Source of the DNA: Linum tenue
Lineage: Eukaryota > Streptophyta > Magnoliopsida > Malpighiales > Linaceae
Length of the DNA: 64,000 bases
Assembly (NCBI GenBank): GCA_946122785.1
Contig: CAMGYJ010000002.1
Coordinates: forward strand, 60,413,703 to 60,477,702
Direction: 5' to 3'
Part shown: piece after piece, positions 1-64,000 of the stretch
Numbering within the stretch: the first letter of the stretch is position 1
Layout of the letters: each line of letters starts with the position of its first letter
Translations under genes and position numbers: made by a program
Notes under the pieces: generated by a model
Database searches by the model: none
The model's input: the letters and a program-made list of their open reading frames with translations, nothing else
Told to the model about the DNA's origin: nothing

Positions 1-1508
1 TTTGACATAAAACTGCACAAGGGACTGAAGATCCTTTGGCCCTCCGTATCGCACTTTTGTGGTCCGGTTAACCATCAACATTGCAGGCAAGCTGTGGATC
101 CCGAATCTGGAAAATATACTGACAAGCGGAACAAGAAATGTATCAGTAGGTATTATAAGAGTTACAAGTGGAACAAGGAATGTATCAGAGATATCATCAA
201 ACAACGGCTGAAAAGGAAAAGGGAGGTATACACACTTTATCCCTAAAAGCAGTATGCAAAATGCAATAAAAGGGAACCCCTACAAAGTACCCTCTCATGA
301 CTAACATAGACAGAACTATTTGAAAAGGTTGCATAATCAGGTTTGGTTCTCTAGGGTGTCAGGTACGTTATCAGTCATGGTGGAGGGTCATCACAAATTT
401 CATCTTTTATATGAAAACAAGTCGTCCATCCACACTAACTAGCACAAGCATCCATACAACTTACAAGCAACAGACATACATATATAGTGTTACATCACAA
501 CCTCAAATTTGCTTCCAGGTGATGCCTGAATGTGAATAAACTAACATAATAGGATCCTACAACTTATCAAAGCTATTCCTGTAGTACATTGTGGGGACTT
601 AAAGTAAGTTAAGGATTCTCCAGAGAGAAGGAAAACATCAGATTTGACAATTTCAGCTGCAACAGGAAAGTATTTTCTAGAAATAGTGAAAAGTAATGTT
701 TTGTTACCATACCTTGGGAGAACCGAAGACTCTTCAACAGCCAAATGCTGTATCTCAGGGAACATGGCAGCAAGTATTTCGAATTTAGGAAGCATGCTTC
801 GGGAGAAGGGGCACCAGGAAGCATAGAAGAGCACAGAAGAGTAAGCATTTGTCCACTCCGACTTTAAAGCTCTCTCAAGAAAGTTCCCATCCACCTATTT
901 TTCCAAAGAAAGAACACATAACTCAATACAAAGAAGAAATTCAACAGCTTTACACCAAGAGCTGCAGTATGCGTAATCCGGGGGTGGAGGAAGAAGGTTT
1001 TTGACGGGGATAACCAAATCAAACAATATGGTCGCTTAAAGTTATGCAATCTTAATCTGGGGCCTTCATTCAAATCCCTTAAAACCTAGCTAGATGCCAC
1101 CAAGAACTCCAAACCTAATCTCAAATCTTTTCTCAAGAACCCAGAAACCTAAAAAACTTGATACGTACAGAAACGGCTATCAGCTCCTTTATCACAAACC
1201 CTAATAAACAAATCCACTGCCACCACCCTACCAAAATCGATCAATTAAGACAAAGTGGCACAGAATTTCACGAATTGCAGACATTTATTGAAACTGATCA
1301 ATCATGGGAGGACTGAAGAGGGAGAGAAGCGAGGGAAGGGGTTTACCTGGAGAGGGGGATTGGAGGAGATCGAAGGATGGCATTGAGATTGAAGATTGTA
1401 AATCAACATAACCGATTCAACAGGGCAGGTCGTGGAAGCCGATGCTACCGGCGACGAAGCGAGCCGGAGGGATAGCAGGAGGAGGAAAACGGACACCGCC
1501 GGAGACAT
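1..1508 (-). CDS. APRL: 5'-adenylylsulfate reductase-like (APRL) protein, 5' part; 3' end lies outside the window
   Basis: Three coding exons read on the minus strand with matching phases: 1508-1347 (54 codons), 894-713 and 106-1. Introns 1346-895 and 712-107 have GT-AG ends. Exon 1 begins with a hydrophobic signal peptide and is followed by a CP pair typical of the family. Exon 2 holds the thioredoxin-fold active-site segment YASWCPFSRS and then FPEIQHLAVEESS. Exon 3 gives FGIHSLPAMLMVNRTT and stops at the window edge. APRL proteins are plant secretory-pathway thioredoxin-fold proteins related to the C-terminal domain of APS reductase. They carry a single Cys (WCPFS) instead of CXXC and are usually followed by a transmembrane segment, which is not in this window. 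The upstream neighbour, head to head, is an nCBP gene. From memory, Arabidopsis APRL7 and NCBP are also adjacent, which supports the assignment. The exact paralogue number is not decided. Confidence 0.9.
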
Positions 1509-2100
1509 TGTGAAGCGTGAGGCGGGGAATCGGAGAACACGTACAACACCGACGACAAAATCAAAAAGGGAAACTTGGCAGAAAAGAAGAGGAACGGTAA
1601 ATTGAAATAAAAGAAAAACACACCCAGATTAATGAAAGAAAAGTAGTAGGGAGCAGGAAAAGCGGGATCAAGAAGAAGAAGAAAGGAAGATTTGATCAGA
1701 AGATGAAGATGGAAGAAGGCAGGAAGCAGAGGGGAAAAATGGCGTTTCGTTGGCCGATTCGTTTTTATATCTTCCTGTCTCTTTCTTTCTCTCTCTGTCT
1801 GGTTTTTTATTTTCAAAAATTGACCTCACTGTTAATGCGTGTGCACAGTGTACTGTATATACATATTTTTAGTTTGGTCAGAAATTATAAATGCCAAACG
1901 TGAAGCTGATGACGAAAAAAAAGAAGAGAATGAGTCACTTATTATAGAGTGATAACTATTCATCTTTTGACAATATGGTCAATATAATATATTTGTATAG
2001 TCCGAACTTTTCACAAATTAAAAATTTTGGTCAAGCTTAATCTGTAATATTATAGCGTCAACTATGCATTAAAGTTACGAAATTGGCCAAAACCAAGATT
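1509..2100 (-). promoter_or_regulatory. 5' UTR and promoter of the APRL gene
   Basis: On the minus strand the 300 bases upstream of the APRL ATG are CT-rich (runs of CTTCTT and CTCTCT near 1680-1800), which is typical of a plant leader. An AT-rich stretch with TATATAC at about 1855-1862 is the best TATA-like candidate. Open frames here are low-complexity and are not called. Beyond about 1900 the sequence is AT-rich with nothing recognisable until the hAT remnant. Confidence 0.4.
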
Positions 2101-2157
2101 TGACCATTATCTTGGACGATTAAACGCGTTGACTAATATGGCACGTGCTTTGTGATA

Positions 2158-2760
2158 TTCATTGATGCTTCTGGTGTGGTCAAGAGTGGAAAAAACTTGT
2201 TTTAGTTCTTTTGTGGAACATTGATTGGGTTGGAATGGTGAATGTTGTGCATGTGGTGACTGATAATGCATCCAATTATCAAGCTGTAAGGTCAATGATA
2301 CATGAGCATTATAGTCATGTATACCGGACTCCTTCTGTTGCTCATAATCTTAATTTGGTCATGAAATACATCGGAGATATGCCTCATGTTAAGAGGCATG
2401 CATATAGATCTTCCAAGATATCTAAATTTGTTTACAATCATGGTTCAATTTATTTCTGGTTGAAGACAAATGAGTATTGAAAAGACATAGTGAACCCTGA
2501 TGCTACTAGATTTGCCACTACATTTCTGAGTTTGCAAAGTATTCTTGAGCAAATGCATGATTTGGAGGCTCTGGTGATTAGTGAGTGCTTTAGAGAGTGT
2601 GATTTCTCAAGTATACAGGTTGGAAAAGATGCGAAGCCAATTGTACTAGATCAACACTTTTGGGGTGAATGTGGCTTCATAGTTAAGTTGATAGCTCCAA
2701 TTGTGAAGTTACTTTGCGTTGTGGATCCAGGTAGTCAACGAGCAATTGGGTATATGCATG
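2158..2760 (+). pseudogene. hAT-family transposase remnant (DUF659-type)
   Basis: Translation gives FIDASGVVKSGKNLF, then a stop (TAG 2203-2205) and a frame change. It continues as VVHVVTDNASNYQAV and, after one in-frame TGA at 2478-2480, DATRFATTFLSLQSILEQ and VLDQHFWGECGFIVKLIAPI. These match the central region of plant hAT transposases (D in VTDN; the RFAT and FW blocks). The N-terminal BED finger and the C-terminal dimerisation region are absent. Reading continues for a few codons (GMITTVIY) after a MITE inserted at 2761-3648. It is a dead fragment. Confidence 0.8.
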
Positions 2761-3648
2761 TAGGGGTGATAAACGGTTAGTCGGTTATCGGTTTTAACCG
2801 ATAACCGAACCGATAAAGTCGGTTAGTGGTTAACCGATAACCGCTACTTCCTTATTGATTTCGGTTTCGGTTAGTAGTATTTTGGTTAGTGGTTAACCGC
2901 TAACCGCCTACTAGTGTGACTACATGATTTTTTACTTTGGCTAAGGAAAAAAGTTGTAAGATTCAAAACCAATCAACGTTGCAATTCCAAACATCCCAAT
3001 TCTCACCTATTGTAAACAACCCTCCATCAAGAGTCTCAAATGTTTTTAAGAGTTAGAACTCGAAAGTCACCCCTCTCTAAATCCCCTTTGCACTCGATAG
3101 AGTGAACCTTAGGTTGATGACTATGGGCTAGATGAAGATCTTGGAGTAAATGATGACTATGGGCTAGATGAATTGGAGCGAGATCCTCGGATCATTTAGG
3201 TTGATGATTTGGAGATAATGAACTTGTTATTTGTGTCTTGTTGTGATTGTGACTTGTGGTTGAATTGTGGGCATGTAGACTTTATGTTGCGGAGTTGTGG
3301 TTGAATTGTGTGGTTGCTTTAGGCTTTATGTTCAATTGATTTAGATGACTTTATGGTGTGTGATTATAGAGGCTGAAACAAAAGCAGGTCACTTAAAAAT
3401 TGAGGGTGAATCATTAAAAAAGGTGGTTGAAATTCGGTTTTGGGTGGTCGGTTTCTGAACGAAAACCGAAAAAGTGAACCAGAAACTACGATTTCGGTTA
3501 ACCGCAAGGGAAAACCGAAACCGATGTTTGCGGTTTTCGGTTAACCGAAGTCTCTGTCGGTTTCGGTTAGTGATCTTGGGACAATTTTGGTTGCGATTAA
3601 CCGATATTTCGGTGCGGTTAAACCGAAACCACACCGACTAACACCCTA
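2761..3648. mobile_element. hAT-like MITE with CGGTTAACCG-type subterminal repeats, inside the hAT pseudogene
   Basis: An 888-bp element with ends TAGGGGTGAT and GACTAACACCCTA, flanked by a perfect 8-bp duplication TATGCATG (2753-2760 and 3649-3656). Both ends are packed with CGGTTAACCG and CCGATAACCG words; the middle is AT-rich and non-coding. The 8-bp duplication and TA-GGG ends point to hAT-type mobilisation. Confidence 0.85.
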
Positions 3649-3659
3649 TATGCATGGGA

Positions 3660-3965
3660 TGATTACTACTGTAATATATGTTGTTTATAAATATAGTTGA
3701 GGTAAGAAAATATCTTTCTACTGATAGTTATGAAGCAGCAGGGAAAAAATCCATTTAAAGAAGGAAAACTACAAATAAAAACAGCAATATAGGAGCATAA
3801 TAGGACAAAAAAGTTATAGTTCCCATTTAACTATTGTAATATATTTTGTTTAGAAATGGAGTTGAGGTAAGAAAATATCTTTCTGCTACCGGTCATGAGG
3901 CAGTAGGGCAAAATAATTTCATCTAAAGAAGGAAAAATACAGACAAATATAGTAGTAGGGCAGAA
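3660..3965. repeat. Two-copy diverged tandem duplication
   Basis: A segment starting near 3670 (TGTAATATATGTTGTTTA, GTTGAGGTAAGAAAATATC, AAAGAAGGAAAA) recurs about 165 bp later near 3834 with many substitutions. No coding potential is seen. It lies downstream of the hAT remnant and may be its decayed 3' region. Confidence 0.6.
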
Positions 3966-4131
3966 AAAAATATAGCAATATGTCAGACTATCACATGACC
4001 ATCTCAAATCATCTTTGTCGCTAAGAACGATCCTGTATAGTTTTGATGATCATCAAGGACCATCATTGCCATCAATCACGCTATGATTAAGGATACAAAG
4101 GTAGATCCTGTTAAAGCAAGGTAGTGGTGGC

Positions 4132-5056
4132 TAGGGATGGAAATCAGTACAGAATCGGTATCCCGATATCAAATGTCAAAATCTCAACTGTCGAATTACA
4201 CGTTAAAATCAATAACAATCCCATTCTTTAAATAATTTTGGTATCTTAATCTCAATCACTAAATATTTCAGTATTTCAATATGTATTATTGAACATTACA
4301 TTAATTACCTATTTAATTAATAATTAGTTATATAAATTAGATTTGGTTGTCTAATTTAGTGCAAAAAGACTAGAGAAACGCTCTTGAGTTAGCCTAGAGT
4401 TAGGACATGGCTAAGGAAAATGGAGGAAATGTGATATTTTCAAGTTTTTGTTATTGTTATTCTTTAATTCGACGGATTGGACGATGAGAGACAACTAATA
4501 CTAGTGTTTGCTTATGGGTGTTATGAAAATCACAAGAGATGAGAGTGACTTAAACTTGGAAAACCAAAATTGAGTTGGATGGGGCCCCGTGAGTTGTGAA
4601 AGAGTGATGAATGACCAAATGTTGTCTGTAATATTTCATTAATTTTCAATTTTCAATTTTCGTAGTTTCTTGGTATTTTCTACCGATTCCAATTCCGTAA
4701 TCCCGAATACTGAATAACACTCCAAAATGAATCTTAATACCTAAAATATAGGTATGTATTTGCTTACAGGTGTTATGAAAATCTTAAACTTGGAAAACCA
4801 AAATTGAGTTGGATGGGGCCCGTGAGTTGTGAAAGAGTGATGAATGACCAAATGTGGTGTGTAATATTTCATTAATTTTCAATTTTCGTAGTTTCTTGGT
4901 ATTTCCTACCGATTCCAATCCCGTAATCCCGAATAGCACTGCAAAATGAATCTCAATACCTAAAATATATATGTATTTGGTAATACCAAGTAGTCAAAAA
5001 CTTATTACTGTATGTTTGTATAATCCCAAATATTGATAACAAACTTCTAACCATTA
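4132..5056. mobile_element. hAT-like element with GGTATCGGTAT-type ends and an internal tandem duplication
   Basis: It starts TAGGGATGGAAATCAG. Its interior is the reverse-complement relative of the element at 50915-52907 (shared AGAGTGATGAATGACC and CAAAATTGAGTTGGATGG blocks). TGGTGGC at 4125-4131 recurs at 5057-5063 and may be a 7-of-8 target duplication, although the right terminus is degraded. About 250 bp from about 4507 are duplicated from about 4757, with small deletions. Confidence 0.6.
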
Positions 5057-5063
5057 TGGTGGC

Positions 5064-5395
5064 TGTTGTTATTCACCTTCTTTCTTCTTCCCTCTCGTTG
5101 CCGATGTGGTATATTTGGTTCTGCGCTTTGGGCTGGGCCATTTATGTTTACATGGGTCGTTGAAAATAGTTAGGCCCAGCTTTATTCCCATCTCCCAAAC
5201 GACACCCCGTCTCGACGTTTCTGTTGTTGACTGTCCATTTAGGTTCGCGTTTAGTGGCTTCCTCTCTTTCTTCTCTTCTCTTTTCTTCTCCGCGCGATAT
5301 CACACACACACAGAGGACGAGCGCTGGGAAAGATAGGGAGAAAAATATTGAGGATTAGGGTTTGAAGGCAGAGAAATATAATCACAGCCCAGGTG
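5064..5395 (+). promoter_or_regulatory. nCBP promoter and 5' UTR
   Basis: Contains GGGCCAT and TAGGCCCAGC words near 5136 and 5172, which resemble the site II (TGGGCC) elements common in promoters of plant translation and growth genes. A CT-rich leader (CTTTCTTCTCTTCTC, about 5265-5285) and a (CA)n run follow, and the ATG is at 5396. No clear TATA box is seen. Confidence 0.45.
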
Positions 5396-6508
5396 ATGGA
5401 AATAGTGGAGAAGAAGGAGGTGGAGAATCATAACAACGCGCAATCGATTTTAGGCCCCGATTCCGTGGCCTCCGACGTCGTCGATAAAGAGGCAGAAGAG
5501 CGCCAAGCGCGTGAACTCAAAGCCGGTTTGCACCCTCTCAAGGTCCCTCTCTCTATATATTATATGCTGTTTCAGGTTGGGTTTTGCTGTTGATTAGGAT
5601 GATTCTGCGATGCCTGCCGATCAACTCTGATGAAGTGCTTAGTCCGATGTAGGATGTTTTTTTTGTTTCTCGTTTGAATTTGAGAAGAATGACGGGCAGA
5701 TAATCTTTACAAATTACCCTCTGTTTTTTACCCGGTTGGAGGACGAATGGGGTGGCTATACTTGAAAAAATGGGAGTCTTACAATAAGATTGAGATTAAT
5801 TTAGCTCACAGGCTCGAGCAGCATATTGGACTCGGGTTCCCTAGCTTTCGTGCTGCCTGATTGGCCTTATATTCTGCGAGGACGAATTTCGGATTGGTTG
5901 GATTTTCAGGGTCAGAGATTAGACCAGAAATTGCTGGGTTGGAGTGCACCATCAATGAATGAATGATGTTATGCGTGTTTTTAATTCTGGGATGGCAAAT
6001 AGCCAAATACTTGAAATTTTTTGATTTTTGTCTTGAAGTCTTATTGTTTTGATCTGGGTCTTGGTTCTTTGAAAGTGGGATTAGGAAGAGACAATAGTAT
6101 GGCAGCTCTGATGTGGGCTCTTCAAATTAGATGTGGTTTATTATATGTTGCGAGGCTTCTTATCTCTTGAGAAGTTTCAGCACCAGAATTGGAATCTAAT
6201 GCATTGCATATCTGGTTGGTGCAAGCATCTGAATGTATGCCTTATCATTGTTATGAAACTTGTGCTTGAAGTACATGATGTTAGAATTGTTACTAATTTA
6301 TTATGCTTCAGAAAGTTACAAAGCTGCTTCATGCGTTTTATTAGACTATATTCCTACTTTTCCTTTCTGATGTTAAAATGGTGCTTATGTTTCTCAATGT
6401 GTATGTGACCAGTACAAGTATGTCTTTTGGTACACTCGCCGGACACCAGGAGTCAGAACACAGACCTCATATGAAGACAATATAAAGAAAATAGTTGGTT
6501 TTAGTACG
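5396..6508 (+). CDS. NCBP: nCBP / 4EHP-type cap-binding protein: exons 1 and 2 only
   Basis: Exon 1 is 5396-5542 (49 codons, ending AGLHPLK). Exon 2 is 6413-6508 (32 codons: YKYVFWYTRRTPGVRTQ, SYEDNIKKIVGFST). Both have GT-AG borders and phase 0. WYTRRTPG and SYEDNIKK are diagnostic of the plant novel cap-binding protein, an eIF4E-related factor that binds the mRNA cap. The exons with the remaining cap-binding tryptophans (about 140 residues more in the family) are not recognisable downstream of the donor GT at 6509. Transposon DNA and then an unrelated same-strand gene (membrin) follow. The locus is therefore either a truncated gene or has an intron longer than 57 kb. The head-to-head APRL neighbour suggests it is the ancestral locus and not a stray copy. 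Intron 1 (5543-6412) holds no other gene. Confidence 0.85.
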
Positions 6509-7438
6509 GTAAGTCCCTTTCTCCTATATTTTTTTTTATGTGGTTGGTATTACGTCCTTATAACTAACTGAAGCTCTGCATCGATGACACATGGGGATTC
6601 AAGGATCCCAGTTTCGAAGGAAATAGATTGTTCTGTGATAGCAATTTACACGAAAGCTAATGACTTCCATATCTGAAGGTTTAAATGAATTTGAAAACAA
6701 ATAAAGGGCTCGTTGATGACAAACCTGTTTGCTCCATGCTCCCCTTAATATTTTCAAACCCGATGAGGTAGACAGCAGGGACTTGCGTGTATTAAGGCGG
6801 AGAAGGATTGAAGTGAAAGTCCTTTCAAATAAGCTCAAATTCGGAGCTCGATCAATTTCGCTTGGAGTAAAGCTTTGGCTTTCTATCTGTCTTTCAAACA
6901 ATAAAGAGAGACTGGATGAGCAATCGGGTAGATAGGGGATATATTGAATCAATCAAACACAAGGGGAAAAGGAATGCAATCGGCGCCATGGATGAAGGAG
7001 TTGGGAAAAGGAATGGGGTTCTAGGTTCAATTTCTGGGATTTTCATACGCTCTCTCTATTTGGGGGAAGGTTTAGGGCAGAATGAAAAGAGTCCGCCGTT
7101 ACTTTTCAGTTCCCCCCAAAGTAACATTTTGGTTTTGCTGAGACCCGCCAATTTGCTAATATCAAGGAATTTCTTTTCTATTTCCAACACAAAGTCATAT
7201 ATGTGTTGCCAATAATATAACACAAATACAACACATAACCAACTTGAGTTGCCTAATGCCCCTAATACGCAACCCAAAAAAAAGTTGTTGTCGTTACAAA
7301 TTTTTTTTTTTTTAAAAAACAAAACATAAAATTCACTTTTGATTACAACTTACAAATTACAACATGTATTTATAAATAATAAATCATTGAGACACTTTAA
7401 TCAAAATCTAAAAGGATTCGGGTTATGAATCTTAATAT
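6509..7438. other. Unassigned DNA between nCBP exon 2 and the MULE
   Basis: Short open frames exist on both strands but none matches a family I know. On the minus strand 7180-6735 looks like a leader: GA/CT-rich, then an ATG near 6737 in GGAGCATGGAGCAAACAG followed by GTTTGT, a possible splice donor. It could be the captured or truncated 5' end of another gene. Poly-A/T runs lie near 7300-7320. The last 100 bp resemble the telomere-like repeats on the other side of the MULE. Confidence 0.3.
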
Positions 7439-7447
7439 TAGGAATTA
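7439..7447. repeat. Left 9-bp target-site duplication of the large MULE
   Basis: TAGGAATTA, identical to 18887-18895. A 9-bp duplication is characteristic of Mutator-like elements. Confidence 0.92.
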
Positions 7448-7999
7448 GGGTATGCCTACTATGACATGCATGTCACGGTGACATGCACTTTTCGGTCGAC
7501 CTATTCCTAAGGGCGGTCGACCGAATAGTCTAATTTGGGCAGCACGAGAAAGCCTTGCGGTCGACCGCCACGACCACCTGGTCGACCGCATTTAGTTTAA
7601 GTTGGTATTTTTGGTCGACCAGAATAGAACCTCGGTCGGCCATTTCGTTGGCGTCAGAAACAACATGGTCGACCACCTAATATATAGGTCGACCACTTGA
7701 TGGCAGTAATTAACAAAATGGTCGACCGGATAAGGAAAGAGGTCGACCAGATAGAAGATAAGTGTTCTATCAAAGTGTCCAATCATTTGACGTAAAATGG
7801 AGATCAAGTGTTGGTTTCTCGGTCGACCTAATCCTGTACGAGGTCGACCGAATACAAGAAAGTCAACCTATGCCCCGTGTCTTTTTTGGTTATGTATGTC
7901 GATTTGTGTGGTTAATTTAATCGTATAAATTATGTTTCAAACCATCATAATTAGTCAATTATAACAAGGACTCATCAATCCATAGCATAACAACTAAAA

Positions 8000-8138
8000 A
8001 TAAAACACACATAAAATAGCATAATTGTTCACCACATAAAAATAAAACTAAAAAAACCATCATAGCATAATTGTTCACACATAAAAATAAAACTAAAAAA
8101 ATAACATAAAAATAAAACTAAAAAAATAAAACTAAAAA
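8000..8138. repeat. A-rich short tandem repeat at the 3' end of the third MULE gene
   Basis: Repeats of AAAATAAAACTAAAAAA and CATAGCATAATTGTTCA over about 130 bp. Read on the minus strand this is the T-rich 3' region directly after the stop codon at 8139-8141. Confidence 0.6.
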
Positions 8139-9401
8139 CTACTCATCTCCCCCCTCTCCCTCATTCACATTTTCTTCATTTTCTTCATTGGTGGTGGTAG
8201 CATGGTGGTCAGATGTGGTGGGATGCATGTATCTTCCGCTGAAAGATCGCCACTCATCTCGCATCTCATTCACGGACAGCTGCATTGTGCTCATCTGGGC
8301 GTTCATTTGCCCCATGTAGTCGTACATGCCAGTCATCTGGGCGTTCATCTGGCCCATGTACTCGTACATGCCATCCATGCGCTCCCACACACGCTGTAAG
8401 GTGATCGGTGGAGTTGAAGTCTGTGCCTCCCCCATTGGCTCGTCTCGAGCTCCTTGATCACCATCATCACCATCATCATCCTCATCATCATCATCATCAC
8501 CACCACCAGCATGAGCAATGTTTGCTCTGACATACTCACCATTACGCAGCTCAAAGCCCATCTTTTTCAGAGATGAAACAGTATAGAACTCCTGCCTTGA
8601 GATCGATAACCCCACCTCTTCACTTAAATTCACATTAAAATGCTCAAATATCACAGTGAGGATCATCCCATAGGGAAGATTCCTGTTTGAACTCTCAGCA
8701 GCAGTAAGCATGTGGTTAAAGATCAAGTATGGCAAGTTCACCTTCTCGTTTAACAGTAGGTTGGTGAGGAGCTCCATGTCGAAGTAGGTGACTGTCTCCC
8801 GATGTCCACCCTTTGGCAGAATGTTGTAGGAAAGCATGTGGTGAAGAACTCTGGCTTGAACTGTCAGGTGGTTACTCGATGGCCTATTGCGCCCCTCAGC
8901 ATGTTCCTCTTCATCAAGACCACATACGGTCTGGATTTGCTTGGCTCTCGTGTAATGCGTTTCATTCCAAGCACCGTAAGAATTGATTCTCCTCCCCGCG
9001 TTTGGAGCCTCCAGTACTTGCGCCAACACATTCTTGCTGATGCGCATCGCCACCCCATTCACATAGGATTTGAATGTGTGAATGGATCCATTTGCATTGC
9101 GCTCGTAGGAGATGTTGTTGTAGAAGTATTGTACCATTTTTGGGTAGTATGGTACATTGAGTGATATCACCTTCAACCACTCCTGATCGACGAAGGGTCC
9201 CAGAAACCCGTAATTCTCGAAATGAGAATACGCATCCGTCGTCAATGGCCTTCCCGGAACCACCCTCCGGTTGTGCATACTCTTCTCTTCGTAGTTCTCA
9301 CTTTGCTCCTTCGACTGGAACAAATTCGAATTGAACTCTTCCCATTCCGAACTTGAAGCAGCAGCTTTTTGTGTCTTTCTTTTCTTTTTGCCGCCAAACA
9401 T
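8139..9401 (-). CDS. MULE-encoded 420-aa protein resembling the 'putative plant transposon protein' domain family
   Basis: I chose the ATG at 9401-9399 (MFGGKKKRKTQK) because a splice acceptor (GATCGCAG) ends one base before it. An upstream ATG would add nine residues. Residues 1-12 are basic, a likely nuclear signal. Residues about 45-230 (NRRVVPGRPL, VPYYPKMVQYFYNNI, FKSYVNGVAMRISKN) resemble the Transposase_32-type domain found in plant transposon ORFs. Then come an acidic run (GGGDDDDDEDDDGDDGD), imperfect repeats of MYEYMGQMNAQM likely to form a coiled coil, and an acidic tail. There is no DDE motif, so it is not the transposase itself. It may be a DNA-binding or regulatory partner; I infer this from the element's motif arrays and not from homology. 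It is the last gene of the element, transcribed from a promoter 2.6 kb upstream across a large 5'-UTR intron. Confidence 0.75.
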   Translation of the reverse strand: MFGGKKKRKTQKAAASSSEWEEFNSNLFQSKEQSENYEEKSMHNRRVVPGRPLTTDAYSHFENYGFLGPFVDQEWLKVISLNVPYYPKMVQYFYNNISYERNANGSIHTFKSYVNGVAMRISKNVLAQVLEAPNAGRRINSYGAWNETHYTRAKQIQTVCGLDEEEHAEGRNRPSSNHLTVQARVLHHMLSYNILPKGGHRETVTYFDMELLTNLLLNEKVNLPYLIFNHMLTAAESSNRNLPYGMILTVIFEHFNVNLSEEVGLSISRQEFYTVSSLKKMGFELRNGEYVRANIAHAGGGDDDDDEDDDGDDGDQGARDEPMGEAQTSTPPITLQRVWERMDGMYEYMGQMNAQMTGMYDYMGQMNAQMSTMQLSVNEMRDEWRSFSGRYMHPTTSDHHATTTNEENEENVNEGEGGDE

Positions 9402-9660
9402 CCTGCGATCAAAGAAGCAAGAATACACATTAGTCCAATTTTCGAAATGAACAATACGCGGTCGACCACTCCATAAAGCGGTCGACCATAATTAATTTAA
9501 AACGAGAATGGGTCGACCTCAGAAGAAACACAGGTCGACCTCAGTTAGTTTAAAACGAGAACAGGTCGACCTCAGAAGAAGCATAGGTCGACCTCAGCTA
9601 ATTTAAAACGAGAATGGGTCGATATAAACCCGTAACAATTCAAATACAAAATTGCCTTCA

Positions 9661-11300
9661 TAGGTCGACCTCAGAACCATCATAGGTCGACCTCGGCTAA
9701 ATGAAAACGAGCATAAAATGGCCCAAATGATGGTACCAATTGAGTGCAAAACAGATCCGGTCGACCTCATAATCTGAAGAGGTCGACCAGTGGTAGTTTC
9801 ACACAATTTGAAATACAATGAGACAATAACTCTCACTTTTGCCTTCATAGGTCGACCTCAGAACCATCATAGGTCGACCTCGGCTAAATTAAAACGAGCA
9901 TAAAATGGCCCAAATGATGGTACCAATTGAGTGCAAAACAGATCCGGTCGACCTCATAATCTGAAGAGGTCGACCAGTGGTAGTTTCGCACAATTTGAAA
10001 TACAATGAGACAATAACTCGCACTTTTGCCCTCATAGGTCGACCTCAAAACCATCATAGGTCGACCTCGGCTAAATGAAAACGAGCATAAAATGGCCCAA
10101 ATGATGGTACCAATTGAGTGCAAAACAGATCCGGTCGACCTCATAATCTGAAGAGGTCGACCAGTGGTAGTTTCGCACAATTTGAAATACAATGAGACAA
10201 TAACTCGCACTTTTGCCCTCATAGGTCGACCTCAGAACCATCATAGGTCGACCTCGGCTAAATGAAAACGAGCATAAAATGGCCCAAATGATGGTACCAA
10301 TTGAGTGCAAAACAGATCCGGTCGACCTCATAATCTGAAGAGGTCGACCAGTGGTAGTTTCACACAATTTGAAATACAATGAGACAATAACTCTCACTTT
10401 TGCCTTCATAGGTCGACCTCAGAACCATCATAGGTCGACCTCGGCTAAATTAAAACGAGCATAAAATGGCCCAAATGATGGTACCAATTGAGTGCAAAAC
10501 AGATCCGGTCGACCTCATAATCTGAAGAGGTCGACCAGTGGTAGTTTCACACAATTTGAAATACAATGAGACAATAACTCGCACTTTTGCCCTCATAGGT
10601 CGACCTCAGAACCATCATAGGTCGACCTCGGCTAAATGAAAACGAGCATAAAATGCCTTAAATGATGGTACCAATTGAGTGCAAAACAGATCCGGTCGAC
10701 CTCATAATCTGAAGAGGTCGACCAGTGGTAGTTTCGCACAATTTGAAATACAATGAGACAATAACTCGCACTTTTGCCCTCATAGGTCGACCTCAGAACC
10801 ATCATAGGTCGACCTCGGCTAAATGAAAACGAGCATAAAATGGCCCAAATGATGGTACCAATTGAGTGCAAAACAGATCCGGTCGACCTCATAATCTGAA
10901 GAGGTCGACCAGTGGTAGTTTCACACAATTTGAAATACAATGAGACAATAACTCTCACTTTTGCCTTCATAGGTCGACCTCAGAACCATCATAGGTCGAC
11001 CTCGGCTAAATTAAAACGAGCATAAAATGGCCCAAATGATGGTACCAATTGAGTGCAAAACAGATCCGGTCGACCTCATAATCTGAAGAGGTCGACCAGT
11101 GGTAGTTTCACACAATTTGAAATACAATGAGACAATAACTCGCACTTTTGCCCTCATAGGTCGACCTCAGAACCATCATAGGTCGACCTCGGCTAAATGA
11201 AAACGAGCATAAAATGCCCCAAATGATGGTACCAATTGAGTGCAAAACTTCACAGGTCGACCTCATAATCTAAAGAGGTCGACCTCAGTCCATAAAACAG
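9661..11300. repeat. 187-bp tandem satellite, 8 full copies plus a partial ninth, with 561-bp higher-order period
   Basis: Copies begin at 9661, 9848, 10035, 10222, 10409, 10596, 10783, 10970 and 11157, exactly 187 bp apart. Each holds four GGTCGACC palindromes as two pairs 22 bp apart. Variants recur every third copy: CTCTCAC/CCTTC in copies 1, 4 and 7, and AAATTAAAA in copies 2, 5 and 8. The array therefore amplified as a 3-mer. Open frames reading through it are repeat artefacts. Confidence 0.95.
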
Positions 11301-11740
11301 AAAGGAAAAGCGGAATGAAAGCCAGATGCGGTCGACCACGAACATGGGAAGGTCGACCGCACGTGGCGTACAAAAGTGAAAATCCCTCTTTTTCAAGCTA
11401 CATATCTACAAAACACGGCCAGAAATAATAGAAAGACATCACAGGTCGACCTCAAAATCATCATAGGTCGACCTCAGTCCATAAAACAGAAAGGAAAAGC
11501 GGAATGAAAGCTAGATGCGGTCGACCACGAATTTGAGAAGGTCGACCGCACCTGGCGTACAGAAGGAAAAATCCCTCTTTTTCAAGCTACAGATCTACAA
11601 AACACGGCCAGAAATAATAGAAAGACATCACAGGTCGACCTCAAAATCATCATAGGTCGACCTCAGTCCATAAAACAGAAAGGAAACTAGATTACAAGTC
11701 AGTTGCGGTCGACCACGATGATGAACAGGTCGACCGCTTC
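11286..11740. repeat. 189-bp tandem repeat, two copies plus a partial third
   Basis: CAGTCCATAAAACAGAAAGG recurs at 11286, 11475 and 11664. Each unit carries GGTCGACC pairs and the segment AAACACGGCCAGAAATAATA. It directly adjoins the 187-bp array and has a different unit sequence. Confidence 0.9.
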
Positions 11741-11847
11741 TGACGAACAGAAGCAAAAACCCCTCTTTTCCATCTTTAGATTTTTTGAAAACAAAAGGAA
11801 GAAGACAAGAATCAACCCAAATGAAAAAGAAGAGTGAAAAGCATTAC

Positions 11848-12022
11848 CTTGTTGTTCTTCTAAGTGATGAGGATGAAGGTTTTCAAGAGTTTTTGGAAAA
11901 TGGTGTTTTTGGAAATGGGAGAAGAAGATGAAGAAGGGAAAGGAGAGGAAGAATGAGTGGATGTGGGGGGGATAGGGTTCTGATTGTGGTGTAGAATGAG
12001 TGGGGGAGGGTTTCTTAAATAG
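11848..12022 (-). promoter_or_regulatory. Promoter and non-coding first exon of the 420-aa gene
   Basis: TATTTAA (12021-12015, minus strand) is followed by a CT-rich leader of about 140 bp that ends at a good donor (CAAG|GTAATG) at 11848. This is predicted from sequence signals only. Confidence 0.45.
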
Positions 12023-12284
12023 AGGATGAAGGGAGGTTTGGGTGGGTGGTCTGGTCAGGTCAACCGGTTTGGTCGGCCGTATTAAATGCGCGGTCGACCG
12101 CGCTAATGTGTACGGTCGACCTCCTTTGGTCCGGTCAACCGGCACTTTTATGAGGTCGACCGTTTATGACTTTATTTCAACCCACAATCAATTAACTCAT
12201 ACATTAGTAAGATAATTCGAAGATAATACAATGCAATCACAGTTATTAAAAAATAAAACAACTCCTAAAAAAAATAGAAGAAAT

Positions 12285-14552
12285 TTAAGATCCTTTTTTG
12301 GGACTTTGTTTCGGGCACTTGGGGCGAAAATGACCATATTTCCCACATTTCGAACACTTTCTCAAACTTTTGCCCGATGCAGTTCGTGCTGACTTGAATG
12401 TCCCCTTGGTCTTCCCAATTTTTGGATCTTTCACACTTCGAAGGGGTGCTGGAGGGTTTGCCGGTGTGGTGTTGTCTTCTCTCTCCTTCGCGAACTCAAT
12501 TGCCCATTGAGTAAGGTCGTCCAACGTCTTAGAGACATGATTAAAAGCAGATTCACTACCACACGCGATGTCACATAAACGCTTACACTTTAGAGCCAAT
12601 CCTCCATGTCTTATCAGTCGACCAACTCTCTCTCCCACATCACCTCCAACTCTAGGATGACGATTTAGTGTCTTCGCATTTTGGGTCCAGCGAAGCTTGA
12701 ACCAAGTCGAGGGTAGTGTGGTGTATCCCATATTTTTTATTACTGTAAGCATGTGTCTGCATGGAAACCCCTTAGATTCAAATAATGCACACTCGCATTT
12801 GAGATCTTGAGTGGACGTAGTAAATGTTAACCGCCTTATCCGATCTGGGTTCATGTAGTTCTTCAGTATGAATGTCTCTGTCCCATCTGATTCATTTCTT
12901 CTCTCCGCTAATACATAAGAAGCTTCATTCTCTAGTTCAGTCTTGAAGATAGCAAATGTACGATGAGTGTAGATACTTTCAGCTTGCATTTCCCAAGTGC
13001 GCAGGGCATGCTTGCAGACCAACCTCGTGTGCCTAGAAGAATAATCATCCTGCGTCTCCGTGAAACGCATCCCCTCCAGTGCTTCATCAATGCCCTGAAC
13101 AAAACGTTGCAAGCTGTATTGAGTTCCCACATACCCATTTATCCAATGGTTACATGACTCACATCGCGAGGTTGATTGGAGTCCACCGAAATAAATATCC
13201 TTCAAGTATGCCTCTGCCCACAGTAATTTGTCAGCGTACAAATCCTGCAACCACTTATTTGCAGACAAGCCATGCTGACTAATCAAAAGCTCCCAACGCC
13301 TCTCAAACTCCTCAATCGATATTCGTGCTTTCGCCAAGTAAGTGAATGCGCTAACGAACTCCTTATTATGAACGGCTGTTGTCGCATTTGTCTCAATATG
13401 CCAAATACAAAGACGGTGAGGCACTCCAACCAGAACAGTAGCAATGGCACCACGCATAGACTTGTCTCCGTCTGTGATCACTGAAGTGGGCATCTTAGAG
13501 TTCATACACTCCAGAAAAGTATTCAACAACCAAACATAGTTGGGGATTGTCTCGTTATCCAACTGGGCAAAACCATATATGATGTTACGGTGGTGGTGAT
13601 TTACACCAACCATCATAACAAATGGTCGATTGTACCTGTTGCGCTTGTAGCATGCATCGAACGCCAAGACATCCCCAAAAAAATGGTAATCTGCTCTAGA
13701 TGTGGAGTCCGACCAAAAGAGATTGCCTAATTCACCTTCATCGTTGGTTGTGTACTTGAAGAAGCTGCCCGCATCAGAGCTATGTTTACTTTGTAAGTAA
13801 CCCAATGTTCGGTTAACATCTCCTATTAGATCGTCGTCAACTGTTCGGGATTGCTGAACAGCATTGTCCAAATCCTTTGGAGTGTACCCCAGATTCTCAT
13901 ATCCTCCAACTTTATTCTTCATGAACTGAACAATGTTGCGTTGTTTTATTCCTGACTGTCGCATCCCTATCGCCAGAGCCTTGTCTCCTTCACTCACATT
14001 TCGATGAGACCGAAGGAATTGAGTTTCTTCTTCATTGCAGCAACGATGTGAGTGCTTCCTCTCAAACTTAGAAACAACCCACATTTTCTTATTCCGATCA
14101 AATCGTACAGTATACGATGCCTTGCAAGAATGTCTTGTCATCTTACGATGTTGCCGAATCCGACCTTCTTTATCTATATGCATCTTATCTCTAGTCCCCT
14201 CTCTCGAACATACCATTGTCCTCCCAATTGCTACTCCTCGACGACTCCTCCGAAGATCTCTACGTCGAACGCTAAATCCTTTCGCTTTAGCATAGGAATC
14301 GTAAAATTTCTCTGCATCTTCTAATGTTTGGAACTCCATGGAAGGAATTTGTTGTTCATATTCAGTAGCTTCTTCATCATCCAAAAATTCTTCTTCTGCA
14401 CCCTCGGTTTCATAATCATCTCCAAAGACTTCATCATCGGTATTATCTGTATCATCTGAATTATCCATAGCTCCTTCTCGAGCATCATTAGGTTCCTCAT
14501 CGAAGTTAACCTCATCATCATCTCTATCGTCTGTATCATCTCTGTTATCCAT
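12285..14552 (-). CDS. FAR1-type Mutator-like transposase, 755 aa, intact
   Basis: A single uninterrupted frame. The acidic N-terminus contains a duplicated DNxDDTD motif. A FAR1-like zinc-binding domain spans about 73-172 (C115, C143 and HSH at 167-169, after FYDSYAKAKGFSVRR). The MULE catalytic core has D299 (FDACYKRNRY), D361 (VITDGDKSM), C382/H385 (CIWH) and E465 (RCESCN), the expected DDE set. A SWIM finger is at C586-x-C588...C598-x-H600. A CCHC zinc knuckle C733-C736-H741-C746 ends the protein. Related FHY3/FAR1 host factors descend from such transposases. The enzyme should bind the element's terminal repeats and catalyse cut-and-paste transposition in the nucleus. The start ATG is preceded by an acceptor-like TTGCAG one base upstream. 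No frameshift or stop is present, so activity is plausible. Confidence 0.95.
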   Translation of the reverse strand: MDNRDDTDDRDDDEVNFDEEPNDAREGAMDNSDDTDNTDDEVFGDDYETEGAEEEFLDDEEATEYEQQIPSMEFQTLEDAEKFYDSYAKAKGFSVRRRDLRRSRRGVAIGRTMVCSREGTRDKMHIDKEGRIRQHRKMTRHSCKASYTVRFDRNKKMWVVSKFERKHSHRCCNEEETQFLRSHRNVSEGDKALAIGMRQSGIKQRNIVQFMKNKVGGYENLGYTPKDLDNAVQQSRTVDDDLIGDVNRTLGYLQSKHSSDAGSFFKYTTNDEGELGNLFWSDSTSRADYHFFGDVLAFDACYKRNRYNRPFVMMVGVNHHHRNIIYGFAQLDNETIPNYVWLLNTFLECMNSKMPTSVITDGDKSMRGAIATVLVGVPHRLCIWHIETNATTAVHNKEFVSAFTYLAKARISIEEFERRWELLISQHGLSANKWLQDLYADKLLWAEAYLKDIYFGGLQSTSRCESCNHWINGYVGTQYSLQRFVQGIDEALEGMRFTETQDDYSSRHTRLVCKHALRTWEMQAESIYTHRTFAIFKTELENEASYVLAERRNESDGTETFILKNYMNPDRIRRLTFTTSTQDLKCECALFESKGFPCRHMLTVIKNMGYTTLPSTWFKLRWTQNAKTLNRHPRVGGDVGERVGRLIRHGGLALKCKRLCDIACGSESAFNHVSKTLDDLTQWAIEFAKEREDNTTPANPPAPLRSVKDPKIGKTKGTFKSARTASGKSLRKCSKCGKYGHFRPKCPKQSPKKGS

Positions 14553-14553
14553 C

Positions 14554-15171
14554 CTGCAACGATCGGAATACGAACTTTATGTCAAAACATACACAATTAG
14601 CTCTCGTCAGGTCGACCTGAATGAACTGGACGGTCGACCTTATTAATAAATAACAAACATGCAACGATCGGAATACGAACTTAATGTCAAAACATACACA
14701 ATTAGCTCTCGTCAGGTCGACCTCAATGAACAGGACGGTCGACCTTATTACTAAATAACAAACATGCAACGATCGGAATACGAACTTAATGTCAAAACAT
14801 ACCCAATTAGCTCTCGTCAGGTCGACCTCAATGAACAGGACGGTCGACCTTATTACTAAATAACAAACATAAGGTCGACCTAATTTACTGAAAGGTCGAC
14901 CTAATCGAAAACTACGAAAGAACGGTCGACCGGATGGTGTTTGTGGTCGACCGGATGGTGGGAAAAATTTAGCCACATAGAACCATTAACAAGCATTTAC
15001 GAGGCATACCTTAGCAACGAGGTCGACCACTTATTGGTACGGTCTACCGGAATAAAAATAAACCGCCACCAACACCCGATCACAATAAGCGCGATGAGAT
15101 TATAACTTCACTCCAACAAATTGTAAGATTTCGTGGTACGATTAATGTCTGAAGACTCCCATCTATTTATA
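14554..15171 (-). promoter_or_regulatory. Transposase promoter, non-coding exon and 5'-UTR intron
   Basis: TATAAATA at 15171-15164 (minus strand) is followed by a leader. A donor (GTTGCTAAG|GTATGC) ends the leader exon at 15010, and the acceptor GTTGCAG ends at 14554, one base before the G-ATG. The 456-bp intron holds three copies of a 105-bp repeat and GGTCGACC pairs. Confidence 0.5.
14556..14870. repeat. 105-bp tandem repeat, three copies, just upstream of the transposase ATG
   Basis: GCAACGATCGGAATACGAAC recurs at 14556, 14661 and 14766, exactly 105 bp apart. Each unit carries two GGTCGACC palindromes 22 bp apart. The open frame across it is a repeat artefact. Confidence 0.95.
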
Positions 15172-15278
15172 GATAATTTAGACGAATTCCTTATCCAATT
15201 GGTTCAAGATATATAAAATCATAATTCGACAAGGACAAGTACACAAAATCCTAATTGTACAAGGACAGGAATCATCAC

Positions 15279-15470
15279 GGTCGACCTCTTTGCACAAATG
15301 GTCGACCGTCTTGGGTAAATGTGAAACAGGTCGACCTCTTTACACAAATGGTCGACCGTTGTTTTTAAATGTGAAACAGGTCGACCTCTTTACAGAAATG
15401 GTCGACCAATGATTATAAATGTGAGCACAGGTCGACCTCTTGACAAGAATGGTCGACCGTACTTTTATTA
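15279..15470. repeat. About 50-bp tandem repeat, four copies, carrying GGTCGACC pairs
   Basis: Units of the form GGTCGACCTCTTTACA, AAATGGTCGACC, TAAATGTGAAACA recur four times. The two palindromes in a unit start 21 bp apart. It lies between the transposase promoter and the 3' end of the protease gene. Confidence 0.85.
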
Positions 15471-15763
15471 AGGCCAAACAGACGAGTATCCATACTTATT
15501 TTACATGGTTTTTGACTTTCCTACAGTATCATAGGTCGACCTTAAGCTTCACGAGGTCGACCTGTGCTCTGCCTTTGGGTATGCCCGCTTTGAGTATGTG
15601 GTCGACCACTTGTTCTAGACGATTGAAATCGTAAATTCAGTCACATACATAATTGTATAACAAATCTAATAAACGATAAACATTCAAAATCCAAAATGAA
15701 ACGATCTCCCAAATACAAAATAAATGTATGGTCCAAATAATGCAACATTGTAACTTAACGACT

Positions 15764-17851
15764 TCATTTCTTTGCTTTTTTCTTGGAACTCTGTCTCTCT
15801 TTGCCTCGTTCCATGCATTCATCTACTACTGCCTTGAAAAGATTTTCTCGTGCACGGTTTTCAAAATGTGTAGCCAGATACCATAGAATCTCCTTTCGAG
15901 CCGGTAATTTGTGTTCTTCTCCTATCTGCATTATGCCATGTAAGATTTCGTTACAACTAAAAAAAGTGTAAATTATACTAGTTATTTGTTTGACGATATA
16001 CTCACCACTCTATCAAGATCCTTGGATCCATAGCGCATCCACTGCATGACGTGCACACCACACTCAGTACTATTCCTTTGTCGTTGAACTGGTAGCTCAT
16101 CAAAATTGAAATCTCCAAATTTTGGTACTACTACATTGCTCGTGCGCTCTGGTTTCAAAATATCATCCAAAGTGGACAACTACACACAAATAACGAATAT
16201 TTTAAACTTCTAGCATACTACGTAACGCTTAGTAGTCAGAAAATTATAGGAAACACTTACCAATTTCTTGCATAGTTCTGATTTAGGCCTACGATTCGCC
16301 TCAATAGTTGAAGGTAGACTGTCAAGCAAAAATGCAGTTTTTTGCTGGACATTGACGAGATACAGAAACCAATGACGTGCTTCATCTTCAAGAACTGGCA
16401 TAAATATCTAGCAACGAAACACTCACTATATGTTATAAACAGCGAATACAAACAAATGCACTTTCGAAATTTAATGATATAGGGACATTGACTAGACTAA
16501 CCTTCTGGCATGCACTGACATTCGGCATAAAGTCCACGCCATCATTGATCAACTTGTTACGAATTTGTCTGGTCTTCATGTTAGCGCGTACCATTTTCTG
16601 CACCATGTTTTAGTTGAGATGAATTGACATGGTACAATATAAATAACTAGGTTATGACAAATAATTTGACATTACGGCTCTTACCGAAAACATATTTGGA
16701 AAATACCACACATTTGGCTCTTTCACATCATGTTTTTCAGACATTGTTAGTGCCCTTGCACACAAATCCACTACCTACCATCCAACAATAAAACACAAAA
16801 TCATCGTAAATCGTAACATAAATAGTGCACAATTCATACGAAAGTCGTAGTAGTATAGTACTTACTGATGAGCAAACCCAGCTTTTCTCGCTAATGACCG
16901 AACTCAAATAATGTCGTTGCAGGTTTTCAGAAAAAAAGTCCACAATCATCAAACTGCAAAAATCAAGATAACAGAAATGTCAATTGTTTTTTTGCAACGT
17001 ACAGGTCGACCTGTACACAGTCAAGGTCGACCTTATTGGCCACACGGTCGACCTTATTGGACAACCGGTCGACCACACGTACTAGAAAAACGTCTTACTT
17101 GTCCCAATTCTTGTCCCCAACCTTCTCTTTAGTAACAACATAATACAAGTCTTCAACTGGATTTTGAAGATTTTTGGTGAATCCTTCTAGACCCTCCACT
17201 TTCATGACCTACAAATCATAGTTAAAATTAAAGTAACATATGAACACAAACACACATTATAGATGAAAATGTAACGTAAACTTACCCCGTGCTTTTCGAA
17301 AGGACTCTTAGATTCATCTTCATCGCTATCATCACTAAATAATCCCTTTCTTACAAATTGATCCTTCTGTGGAGTGGTGTAGGAGTCACTTTCATATCGC
17401 GGTCTCTTGTAATTAGGAGAGGAACCCTTGCGGCCATTCTTTGTTTCACTCTGTCAAACATATAAACAAAATAGATTAGCACTAATGATAGTAATACTAA
17501 TATCTTCAATCACATATGAATATACTTGGATACCTTTAAAATGTGCTCTTTCAATAAATCGTCTATGCTCTGGTAGCAATTTTCAGAGTCATCATGGTCT
17601 TCCTCCTCTTTACCAAAGTCAAATTTCTTTCCTTTACCATTTCTTCCGCCATTCTCCATTCGTTCTGCACTTATATCTTTGATAGCACCTTCTAGCCTCT
17701 CAAACCCGTCATGCATCATCCCAGTCATATCTGTCAGTCGAACTGACAAATGCTCTACTTGTGTTTGACACACCACCAGCTTCTCTTGTGTGGCTTTCAA
17801 CAATTTCATGATTTCACCCAAATCTTGATGCAGTTTCTCATCATGCGTCAT
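15764..17851 (-). CDS. Ulp1-type (C48) cysteine protease carried by the MULE, 9 exons, 449 aa
   Basis: Nine phase-consistent exons on the minus strand: 17851-17534, 17450-17286, 17208-17099, 16953-16866, 16774-16685, 16597-16502, 16407-16261, 16179-16006 and 15925-15764 (TGA). All introns are GT-AG. The N-terminal 100 residues look like a coiled coil (MKLLKATQEKLVVCQTQVEH) followed by basic and acidic stretches. The C-terminal half carries the C48 catalytic set: H301 (RHWFLYLVN), D318 (AFLLDS), Q372 and C378 (RQRNSTECGVHVMQW, the QxNxxDCG motif with E for D). Family members remove SUMO or ubiquitin-like modifiers. MULE-borne versions (Kaonashi) have unknown substrates. The triad is intact and the splice sites are good, so the gene looks functional. 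The exon chain was assembled by eye and needs transcript support. Confidence 0.85.
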
Positions 17852-17854
17852 CGT

Positions 17855-18545
17855 CTAAACAATTTAAAGAAAAATTAAAATCATAATTCAAGTACAAATT
17901 TCTATAATTGACCAAAAAACAAAGACGTGGTCGACCTGACAAAGTATTAGGTCGACCTGTAAGACAAATAGTGACTACCACAACTCGTCAGGTCGACCTC
18001 GGTTATTCCTAGGTCGACCTATCCAGCAGGAAAATAACAATTACAAACAAATAGTAAGTTCAAAATTAAACCGAAAAAAGGACAGGTCGACCAGATATCT
18101 GGCGCGGTCGACCTTTTCAAGCACAACATAGTCATACAAACAAAGCCAAAGTCGACATTCAGGTTGAATAACCAAAAAAACATATACGGTCGACCTTGAA
18201 ACTCATTAGGTCGACCGATTGGGTTACCTCGCAAGTACAGAAGTCCAAGTGTTGTGGCCTAAATTCAAATACGAAGAATTGTCTCGTCAGGTCGACCTGG
18301 TTGACGTCGCGGTCGACCGATTTGGATTCTGCACCCAACAATATATCAAGTTAGCCGGTGGAAATCACGCATTAAAAAAGAAGACGGCGAATGCTACATT
18401 AGGTCGACCTCACCTTAGACCTGGTCGACCTCTTCCAACACGTACAACAGCAACCGCGAACTAGGTTCTTCACAAAGGCTCTAAGTCGGAAAAAAACCTA
18501 ATTCAGACTTGGTGGCGTTGAAGGGGACTCATATTCGTATTTATA
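17855..18545 (-). promoter_or_regulatory. Promoter and predicted 5'-UTR intron of the Ulp1-like gene
   Basis: TATAAATA lies at 18545-18538 (minus strand). A plausible donor (GTCTAAG|GTGAGG) lies at 18414/18413, and the acceptor TTGTTTAG ends at 17855, three bases before the ATG. GGTCGACC pairs lie in the interval. The donor is the least certain part. Confidence 0.4.
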
Positions 18546-18886
18546 GAGATTTAGGACGTGAATGGGTCGACCCAATTCGTTTCCTTGTCCAATTGTGGAA
18601 CCTTTCTGGTGTTGGAATCCATATCCAATACGGATACGGTCTGAAGGCGGTCGACCTCTTCACAATGCGGTCGACCTATTAGTTGCACAAGGGTCGGCCT
18701 ATGCGATATCTGGGTCGACCTGTCATTCTGTTAGACCACTAAAACGGTCGACCGCATTTTGTAAGAGGTCGACCGCCTTCAGGAACCCAACATACATGAA
18801 TTAGCCCATTCGGTCGACCGCAAGTTGTATTCGGTCGACCGAAAAGTCCATGTCACGGTGACATGCATGTCACCGTAGCAAAATCC
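18546..18886. other. Right subterminal region and inverted repeat of the MULE
   Basis: Eight GGTCGACC copies, most in pairs 20-22 bp apart, lead into the 54-bp terminal repeat at 18833-18886. No open frame of interest. Confidence 0.8.
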
Positions 18887-18895
18887 TAGGAATTA

Positions 18896-19380
18896 TGTTC
18901 TTCATAATAATATAGAATCTAAAATTTACTCAACCTACATTCTACCACCAATTTCACGATATGTAATGTAAGTATGTAACTAGAGTTCATGTTTTAAGGT
19001 TAGTGTATAGGGTATACGGTCGATGTCGTGGTTTAGAGTTATTAAGATTAGGATGTATGTTCTTCCCAATAACCAAATATAAAATTGACTTAAAACTTAC
19101 ATTCTTCACATAACATACGATATAGTTTATACAACAATTTCATAAGATATAACTATAGTTCATGGTTTACGGTTAGTGTATAGGGTATAGAGCCATGGTT
19201 TAGAGTTAAGTGTTTGGGTTATGGACTTACGGTTAAGGGTTGAGGTTAGTTTTAGGGTTGATTACGTAATGTGGTTTAGGATAATGTATGGTTGGTGGTT
19301 AAGGTTAGTTTTAGGTTTTAAATTTACAATGGTGTTATAGGCGTAGGGTTTAGGGTTTCTTCATGGTTATGCTTTACAAT
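18896..19380. repeat. Degenerate telomere-like repeats flanking the MULE
   Basis: Words such as GGTTAGTGTATAGGGTATA, GGTTTAGAGTTA and GTAGGGTTTAGGGTTTC recur. A unit of about 150 bp (ATGTTCTTC ... GGTTTAGAGTTA) is present twice with divergence. The left flank of the MULE (7410-7447) fits the same unit, so the element landed inside this repeat. It is interstitial and decayed, with no gene. Confidence 0.55.
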
Positions 19381-19622
19381 AGATATTTTGATTTTTATAG
19401 TTTATTAATTAATTTTATTTTAATGATTAATTTAACTTTTGGTTCTTTGCCCATACAATTGTCAAGACTCAAGAGTGCCAACTGTATGCAAACCCTCCCA
19501 AATTAAATACCTGCATCCAAACCACCCATAGATATAATTTCAGCAGTCATGTTATTGTGTTTGTTGCTTCTTGTTTGATTGATTATGTAATTCTTTTCTT
19601 TTCGTTTCTTTTTCCAGAAGCA

Positions 19623-19805
19623 ATGGACGCTAGGGCTAGAAGAAGCAAAATTTGGGAGAATTTCACTCAAGTTGAATCAGAGGAGGAGGTCAAGCTTCAA
19701 TGCAACCATTGCATGAAGGTTTTTGGATGCTATCCTAATAAAAATGGGACAGTTTTACTGTGGAGGCATCTTAAGATGTGCACTAAGAGAAATCTTCAAG
19801 ATTAA
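19623..19805 (+). pseudogene. BED-type zinc-finger fragment of a hAT transposase
   Basis: A 60-residue frame starts MDARARRSKIWENFTQVE. It contains the BED finger ligands CNHC...WRHLKMC and stops at a TAA. A splice-acceptor-like TTTTTCCAG lies just upstream. The catalytic region does not follow; 19806-20100 is AT-rich with no match. It is likely the 5' end of an internally deleted hAT element. Confidence 0.75.
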
Positions 19806-20109
19806 TGGAGCCTTATGTACTTTACTGTATTTCATTCTATTATATTTGCTTAAACATCATGCAATGGTCTCAACTATCAAGACTCAAGAGATTGTTTCAT
19901 AGGTTTATGATCAAGCAAGTTGTCAGCTTTTTAATTTCTTATGTTGGTTTTGTAACCTTAATGAATCCTCTACAACATCAAACTTGTTTATGATATACTC
20001 AAGCAAAATCAGGTCACTCATTTGTTTAATAATGTACCTTCATGTTTTTTTCATTGCAATATGGTGATTGGTGAGTTTATTTTCAATTAGTGTAATAACT
20101 AATTATAAA

Positions 20110-20325
20110 AAAAAACTCGATGGTTTGGGCCGAACAACCCGCAACCCCGACCTGTTGTAACCCGCAATCCGATCAACCCAAACCCGATTGATCCGCAACC
20201 CGATCAACCCGTAACCCGACTGATCCGCAACCCGATCAACCTGAACCCGATTTTCCTACAACCCGATCAACCCGCAACCCGATTGAACCCGACCCGAACC
20301 CGCCCAATTGACACCTATACTTAGT
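20110..20325. repeat. ACCCGCAACCCGAT subterminal-type repeat ending in TTGACACCTATA
   Basis: About ten imperfect copies of AACCCGCAACCCGATCAA, ending CCCAATTGACACCTATAC then TTAGTACTA. The same terminal word ends a related block at 37535-37680, where the internal repeats run in the opposite orientation. It probably marks one end of a TIR element; the partner end was not found. Confidence 0.5.
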
Positions 20326-20329
20326 ACTA

Positions 20330-22880
20330 GCTTTGACCCGGCCCGTTGGCCGAATTACTTTAAATTACTAATTATAGAATGGGGAAGAGAGCTAGAGCAG
20401 GAAAAATATTTATTTGGGTCGAACCCACAATTTGAATATATTTGAGTCCATATAATTATACTTATAAAGAAATATCGACCATCTAGCTATTCGCATTAAA
20501 CCAATTCACATCTTCATTATCGGTGTGTCAATATAATAGGTCTAATTTAGACTCAAACTAAATAGTCGTTTATTGGTAATGACCTTCAAGTGATATTACC
20601 AAATATAATTGACTGGTAATAAATTGAGTTTGTGAAGGATGTTTTTATTTTGCAATTCATAGTGGAGGGAATTTTTTAGGCCACTTTTGGCATTAATTGT
20701 TCATTCACCACCACATCCAACGCTGAGGTATCACTTTCCCATAAGAATTTTTAATTTACTGCGAAATGAGATGATCTAAATTCCTTCAGTTTTGGATTTT
20801 AAAATAGTAAATTTATAATCACTTATTTACATAGTTTCCATCTCCTGCTTTTAAATATGTGGATTTAAAGTGTCTTTATCTAAATTTCATAGCAAAATAT
20901 AAACCTGTAAACATTGGCAGAGGTGAGTGAACAACTAAAGATCATAATGATTGTAGCTTTAGTAGTACGGATGTATATTTGAGCTCATAAATCAATTAAC
21001 AACATCTCATCTTTCATTGAAAACTAAGTGAAATTTAGGGAGTCATTCATTGTTATATAAAAGTATTTGAGTAAAATATGTTTGGAAACTGAAATTACAT
21101 GCATTAGTGAATAATAGAGTTCTTAATTTATATATATATATATATATAAATAGAGGAGTATATTATACCTATAACCCATTAAAAAATATACAACAAATTT
21201 GTTCAATCTAATTTGTTATGACCAAGGTTGTCAATCGATTCCACCAATGATTCGTTTAAGCAAGTGGGTTAAGGATTAATGGATGAATTGGATTAACCTG
21301 GTTAAGCCTAGCTTTACCCAGGTGCATGGAAATTTTATTGATTTTACAAGTATTATGCTTAGATATTTATGAAATTTCTATGATAAATTTAGATACAATG
21401 ACGATTTAGTATAACTTATTCGTTGGAATTGAGTTTCATTTTTATACATTTCTCTCACTTGGAACTGATGCTTTAAAATGACACTTTAATTCTAAATCTC
21501 TTCCCTCTTTCTTTTTATCTTTTTCCATTTCATTTTCAAGTTTTTTCTTTTCTTCTTTTCATTGCATATCATATTCCATTCTCAATGTTCTTACTCTTCT
21601 TCTCCAATTCAATTTCATGTATATATACAAATGAGGACATTGGTCTTTGTTAATAACACCAATTCGATTTCATGTATATATACAAATGAGGACATTGGTC
21701 TTTGTTAATAACACCAAGTCTCAATCCAAATGTATGTTCGTCTAATCTTGTGGCTTATTCTTTGTTTGAGATATGGTTGATTGGCAATGTGATCTTGCTG
21801 CTGGAAGGAAAATGGAATTGACTACTAAAGGAGGAAAAGATATTATGGGATAACCGAACACGGGTGGTTGATGTATGTTGTTCCATGGGTTTTTGATAAG
21901 GAAAAGGATGACATGTCAACAGAGCTAGTGATTAGATTTGTTGAAAATGATGTTGGTTTGAAGTGACTCCATGCTTAGATGAGTTAGTTAAATCAACTCG
22001 ATTTCCTAATTCAACTGGTTTTCTTAGTTTGACCAAGTTTGGTTGATAACCAACTGGCCTCCAACATCCTAACAAATACTCGGGTTTGGGCAAAACTGAT
22101 TCGCCCAACCATGTCAAACTTGGGTTGACAATCAGGCTTATGATTCTTGTCTTTTTTGGAAGATACATTGGTTCAAATTCCAATACTTGTTTATTTTCTA
22201 CAAATAAATAAGTTTAATAATTGTGAAGGCAAATATACCATTCATACTTTCGCTCTCGTTGTAGGAATTTGAAATGGGAAAATACTTTTCTCATCCCAGT
22301 CTTATATATTGGATTTTGTTGAGACGTAGACATATGTCATTGCCCTAGAAATTCATTAACATGTCAAAAAATGGTGAAATGGACCAACAATTAAGCTCAA
22401 TCTCGTACAATGATAATTGGATCTAATCATGCCATATTTGGAACATGTTGAAAGCTTAGCAGTTAACCCGACTAAAATGTTAAAAAGACCAGTCTCGTAT
22501 AGTCTGCATAAGGATATGATTTCTTCATAGTTAATTCTAAAAATCAATACTAATTTAAAATTTGGACATTGCTTCGACCTATTTAATATTCTAATTTTAT
22601 ATGCAATGTTCAACCAAGTGATATATGGGTTGCAATTTTAAAGTTATCCTCTGTTCATAATATACATTGAAATATAAATTAAGTATTAAAAGATAATTAA
22701 AATAATAAAAAATATGAAAGTCGAAGTATCAAATCACCAAATAAGTACTTATGTGAAATTTAGTTGCTAGCTAACCGCTGAAAAGGTCTTCTGCTTTTTT
22801 AGATTTTAGGTTTGTGTAGGTTTTTCTTTTAAAAGATACAACAAATATATGTAGTGTTATTGGTAAATACTAACCGGGAC
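20330..22880. other. AT-rich intergenic DNA without recognisable genes
   Basis: No coding similarity on either strand. A (TA)n run lies at about 21129-21147. A 55-bp direct duplication (TTTCATGTATATATACAAAT ... GTTAATAACA) starts at 21604 and 21659. Short frames near 21750-22180 are not matched to anything. Confidence 0.5.
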
Positions 22881-23681
22881 TAGATAGTGTGACAACACCA
22901 CTTGTGTTGTTATTGTAACAACATTAGTCTCCAACCAATAGGAAGCTAGGGTTGTGAGAACTTTTTATTAGCTGAGTTGACCTAGTGTAAAATCAAAGCA
23001 GGGGTATAATTGTCATTATGAAAATATGTTTGAATAATAATAAAAAAATAAAAATAGATAAAAATATATTTTCTGCCCAAAATTTGCTCGCCGGAATTCG
23101 GCCACCAGTCGCCGGAATCTGGTCGTCGGTCATCGGAATATGTTTTTTGTCATCGGAATATGCTATTTTATCGCCGGAATATGCCCACCGTCGCCGGAAT
23201 CCAATAACCATGGTCGGAATATGCATATCGGCGTCGGAATCTAGTCATCGGGGCAGGAATATGCCTATCCCTGTCACTTGTTAGAATCTGCTCACTAACA
23301 GTCATCGGAGTTTGGTCAACGATTTTCGTTGACCGGTCAACGACCACCGGATATTATGGTATGCATTGTGAGATTTATGGTTTGGTTTCTCGTTTTTTTT
23401 GTACGCTATTTGTGGTTTACTTTATGGTGTTTCTGGTTTGAATTTAGAAGTTTCTCGTGTGCTTTAAAAAAATTTGTGGTTTGCTTTGAGGGGTTTCTGG
23501 TTTGTTTTAATAGATTTGTGGTATGCATCAGAAAGTTTCTGGTTTGTTTTACCGTGCTTGTGGTTTGCATTATGAGGTTTCTGGTGTGCTTTCGCAAATG
23601 TTGTGGTTTGCTTTGTGAGGTGTGTGGTTTGTTTTAGGGGATTTGTGGTATGCATTAGGAGGTTTCTGGTTTGCTTTTTTT

Positions 23682-24165
23682 AGGGGTGGGCATTGGGTGG
23701 GTCGGGTGGATTTTGACCATGAAATGCACACACCCGCGCTTAAACGGATTGATAATTTTTAACCCACCACCCACCCACATTTAGTCTCGGGTTGGGTCGG
23801 GCGGATGGTGGATGATGCGGGTGGGTTTGTGGGTTCACCCACATCACAATGTATATAATATAAAGGAGTCAACTTGACATGATAATAGGTGAAGAGAATC
23901 ATCGAGGGTAACCAGAAGTTGAAATAGGGCGAAAAATGTCGAATTAGTTCTTAAATTGGATAGAAATTCTATTATGAAGAGTTTTCTACAGATTGAGACG
24001 ATTATTAGGTGCAAGGAACTAAGGAAAATAATTCCACAAAGGAAAGGGCGGTGATCTAGGCACAATAATTAGAGGAAAAAGTAAAGGGAAGAAGAGGGGA
24101 TCTCTATTTGGAAGGTTGGCTTTGAGGTTCAAACTCCAGGAGCAGTCCGAGTTTATATCTAACGT
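23682..24165. mobile_element. Partial hAT-like element with GGGTGGGTCGGG repeats
   Basis: It begins TAGGGGTGGGCATTGGGTGG, followed by GGGTCGGG and ACCCACCACCCACCC words, and then unrelated AT-rich sequence. The minisatellite of the host repeat resumes at about 24170. The right terminus is not recognisable, so the insertion may be truncated. Confidence 0.45.
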
Positions 24166-24562
24166 TTATTATCTGCATTATGAGGTTTCAGGTGTGCTTA
24201 TGAAAGACTTGTGGTTTGCTTTACCGTGTTTGTTTGCATTAGGAGGTTGATGGTATGCTTTATGGGGTTTCTGGTATGTTTAAGGAGAGTTGTGGTCTGC
24301 ATTAGCAGGTTTCTGGTATGCTTTTTAAGGTTTGATTTACTGTGTTTGTGGTAGGATATTTTTTATGTGGTTATGAATAACGAGTATCCAACAAAAGCAA
24401 CAACTGAAACGAACTTTTCAAAATCAATAACGAGTATTCAAAACACGAACACGAATTCATACCCTCAACAAATGCATATGAGAAATATAATAAATCATTA
24501 AAAAAACTTCTTCTCCATCTCTTGCCACTACTACATCTACGTTAACTCATCACTGGACATTT

Positions 24563-24864
24563 TGATGAGTGCACGTTTTCTGACCGTCTGGGTCATTAAA
24601 CTAATTTTGGTTATTATTATATTGTTTATTTGGATATTCTCTTGGTTATTTTATGTTATTATTATTTCTTGTTAAGGAAGTAATCGGTTAGGAGTTGGTT
24701 TAGGATTGGGTTTCCTTGTTTGAGAGGGAGAGAGTTATGAGACTTGTCCTATAAATATGTACTTTACCTCTACGTTTTATTCATCAGAAAATAATAAACC
24801 AGTTCTTTCAGTTTTTCTTAGTTCTCGTTTACGAAATCCCGATGCGTGATACGTTCACGCATCA
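24563..24864 (+). mobile_element. Solo LTR with perfect 5-bp duplication
   Basis: A 302-bp LTR with ends TGATGAGTGC and TTCACGCATCA (TGATG...CATCA). It is flanked by CATTT at 24558-24562 and 24865-24869. Internal TATAAATAT at 24750 and an AATAAA at about 24793 give a plus-strand promoter and polyadenylation layout. It is left by LTR-LTR recombination; no internal domain is present. Confidence 0.85.
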
Positions 24865-25822
24865 CATTTGGAAATTAACAAACACAAAAAAACCTTCCCT
24901 ATTGCAGCAAACTATTGGGATAACTCTGAAGAAAATGGGAGGAGATATAAAGGCCATGTTTGATTCCCGGGAAAGCGATTGGCTACCAATTTTGTGTGTG
25001 CGGTGAAGATCGCTTCCCAATCAGTCGCTCATCTTGCATCTTCCTCGCTCTTACTCTCGAACTCCGCTCCAACCGCTCTTTTCAATTGGCGCCGATTCCA
25101 CAACTTTATTAGCAGCAGACCACCAGATATGCTCCCTATTCCGCATGCACTCTCCCCCTCATCGACATTGCTCTCCTAGCACCGGTACTTTCTCATCTCG
25201 GCTAGATCGAAAGGCTTGTTTCTAAACCCCTTACCTCTCACCTGTTGCGATTCGATATTCAAGTTGTTGCAGTATAGAGCAATCTGGGATTGGAAGAAGA
25301 GAGAAATCGTTCAAGGATGAACGGAGACAACCGCAATCTTAGCCACTATCTGTCGTTGATGAAGAAGAACGACACAGAAAAACGAGGCAGCGGAGAGAGG
25401 AGATCTGGCAGAGAGCTCCAACGGGGATGATGTGAACGACACAGAGATGAGATCTGGTAGGTACCCAATTTTGCGGCGCCACCGCTGCAGTTGTTGTAAA
25501 GGAGAGAGCTCTCCGACGTAGGATGGACAGAGTCGGAGGTATTCCAGGCGGGACGAGGCGAAGAATGGGGGATGTTTTTCCATTGGAGACGAATCGGTCA
25601 GAGAAGAATCAGAGTGGCGAAAGAGCGGCGGAGTTGCAGGAGAGGGACAATTTGGGGACGGACGAAGACGCGTATGATAAATGCTTTAATTTTGTTCTAT
25701 TATTTAATTGTCCTTGTTGTTACAGTAACAACAAAATGGGCGTTGTTATTCTATCCGGCCCCATACTAACCATCCGTTTAAAACTCGAAGTTCAAGGGTG
25801 ACAATACAACACCCCTTATATA

Positions 25823-26551
25823 TAGGGCTTATAATCGGTTCGATTTGGTTATAACTGGAACCATTTAGTCGGTTCTCGGTTAACTGTTAAGCATTTCGTG
25901 CTTACCGTTAACCGGATCATTTATATTAGTCGGTTAATCGTAATCGCATAGACGGTTCTCAGTTATTTTGTCGGTTAACCAGATAATCGTTAACCAAGTG
26001 ATTTGGCAAGGTTCTACCAAATAATTTATCGGTAACATAACCAATGAAACACCGTCTCTTTTTTTCAATTGTGAATTTTGGTAGATTTTTTCCTAAATAC
26101 GTATGTGTTATTTCTGTAAAGAATCCGACAAGAATAAGAGACCCAACAAAAATTACTCAACTAATAAAGACATAAACCAATCACATTACATGGAAGCTTA
26201 GATGTTAATGATTGTTGTCCAGCTATAAGCAAGCCTAAATTTCTAATATGCTCCTTCTAAAACCATTTCTTGAAATTATTCACATTTGAGCCTCTATTAC
26301 AACTAGTGTAGGCAAAGGATGTTGTAGGCCTTCAAATATCCAATTATTTTTTGTTTATGCTTGCAGCTCATCGAGACCTATTATTTGCGGCCGTTACTAT
26401 GAAGATGACCGTAATCGGTTAGTCGGATAACCGTTTAACCTTCGGTTACTAACCGTTTACTGTTTAATCGGTTATCGGTGGAACCGTTAACCACCAGTTC
26501 CGTTTCGGTTATCGGTTACACCGTTAATAATATAACAGTTTATCAACCCTA
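25823..26551. mobile_element. hAT-like MITE with GGTTAACCG repeats
   Basis: Ends TAGGGCTTATAATCGG and GTTTATCAACCCTA, 729 bp. The target duplication is CTTATATA (25815-25822) versus CTTATATT (26552-26559), 7 of 8. Both subterminal regions repeat CGGTTAACCG-like words. It is related in design to 2761-3648 and 48973-50061. Confidence 0.8.
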
Positions 26552-26565
26552 CTTATATTGTTAGG

Positions 26566-27513
26566 AGGGCGGATCTAGTGACTAAGAGGGGGTGTTTAGC
26601 TACTTGACTAAGCCCCACTCAGCCCTTAGATCTGTACACACAAATTTGGCAGTTAAAAAGTGGAAACGAATTTTTTATTAATGACAGGGGTAGTTTGGGT
26701 ATTATGGAAAATAACGAAGTATACATATCATACAAACATACGTGCAATACAAACTAGAGCGACAAAACATACAAACAGATTTACAAACAATACAAAACAT
26801 AGAACTATACAAACAATACAAACTAGACCGACAAACATTACAAAACATACTAACAGTACAAAATGCCACTACTTACAATACAAAATAGTAAAGTTGTATT
26901 ACAAATCAATGAATACAAAGTATACAAATCACAACATAAAGTATACAAACTAGACAAACAAACATTACAAATTACAATATATACAAATTAGTCATATAAA
27001 CATTACAAACATAATATAGAAAAATGACAAACTAGAATGATAAATGATACAACCCTAATTGATACAAAATCACAAAACATACTTACAAACATTACAAAAT
27101 CGTTCGACAAACATAACAAAATAGACGTTGTCATCGAAAAATCTTCCATCGCCGAAAAATCCTCTCCGCCGCCGGAAAATTCACCGATAAAGAAATATCT
27201 CTCTCTCACACTCACACACACACCTGGGGTGGGGGGAAACCACTTGGGACTTGGAGCAAAAAAAAACAACGCACGTCTCACCGACGACGTGTCCGCTGGG
27301 AGAATTTCCCAGAAATGGAAAGGCGGCAGGTGGGTAGAGGACAGTTCCATTATTTTTTATTTTAATTGTTAATGAAATAAACTATGTAATTACCACATTA
27401 CCCTTCATTTAACTAGATTAATTTGAACCGTCAGATTTTAATAAGGCTCAATGGTTGAGATTGACTTAATCATTTGACTAGGAGACCCTCCTTAGTCACA
27501 TAATTTTAGCCCT
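26566..27513. mobile_element. MULE-type non-autonomous element, 948 bp
   Basis: Perfect 9-bp duplication ATTGTTAGG (26557-26565 and 27514-27522). Ends are AGGGCGGATCTAGTGACTAA and its imperfect inverse (GTGACTAAGGAGGG on the other strand). The interior has an ACAAAC-rich run (26720-27110) and a GC-rich block (27130-27340) with a short frame and no match. It sits in the join between two copies of the minisatellite-bearing repeat. Confidence 0.8.
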
Positions 27514-27522
27514 ATTGTTAGG

Positions 27523-28640
27523 GTGACAACACTAGTGTCCGACCAATAGAACGCTAAAATTGTGATGACTTTTTATTAGTTAGGTTGACCTAGTAAAATC
27601 AATGAAAGGGTATAATTATCATTATAAATATTATGTTTAAACAATCAATAAAAATTATAATGATGAAACAATTAAATAATTTTTTATTTATGTCCAAATT
27701 TTTGGTCGCCTGAATCTGGCCATTGGTCGCTGGAATATGCTAACCACCTTTGGAATATGCTAACGTTCGCTAGAATCCTCCCACCGTGACCGAAATATGC
27801 TCAACGTCGCCAGAATATTCTCACAGCCGCCGGACTCCGATCATTGTGGTCGGAATATGCTTACCGGCGCCAGAATCTAGTCATTGGGACCGAAATATCC
27901 TTATTATCACCGGAATCCGGTCACCGATGATCATCGGAATTCAATCAACGGTCTTCGACGATCGATCACTGGTCAACGATCACTGTATATTATGGTATGT
28001 ATTGTGAGATTTATAGTTTGGTTTCTCATGTTTTTTGTATGCCTTTTGTGATATGCTTTATCGTGTTTGTGGTCTACATTAAAAACTTTCTGGTGTGTTT
28101 TCGAAATATTATTGGTTTGCTTTGTGGAGTTTCAAGTATGTTTTAATATATTTGTGGTCTGCATTAGGAGGTTTCTATTTCCTTTTTGTGGTATGCTGTA
28201 TCGTGTTTTTGGTTTGCATTATGAGATTTCTGGTGTGCTTTTCGAAATATTTGTGGTTTGTTTTATGGGGCTTCTTGTTTGTTTTAGAAGACTTATGGTT
28301 TGCATTAGGATGTTTCTTGTATGCTTTTTGCGGTTTGGTTTACTGTATTGTGGTATACTTTATGAGATCCAAAAACACAATAATGCATACCACAAAAAGT
28401 TGTCAAGGTAATGAATAATATCAATGTCCTCCCTCTTTATTTATGCTCTGCAATCCATTTCTCCTCCAAGACGTATAAAATTAACACCATTATTGTCCTC
28501 CCTCTCCATTTCTGCTCTGCAATCCATTGATTCAATTTCTTGTCCTTCATCTTCTCCAATCGTCTCCGTTTTCCTTACACGCATACCCAAATCTAACATT
28601 GATACCTTTGCCACCACGACTTATACATTCATTGTGGGGT
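27523..28640. repeat. Unclassified minisatellite-bearing repeat, copy 2
   Basis: Starts GTGACAACACTAGTGTCC and is colinear with copy 1: CGCCxGAATATGC repeats (27705-27950), then GTGGTxTGCATTA repeats (27990-28360). A 75-bp tandem duplication (CTCCCTCT, CTGCTCTGCAATCCATT) follows at 28425-28545. Long frames through the second minisatellite (rich in C, F, V and L) are artefacts. Confidence 0.5.
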
Positions 28641-28689
28641 CGGACCCCATCTGGTCCACTCCGGCGCGATCAGGCAAGATGTATGAACT

Positions 28690-30010
28690 AGAATCCCATC
28701 GAAAAGACAAACCAAGAAACGAGCAGGAACTGTAACGAATGTCGCTGCGAAGCAATCAAGCTCGCAATTCCAACACTGTTAGCGTCACAGTGGACTTCAA
28801 ACGGTTGTGTAAGATCAGGTAGTGCCAAGATAGGCACTTCACACAACTTTGTTTTGATCAATTTGAATGCATGTTGAGCCTCACTCCAAACGAACGAGCC
28901 CTTATTCAAACACTCCGTTATTGAACTTGTGATAGTGCAAAATTCATGGATAAACCTTCAATGAAATGAAGCCAAACCATGGAATGATCAAACGTCACTT
29001 ACTGTTTTAGGCACCGACCAAGATTTAATAGCATGGATCTTGGTTTGATCAACCAATACCCCTTCTTTGGAGAAAATATAGCCAAGGAATACTACGCTCT
29101 CAACCAGGAATGCATACTTCTCCTTTTTCCCATAAAGCTTTTGGCTAGTCTCGAACACTTGTCGGAGGTGGTCAAGATGTTCCTCCAAATTCCTTCCATG
29201 TACCAAGATGTCATACAAATATACCACCATGAATCTGCCCCATAAAGGTTTATGTACTTCATTTATCAGTATCATAAAAGTGCTTCAGGCATTCGTAAGC
29301 CCAAATGGCATCACGATCCACTCATATAGCACATGTTTTGTTTTAAATGCCATTCTATTCATCACCTTCTCTCATCCGAATCTTATGGTATCCGCTTCAT
29401 AAATCGATCATAAAAATCACAGCTCCATGGAGTTCATTCAACATATAATCCAGTCTCAGGATTTGAAATTAATACTTGATGGTTATGTTATTGAAAGATC
29501 TACTATCAATACACATCCTCCACGTTTCATCCTTATTTGGCAGTTGGCACGGGTAATGTTGGATCCGCACAAGGGATCAAACTCTTTCATACACAACCCC
29601 TTCTTATTAGTTCCTCAATTTGCCTTTGCAACTATTTCGTTTCCTCGGAATTACACCTATATATAGCCTTATTAGAAAGAGACACACCTAGTATAAGATC
29701 GATTTGGTGTTCGATCCCTTGAATACGAGGTAACCCCGCAGGCAGATCATCGGGAAAGATATCATCATAGTCACATAGTAGCTCCTCAATGGACTCCTTA
29801 TGCCAGCCCACTTCATCTCGTGTCTCCTTAGCCACTAGTATGTTTACACATTCGCCATCATTGATAGCATGCTTAATTTTTCATTGACTAGCAAAAGCTA
29901 TCAGATTAGGCTTCTTACATTGACTAGTGCTCATCGAACGAACAGCTTGAGGCGCCATGGGCTTCAGCACAATCTTCTTTCCCTGGTACCTCAACTTATA
30001 TTTGTTACTC
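28690..30010 (-). pseudogene. Ty3/gypsy reverse transcriptase and RNase H remnant
   Basis: Read from 30010 leftwards: GKKIVLKPM near 29950, CDYDDIFPDDLPAGLPR (29632-29835), then after decay a reverse transcriptase block with VVYLYDILVHGRNLEEHL (YxDD changed to YLYD) and VVFLGYIFSKEGVLVDQ (28988-29275), and an RNase H start FVWSEAQHAFKLIK, LPDLTQPFEVHCDAN (28688-28909). The order matches gypsy pol. Several frameshifts and stops, and no LTRs recognised. Confidence 0.85.
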
Positions 30011-31080
30011 TAACACCCCGACATTTGAGTTCAAGTTCGACCCTAAAAATGAACGATTGGACCGACGATTATGTACGTAAAAATCTAAATCAAACCAAAC
30101 CAGAGTTAAGGACCAAGGCCAAAAGACACTTTTATGGCCCAATGTGGGCCACGTTGGGAGTTAAAGAAAAGGAGAGGGATTAGCCAATTGTAATTAATGT
30201 GGGGAATTGAGATTTGATAGGGGTTCATTCGGGAACCGAATAGGCTAAGTGGCGGGGGTTATTTGGTTTTGGGCGGGATAATTGTGAATGTGGTAATAAC
30301 AAGTTACTCTAACTAAGGTACTAATTTATTGCACTAATTAAAAGGTTCAATGTGGTCATAACAAGTTACTCTAACTAAGGTACTAATTTATTGCACAAGT
30401 AAATTAGTTCAAAGAAAGGTGAGTTATAAAACTCTTGAGATGAGTTATATAACTCTTAATGAATTCATTTGGAATGTCACCTACGTGAGCATTAAGAGTG
30501 GTGTCACTCTAACAAAAGTAGCTGTCAACTTTTGTATGCTCATGAAACAGGGGAGGGCCGTTTGGAGTGCTTTCGGTCGGCGTCGTAGGGACTTTTGAAT
30601 TGTAGGGTTTTGACGGGGAAGGTGATTTGGAGTGCACTACGGGTTTCCGACGACGAAGGTAGTTTGGAGCAGGTGGTGGGGCGACATCACTCTCGTCGGA
30701 AGAAGATGAAGAAGATTACGGAAAGGATCGGGAGTTGTTTTTTTTTTTTTTTGTTTATTAAGGTTAATTTAATAACTTTGTGTTTTAAGTTAGGCCGATA
30801 ATGATAAAGTTGGGGCGACGTTTAGTCATCCAGTGAAAGAATGGAAGAACTCGGTTGCTATGATATTATGTGAAATACGATTTGGGCAGGAAGAACTAGG
30901 GATTCAAAACTTAAGATTTGGGGATTTTGTTTTTCAAATTGAAGAAGACACACAGAGGAAAAAGACGATCGAATGAAGAAGGAAACAAGTTCTTTTTGTG
31001 GTCTTCGTTTAAAATTAAATTGGCTCAAAGACTTTAGCCCAACCCCAAAAGGACCACTTAAAAGAAAATGGATTTGGTCC
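30011..31080. other. Non-coding DNA with one tandem duplication
   Basis: A 61-bp unit (ATAACAAGTTACTCTAACTA, GGTACTAATTTATTGCAC) is repeated at about 30295 and 30356. A poly-T run lies at 30738-30752. No gene is recognised. Confidence 0.5.
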
Positions 31081-31089
31081 AGAACCAAG

Positions 31090-31760
31090 GTTCTGCTAAG
31101 CCCACACGAGTTCTAAATATGAACTCAATAGCATCAGTTCCTTGTTTCCTAAATCAAACCCAGAAAACAGAGTGCAGAAGGCAAATGAACAAGATACAGC
31201 AGCAAGTAAAGAGACAACACAGAGATTTTAACACAACGGAAAAACAGAAGAGAACACAAGGATCTTTAACGAGGTTACCCAAACTACGGGTCAGTCCACG
31301 TCCTAGAATCAGAACCACTGATTTCTAGGAAACTCTTTTTATTGATTATACCTATCAAACGGTTTCAAAAGAAGAACGCAAATAATAAGAACGATAGAAA
31401 GAACCCGGATCCCAGTCCAGACCCGCCACAACCTTGACGACATAGAATCTATGCCTCTATACTCGTCAAACCCTTTGTAATCCCAAAGCCTAGCCCTCTA
31501 CCAATATCTTTTTCGTACAAAGTTGCTTCACAAGCTGACAACAAGCTGAATATATATAGCCTTGAAACACTAGTCTTTGCTGCTCTTCTTCATAAGGAAG
31601 GTGAAATTAGTTGCTAAAATAATGCCTTTCCTGATTTGACCAACTTTCCTTTACTGGCTGCTTCCATTTCAAGCCTCGTTAAAACGGTAACTTGATCTTG
31701 ATTGCAATCTTTGGATTTCCCGTGTTGGCACTTCGACCAACATTATGCACCAGAAAGGTA
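31090..31760 (-). mobile_element. Possible LTR of a copia-like element
   Basis: On the minus strand there is a TATA box (GGCTATATATATTCAGC, about 31545) about 300 bp upstream of GACCCGTAGTTTGGGTAACC, TCGTTAAAGATCC and AAATCTCTGTGTTG. This is the usual layout of copia-type U3-R-U5. TG...CA ends with a duplication could not be fixed, so it is tentative. Confidence 0.4.
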
Positions 31761-32035
31761 TTTTATTTTCCTCTTTCTAACTTTATACATATATGTGTCG
31801 AATGATTATGTTCGTGAATCTGATTCATGCTTGCATATATACACACCATATATATTTTCTATATATGTGGTTGTGTGTTGATGTGATTCGAGAGAAAGAA
31901 AGTTTAACATATGTAATGGCAATGGTTCGGTTAATTGTAACTGCCCATAGCATTGTGTTTTTCCATGATTAATTAATCAGTGGTAATTCTCCACGCATGG
32001 ATCATGTTAGTTTCTAATAGTGACAAACCTGAGAC

Positions 32036-32775
32036 TAGGGCTGCAAATGAGTCAAGCCGCTCGCGAGCAACTCGGTGTTCGAATCGAAAAAAACTCGTTT
32101 CATACTCGACTCGTTGTTTAACAAGCCACTCGACTCGTTGTTTAACAAGCCGACTCGATAATAAACGAGCCAAGCTTGAGCTAGACCATGCTCAGCTTGA
32201 TAAGCTCGTGAGCTAGTTTGACTCGGTGACTTGTTGAGCTAAGCTCGCGAGCTGGCTTGTTTAGAGCTTGTTGAAGGATTAGTTACTCTATTGAACATGA
32301 AAATTATCTTGTTAATAAGGATGTGTATGGAAGTTAGATGTTATTTTTAGTTTCTAGTGTTCTTTTTATCATTTTTAGTTTCTAATGTTCTTGTTTGTAC
32401 ACATTTTTCATCAAAGAATGGTTTCAAATCGAGCTCATCTTGAGCCGAGCTTGTACTCAGCTTGACAAGCTGTGTTAATGAGCATTTATCGAGCTCATCT
32501 TGAGCCGAGCTTGTACTCAGCTTGACAAGCTGTGTTAATGAGCATTTATCGAGCTCATCTTGAGCCGAGCTTGTACTCAGCTTGACAAGCTGTGTTAATG
32601 AGCATTTATCGAGCTCTATCGAGCCGAGCTCGAGCTGTATTATTTTTAATCGAGTTGAGCTCGAGCTGGATGATCAAAATTCGAGAGCGAGCCGAGATCG
32701 AGCTGAAAAATTTATAAACGAGCCGAGCTCAAGCTAAGCAAAAACTCGACTCGACTCGGCTCGTTTGCGGCCCTA
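32036..32775. mobile_element. hAT-like MITE with GAGCTCGAGC/GAGCCGAGC repeats and a perfect 8-bp duplication
   Basis: Ends TAGGGCTGCAAATGAG and CTCGTTTGCGGCCCTA; duplication CCTGAGAC at 32028-32035 and 32776-32783. Three identical 60-bp units (start CGAGCTCATCTTGAGCCGAG) lie at 32430, 32490 and 32550. The sister copy at 51524-52120 has one. Non-coding. Confidence 0.9.
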
Positions 32776-32802
32776 CCTGAGACCCATGATTAATATGATT
32801 TT

Positions 32803-34442
32803 GGTTTTATACACTTGTATAGACAAAACTATCACGGTTGTGCTAATAATAGTCAAATTTGGTGAAATGCCACTTATAGCCAATTCCATCACATTCTTTA
32901 ACGGTATCAACGTGAAGTCTGACTGGACAAACGATGGTGCTGATGTGGCAAGCACTCACAAACAAAAAAAAAATCATCTCTCACTCCTAACTTATCATCT
33001 ATCTGCCTTACTCCCCACCTCCACAGCCATCTCATTTCCATCGCCGTCTTCCATCGTTATCTTTTTCCTCAAAAACTAAAAACTAAACATAACTTCTTCT
33101 TATTCTTCGCCTTGCTCCATGATTGATTTTCCCTCACCATGCATTCATCATCATCCTCCTTTGTCAAACTTAATAGCAACAATACCCATATCTCAATTGG
33201 CTTTAACATATCTCAATACCCAGATCTCATCCCGCCATTGCCGATTGATGACAACCTACAACTTTGCTTCTTCAATTCCGTTACATTCCCAAATCGATTA
33301 CCCCTCTTCCCGTCTCGATCTGCCTCTAGTCTCCTTTCCCTTTTCCGATCTCCTTCCAATCTAACATCTTCCCCCCTACTTTCTGGTTAACAACGAGGAG
33401 AAAGGAAAGGGGCTAGAGGACAACTTCAGGTGATTGCGACGATGGTCATCGACGGCAAAGACGACGATGGTGGCGGTAGCAGATATGATGGCAGCGGTGG
33501 AATCAGCGACGACGTCGAAGCTAAGGAAACGCCTCCTATCGGTTTGCATTTGAAGTTATTTTTAGGGTTTATGTATGATTCCGGGTTGGGTGTTCTGATT
33601 ATTTTCTAGGTTTTGATGGAGGTGAGAAGGGGATGAAGGATGAGAAAATGGGAGCAGAGGGTAGAGGGCAGAGATGGGTGGGTTGTGAAAGTATCGGCGA
33701 CGGGTGGGTTGTGAAAGATATTGATGGAATTGGGGATGGCGGAGGTTGCAGTGGAATTGAGGATCTTGTTTTGTTTTGTTTTGTTTTTGTTTAAAATTTT
33801 ATTTTAATTAAAAATGATATGGCATCCATTTGTCATCGAATGGTGAGTTGTCGTTGACGTGTCCGGTGAGTTGGCAGCCTAGTAAACTTACTATTAAAAT
33901 AATTAATGGTGTAACGGAATTGGTGTAGGAAACAAGGTCTCCTACAGAATGGGGATTGGGGAATTTAGCTAGATCAATTAGGGATTGATCTAACTAGGGA
34001 TTGGGAATTGGGAATTTGGGAACAGAAGAGGGGGAATTGGGGGTGCTGCTGCCGCAGCTTTGAGGAAAGAAGAAGGGAGGGATCGGCGCTGGTGAGAGGA
34101 GAAAGAGAGAGAGAGTTTAGGTTTAGGAATTTTATTACTTTCTGCTTAATGAAAAACAATACCCTAGTGCAGATTAAATAGTCTGCCTAATTCCCAATGA
34201 CTACCCAACTCATTAAACATAACATTCAACTCCCTGTTTATTCCCGAATACCCCAAATAATACCCTAAATCATAAAAACCGACAATAATCCGAACTAACA
34301 AAATACTGTAAATAATGTGTTTCCCACAATTGGCTATGTTTGTCATGAAACTTTCAAAATTCTGGCTATAAATGGCATTTCTTCAAATTTGGCTATTATT
34401 GGCACAATCTTGAAAGTTTTGACTATATAAGTGTATAAAACC
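32803..34442. mobile_element. MULE-type element with long TIRs and a GC-rich cargo
   Basis: Ends GGTTTTATACACTTGTATAG and its inverse, with inverted similarity extending about 90 bp inward (AATAATAGxCAAATTTG, ATAGCCA). The 9-bp duplication is TATGATTTT (32794-32802) versus TATGGTTTT (34443-34451), 8 of 9. Interior 33000-33800 is more GC-rich than the flanks, with Ser/Pro-rich frames I cannot assign; it may be captured gene sequence. A solo LTR is nested at 33924-34328. Confidence 0.7.
33924..34328 (-). mobile_element. Solo LTR nested in the MULE-type element
   Basis: A 405-bp LTR, plus-strand ends TGTAGGAAACAAGG and GTGTTTCCCACA, flanked by a perfect 5-bp duplication ATTGG (33919-33923 and 34329-34333). 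The minus orientation is preferred because of the TG start and a CT-rich leader on that strand. Confidence 0.75.
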
Positions 34443-34451
34443 TATGGTTTT

Positions 34452-35690
34452 TGGTGGAACTTTTCGTCATCAGTTTGATTGCACATATGCATGGATTAAC
34501 GGTGCAATGAAAGCAGCCGATAGTTGTGCATGCTAAGATCAGTTTTAGAATATTACTTTGTGTTAGTTTATATTTTGTCAAGAAAGGATCATGTACAGAA
34601 ATTGGTTATTTTTATAATGCCTCTTTATACGTACATGGTTTTGTAATTTTCATGTTCTTGGTGTAACATGTGATTGCAAAGAAAAAAAGTTAACCAATTC
34701 GATTTGGTTAATGATATCAAATACTTTTGTAGTATTTGAGATGGAACGAACTCATAATTCAAGTTATTGCTTATGAGAAGAGTTAAAAAAATTCAATTGT
34801 GTTTGAATTTGGAAGAATTCAAGTTGAATTCTTGAAACAAATTTCGTCACCAAAATTTGTATGAGTTTCAATTTTGATGCCTGCAAGATGGAACAATTTG
34901 GTTTGTGTAACAAAATTGTTTTGTAATCTTGATATAAATCGAAATAATGATGAAAAGCGCTTCCCCGACATGATAATTTGTTTATCATGTATGTGGTTTA
35001 TGACTTCATGATTTCGATGCCATGAGGGCAAGGAAAATGAAGTAAGATGGATCCTTATAGATATTGAATAAGCTTGTCAAAGAATGGTGATCATAAAAAT
35101 AATCATCGCCAAAATTGTTTATGGTATATGTACACTATACCATTGGAAAAAAATTTGACGTATGACTATTGTGTGAAGCTATTGGTCAGAATTGTTTATG
35201 GTATATAACATCGAAAAACAATTTGGCATGAGAGCTCAATTGAGATGATCTTATTGAAATTAAAGTCCGAATTACTTATGATATACTTATGAAGTGTATA
35301 TTATTGGTAAGTAATTAGATCATTGACTTAGAATATTCATTTGAATTGCTTGTGGTATGTCAAGTTACCTTGATGAAAAGTCATTGGTAAGTAATTAGAT
35401 GGTATTTCCAATACAATATGGAAATGCAACTGAATTACTTGTGGCATCTCAAGTTACCTTGACCAATTCCATTGGTAAGTAATTAGATGATATTTCTAAC
35501 AATATCTGAATTATTTGTGGTATGATAATTCAATTAGTCCATACCATTGGTAAACAATTAGATCAATGTGGTGGTTGTGAAAGTTCAATAAGTAAACCAT
35601 GGAAAATTAAATGAAATTATTCCATGATAGTTCGGCAAGTGGTCGAATTGCGGGGGACATGTTTTTTATGCTAGTTGGAAAACGAGTGCT
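34452..35690. repeat. AT-rich DNA with diverged 80-90-bp tandem repeats
   Basis: ATTGGTAAGTAATTAGAT recurs four times between about 35300 and 35570 at 78-88-bp spacing, with variable AT-rich sequence between. 34452-35280 holds nothing I recognise. Confidence 0.5.
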
Positions 35691-35739
35691 AGTGATAATA
35701 AATCTACAACGAGTAGTTTTTTACACTAGGTGGTGAAGT

Positions 35740-36350
35740 TGTTTCTTGGTTTCGAAGAAACAAACGTGTATTACACACTCTCCACAATGGAAGCTGAATT
35801 CCTAGCCCTTGCGGCGGCTAGAAAAGAGGCAGAATGGCTAAGAAACATGTTGTTAGATAAAGAGTTGTGGCCACAACCGATGCCAACCATTTTCTGTCTT
35901 TTGTGATAGTGAGGCTACTTTGTTTAGAGCTTATAACAAGATTTACAATGATAAATCTAGAGATACTAGCCTACGACATGATTAAGTTGCAATGGGGGTT
36001 GGTCTTTGGCCCTTTAATTCAATAGGGAGAATTAAGATATCGATTGGTCTGGGTACAAGCAGAAGCTTCTGGACTAAAGCTATCTATTAGATGGAAGTTA
36101 GGACATTCTTGAATTTCCTTTATCTCTTGCTATTTACCCATGATTTCACTTATATGGGTGGATCTTAAAGTGCTCTTCATCTAATAAAAGGCAGAACAGA
36201 GATGAAGAAGATCGCTGAATGTTTGCTTGAACAACTTGATGAGAATGTTATTATTTGATTGAGGCACTCTTGAACCAGTCTTCAAAAGTTACTTTATTTG
36301 CAATTTGTATTTTTTTGTTTCAGGTTCTGCAACTTAGAAGCTGGCAATGA
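35740..36350 (+). pseudogene. Ty1/copia RNase H remnant
   Basis: One frame reads TLSTMEAEFLALAAARKEAE then WLRNMLLDKELWPQPMPTIF, the conserved copia RNase H segment. VSWF precedes it in another frame, and DSEATLFRA-like and KAEQR/EDR-like pieces follow with frameshifts. No LTRs are recognised. It is dead. Confidence 0.8.
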
Positions 36351-36789
36351 CCCTTAACCTTGAGTTAAAGTAAGATAAATAATGCATGTTGGATGTTGAA
36401 TTCGAATTGGGGGAGTTAGGGGGATTTAATATGCTTTGGATGCTCTATTCCTACTGAATGAGTGGGCAAGACATGAGATTTTGTTAAAGTCTGGTGTTGT
36501 TTCCTCCAGTTTACCCTTCTTGATTGCAGTCTTCTGGTGTTCTGCTAACACCACGAGACAAACGGAAACATTTCCTTTATGAGTAATGCTCTACTGTGGT
36601 TCAATTCTTGCAGGTAGAAGTTAGACTTTTGCTGGTGACTTTGCTGCTGGTTTCAATTCGTGCGTGCAATTTTTCGAGGGAATCAATGATGCTGGAGGTG
36701 AGTTGCCTATAGCTTCTCCTAATGGCATTATGTTCCCTCGAATTCCAGCCAGGAAGACCTCCAAGGCAGAACCTTGAGCCAAAGTTGAA

Positions 36790-37281
36790 TACTAATAATT
36801 GTTGATGAATGAAGGACATTCGAAAAGACTCCATAGTTGTATTGATTATCATGTTATAAATGATGCAGGGTGTCGAGATAATGACGGTACAAGTTTGGGA
36901 ATCGTGATTCATGATGAAGCTGGGAAGTTGTCTTTGCAGGGTCCTCCAAGAAGACGAGTGTTGGGAACCTACAATTGCAGAGGGAAGAGCAGTGTGTTTG
37001 CAGTCGAGTGTATGAAAGAGCATCGCTTGGGCCCATAAATGATAGAATCTGATTGTCTAAGCGTGATTAAAAGGATGAAGTCCCAGGTAGAGGATCTATC
37101 CGAGTTTGGAACTATTTGTAAAGCCATTCGTGAAGGCGAGAGAGTGACGATTGCAGAGGATGAATACGTGCTAAGAGAAGCAAATTCAGTGGCCCATAGT
37201 CTGGCACACCGACCTGTCAATTATTCCCCCTGTAATTACTGGTTAGGAACACCCACTATGTTTATTATTGCTCGTTTGTAG
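36790..37281 (+). pseudogene. LINE-type RNase H domain remnant
   Basis: One frame from 36799 to 37281 contains GIVIHDEAGKL and, after a single in-frame TAA (37036-37038), MIESDCLSVIKRMKSQVED, VLREANSVAHSLAHRP. This matches the RVT_3-type RNase H found at the end of plant L1-like elements. 36350-36790 has no recognisable content. Confidence 0.7.
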
Positions 37282-37860
37282 AATGATTTGAGGCAATTGG
37301 CCAATTAATAAAAGCAACAGAGGAGTTCATCCTCTTTTTCGTAAAAAAATTAGGTTATAAATGAAAATAGTGGAAAAATATGCATTTAATTTGTGACTAT
37401 TTGGATTTGTAACAAATGAAATTTAAATGATGCAAATACGGTAAAAAAGTGTTGCTTATGTGTTATAAAAAGTGTTGCATATAATATTTATGCAATTAAA
37501 ATAATGTATGTAGTATTATTTGTGCCAATCGGGCGAATTTGGGTTGGGTTAATCAGGTTCGAATTAATTGGGTTGCGGGTCAAGCGGGTTGCGGGTCAAT
37601 CGAATTGTGGGTCGGGCGGGTTGCGGATCGAATTGATTGGGTGAGTTACTCGGGTTGGGCCATGTTTTGACACCTATACCTATAGTACTAAGTATGACCA
37701 ATTGACTATTATCGCTCAAGTACCTAACTACCCTTGGATCTTACATATGGCATGACGTTATTGGTCCAGTGATGTGGCCTACTAAATACTAGTCCGTCGG
37801 CTACGAGGAGTGCGGTGTGTAGAGCTGGCGGGCTCCGTCCAATTGCGAGATTATTTACGA
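37282..37860. other. Intergenic DNA with GGGTTGCGGGT repeats, upstream of membrin
   Basis: 37535-37680 carries GGGTTGCGGGTCAAGCGGGT-type repeats ending TTTTGACACCTATACC. It is related to 20110-20325 with the repeats inverted. The remainder is AT-rich. The membrin leader begins somewhere after 37800. Confidence 0.5.
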
Positions 37861-38048
37861 AAGAAACGGAAACGAAGAAACAAAGCACAATTGTTCAGGA
37901 GAAAATAATTTCAAGCTCGCCGTTTGCTTCTCCGACTAGCTGCTCCTCGCTCTCGCCTGAGTAGAGCAAGAAATCTCCAATTTCCGTTAATTCGGTCGGA
38001 AGCGGCGGAAGGGTTTCCGGAAGTCGAGCGCAGGGTCGAGTTGGGGGT

Positions 38049-40107
38049 ATGGCGATGACGATTGAAGGAGGAGGTGGAGGGACATTGTCGGAGATCTACC
38101 AGAGCGCGAAGAAACTGCTACTGAAAGCTCGAGACGGGATCGAGAGAGTGGAGCGGCTCGAGAGCTCTACCTCTAATGGAGGTTTGGATTCTCCCGAGCT
38201 TTCCTTCGCCGTCAAGAAAGATATCTCTCAGATCCAATCCCTCTGCGCCGAGATGGATCGTCTCTGGCGCTCTATAGCTTCCAAACCTCAACGCGATCTA
38301 TGGAAAAGGTATTCGCCAATCGAATTTTCTACTTATCACTTTTAGTTTCATCATCTTCGTCCGCAATTGGATCTGCAAATTCGAACCTACGTCGTTGATT
38401 CTCATTCCCAACCTTGTTGTAGAAATTAAAACCCTAAACTGTGAGTCTGGATTCCTTGAAATTGTCTTGGTTGCTCGAGCTTCCAATTTTTAGTTTTGCA
38501 CAGTTCAAGAGCTAGTAAATGATTGAAATGAGTTGATTAGCGTCTAGTCCCAATCCTTGAGAATTGCGATGAAAAGTTAACTTCTGGGTTTATATGTTTT
38601 TTGGTTACTGCGTCCTGGTTATGATACTATGACCCTCATAAAATAAATATATCGTCGAGATGTTCCAATCTCTCTTTCATTGCTGCAAGTTTGATTGTCC
38701 GAATTAATGTCATCTATCACAGAAAGGTGGAACAAGTAGCAGAAGAAGCTGAATCATTGAAAGAAAGCCTGGATAGATACTTTGCGAGGAATCAAAGACG
38801 AATGAAGGAGGCACAAGAAAGAGCAGAATTGCTTGGGAGAGCGGTACCCAGTTTTATACAAATTCTAGCATGCTCAATATGGGTTGATGTTTTGTTTCTT
38901 TTTGAGGTTATTGGTAGAAAATGCACCATCTGATCAAAGTTGTTCACACATTTCCAGAACGGGGAGTCTTCTCATGTGTTGAGAATATTTGATGAGGAAG
39001 CACAAGCAATGCAATCAGTCCAAAACTCTAAACGGATGCTGGAAGATTCTTTGTCCACAGGATCAGCTATCCTTACAAAATATTCAGAACAAAGAGAACG
39101 CTTGAAGGTAATGACAGTGTTGTGTTTGGGTAAAATAGTAGGTCTTCATACTGCTGCACTAGGCAGTTCTTTTCTGTGTTAATCTGCGCTACAAAATTTG
39201 ATCAAATGTCTTGTCTATTGCTTGAATTGTGACTGTGTGAATGAGCCTTGTAACGTTGGGATAAGTTCTCAGAAGCTTAGAAAAAGTTGAACAATGGGAA
39301 AACTAGGTGCTTCAATTTTCAGATTCTCATAAGTTGCATCTAAGGCAAAGGATTATGAAACTATTGGTGTTCAGTTTCTCTTGGAGGTTATTTAGGTGTG
39401 GGGATATTCAAATATTGGTATCAACACATGATGGATTTTGAAAATGATGTTGTTTGGATGGACTATTTGAGAGAAGTAAACTGTAAAATATGGGTCCCTT
39501 AAGTTATTAAATTGATGGAATAGACAAATCTTATCTTCCACGGAGAAAGTTGGGGCTTGGAGATATCCCAGCTCCATCAATTTGAGATCCGTTTTTGGTT
39601 ACCCTAAGTGATGAGTCTCCGAATTTCTTCAGTAGGGAAATTTAAGCCAATTCTATCACTTTGTTTTCACGTCCAAATGACCCCTTTGAGTTTATCCTTA
39701 TACAAGTAGAAGAGCTTATGAATTTCTTGGCATATTAAAAGGCTCTTTAAAAAGATGCTGCCTGCTCTAACTTGTTTCTGCTATCAAGCGAGTTTTGCCG
39801 AGGTGTAGCTTGTGCTGGGCTATTGTTTTAGTTAACTATGATCGACGGTCTTCATCACATATGAGAAATTTTTAGTATTCCAATGCCATAAATGTTCTTC
39901 ATACGTCTACCGGTCTCTGATTGCTTGGTGAACTGTGATTGGCAGAGGGCACAACGGAAAGCTTTGGATGTGCTGAACACGGTAGGGCTCTCAAACTCTG
40001 TGTTGAGGCTGATTGAAAGACGGAACCGAGTGGATACGTGGATCAAGTATGTTGGTATGGGCGTTACTATCATCATCTTGTATTTCTTCATCTCCTGGAG
40101 AGGTTGA
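38049..40107 (+). CDS. MEMB: Membrin (MEMB11/12-type Qb-SNARE), complete, 4 exons, 230 aa
   Basis: Exons 38049-38308, 38723-38843, 38958-39107 and 39946-40107 (TGA), all GT-AG, phases consistent. The protein starts MAMTIEGGGGGTLSEIYQSA and continues with the N-terminal helical region. The SNARE motif spans about 130-200 (NSKRMLEDSLSTGSAILTKY, SEQRERLKRAQRKALDVLN, GLSNSVLRLIERRNRVD). A C-terminal membrane anchor is WIKYVGMGVTIIILYFFISW. Length and blocks match plant membrin, a Golgi Qb-SNARE acting in ER-Golgi and intra-Golgi vesicle fusion. It is the only fully intact host gene in the window. The leader (about 37850-38048) is GC-richer than its surroundings; no clear TATA box. Confidence 0.95.
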
Positions 40108-40880
40108 ATTGGCAGCTCTCTTGGTCTTCCTCTGCTGGCTTTCTTTGTCCTTCGATTGTCTGCCTTAACACAGATGATAGAACCCATTTAGCATCCACAG
40201 GACGAATGAGTTTGCAAGACATCATTAAAGATACGGAAAGATGTATATGCATAGAGTCGAGTCACATATTACGACGACGAAAGAGGGTCTTGCATGTTTT
40301 CCTTGGTGTGTACTTGAACCTGTTGGCAACGAATGCATTTGACTTGTATGTAGTTAACAAATATGGATTACAGAATTTGATTTTGGCGGGTCGCTTTCTC
40401 CTCTCGTTTTGAGTTGAGCACACTGCACTGCCCACTTACATATTACTTATTAGCTGCTACTCCATATCTGTTGCACTCTAGTTTGCATATGGGTAGTTAA
40501 CGGTTTGATCTAAAACACCGAGGGTGTATTTGTTTTATTCTTTGATTTTCTCAAACGTAATTTTCTCTCTGGTTAGTTGAGTTTCCAGCCTTCAGGCTGA
40601 GCTGTTGGCGTCGGCATCTGCGACGGCCACACCTCTTTTCCTCCTCAATTATGTTATGATGAGTATCTCTTCTTCAACGATGGTTGCTCCAGCAATAGAT
40701 TTCCTATCCGGCTCTAATGACGTGCAAGGTGTTCCTGTGAAACATCAAACCTTGGGGCCAAGCTGTTTGGGATTTCGGAAGCTAACCGGCTTACGTATAT
40801 CTCCTTTGATTTTTGCTCTTAGACAGTGGCCAAGTTCGTGACTCCCTGCTCTGTGATCGATTGTTGCTGATACAATTGCC
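40108..40880. other. Membrin 3' flank and unassigned sequence
   Basis: The 3' UTR of membrin probably extends a few hundred bases into this stretch. A weak coding-like segment at 40605-40860 matches nothing I know and may belong to the LINE remnant that starts soon after. Confidence 0.4.
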
Positions 40881-40899
40881 ATCTAAAGCGATGTGTGAT

Positions 40900-42327
40900 T
40901 AGATTCTACAAAGGTGAAAGTGATCTGTGGTTCTATTTTGAAAATTTGTTTTATCCGAGGCCATGGACGCCGACGATTCGTGTTGAGGATAATGGGCAGG
41001 CTTTGCCGATCTGGTTACGTCTGTCAAATGTACAGTTGGGTGCGTTTGGATAAGTGGATTTTAAATGTAAGGTATTTGAAATATTAGCATTTGAAATGGA
41101 TGTATTCGAAATATTAGCATTTGAAATACATATAATTCAAATTCATTGTTTGGATACTCATTTGTAATTTGTTTGTATTTTGTATTTTATGATTTTCAAT
41201 TTAAATTTTTAATTTTCTGGTCACTTACTACAAATTTTGGTAAATTACAGTTTGGTACCCAAAATTATTTTTTCTTACAATTTAGTACCTAAACTTTTAA
41301 AATTGTACAAAAAGGTCCTCAAATTTTGATGGTAAAATTACATTTTGGTACCTTTATATGTTTTGCCTCACACTATAGTACCTAAACTTTTCATATTTTA
41401 CAAATAAGTCCATTCTTTTGTTAGGAGGTATTTCAAATCACTAGTTGTTGAAATGTATTTGAAGTTGACAAAAAATACACTAGACATGTATTTGGAAATC
41501 ACCCCATGAATTTGACACAAATCCAAATACCAAATGTAATTAATATCCAAACACATGATTTGGTATTTGGAAATCCAAATCACAAATACCAAATCCAAAT
41601 CATTGTATCCAAACGCACCCTTGGAGTATGTCAATTTCTAGAGATTGAGTAGTTTAGCAAGTTGGGTGGGTATTCCTTTGGGGGTGGATCAAACAACTCG
41701 TTTGGAAGGTCGTTTGGGTTTTAGTTGAGTTCAAAGCTGCAGGTGATTTTACGGATCGTCTTGTGCTTTGGTTCTCTTAGAATTGGTGTCGAGTGCTGAC
41801 ATTTGCCTATGGTTTGTCCAGGATGGAAGGTGTTTGGATTACAATGTGGATGTTTAGGAAAGTGAGGAAAAACCTGGATTCCAAAACCAGTGACTAATAC
41901 AGTTGAAAATGAGTTTGAGATTGCGGAAGCGAGTAAGGGGCAAAGTATACAAGTTCTATTGATCACTATTGAAAATGAAGTAATTGTGAATACTGATGAT
42001 TCACTGTTGGATACGATGGTGTGTAAGACAACTAGTCTGTCTACTTCAATTGGAGCATGAAGTAGTCAGGGGGGAATGTAATGCCACAGGAAAATTTGTC
42101 GAATACTATCCAGAATTTGGTGTCTTCTTCCCTAAACTACCTTCAGAAGCAGAGTTTCAAAAGGTAGTGTCACGATTCGGAATGTCGTGACCGTGTTGAC
42201 GTCTGAAGAACCCGAACGGGTTTCGTAAGTCATGTCCGTGACAGTAGTTAGTGGAGCTCCACCATCTATTACCTTTGACTAGTGCCAATAGTGTCCTTAA
42301 TATGTCTCCATCATCATATAGTGTTCT
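40900..42327 (+). pseudogene. LINE ORF1 (DUF4283-like) remnant, left part
   Basis: Translation gives RFYKGESDLWFYFENLFY, PRPWTPTIRVEDNGQALPIW and LRLSNVQL, resembling the DUF4283 region of plant LINE ORF1. After a MITE (41038-41620) the frame resumes as EYVNF then LASWVGIPLGVDQTTRLEGR. It decays towards 42327, where an 8-kb MULE-type element is inserted. The LINE-like sequence continues at 50376. Confidence 0.65.
41038..41620. mobile_element. MITE with GGGTGCGTTTGGATA inverted ends
   Basis: Perfect 15-bp inverted ends GGGTGCGTTTGGATA...TATCCAAACGCACCC, 583 bp. Flanked by TT/TTG, a 2-3-bp duplication, so Harbinger- or mariner-like. Removing it joins CAG-TTG-GAG-TAT in the LINE reading frame (QLEY). 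The interior holds repeated TTTGGTACC and TTTAGTACCTAAAC words. Confidence 0.75.
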
Positions 42328-42603
42328 CAATAAATTGGCTAAATTACACGTTTGGTCACTCAAATTATATAAATCTTTCACATTTACCATCCGAATTACT
42401 TTTCTTTCTTATTCGCCACTAACTTTACGAATCGTTTCGCCGTTAGCCACCGACCGTTAGTCTCCGTTAAACTCCATTAACTCCGTTAAATTTTTGATGA
42501 CGTGGCAAACGAAACTGCTGACTAGACAGTTAACTTAATGACATGTCATTTAAAAAAACAAAAAATTATAAAAATAATAAACTAACACTATTGCTCTTGC
42601 TGA

Positions 42604-42885
42604 GCTGTCACAACTGTTTCTCCAGCTTGAGTCGGGTCTCAACTCTCTTCACTCTCTTCGCCAGATTAGGATTCGGCTCCCTGCTCTGCTGAACCATCAT
42701 CTTCACCTGCCCACCGCCGCCGCCCACCGGATGCGAGGTATTTCCTCTTCGTTGGGGACCGTTCAGATCGTCGAGTCGCTCAGAAGCTACACATAATTCA
42801 TGCATCCTCACCTTTTTCCCTCGAATGACAGCTCCAGCCACGCCTTGAATCACTATGTACTTTGAGCCTCCAAGGTCGGGTTGGA
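42604..42885 (-). pseudogene. Unidentified coding-like fragment inside the 8-kb MULE
   Basis: A minus-strand open frame gives GIQPDLGGSKYIVIQGVAGA and VIRGKKVRMHELCVASERLD, which looks like real protein but matches no family I recognise. It is cut on its 5' side at about 42889 by an inverted-repeat element, and the likely upstream part is at 45560-45735. It is possible captured host sequence. Confidence 0.35.
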
Positions 42886-42888
42886 TCC

Positions 42889-45556
42889 CATCCTTAAGCC
42901 CAAAACTTAAGGAGTTCCTTAAGCCTTGGCTGGCCAATAGGGAGAGGAGAGAGATGAAAGGCATGCAACTAACCCGTAACTAAATAAAAGGGTAAATGAG
43001 GAAGTTTTTCTAATTATTTAATGCTATTAATAATTCTATTTAATTTTGGAAAAATGCTAAATTGCCTACAAACACGCCACTCAGTTATCATGTACGTGCA
43101 ACAACCATTTCTCTTTGTCCCCGAAAAAAAAAAAACATAATTGTCTCCATTATTAACGTTCTTTCACGTGTGGTTAGTAATGGTTATGGAGCTGATTAGT
43201 CATTAGTAATAGTAATTTCATCATTATTAATGAAAATTGTCTAGGTTATTCACTAGTACCTAAAGTCATTATTAATAGTGTCGTTGAAAAAGTTGATTAT
43301 GTTACAAACGTTTAGCATATTTTAACAAGTAGTTTCATCATTGTTAATGAGAATCGTCTAGGGTATTAACTAGTCCATGAAGTGATTATTAACATTTTGG
43401 TTGAAATTATTTATCATGTTACAAACGTTTAGTATATTTTACCAAGTATTTGCATCATTGTTAATGAAAATCATTTAGCTTATTAACTAGAACCTGAAGC
43501 ATTATTAATGCCATTGGTTAGCATCTGTACACTTTTGAAAAAAGACGAGATATCGTTAACGATGACTTTTCAAATATCCTAAACTATTGTGGAAAACTCA
43601 TATTGTTAATGACACCTCGCATAAATGTTGATAACATTAAATTATAATGTTAACAGTTGTATAAAAAGTTAATAATTTAATTAAGGTCATTGATAACAGT
43701 ATACGTATTTTACGTAGATAACTTCACATTACATTGTTAATGATACCTCTCATAAACGTTGATAACGGTAATAATGACCGTATATTGTTAATGATACATC
43801 GGATAAACGTTGATAACGTTAAATTGCAATGATAAATGTTGTAAAAAAATGTTAATAATATAATTGATGATCATTGATAAATGATATACGTTTTACGTAA
43901 AAATAAATATTCTACATGCATGAGCTTTGATAACGTTATGTTTCATAGTTAACAATTTAATGTAAAATATTAATAATCTAAAAAAAGGTGATTGTTAGTG
44001 TTCTATGACATTCATTAAAAAAGATGAGATACCATTAATAATGATCCAATAAACAACCATAAATTATACAGGAAAACATTGAAAATATTTATATATATTG
44101 TTGATGATTCGTCGCATAAAGGTTGATAACGTTATATTGGATTGTCAACAACGTACCGACGAATGATGATAATTTAATTGTTGATAAGTGTGAACGTTAT
44201 ATAATTACCTTTAAAAAAAAAAAACCTTTAAAAATGACGAGACATCATTAATCATAATATACCTTTAAAAAATCATTGACAACCACAAGATAAAACATTA
44301 ATAACGAATGGGCATTGCAATGAAAATGCAAGCAAAATTATTAATAATGAACATATAACAATTTATTAATAGCAACCTTAAAAACATTAATTACAGCAAT
44401 ACAAAACACTTAAAATGCAACTATCTTCTCAAAATGTTGATAACGATGGAAATAAATATTTATAAGTAAGTTGTGCTTCATTTAAAATGCAAGAAAAATC
44501 TTTGATAATGATCGAATCTAATTATCGTCAGTCATATTATATATTATTAATAATTTTTTCTCAAACATTGATACGCTTATATCCACTTGTTGACAATTAT
44601 ACAAATTACAATACTAATTATTAGGGAAACATTAATAAGTAATAACCATAATGTATGCCATTTTAATAACTCCTATAAAAATGTTAACAACGTTCTTGTA
44701 AACCATTCAAAAGGAAAGCTAAATTGTTAACGATGCTTGTTGCCTATAGTCAAATCCTTTTCAACGTACGTAAATACATTAACAATCGACTAGGAATGGT
44801 TAAGAATCAGTAATGAAATGTTAATAATCACCACAAAAAAGGCAATAACACAATTGAAAACCTTTAACAACCATAGGAAGATAATTTACCATTACTTCAA
44901 AAAACGTTAATAAATAGATCGATCAGATTAGGTTAACAACCACATCCACGATGCATACTCTATTAAGCAAAAACACAAGAAAGGGAAGATTCCGAAGGAA
45001 GCTTCAACGACGACGTTAAGTTGCTCCTCCCGACGAGATTTGCAACGCTGAAATGATGGATGTAAGACATCGCCAAGCTGCGGATTTAACGAGATTCACG
45101 GTGCTGCAACCAACGGAAGGAAGGAGTTCGAAGCTGCGGGATGGACGAGATTCGCGACGCTGCAGGTGATGGAGAAGCAGGAAGGATCGCATGTGCATCA
45201 CTCCACCGATGGAAGCTCCGAGATGCTAAATAGGGAGGAGCTGGTGCACCAGAAACCGACGGACGATCGAATGTATCCATGCACTAGAAAGACAGAGTTG
45301 TTGTCAACGTCGCCGGAGCCGCAGAACTTGTGGAAACAGAAAAACCTAGAGAACAGTATAAAGAAACCCTACAATAGTTTAACCAACGTAATACATGGGG
45401 TCAGTATAAATAAATACAACAATAATGAATTAAATTAAAATTGTAATGTCATCCCTACCCTTAACTACCTAAAACGGCTAACTACCCACTAACTACTTAA
45501 GATTGATCTAATGGCCCATATTAACTTAAGGAACTTCTTAAGTATAGAGGCTTAAG
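42889..45556. mobile_element. AT-rich inverted-repeat element nested in the MULE
   Basis: Left end CATCCTTAAGCCCAAAACTT, AAGGAGTTCCTTAAG. The right end on the other strand is CATCCTTAAGCCTCTATACT, TAAGAAGTTCCTTAAG, inverted similarity over at least 36 bp. About 2.7 kb. 43010-44990 is AT-rich with GTTAATGAT and GTTGATAACG words; 45000-45440 is GC-richer with short imperfect repeats (GACGAGATTCGCGACGCTGC type). A target duplication was not fixed. No protein match. Confidence 0.55.
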
Positions 45557-46044
45557 GATGTGAACTCATCCCCTCCACGGTACAACCCAGTGGATGCAAG
45601 AGTACCAGTCTCATCGAATCTTTGATGATGCCACTAATTTCTTTAGCCTTGAATTGAAATAAAACACCACATACAGATAAGCAAAAAACTTTGATCCAAT
45701 AGTACCACAAGTAGCAGAGCTTTCCTCTGGTCAACGAATAGAACCCCTAATTTGTTCATCTTCAATTTCAACTGAGCATCACAGAAAGATCACTATTAAT
45801 CCTCCATCACAGGGGGAAAACCCCCAAATCAAATCTCACTACAGCCAGCCAATCGATCCCCTAGGCCAAAACCAAGGGAGATTATATTAGATTAGATCCT
45901 CAAGCTGAATACCTAGATCGTAAAAAGCAGCTCAAAATATATGAATTTGAAGTGAAGCCAATTCCAACGAAGCACAATTCAAGCAGGATCCACAGCTTTC
46001 TCAATCACATCCAATCCATCAACCGCCCAAACCCCACACAAGCC

Positions 46045-48615
46045 TGTAGAATTTGATGATGCGGAATTGGAACAACACACGAACACGAGATTTTACGTGG
46101 TATCCTCGATCGATTAATTGATCGAGACTAATCCACGGTGAGCTCAAACGAGCTCACGGCTGACGTTTTATTGAACGACTACATTGTGACCGACTAGCTT
46201 ACCACAAGACTTGGTAGCTTAGTTCTTAAATAGACACAAGGTTTAGGCTTTAATCCTTGCACAGCCATGACCTTGGCTTGACAAGCAAGGAATACAAAAC
46301 CATAATGGACAAGGAGAACTAATGGTTATTTACTACAATTGGAGTTCTTACTCCAATTGGACTTGTAACTAACTGAGATTAGTTCCAACGAGTCCAACAC
46401 TCTCCCTCAAGCGAAGACATGAATGACAAGAATGTCGAGCTTGAAAAAGGAGATGTGACTAACAAGCATGACAAGCTTGAACAACAAAACTCGAGATGAA
46501 CAACATCTCGGATGAGGCTGATTTGGAGACGACTGACTCTCTCCCTTGAACAACCTGATGAAGATGGTTAACTGCATCTTCTTGAACGTCGTGACGAGAC
46601 GGTTGATTGCGTCTCTTGAACGACCTTACAGAGACGGTTGACTGCGTCTCTTGAATGACTTGACGGAGACGATTGACTGCGTCTATCCGTATGATATGGT
46701 GGAGATGGTTGACTGCATCTCCTGAACGACTTGACTCCCTATTCTCCCCCTCAAGCTGACGCATGAATGATGTGAATGCCCATCTTGAAAGTTAAAATGG
46801 TGATGACTCAACATTGAACGATGCTGAATGCTGAGGGGACGATCGTGACTGGGATCGTGAATGCCTCGCTTTATGAGTAGACCTTCTTTTTTTTTTGTGA
46901 AGAAAACTATATCTCCCCAACAATAGCTATTGAAGAGGCAATGACTGCAGGTCACGATTTTTCTTCAACGCCATGACTTTGATGTTGGTGAAGACTCGCT
47001 TTCTACATAACCTTGATGAAGATGACACGGCTTCAACGACAACTAGCCTGTGAAAGTATCCCCAAACTGAGAGTTGACAGCGGCTCGTTGATGTAGAACG
47101 GGGAATCAATCAGCTTCACATGGCAAGGGACTCCAGCCATGGACTATGGTGCGACTAGAACAAGCATATAAATGCATGTAGATAAGCTTTGCTGACGTAG
47201 ACTAAAAATAAACACGATGGTTTATTTTACTTGATGTCTCCTTCCTTAGCTATGCAAGTGTCCCACCAAAACTCTACTGCAATTGTTGACTGGCCGGCGA
47301 ACGAGACAAATTGAAATGAGACAAACCTAGTGAGGCCGACCGAAGCTTTGACTTAGCTGGACTACGGATGGCGGACACTAAAGCACGGACTTCAACCTGA
47401 CAACGGATGACCCGACGCAATTGATGACAAGATTATCGTTGCTGACCAGATGATGTAGAATTGGAGAAGGCACCTCGATGCAAGGAGACGCCGCGATGAA
47501 AGCTCCGAACAACGCGGAGGCTTGACTGGCCGGCGATGACGGTGACTTTGGTGTGAGCTCGGATCCAAGCAACCTCTACTAACGAATGAGATGATGATGA
47601 TGCAACGACCCGGGATGACGGACCCGGGAGAAAGAAGAACTGGCGAGGGCAGTAATGCGGGACGACTTCAAGGCCTTATCTAGCAGGAGAGGACAGGCGA
47701 GGACGCTCAGGGCGACGTCGGAAAGAAAACAGGCCATGAGTTGACCTTGCTTCCTGACTGAAGGATGAACGCCGGGAACCCAAGATGGACAAGGTGTCTC
47801 ACCGTTGATGCCTCGACTGATGACCTCGACGATGGCCTCGTTGACGAAGATAGCAACGACGATATGGATGCTGACTGGAGACCGAACGAGGAGCTTGGAC
47901 GGATACAAAAGCGCTTGGGATGCGGATGACGGCAGCAAAGGCTTCAAGAAAGACGATTGTGACCAGGACTTTAGGCAGCAGGTAGCCTATGAGCAAAGGC
48001 ATAGACTCGGTGCTGAACTGAGTTGAGGACGACGACGGTGATTGAGCGATGACCTTGATTCCTTGACTTATGATTCAGCGACAACCATCATGACAATATG
48101 ATAGGCGACACGACAGTTGACGATTGATGACATCAGGGACGGCAGATCCCATCGACCTCAGTGCGGACTCGTCGGACATGACGGGGACAACGCACAGAAG
48201 AACCAAAACGATGGCGGAAGCGCAAACCCTAACAATGGACCGAGGTTAGCTCTGATACCATGTAGAATTTGATGATGCGGAATTGGAACAACACACGAAT
48301 ACGAGATTTTACGTGGTATCCTCGATCGATTGATTGATCGAGACTAATCCACGGTGAGCTCGAACGAGCTCACGGCTGACGTTTTATTGAACGACTACAT
48401 TGTGACCGACTAGCTTACCACAAGACTTGGTAGCTTAGTTCTTAAATAGACACAAGGTTTAAGCTTTAATCCTTGCACAGCCGTGACCTTGGCTTGACAA
48501 GCAAGGAATACAAAACCATAATGGACAAGGAGAACTAATGGTTATTTACTACAATTGGAGTTCTTACTCCAATTGGACTTGTAACTAACTGAGATTAGTT
48601 CCAACGAGTCCAACA
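46045..48615 (-). mobile_element. Non-autonomous LTR retrotransposon, 2.57 kb
   Basis: Two 355-bp LTRs, 46045-46399 and 48261-48615, differ by 5 substitutions as read. A perfect 5-bp duplication AAGCC flanks them (46040-46044 and 48616-48620). In minus orientation the primer-binding site TGGTATCAGAGC follows the 5' LTR (about 48260-48249), complementary to initiator Met tRNA. A purine tract TTGAGGGAGAG precedes the 3' LTR (about 46410-46400). The 1.86-kb interior encodes no gag or pol. It contains five imperfect repeats of about 42 bp (GACGGTTGACTGCGTCTC) at 46555-46740. It would need enzymes from another, probably copia-type, element. Confidence 0.92.
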
Positions 48616-48972
48616 AAGCCCTCGACAAACAAATCATAAGAACAGCTGTTTAACCCCAAATCCAAACGAATCAAACTTGTGGGAATCATGAGGGAAGCAA
48701 AGAGAAAGAAGAAGCAGACAATTTGAGGGAAGCGCTCTGGGTTCAAATGTTGCCGTCAATGTCGATGATACTCTGAACCAGAGAGGTGGTTGCCCTCGAT
48801 TTCATGCTTGAGGTGGTCATTGACGTCATTCTGCCCCGACATCTTGCGGAGCAACTTGGCGCACATATAGGGCTGAATCGACGAGACCCTTAACTTAGTG
48901 TGTTGAATCGACATCAGAGACAGGAGCGCACATCTGCTACAGGATTAGGGGTTTTGGAGGAGAGGACGAAAG

Positions 48973-50061
48973 TAGGGGTGGCAGTTCGGTTTCCGGTTAG
49001 CGGCTAACCGGCCTGTTCAACCGATAACCGCCGGTTAGTAGCTAACCGAAAACCGACGGTTATTTGCCTCGGTCGGTGTTCGGTGGAATAAGGCTGGTTT
49101 TCGGCTAGCCGAGTAACCGAGGCTGATTAACCGCGGTTACCCGACTAACCGAACATAACCGACCAACCATCCTTTTAATAAAACCCCAACCCTAATTCTT
49201 TCTTCTTCGTACTCAAATCCCAGCCCTCTGTTCCTAAAAAAAAAACCCCAGCGAAGGAGGGAGAGACAGAGAATGATGAGATCTGGGGAAAAAGGGCTTG
49301 TAAAGCTCATGCAGCTTGTCTCCAATTAAATCCCTTCTCGCCAAATCCACGGGGTTGCCTGCTGCTGCTACTGATGATGGTGATGAACTGAAGAATTGGG
49401 AGACTTGCTCGAGATCGTAAGGGGTGAAGGAAGACGACGGCGACGGCGACTGAGAGTGAAAATCGAGCTGGAAGGATGAAGAAGCGCTGCTGGTGGTGGT
49501 GGTGGTTGTATTGCAGCAGGTGGGGATGGCGGAGGAAGAAGCGGCGGAGCAGCCTCTGACGACGGCAAGGAGATCCCAATTGTCGGCCATGGAGGGGATT
49601 GGGGGGGGGGGGACAAGAGGAGCGGATGGTGAAGTGTTGTGGTGGCTTGTGGGTTTGAAATGGAGGAAGGAGAGAGAAGGAAGAAAAGGGCTGGTCTCTC
49701 TGCCCTCTGGTGGTTTTTTTTTTGGAGGAAGGCAGGAGAGAGAAGGAGGAAGAAGATAAGAATTTAGTGGTAGGGAGAGGAGAGAAGAAGAAGAGTTTTG
49801 GTTTGATAGGGAGAGGAGAGAGGAAGTAACGTGGGTGGGTGGGGTGGGTATTGGGTTTTTTTTCTTTCTTTCCTTTTTTTTTTTAATAATTTGGTTGTTG
49901 CGGTATAACCGAACCAGAACCGAAAACCGGCTGGTCGGTGGTCGGCTAACCGCGACCTATAGCACGGTCGGTGGTCGGCAGACAGAGGGGAAGGCTCGGT
50001 TTAACCGAAAACCGATAATTCGGTTTTCGGTTAAATCGAAACCGACCGACTGCCACCCCTA
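48973..50061. mobile_element. hAT-like MITE with CGGTTAACCG repeats and perfect duplication
   Basis: Ends TAGGGGTGGCAGTTCGGT and ACCGACTGCCACCCCTA; duplication GACGAAAG at 48965-48972 and 50062-50069. Interior 49200-49850 is GA/CT-rich with a short Ser/Pro frame on the minus strand, perhaps captured DNA. Non-autonomous. Confidence 0.88.
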
Positions 50062-50375
50062 GACGAAAGCGGTGGAAGAAGAAGAGTTCGAGAAACGAAA
50101 ATAGACGGTGGGGTGGGGCCCCTGAAATTATTTTTTATTTTTTTAATATTTTAAACGACATGTCATTAAATTAGTGGTCCTGTCACCATTCTGTTTGCCA
50201 CGTCATAAAAAATCTGACGGAGTTAACGGAGTTTAACGGAGACTGACGTCCAGTGACTAACGGTGAAACAATTCGTAAAGTTAGTGGCTAATAAGAAAGA
50301 AAAGTAATTTGGATGACAAACGTGAAAGATTTATGTAAATTGAGTGACCAAACGTGTAATTTAGCCCAATAAATT

Positions 50376-50906
50376 TGATGAAAGAGAGGTTGTGATATTG
50401 TAAGAGGCACCAAAGAAAGGCCTGTGATTTGTGTAAGGCCGATTGTCTTATTCTTGAATGTTATAGGGTTTAATCAACCCTCAAACAGGTGGGAGTTCCT
50501 AAAAGTCCTATGTGTGAGAAATGTGGATGTGGTGGCGTATTAGAAAGGAGAGTTGATGAATCTAAATCAGTAGAAGCAGCCGAGGAGTGCACTGAAGCAG
50601 CCGAGGAGTGCTTTGAAAGATGAGAGATATATTTGCGTTATGGGGACTCAGATTTGGCAAGAGCTTGGTTGTTTTGGACTTTGGTCTTCAGAAGTAAAGC
50701 TTCGGGAATTTTAAACCTGGGGAAAAAAAATCTGTACATACTATAGTGCAAGGACTGGATGGAGAAGCTTTTTTTTTTTCCTTCTCACTGTTGTGTTGTG
50801 TATGCATATAATGACGAGGCAGAAGGAAGAACAACCTGTGTGGAAATGGCAAACTTGAAGGTGTGTGACAATTGGGAGTTAACACTGTTTGATTCCCTGA
50901 TGAAGC
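50376..50906 (+). pseudogene. LINE remnant, right part, after the MULE
   Basis: Continuation of the LINE-like sequence broken at 42327. A segment reading LNVIGFNQPSNRWEFLKVLC, NVDVV resembles the start of plant LINE ORF2 (W-N-x-R-G-x-N-x-P). A short direct repeat GCAGCCGAGGAGTGC occurs twice at 50577-50611. Heavily decayed. Confidence 0.45.
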
Positions 50907-50933
50907 CTCTTACCTAGGGGCTAGGGCTAGCGC

Positions 50934-51521
50934 TAGGGACGGGATGGCAATGGGTAGGGTCGGGTGTGGGTTTACCCTATACCAACTCCTAACTCGTCGG
51001 GTAGAGCCTTCTAAAATATTCGATCAAATAACCAACGGGTATGAAAATTATATAACCATACCCTATCCACCGGGTAACCACGGGTATTCGGGTAACCATG
51101 GGTACGAATCCTAAACTATGAACTTATACACATATATGCACATACATACTGTTGTCCATTAAAAATTCTCAATACTTGTAACTGTTCTACCTTCAACAAT
51201 CCACACAAATAAAAACAGCAAACACATAATAATTGTTCTTGCTTCTACAATCCACACAAACATAATAATCGTCTACATCTTCATCATCAATAATGGTAGC
51301 TAAACTCAATTTATCAAGCTAAACTCAATTTCTCAAGGGAAATTGACCCTTTGGTTAGCGGGGCGGGTATTATCGATTACCATACCCATACCCTACCCTT
51401 TATTTTGAAACCGGGTATTACCCGTACCCGCCTCTTAACCCGTCAAAACGGGTAATTTCCCTCGTTGACCGGTTACGGTCGGGTAGGGTACCCATGGTTA
51501 CGGGTTGGATTGACATCTCTA
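50934..51521. mobile_element. Innermost hAT-like MITE with CGGGTACCCG-type repeats
   Basis: 588 bp. Ends TAGGGACGGGATGGCAATGG and GGATTGACATCTCTA. Duplication GCTAGCGC (50926-50933) versus GCTAGGGC (51522-51529), 7 of 8. Subterminal words GGGTAACC and TACCCGTACCCG. It sits in the left target duplication of the next element, so it came last. Confidence 0.75.
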
Positions 51522-51523
51522 GC

Positions 51524-52120
51524 TAGGGCTGCAAATGAGCCAAGCCGCTCACGAGCAACTCGGCGTTCGAATAAAAAAAAACTCGTTCGACATTCGACTA
51601 GTTGTTTAACAAACCGGCTCGCGAGCCAACTCGTTAGTAAACGAGCCAAGCTTGAGCTAGACCATGCTCAGCTTGATAAGCTCGTGAGCTAGCTTGACTC
51701 GGTGGCTTGTTGAGCTAAGCTCGTGAGTTGGTTTGTTTAGAACTTGTGGAATGATTAATTACTCTTTTGAACATGAAAATTATCATGTTAATAAGGATGT
51801 GTATGGAAGTTAGAGGTTATTTTTAGTTTATAGTGTTCTTTTTATCATTTTTAGTTTCTGATATTCTCATTTGTACACATTTTTCAGCAAAGAATGGTTT
51901 CAAATCGAGCTCATCTTGAGTCGAGCTTGTACTCAGCTTGACAAACTGTGTTAATGAGCATTTATCGAGCTCTATCGAGCCGAGCTTGAGCTGGATTATT
52001 TTTAATCGAGTCGAGCTCGAGCTGGATGATCAAATTTCGAGTTCGAGCTGAAAATTTTATAAACGAGCCGAGCTCAAGCTGAGCAAAAGCTCGATTCGAC
52101 TCGACTCGTTTGCAGCCCTA
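51524..52120. mobile_element. Middle hAT-like MITE, sister of 32036-32775
   Basis: 597 bp, TAGGGCTGCAAATGAGCC...CTCGTTTGCAGCCCTA. The right flank CCTAGGGC (52121-52128) matches the left flank GCTAGGGC in 7 of 8 positions once the innermost element is removed. It has one copy of the 60-bp unit that is triplicated in the sister. Confidence 0.8.
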
Positions 52121-52952
52121 CCTAGGGCTAGAAGTTTGGTACCGGTATTTGGAATATACCGAATACCGTATCGAATTTGTCTACATTTAGTATTACCGAA
52201 TACACGTATTATTTCTTGGGATTGGGATTGAATTTCAATTGTAATTCGGTATTAGTGATCACGGGATTGGGATCAGTATATACCAAAATACCGATCAATA
52301 TTGAAATATAAGCTAGTGTGTATTTTATCCTCTCAACTAAACTCTCTCATTCACTACTACACGATTCTCAACCACCAAGAGTGTCATTTAATTATACATT
52401 GATCATTCCATCTTTGTTTCACAACTCAGAAGTCCTCATCCAACTCAATTGACCTTCCAATTTAAGTCACTTCCATCTCTCACCTAATCACTTGTTATTT
52501 TCACAACACCAAAAAGCAAACACTAGTATAGTATTCTCTCAACCTCCAATTCGTCGAATTAAAGATTAACAATGACAATAACTTGAGATGTCACCTCTCT
52601 TTCTTTCTCCTTATCCATATCCTAGCTCTAGGCAAACTCAAGACTCTTTGCTTAGTCTCTTTGCCCTAAATTAAACAATCGAATCTAATTTGTATATTTA
52701 ATTATTAGTTTCAAATGTAATTAATTTCGTATTCGATAATACCGATTGGGATACCAAAGTACCGATTGGGATAGCGAAATATTTAGGGATTGGGATACCG
52801 AAATTATTTAGGGATTGGGATTGAGATTAATTTACGGGTGTAATTCGGTATTCGGGATTTCAGTATTTGGTATTGGGATACCGATACCGTACCGATTTCC
52901 ACCCCTACTCTTACAAAAGGAATGTTTTAATGGGATTAATAGAATGGAGCTT

Positions 52953-53704
52953 CTCAAAGATGGAGCCAGGAATTTAAGTAAGGGGGTAAAAAAAATTAAG
53001 AAATAAATTACTATGCTATTTATAATTCAACAAAAATTACCAAAATGTCAACATATAAAGCTTATTTTTAATTAGTAGTAGATATTTAAGAAATAAATTA
53101 CTATGCTATTTATCATTCAACAAAAATTGCCAAAATGTCAACATATAAAGCTTATTTTTAATTAGTAGTAGAGCTTTGGCATGTTGTATGGTTAAAAAGC
53201 TAAATCATTGCTAATTAAAATGAAAATGGAGCTTAATTCCTAATGGAAATGGAGAGAATGGTCAAACGAAGTATAATTCCTAATCATAAGCAAATTAACT
53301 TGCAAAATTTCATAAAATCAGGGTTAAAATGAGAAACTTGGATACAAATTGCAAGACTATGGATAAAGGATATACTAGAATGGGGAAAGTTAGGTACCAA
53401 ATTGTAAGGCATAGAAAATGTGGGGTTGAGAAAGTTAGGTAGCAATTGTAAAAATAAGAGGCAAAAGATGTACCAAAATGAGAAAATTTGGTACCAATTC
53501 GTAAAGCATGGACAATTTTGGGGTTTGGAAGCAAAATATAAAGAAAGGTCTCTAAAATACAATGTAGTGAGTGTGATCGGTCACCACAGAACCTCTGACC
53601 TCCCCTTACCATTAGACTATATTTTAGGTTGTGTATCTTGTTGCAAAGTCTTATTTTCATATTTTAGGAGGGGCCATGGCCTGCTTACACACTAGCTCCG
53701 TTCC
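52953..53704. mobile_element. Possible element with GGAGCCAGG ends; contains a 92-bp duplication
   Basis: Flanked by TGGAGCTT (52945-52952 and 53705-53712). Inverted GGAGCxAGG words lie near both ends but not exactly at them, so the boundaries are tentative. A 92-bp unit (AAGAAATAAATTACTATGCT ... ATTAGTAGTAGA) is directly repeated at about 52998 and 53090. Non-coding. Confidence 0.4.
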
Positions 53705-53714
53705 TGGAGCTTAG

Positions 53715-53905
53715 TAAAACATGAATGTATTATACTTGGAGTCTTGGACTAATAGACAACACAAAGACCTATATGCTATAGCCAAAAAATTGGATACAGC
53801 AATGGTTAATAATAATTGGGTGGCAACATTTCCTGACTGCAAAATGGAAGCTATTGTAAGTACCTTCTTTGATCAGTGTGCATTAATTCAAAAAATGAGA
53901 TAACA
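53715..53905 (+). pseudogene. LINE endonuclease-domain fragment
   Basis: KKLDTAMVNNNWVATFPDCK followed by FFDQCALI resembles the plant L1 endonuclease segment (KLDRxLVNxxWLxxFP...SDHxPL) with SDH changed. Only about 60 residues remain. The sequence to about 54420 is AT-rich without a match. Confidence 0.5.
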
Positions 53906-54599
53906 TCCCACTTCTTTTTACCTACATCCCACAATATAATTTTGTTGATGGGAATACATACAAAAGTGTTATATGGATTGGATGATCACCCTAATTCCAT
54001 ATGTATAGTTAGGCTATCCTCAAAGCATAGGCTCAAAAAAGGTATAGTAACCCTTTAGGTAGGCTTCCTCTGTTCGTTTTGAAATTTTTCCACCAAGCTT
54101 CTTTTTGGCTCAAACAACTCCGGTAGGGTTTCAACTGGTTTGGACTTCATTTGATATATGAAAATCTCCTTTAGACTTTATTTCTTAGTCCTCCATCTTT
54201 AGCCAATAGATTATCTGATTCATCCTTCTTGATGATATTTTACCTTCACAAGCACATAATTATACCAAAAAGCATGAAAGAATATTAAAATATGATCAAA
54301 GTCTAAAACAAGTACATTGACTAAATAATCACAAAATTCATAGAAAATATGAGAAAACAACTAAAGATACATCGATAGAAAGGGAATATATCAAATATAT
54401 GAAATGGAAAACACTATAATTTGAAAGTTTTGGCATTGTATCGAGGGGGCATCCGAACTGTCATTCCAGCTTCTTATCGCTCCCAACAAATGGCGGAGTC
54501 ACGATTCAAGATGGTAGGGAAGGCGTGTAGCGCATGGAAGGAGGCATTGAGGAAGGTTACTGACGAAAGCTATTTGAAAGTTCCTCCATTCCCAATGCA

Positions 54600-55140
54600 T
54601 GCAATCAATTGACCCAATTATCCCATGAAATCCATGTTGAGAGGCTTTCCTGAGGAGTTTTGCCAAATCTTCACTGTAGAATTTCTCCAAAGTCATTAGA
54701 GCGTTAGTCTCACCAATATGAAGGTATTCATAAAGAGAAGCAACAATGGAACCAAGCACGCATAGAGCAGTTGGGATTCTCACTTCAGACGATATATAAG
54801 TTTTACCAACAACATACCCTTTTGGAAAATGTTGGATCAACCTCGAACATACCCCCCTGAATTTGATGGAACAATGCAGGATACAAACAAAAATGCCTTC
54901 TGAATGTTCGCTCGTCGTATTTTGGCCTCCTTCCATTTTGACTAAAGTAATCATTCATCAAGCGTTAATGCGCAACTTTTCTATGAAATCTAGTTATGTC
55001 TCAACTGCAAACTTGTCGGGGAAGTGGTGCATATTCCTCATTCTCCATATTTTGGGTTTTTAGTTGGAGTTCATGGTCAAACAATTCAAGCTTTGGATAC
55101 TCTTGCTCATCCGACGATGAAGATTGAAATGAATACATAA
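54600..55140 (-). pseudogene. PIF/Harbinger transposase remnant
   Basis: Minus-strand pieces in shifting frames: RLMNDYFSQN, then KYDERTFRRHFCLYPALFHQ and GMFEVDPTFSKR, then after another shift EYLHIGETNALMTLEKFYSE and GFHGIIGSIDCMHWEWRNF. The last carries the first catalytic Asp region (SIDCMHWEW) of HARBI1-like DDE transposases. Frameshifts and loss of the C-terminal catalytic residues make it inactive. Confidence 0.8.
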
Positions 55141-55808
55141 TGACTTGTTGCGGGAAATTTGAGAGAAGAAAGTGGTGTGAGTTATTTCAAGTACTAATAA
55201 TGAACTCTACTAGTGGACAATTCTGTATATAGATAAAGTGATAGATCTTAATTATCTGAACAATAGATGAGTAGTGTGACTAAACTTCAGTACCAATAAT
55301 TGACAAAAAAATGTGAACTATCAATGAAAATAATTAACTAATTATTTCAACTATAAACAAAAATATCTTCAAAATGGATAAATTTTTTATGGAAATATTC
55401 GCATCGAATTATGTGAGCAATCTTACTAAATAAACAATTCCACTTGTAATGTTGTATGAGATTATCTTTATATTTTCTCTTATCTTTATAGTTTAGTTAA
55501 CTTAGTTTTTTATAATTAAAGCATTACATGGATGTAGACATGTAGTCATGTAGATGATTAAAGTTTTTATAATAGATTTATTGCTGAAGTTGTTGATATA
55601 GCAATCAAACTTATCTGTGAAATTGCTAATTTATGGCTAAAGTTTGAGTCTTGGAGATGCCTTGGTATATTATAGACTTGTAATATTTGCGAAGGACGAA
55701 GTACATATGAAAAGACCGAAGAAGAAATGGGATACAGGAGGGTTGGGCGGTGGGCCAGCCAGCCATCCCCATGGGCCACGGCCATGGATTAGAGGGAGTT
55801 TTCCCCAA
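55141..55808. other. AT-rich DNA, nothing recognised
   Basis: No coding similarity and no paired termini seen on either strand. Confidence 0.4.
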
Positions 55809-55817
55809 ATAAAACAA

Positions 55818-57095
55818 GGCAAAATACATTTGTATAGCCATAACTTTGCACTTTGTGACAATAATAGCCAAATTTTAAAAAATACACAGATATAGCCACA
55901 TTTTGAAAAGTATTTTGACAAATTTAGCCATTTCCGTTTGAATCTTTAACACCGTCAATGACTCTGTCAACTAAGTGAACGTTACGTTGAGGTGGACGCC
56001 ACCTCAGATGACACATCAGCTCCAACAAGACACACCATACCACCTGGAAGCCACATTAATTAAAAAAATTCATAAGTTTATTTTATTAAAAAATTCGTTA
56101 GTATAGAAAAATCTTATTCACTTCACTTCCCTTCCCTTCCCTCTTCCTTTCTTCTCCCTCTCTTTCAAATCTCCGGCCATATCTACAATGCATCCCCACC
56201 GTTGTCGTTTTGTTGTTGTCGCAGAAGTCGCTCGCATCCTCAGAGCCCGACCATGGCGCCGGAATCGGCATCGGCTCCTGCACTCCTTCAATTTCTCTTC
56301 CCCGAACACCTTTCATCTTCCCCGTCGACGAGAAGGAGCGAAGGGAGGCAAGTAGCATAGAAGGTAGCTGGCTATGAGTGGAACCACGGGGAAGGTCGGC
56401 GCTGTCTTCGGCCTTCTTCAACGACCATTCATAGGGTCTTGCGGTGGTGGATTTTGAAATCCCCAATCTAGGAACCCTAATCGTTCAGTAGAGAAATCCC
56501 TAATCTGTCAATCACAATCGCTTCGCTTGTGTCTATGGTTCGAGTTTGAGTAACGCTTGCTGAAAAATTGACCTCGCCATTGACGACCTCCGAACCTGCC
56601 ATCAACTTTTCATCTCCCTCCTCGACGGCGGGGCCAATCTCCCGAGCATATCAATTCACCAACTCTGCGTCGCCCGCGACTAGTTGTGCAGCGAGTTGAG
56701 CTGGGATACTTGTCCGTAGTGCTAAGAAGGGTTCACGGCGCGGTGTTTGATTTCCTAGAGCTAGAGGGAAGGGAAGGGAAGGTTTTGCAACGGCGGTGGC
56801 GATGGAAGGGGTACACAGAGAGAATAGGAGGAAGGTGAAAAGCTGCGGTGGAGAGATGATGTTCTTTAAAAAATTTTATTTAATTTAATTAAAATAGAAG
56901 GAACAAAATATAAATAGGCTATTATATTGTTGCCGTTGGTGGGGTGGAAAAAAAAGCTGCCACATCAACTAAATCGTTAGTCTAGTCAGCTTGCCGTTAA
57001 AGTTATTAACGAAATGGCTATTTTAGTGTATTTCTTAAAATTTGGCTATTATTGTCACATAGTGCAAAGTTATGGCTATCGAGATGTATTTTGCC
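55818..57095. mobile_element. MULE-type element with AATAATAGCCAAATTT TIRs
   Basis: Perfect 9-bp duplication ATAAAACAA (55809-55817 and 57096-57104). Ends GGCAAAATACATTTG with inverted similarity over about 80 bp (ATAGCCATAACTTTGCACT, TGTGACAATAATAGCCAAAT). Interior 56110-56840 is GC-rich with frames I cannot assign. It shares TIR words with 32803-34442, so they are probably one superfamily group. Confidence 0.85.
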
Positions 57096-57104
57096 ATAAA
57101 ACAA

Positions 57105-58960
57105 TAACTAAAAATAATTCCTAAAATACAATACTCATAACTAGTCGCGGACCCGACCAGTTGGTCGGATTTCACGCCAATAACATAAACAACATTAGCA
57201 ATTTGTATGCGAGTTACACATTTGTTTTGTAGTATAATAAAATCTGAATTAGCAAAATACTCGAAATATTAAATTGATTGGTAGAATAAGAAAATCGAAA
57301 CTATTAAAATACTTCAACAATTCATAAGGATCAACAGTCACATAGTTCTCCAACATTTTAATGCTCTCAAATAAATCTTCTCTTTACTCCTCGTCGTTAG
57401 AGATTAATACACATTTTCTTTTTTACTTTTATGCATTTCCTCCGTCATGAACAACATTATCTTCTCTACCAATAATCTCGTCTTCATCTCTATTAGTGAG
57501 ACATTTATATGCATCATCAATTGCTTCTTCTTTCTTCCCTTGCATTTCAATACTCTGCGAAGTATATTTATTCAAAGCCTAAAATCGCCTATTGATCGGA
57601 CCAATTGTATTTAATGTAAAATCAACCTATCCTTGTATCTTACTATTTTTTATTTATCTCCGAACTGATTTGTTTTGCCGTAACATCCTACGATTAAATA
57701 TTTGTAGTCAACAATCAATTGATGATTTAGACCATTGTCATAAACCATATATATTTCTAAGTTAAGATGTTTAATACCTAATTATTGACGGCTGGTTATG
57801 TCTCTCATAAGCCTATGTTGAAATATTTTGGCATATATCATGATTTCTAAATTATTTAGTGTTGACTCATTCCCGACGTGGAGATTTGTAAACTGTCGAT
57901 GAAAGACATTATGCCTCAATGTTTCAATCATGATACACAAATTTATTATCTTATACAATATACGTTAGCTAATTATTCTCAAAGTTAGGAATAACTTTCA
58001 AACAATACTTATTGACCCCTCAGTATATAATTGAATTTCTCACCGAAAGTGTTTGATCTCTAGAGAATATTTGTTTGTTCGAATTCAAAGCAATTGACAC
58101 ATCATCAAGGTTCCATCCTTAACATGGTATTTTAGTTAGTAATTCCTTACTTCTAACACATTCTCTTTAAAGTTAGATAGTCTTGGTATATTTGTTACGG
58201 TTAATATTTTCTTATTAATATAAGTAATTGATAGGATGTGTCTATAACACATTGCGAGCATATGGTCCAAATCAAGGTCTCAAACTGGTTTAAACTGTTG
58301 AGCTGGTCAATTAAATGGTTTGAAATTCATAGTTAGACTGGGGTCCAATCCAAGCCATCTTATCAATATTATAAAAATGTATGTGTGTATATGATAATAA
58401 TTCAAGATTTTCATAACGCGAATGTCAATTACAGGTACCATACAGTAATTTAACAATTAATATATTGTTTGACTCTAAAAGATGTATATATTGCTTCATT
58501 TTCCATAATAGATTTGGGAGAGGACCAAAATGCAACATTCTGTCTAATAGTTGAGAATTGGTCAATGCATTCTTTCTTCCATGTATGTTGCTATGATCGC
58601 TGCTCTTTTTTCTATTTTCCTTCCTCCATCCAATGGTTTAGATAAGTTTGCAACAACAACAAAAAAGCGGCGGATTGGTAATTCCGACATGCTACCTTTT
58701 TTTTTGTTTGCCCTGACATGGATCCAGAAGAGAGAGAAAAGACAGATGGGCAGCCAATGTCTACTTTTCCTAATTCTCGATTGGATCCTAGAATGTTCAT
58801 TTTAAAAAAAATTGTATAGAAAAAATGCATTTATTATGATCTACACAATTATATCCATTTTGATATATTTTGAGCAAAGAAAAAAAATTAAATCTTCAAA
58901 ACACATGTCGATTGTAGTATTATTACTGTCATATATATCATATCGTTATGATAAAACATT
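57105..58960. other. AT-rich intergenic DNA
   Basis: No gene or paired termini recognised. A short frame at 58551-58805 has no match and low-complexity surroundings. Confidence 0.4.
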
Positions 58961-59525
58961 GATATGATGATCAATCTCCTTCATTTCAACTCAGAATTAA
59001 AAAAAATATACAAATAATGCAATCTTTAAGCTATACATTGATATCCATTTTGTCATATTTTGTCAAACATAAGACCTCGATCTAACATCGTATCATTGTC
59101 ATATCATGATATTATCATTATGGTGATAATATCATCATACCATACTGATAATATCATGATATGACAGTGAATGATGTCATCAAATTATTTTGTTAAACAT
59201 AATACATCATAAATCAACATCATATCAGTGTCATACCGCCATCATTAATTAAGTTATACACAATTATATTTATTTTATTATATTTTTTCGAACATAAGAC
59301 CTCATACCAAAATCATGTCAGTGTCATATCATATCACCATATCATAGTGATAATATCGTGATATGACATTGATAAGATGTCGTCAAATTATTTTATCAAA
59401 CATAAGAACTCATACCAACATCATATCAATATTATATCACTGTTATATCAACTTCATATCAATGTGATATCATACCACTCTCAATGGTAATATCATGATA
59501 TGATAGTGGTATGATGACGTGAAAA
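58960..59525. repeat. Degenerate tandem repeats rich in ATATCATGATAT palindromes
   Basis: Segments with CATAAGACCTCATACCAA, CATATCA, GATAATATCATGATATGAC and GATGTCATCAAATTATTTT recur three or four times at irregular spacing. The many self-complementary ATCATGAT and TGATATCA words could form hairpins. Non-coding. Confidence 0.55.
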
Positions 59526-60630
59526 AATTTTGTTCCAAAAATATCAAAACGAATATCATTTTTTAGAGTACAAAAAACGTGAATTTTTATGTATTTTTTT
59601 TTAAATTCGATATAAAATGAATGCACTATGGTCCATTAAATTTTCGTCGGAGACTTGAAAATGAACTTAACAGCCGCCAGAGAATAGCCCTCTATGATAT
59701 TGAATATTAGATCTTATCTTCCCAAATCACAACCATTGGATTAGGTTTTGTAGAACTACAAAACTATTGGGTTGTATCCTAAACCAAGGTTTTTTTAATC
59801 CAAAATATGTTTACATGAATATCATCTTATAGAGTATATTTAATTTGATTCTTATTCAAAAATTTAATTTTTAAATTAGAACAAATTCATTTTGATTAAC
59901 TAAAAAGTGAAAAGGGAGTGGATCCGGTTTAATGTTTTTATTTTTATTTATAGACATGAATTATGTGTTTGAGAGCACCTCTTCCACTAATATGGAAGGT
60001 TGTTTGGATCGACCTGCGTCTGATTCATTTTGTCCTTGATCTGGTGTGAAAAATAGGTGTCACACACATGCGGGTAGCCACGTAGCAAGATTCTTGAGTT
60101 GGAAATCATACATCGTCGTTTTTTCCTTTGATTTGTGAAATGCGCCTCTTTTTCATTTTTCCACCTTCAGCTAAACCTATCTTTATAAATTATAAGTTGA
60201 ATATTCGAATATTAATGTTATATGAATGTGTTTGATTTTTCACTAATATTAGACCCAAGTACGAATTATTATTTTGGTGTAATCTTATAAGTTATTGATC
60301 GTATGTTAGATAAGATTGATATATTTTATAAATGTATAAACAATATAATGATATTTTCATATTCCTAAATAAACTAAATTAAACTAATCAAACCATTAAC
60401 ACTAAATTCATATACTCAATTGTACCAACGACATAGACCAGTTGACAACTTGATAATATGTAGAGGGTATAAGTTTTGTCAAATGACTCCGTCCAGTAAT
60501 AAGTTTGTTATTATTTAATTAATTTAATTAAGTTTAACAAAAGACCGAACACTCCTTCCGTGCTATGCGCACAACACAGGAAAAGTAGAATGATATGGGT
60601 TCTGCCGAGGAACCTCTTTATATGTTTGTG
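59526..60630. other. AT-rich DNA, nothing recognised
   Basis: No coding similarity, terminal repeats or RNA genes seen. Confidence 0.4.
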
Positions 60631-60635
60631 AGGAT

Positions 60636-62607
60636 TTTTTTTTTCAAAATATTTAAGTTTGGAGTAGTTCGAGTTTAATCGATTCGAAACACTAGTTGGA
60701 TCGAGTTAGAGAGTGTCGATCCACTTTCTGATCGAGGTAGTGGATCGAGCGTTGAAATTTCCAATAGCCTTAACTTTGTGCTCGGTTATCTGATCATAAT
60801 AATTTTTTTTATTCCGCATAACTTTTCGAGGACTACAACTTTTTTCATAGAAATATTTTCATAATGTATGTGAAAATGTGAAAAGTAAGGCTAACCTTAT
60901 TCCAGTGGCGGATCCAGGGCTGGGCCAACTCAGGCCCCGGCCTAGCCCTCCTTCGGATTCAGAGTTAGTTTAGTGCTTATAAAAATTTTCGATTTAGGTA
61001 TTTGGCCCAGTGCTATTTAAATCCTGTCTAGTTTTATTTGATAATAGGATTTTGTGTAACTAGGAAAATGGTTCAGATGAACATATCCAAACCATTACTC
61101 TAAATTTATACTAAATTTTCTATAGCCCCAATGATTTTATTTGAAAAAAGACATGAAAACCTAAAAGTGTAAAGTTTCATTAAAATAAAAAATAAAAACT
61201 CTAAACTAAAGCACACCCTTCCTTGCAAAATTCAAAAAATTTCTCAATCCCCCCAAAACAAAACAAGAACGAGGAGACGAGCATACCCAAATGGGTTTCT
61301 CCGCCAGCCCATCGAGCTAGTTTTCTTTCCATTCTTTTTATTAAGAAAATATTTACAAACTTGCTTAGTCATCATTCAGATTGCCTCAATTGAGTGGGGC
61401 ACTAGATTCTAACCGTTCTTTCTGGTGTTTTGATGAAGAAAATATTTACAAACTTGCTCAAGAGTTTAGCCTCGTGGCTTTGAAGGCTATGAGATGCATT
61501 CTTTGGAGAATGCACTACTCATGTGAGGAAGATGAAGTTTCTTATCTTGCAAAATTATTAGAGAAGCTGGAGGAAACAGAGATGGACACATAATACAAAT
61601 TGATTTGTCGGTTGATTTGTCTAGTGTTGACCTAGCCATTTCAACAACTACCATGGAGAGAATATTTTCAGCAATGGAACATGAACATTGATTTGTGCAA
61701 CAAAATGTGCGATGAATTTCTCGTTGATTACTTAGCTATTTTCTTTGAAAAAAAGTATATTATTAGTATGGATGGAGATTATATTATTGATGAATTTGCT
61801 AAATTAAAAGACCTTCTTGTGTACAATTGGCATTGTAATGAAAACTATATTATTATATATTTTTGTTTATGGTATCCAATATTCTATTCAAATGCGGCCC
61901 AGTGCTCTCTTATGTCCTGGATCCGCCGCTGCCTTATTCTCAAAACCCCTTATATCCAAAAAGATTTCCAATTTTGAAAATTTCATCCTAGTAAAAGTTG
62001 TAGGACTAAAAAATTTATGCAAAATCAACACAAAATTTCTAAATATCGGATTACGGAGCACAAAATTATAATCGTCCAAAGTTTGACAAAAATGAAAAAA
62101 TTGGTCGTTTGGAGTAGCAAATGACATTTTTTGATTTTGTCAAACTTTAAACGATCATAACTTTGTGCTCCATAATCCGATTGTAGTGAATTTTTTTTTT
62201 ATTTTGCATAAATTTTTTAATACTACAACTTGCTAGGAAGAAATTTTCAAAATATGAAATCTTTTTGGATATAAGGGGTTTTGAGAATAATGTTAGCTTT
62301 ACTTTTCACATTTCCACATACATTCTGAAAATATTTCTAGGAAAAAGTTGTAGTCCTTGGAAAGTTATGCGGAATAAAAAAAACATTTCACTACTATCGG
62401 ATAACCGAAAATAAAATTAAGGCTATTGGAAATTTCAACACAGTGGATCGAGTATGATGAACTTGATCCACTACCTCTAGTAGTATATCGAGGCCATCAG
62501 ACTCGATCTACTACATCAGAAAGTGGATCGAGGCTCTCTAACTCAATCCAACTAGTGGTTCGAGTTCATTGAACTCAAACTATTCCAAACTTAGATATTT
62601 TGAAAAA
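60636..62607. repeat. Long fold-back inverted repeat, arms of 430-490 bp
   Basis: The left arm (60636-60902 continuing at 61940-62095) is the inverse of the right arm (about 62115-62607). Shared blocks include TTGAAATTTCCAATAGCC, TATTCCGCATAACTTT, CTCAAAACCCCTTATATCC and GGAGCACAAA. The right arm has about 60 bp extra. A hAT element is inserted in the left arm. Target duplications at the outer ends were not found; the outer limits lie in poly-T/poly-A. Confidence 0.8.
60903..61931 (+). mobile_element. Internally deleted hAT element with CAGTGGCGGATCCAGG ends
   Basis: Perfect 8-bp duplication CCTTATTC (60895-60902 and 61932-61939). Ends CAGTGGCGGATCCAGG and CCTGGATCCGCCGCTG. Interior 61381-61800 keeps the C-terminal dimerisation region of a hAT transposase: FDEENIYKLAQEF, then after a stop and shift LAISTTTMERIFSAME (family form LPVATASVERSFSAM). 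The rest of the transposase is missing. Confidence 0.88.
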
Positions 62608-62702
62608 AAAATTATAAGCATTGCATTTTAGTAATTTTTTAATTATTGCGGTATTTGGGAAAAAAATTCAGGACTAGATCTGCCATTGACGAAGGCAAAC
62701 AT

Positions 62703-62703
62703 A

Positions 62704-62744
<41 letters not shown>
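62703..62744. repeat. (ATT)n microsatellite
   Basis: About 13 uninterrupted ATT units. Confidence 0.95.
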
Positions 62745-62745
<1 letters not shown>

Positions 62746-64000
62746 AAAGTTGCAGAGGAAACATATGTTGCTTTCCCGCACATTTTAATGATCACCTGTC
62801 CCCCAAAAATATCTATAACTTGCCTCCCCTCCCCTTATCCTATTAAAAAACAATAAAAAAAATCGAAATGCAGGCCGGCTGCTTTCATCCGAGTTCTCCA
62901 GTCCACCCTAACCAGTAGGCAGTATGTAACCAAACCACCGCTTCCATCCTCCTCTTCGCTGCATGCGCTCGGTCCATTTGTAAATTTCCAACTTTTATTA
63001 ATTGAGTCCTCAGTCACCACACACAGAATTCACTATTTAAACTTTAAAGTATGCACAGTGTATGCATACCACTTCGGCGCTACCATGTGCCGCCCGCCGT
63101 ACCAAGATACATACCATGCAATTAAATTAAATCAACTACTAAATAAAGCAAAGTGCCAATTCAAGCTTGAGCGAAAAAGTCCAATATCACGGGGTGAAAT
63201 GAAATCCCAAGTTCAAGTGTTGTCTGTCAAACTCAAACCACACCACCACGTTTAGCTAGATATTGCCGTCATTCTCCTGAAACAGGGGTTTATAACGCAG
63301 ATAAACCTCGCAGCTCAAAGGACACATTATATAATTGCTCGCACATACATACACGTCTCACTAGAGTAGGGCCCGACCCGATGGTCGAATTCATTTGGTC
63401 TATTACATAAACAAAAGTTATAATTGTAGGAGACATGACACATTTTTATACGGTTTATAAAATAATTTCAATTATTTCATCACCAAAAATAAATAAAAAA
63501 AGAAATATACATCATAACTTCTTTTTGTTGCATCCTAACGGATTATCGTCCAAAATTCTTATAAAAAAAACATGTGTAAGGGAAGTGACAAAATGAATGC
63601 AATTTTTTTGAAACTTATTTGAGATTGCTTCCCCATCAACATCCTTATATCCACTAACAAAAGTGCCTTCATTTCCATCAAACCTCTATCTCTATCATCA
63701 AATAGTCTACTCCTGTCATTACATTATCTTTTTTTTAAGAAGGAATAATTAGTTATCAAATCTTATTTTATTTATTATTCTCGTATATAGCTTCATTTAG
63801 AAGGGAAGCCGTGAGATTAATTGTGCGAAAGTGCATTTTGTGAATTTTGGGTGGATGCCAAGTCAATGGCCTAGTAGTATTAGATTTTATGTAGTTTGCT
63901 ATATATTTGTACTTTATTCATTCAGTTAAATTACTAAAGAAGAACAAAAGATTTACCTAATCAATTATCTGAAACCTCTCTCTGTTCTTCCTCTCTAACG
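62745..64000. other. AT-rich DNA to the window end
   Basis: No gene recognised. The last 120 bp (TTTGTACTTTATTCATTCAG, ACCTCTCTCTGTTCTTCC) look like the R/U5 part of a copia-type LTR cut by the window edge, but no ends can be verified. Confidence 0.35.

Follow-up and report, generated by a model that had tools for sequence, protein, structure and literature searches.

A MULE of Linum tenue with paired palindromes around its predicted promoters and a companion protein of predicted VANC21-like fold: a candidate self-recognition system

The closest described system is VANDAL21 (Hiun) of Arabidopsis (PMC5735166 and PMC10398659, in excerpt), whose accessory protein VANC21, according to PMC5735166, binds an arrayed motif and brings about a local loss of CG methylation and a wider loss of non-CG methylation. 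The motif, the non-palindromic YAGTATTAY in one orientation, is dense as tandem repeats in the element's own introns, intergenic DNA and terminal DNA, and VANC is a DUF1985/DUF287 protein. The transposases of the VANDAL clade are described with SWIM/CCHC, PMD or DUF domains, and FAR1 is listed for Jittery but not for VANDAL (PMC6446971, in excerpt). Jittery-type MULEs, for which the same source tabulates one ORF, have an N-terminal FAR1 domain, a C-terminal SWIM or CCHC domain and terminal inverted repeats (TIRs). VANDALs carrying Ulp1 (KIU, Kaonashi) and Ulp1 MULEs of other plants are also known, with a Ulp1 domain that is strongly conserved among eudicots and that in KIU lies within the VANC gene (PMC13317346, in excerpt). 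In view of these reports, the existence of VANC-like systems outside Arabidopsis is no novel proposal. In another class of mobile element, the LTR retrotransposon Athila of sunflower, an extra ORF has partial similarity to PF20167, and the excerpted part of PMC11728184 mentions neither a motif array nor an anti-silencing role for it.

The element described here lies in a window of 64,000 nucleotides of the Linum tenue genome (contig CAMGYJ010000002.1) and occupies positions 7448..18886. It is flanked by a perfect 9-bp target-site duplication, TAGGAATTA (7439..7447 and 18887..18895; 9/9 bp identical), and has inverted ends. The left TIR (7448..7501, plus strand) was taken through the first copy of the palindrome GGTCGACC and the right TIR (18833..18886, minus strand) includes the last copy; the outer 15 bp are imperfect, and exactly 46 bp separate each end from the nearest GGTCGACC. 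A second repeat, GTGACATG/CATGTCAC, occurs at the ends and is absent elsewhere in the window. The PF10551 domain (E 1.5e-22) together with the 9-bp duplication (8-10 bp, usually 9 bp, in the superfamily) makes the element a MULE, of the FAR1-transposase type. The order of an N-terminal FAR1 and a C-terminal SWIM domain is that listed for the Jittery group, a resemblance at the level of domain order. We do not classify the element as a VANDAL, because its transposase has FAR1 and DUF1985 was not found; the TIRs alone are not diagnostic in this respect because some VANDAL-group elements possess them. To the left of the element, at 2828-3546, a different repeat has GGTTAACC four times among CGGTT-like repeated words, and to its right, at 19431-19805 (plus strand), there is an open frame of 124 aa, with a C-terminal part that resembles the BED-type zinc fingers of hAT transposases.

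All three genes of the element are on the minus strand. The companion gene (8139..9401) encodes 420 aa with PF20167 (Transposase_32; E 1.1e-22 in the Pfam scan), and the protein combines a KKKRK close to its N-terminus with an acidic region, a predicted long C-terminal helix and a 14-residue unit that is repeated twice. The transposase gene (12285..14552) encodes 755 aa with FAR1 (E 2.6e-16), MULE and SWIM domains and a sub-threshold CCHC knuckle. The third gene (15764..17851), in a predicted model of nine exons, encodes a Ulp1-like C48 protease of 449 aa (PF02902, E 2.8e-13), the alignment of which to SENP2 covers the presumed catalytic stretches (H, D and C). The element thus resembles the Ulp1-carrying elements in being a three-gene MULE with one Ulp1 domain, although its Ulp1-like and VANC-fold genes are separate, unlike those of KIU (PMC13317346, in excerpt), and it differs from the Jittery type, with its one tabulated ORF, in having three genes. 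The dN/dS values, which rest on small counts, were 0.47, 0.74 and 0.72 for the companion, 0.33, 0.34 and 0.32 for the transposase, and 0.98, 0.56 and 0.66 for the Ulp1-like protein. The quicker change of the companion fits a specificity factor and likewise weaker constraint; the accessory protein of VANDAL21 is, in the excerpted literature, also less conserved than the transposase.

We compared the predicted fold of the companion with 350,542 PDB chains. The sole match at E <= 0.001 was the crystal structure of VANC21 with DNA (9lnj), with low TM-scores; a model from the single sequence was useless (mean pLDDT 37). By its predicted structure, the companion is an element-encoded protein with a VANC fold, a likeness to VANC21 that is supported by prediction. 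No link between the companion and VANC21 was found at the sequence level, and the Pfam scan of the companion and six relatives detected PF20167 instead of DUF1985. A search of the genome for PF09331 gave no matches with 11 candidates scored, but its controls were silent as well, so this negative carries no information. Among viral structures in BFVD, the fold had no match at E <= 0.001, and none of 165 pattern-matching stretches in viral contigs was confirmed as a relative of the companion. The initial annotation had proposed a VANC-like system in an independent or distant version; the likeness is supported at the level of the predicted fold but not as membership in VANDAL, and 'distant' fits better than 'independent' because the predicted fold matches VANC21. 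Our literature search found no VANC-like fold for PF20167, no paired-palindrome code and no link of VANC21 or DUF1985 to PF20167/Transposase_32 or to Linum tenue, although a 2022 study of VANDAL coevolution could hold more. Among the 30 listed of 584 publications containing GGTCGACC, none looked relevant by its title and the opening of its abstract.

GGTCGACC is a palindrome of 8 bp centered on a CpG. In the window it occurs 112 times without mismatch, spanning 7494-18840, where 100 dinucleotide shuffles of the window gave a mean of 0.39 and a maximum of 2; the number had been put at roughly 110 by eye. As had also been noticed, the flanks are free of the motif: all 112 copies lie inside 7448-18886, and the other 52,561 bases have none. 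No copy reaches into the coding sequence of the three genes (4,881 bp, stop codons included), in which TCGA occurs 25 times and GTCGAC once, in agreement with an earlier placement of the motif in terminal repeats, intergenic DNA and introns and in no coding exon. This layout, including the tandem repeats, agrees with that of the motif of VANDAL21 in the excerpted text of PMC5735166, from which the Linum element differs in its FAR1 transposase and inverted-repeat ends, in its host, and in having pairs of palindromes 20-22 bp apart in place of a non-palindromic motif in one orientation.

The real unit of GGTCGACC is the pair, a feature absent from the initial annotation. A neighbor at 20-22 bp was present for 106 of the 112 copies, forming 53 disjoint pairs with spacings of 22 bp (26 pairs), 21 bp (24) and 20 bp (3). 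Consecutive gaps of 20-22 bp numbered 54; when 112 sites were placed 2,000 times at random within the noncoding DNA of the element, such gaps averaged 4.0 and never exceeded 11. For four of the six unpaired copies, a site with one mismatch lies 20-21 bp away; the other two lack such a partner. A distance of 20-22 bp corresponds to two helical turns, so that palindromes with this spacing share one face of the DNA. We also considered helical phasing between neighboring pairs, using the 31 gaps that remained after repeats were collapsed by hand, and do not claim it because the 10.5 bp signal was weak (R 0.36, Rayleigh p ~0.017) and a scan of periods peaked at 12.4 bp. The element contains several tandem arrays, with units of 187 bp (8.7 copies), 189 bp (2.8), 105 bp (3.0) and 50 bp (3.6). 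At 70% identity, the spacers of the 53 pairs nevertheless formed 27 clusters, of which the two largest comprised 13 and 9 pairs; tandem duplication therefore accounts for many of the copies but not for the pairing rule.

The copies are grouped into arrays, given here without strand, around three predicted promoters on the minus strand. For the companion gene, the main array (9460..11735; 52 copies) lies between the start codon and a TATA-like box (12015..12021), upstream of which are three copies (12092..12161). For the transposase gene, 11 copies (14610..15028) lie between the start codon and the TATA-like box (15165..15171), and a further 11 upstream of the box (15279..15607). For the Ulp1-like gene, 12 copies (17929..18430) lie between the start codon and the TATA-like box (18539..18545), and the right terminal array (18565..18840; 8 copies) follows; an intron of this gene has four copies in exact 21-bp steps (17004..17074). 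The left terminal array (7494..7849) has 11 copies. Each TATA-like box accordingly has GGTCGACC on both sides, the nearest upstream copy being 71, 108 and 20 bp away and the nearest downstream copy 293, 150 and 122 bp away in the companion, transposase and Ulp1-like genes, respectively. Two additional TATA-like matches, one at 15215 and one at 7686, are probably incidental. The region of the main array is probably a leader intron; leader introns were read by eye from splice-like sites in the sequence.

Among the units of three tandem arrays, none of 336 motif letters differed, against 30 of 1,625 other letters (Fisher p 0.006). We also compared the noncoding segments outside the main tandem array in three genomic copies, L126, L125 and L124. 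Within 10 kb, L126 has 81 motifs (76 of them paired), L125 has 71 (61) and L124 has 46 (30), so that much of the pairing is gone from the most diverged copy. For the three copies in this order, motif letters had changed at 0/264, 4/264 and 13/417 positions, and other noncoding letters at 42/2138, 134/2147 and 251/3006 (p 0.012, 0.0006 and 5e-5). Because sites picked as intact in one sequence are biased, we reversed the test by defining the sites in the copies, which gave 0/260, 0/231 and 0/320 for motif letters against 42/2142, 138/2180 and 264/3103 for the others, with the mirror-image bias. For CpGs alone, the differences between motif and other sites (0/85 v 3/129, 1/85 v 9/129 and 7/137 v 22/202) were not significant.

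In the 692-Mb genome, GGTCGACC-N13-GGTCGACC occurs 8,392 times and its reversed control 0 times; some of the 21-bp-spaced pairs among the matches listed belong to this family and to short derivatives. The end pattern of the MULE has 319 matches on one strand and 317 on the other. There are at least 100 copies of the companion gene: the 100 candidates scored, of 2,231, are all 87-100% identical, probably owing to a recent burst, and 75 of them have no internal stop. In a genome search for PF20167, for which 150 of 3,000 candidates were scored, GGTCGACC was the most enriched 8-mer in 30 of the 30 loci listed (13-40 per 3.55 kb), loci that are partly the same places as the matches to the companion protein. 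At 30 companion loci, including that of the window, 1,179 of 1,250 motifs are paired, and one-mismatch sites number 65. The motif, its pairing, its conservation and its presence across the family are what the data show.

Two diverged copies, with an identity of about 85% across the part examined, have six motifs (L158) and none (L157), and no replacement motif was found in L157. The companion copy in L157 (G000 C2:25182650-25185049) has an open frame with 226/265 residues identical and no GGTCGACC in 2.4 kb; it may be rearranged or heading to host use. Another locus, L091 (G000 C2, near 427 kb), has at ~574-1659 a fold-back element of ~1.1 kb that shares the end of the MULE in the window. It has its own 9-bp duplication, AAAAAAATT, a fold-back interior as judged by eye, and two motifs at one end and six at the other in 21-bp steps, and it is a non-autonomous derivative without the three genes. 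PF20167 proteins are also numerous in Cephalotus follicularis, of another order (for example, P0009, P0010 and P0133). Outside plants, a triple-motif pattern of GGTCGACC matched one stretch in viral contigs and 88 in prokaryotes, with at most 13 motifs per locus in these 89 loci. Of five bacterial 21-bp ladders (L055, L003, L038, L042 and L075), all except L075 have an open frame through the ladder, so these ladders are mostly coding heptad (seven-residue) repeats.

The reading that we favor, with moderate confidence, is that the MULE carries a self-recognition system in which the companion binds the GGTCGACC pairs and demethylates the promoters and ends. The companion, with its PF20167 domain and predicted VANC21-like fold, would bind palindromes two helical turns apart. 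The palindrome had earlier been taken to predict a dimeric binder; because the recognition unit comprises two palindromes, binding as two dimers (probably cooperatively) or as a tetramer now seems likelier than as one dimer. Pair arrays lie around the three predicted promoters and at both ends of the element, and the bound protein would strip DNA methylation from promoters and ends; the three genes would then be transcribed, the ends would be kept open to the transposase, and the family would stay active, with specificity set by motif density. On the available evidence the MULE would work like VANC, and it is beyond the motif and the fold that we infer: the companion as the binder, its oligomeric state and the methylation loss. 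Points that tell against this reading, or leave it less settled, are the lack of motifs in the diverged copy L157 and the low TM-scores.

The main rival reading, which we consider unlikely, has the transposase of the MULE bind GGTCGACC by means of the FAR1 domain, with the end sites used for synapsis and the internal arrays titrating or assisting the enzyme. FAR1 belongs to the WRKY-GCM1 group, and the GGTCAA read by WRKY proteins differs from GGTCGA by one letter; subterminal repeats in other DNA transposons may titrate or assist the transposase. The exact 46-bp distance at each end and the retention of the same end and a 21-bp ladder in the gene-less L091 derivative (one element) are in keeping with such a role, as are the subterminal tandem repeats of mosquito MULEs (PMC5225508, in excerpt). 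However, 93 of the 112 copies are away from the two terminal arrays, the separate end repeat GTGACATG/CATGTCAC could itself be the transposase site, and the VANC21-like fold of the companion is left unexplained.

A somewhat less probable reading makes the arrays ordinary enhancers, bound by a host transcription factor or by the companion as a plain activator without removal of methylation. It is suggested by the position of the motif around each predicted promoter, at distances from the TATA-like boxes of 20-108 bp (upstream) and 122-293 bp (downstream), but it sits poorly with the copies at both ends, in the 3' terminal region and in the Ulp1-like intron and with those of a non-autonomous element lacking the three genes; VANC21, moreover, demethylates some targets even without detectable transcription of them (PMC5735166, in excerpt). 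A neutral origin of the arrays, as tandem repeats multiplied by duplication and with no binder, is very improbable. Many copies can indeed be traced to several tandem arrays, yet an exact motif and near-equal spacing are common to the 27 spacer clusters, the pairing recurs at the 30 companion loci where one-mismatch sites are few beside the exact ones, and the several-fold lower change of motif letters than of other noncoding letters in the substitution tests disfavors duplication alone.

Sequence-specific anti-silencing by transposons is documented in the VANDALs of Arabidopsis, and a VANC-like fold with a private motif in this MULE would widen it, indicating an uncharacterized Pfam family, PF20167, as a carrier of the strategy. 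Because the motif is short, exact and paired, its recognition code can be tested directly; it could also be a tool for targeted demethylation, and the CpG at its center prompts the question of whether methylation gates binding. We suggest tentatively, at somewhat under even chances, that PF20167 (Transposase_32) may be a large family of sequence-specific anti-silencing proteins with the VANC fold, reflecting an old strategy common to DNA transposons and retrotransposons. If this is true, 'transposase' would be the wrong name for PF20167, and the code in the Linum branch would be a methylatable CpG palindrome in helically phased pairs.
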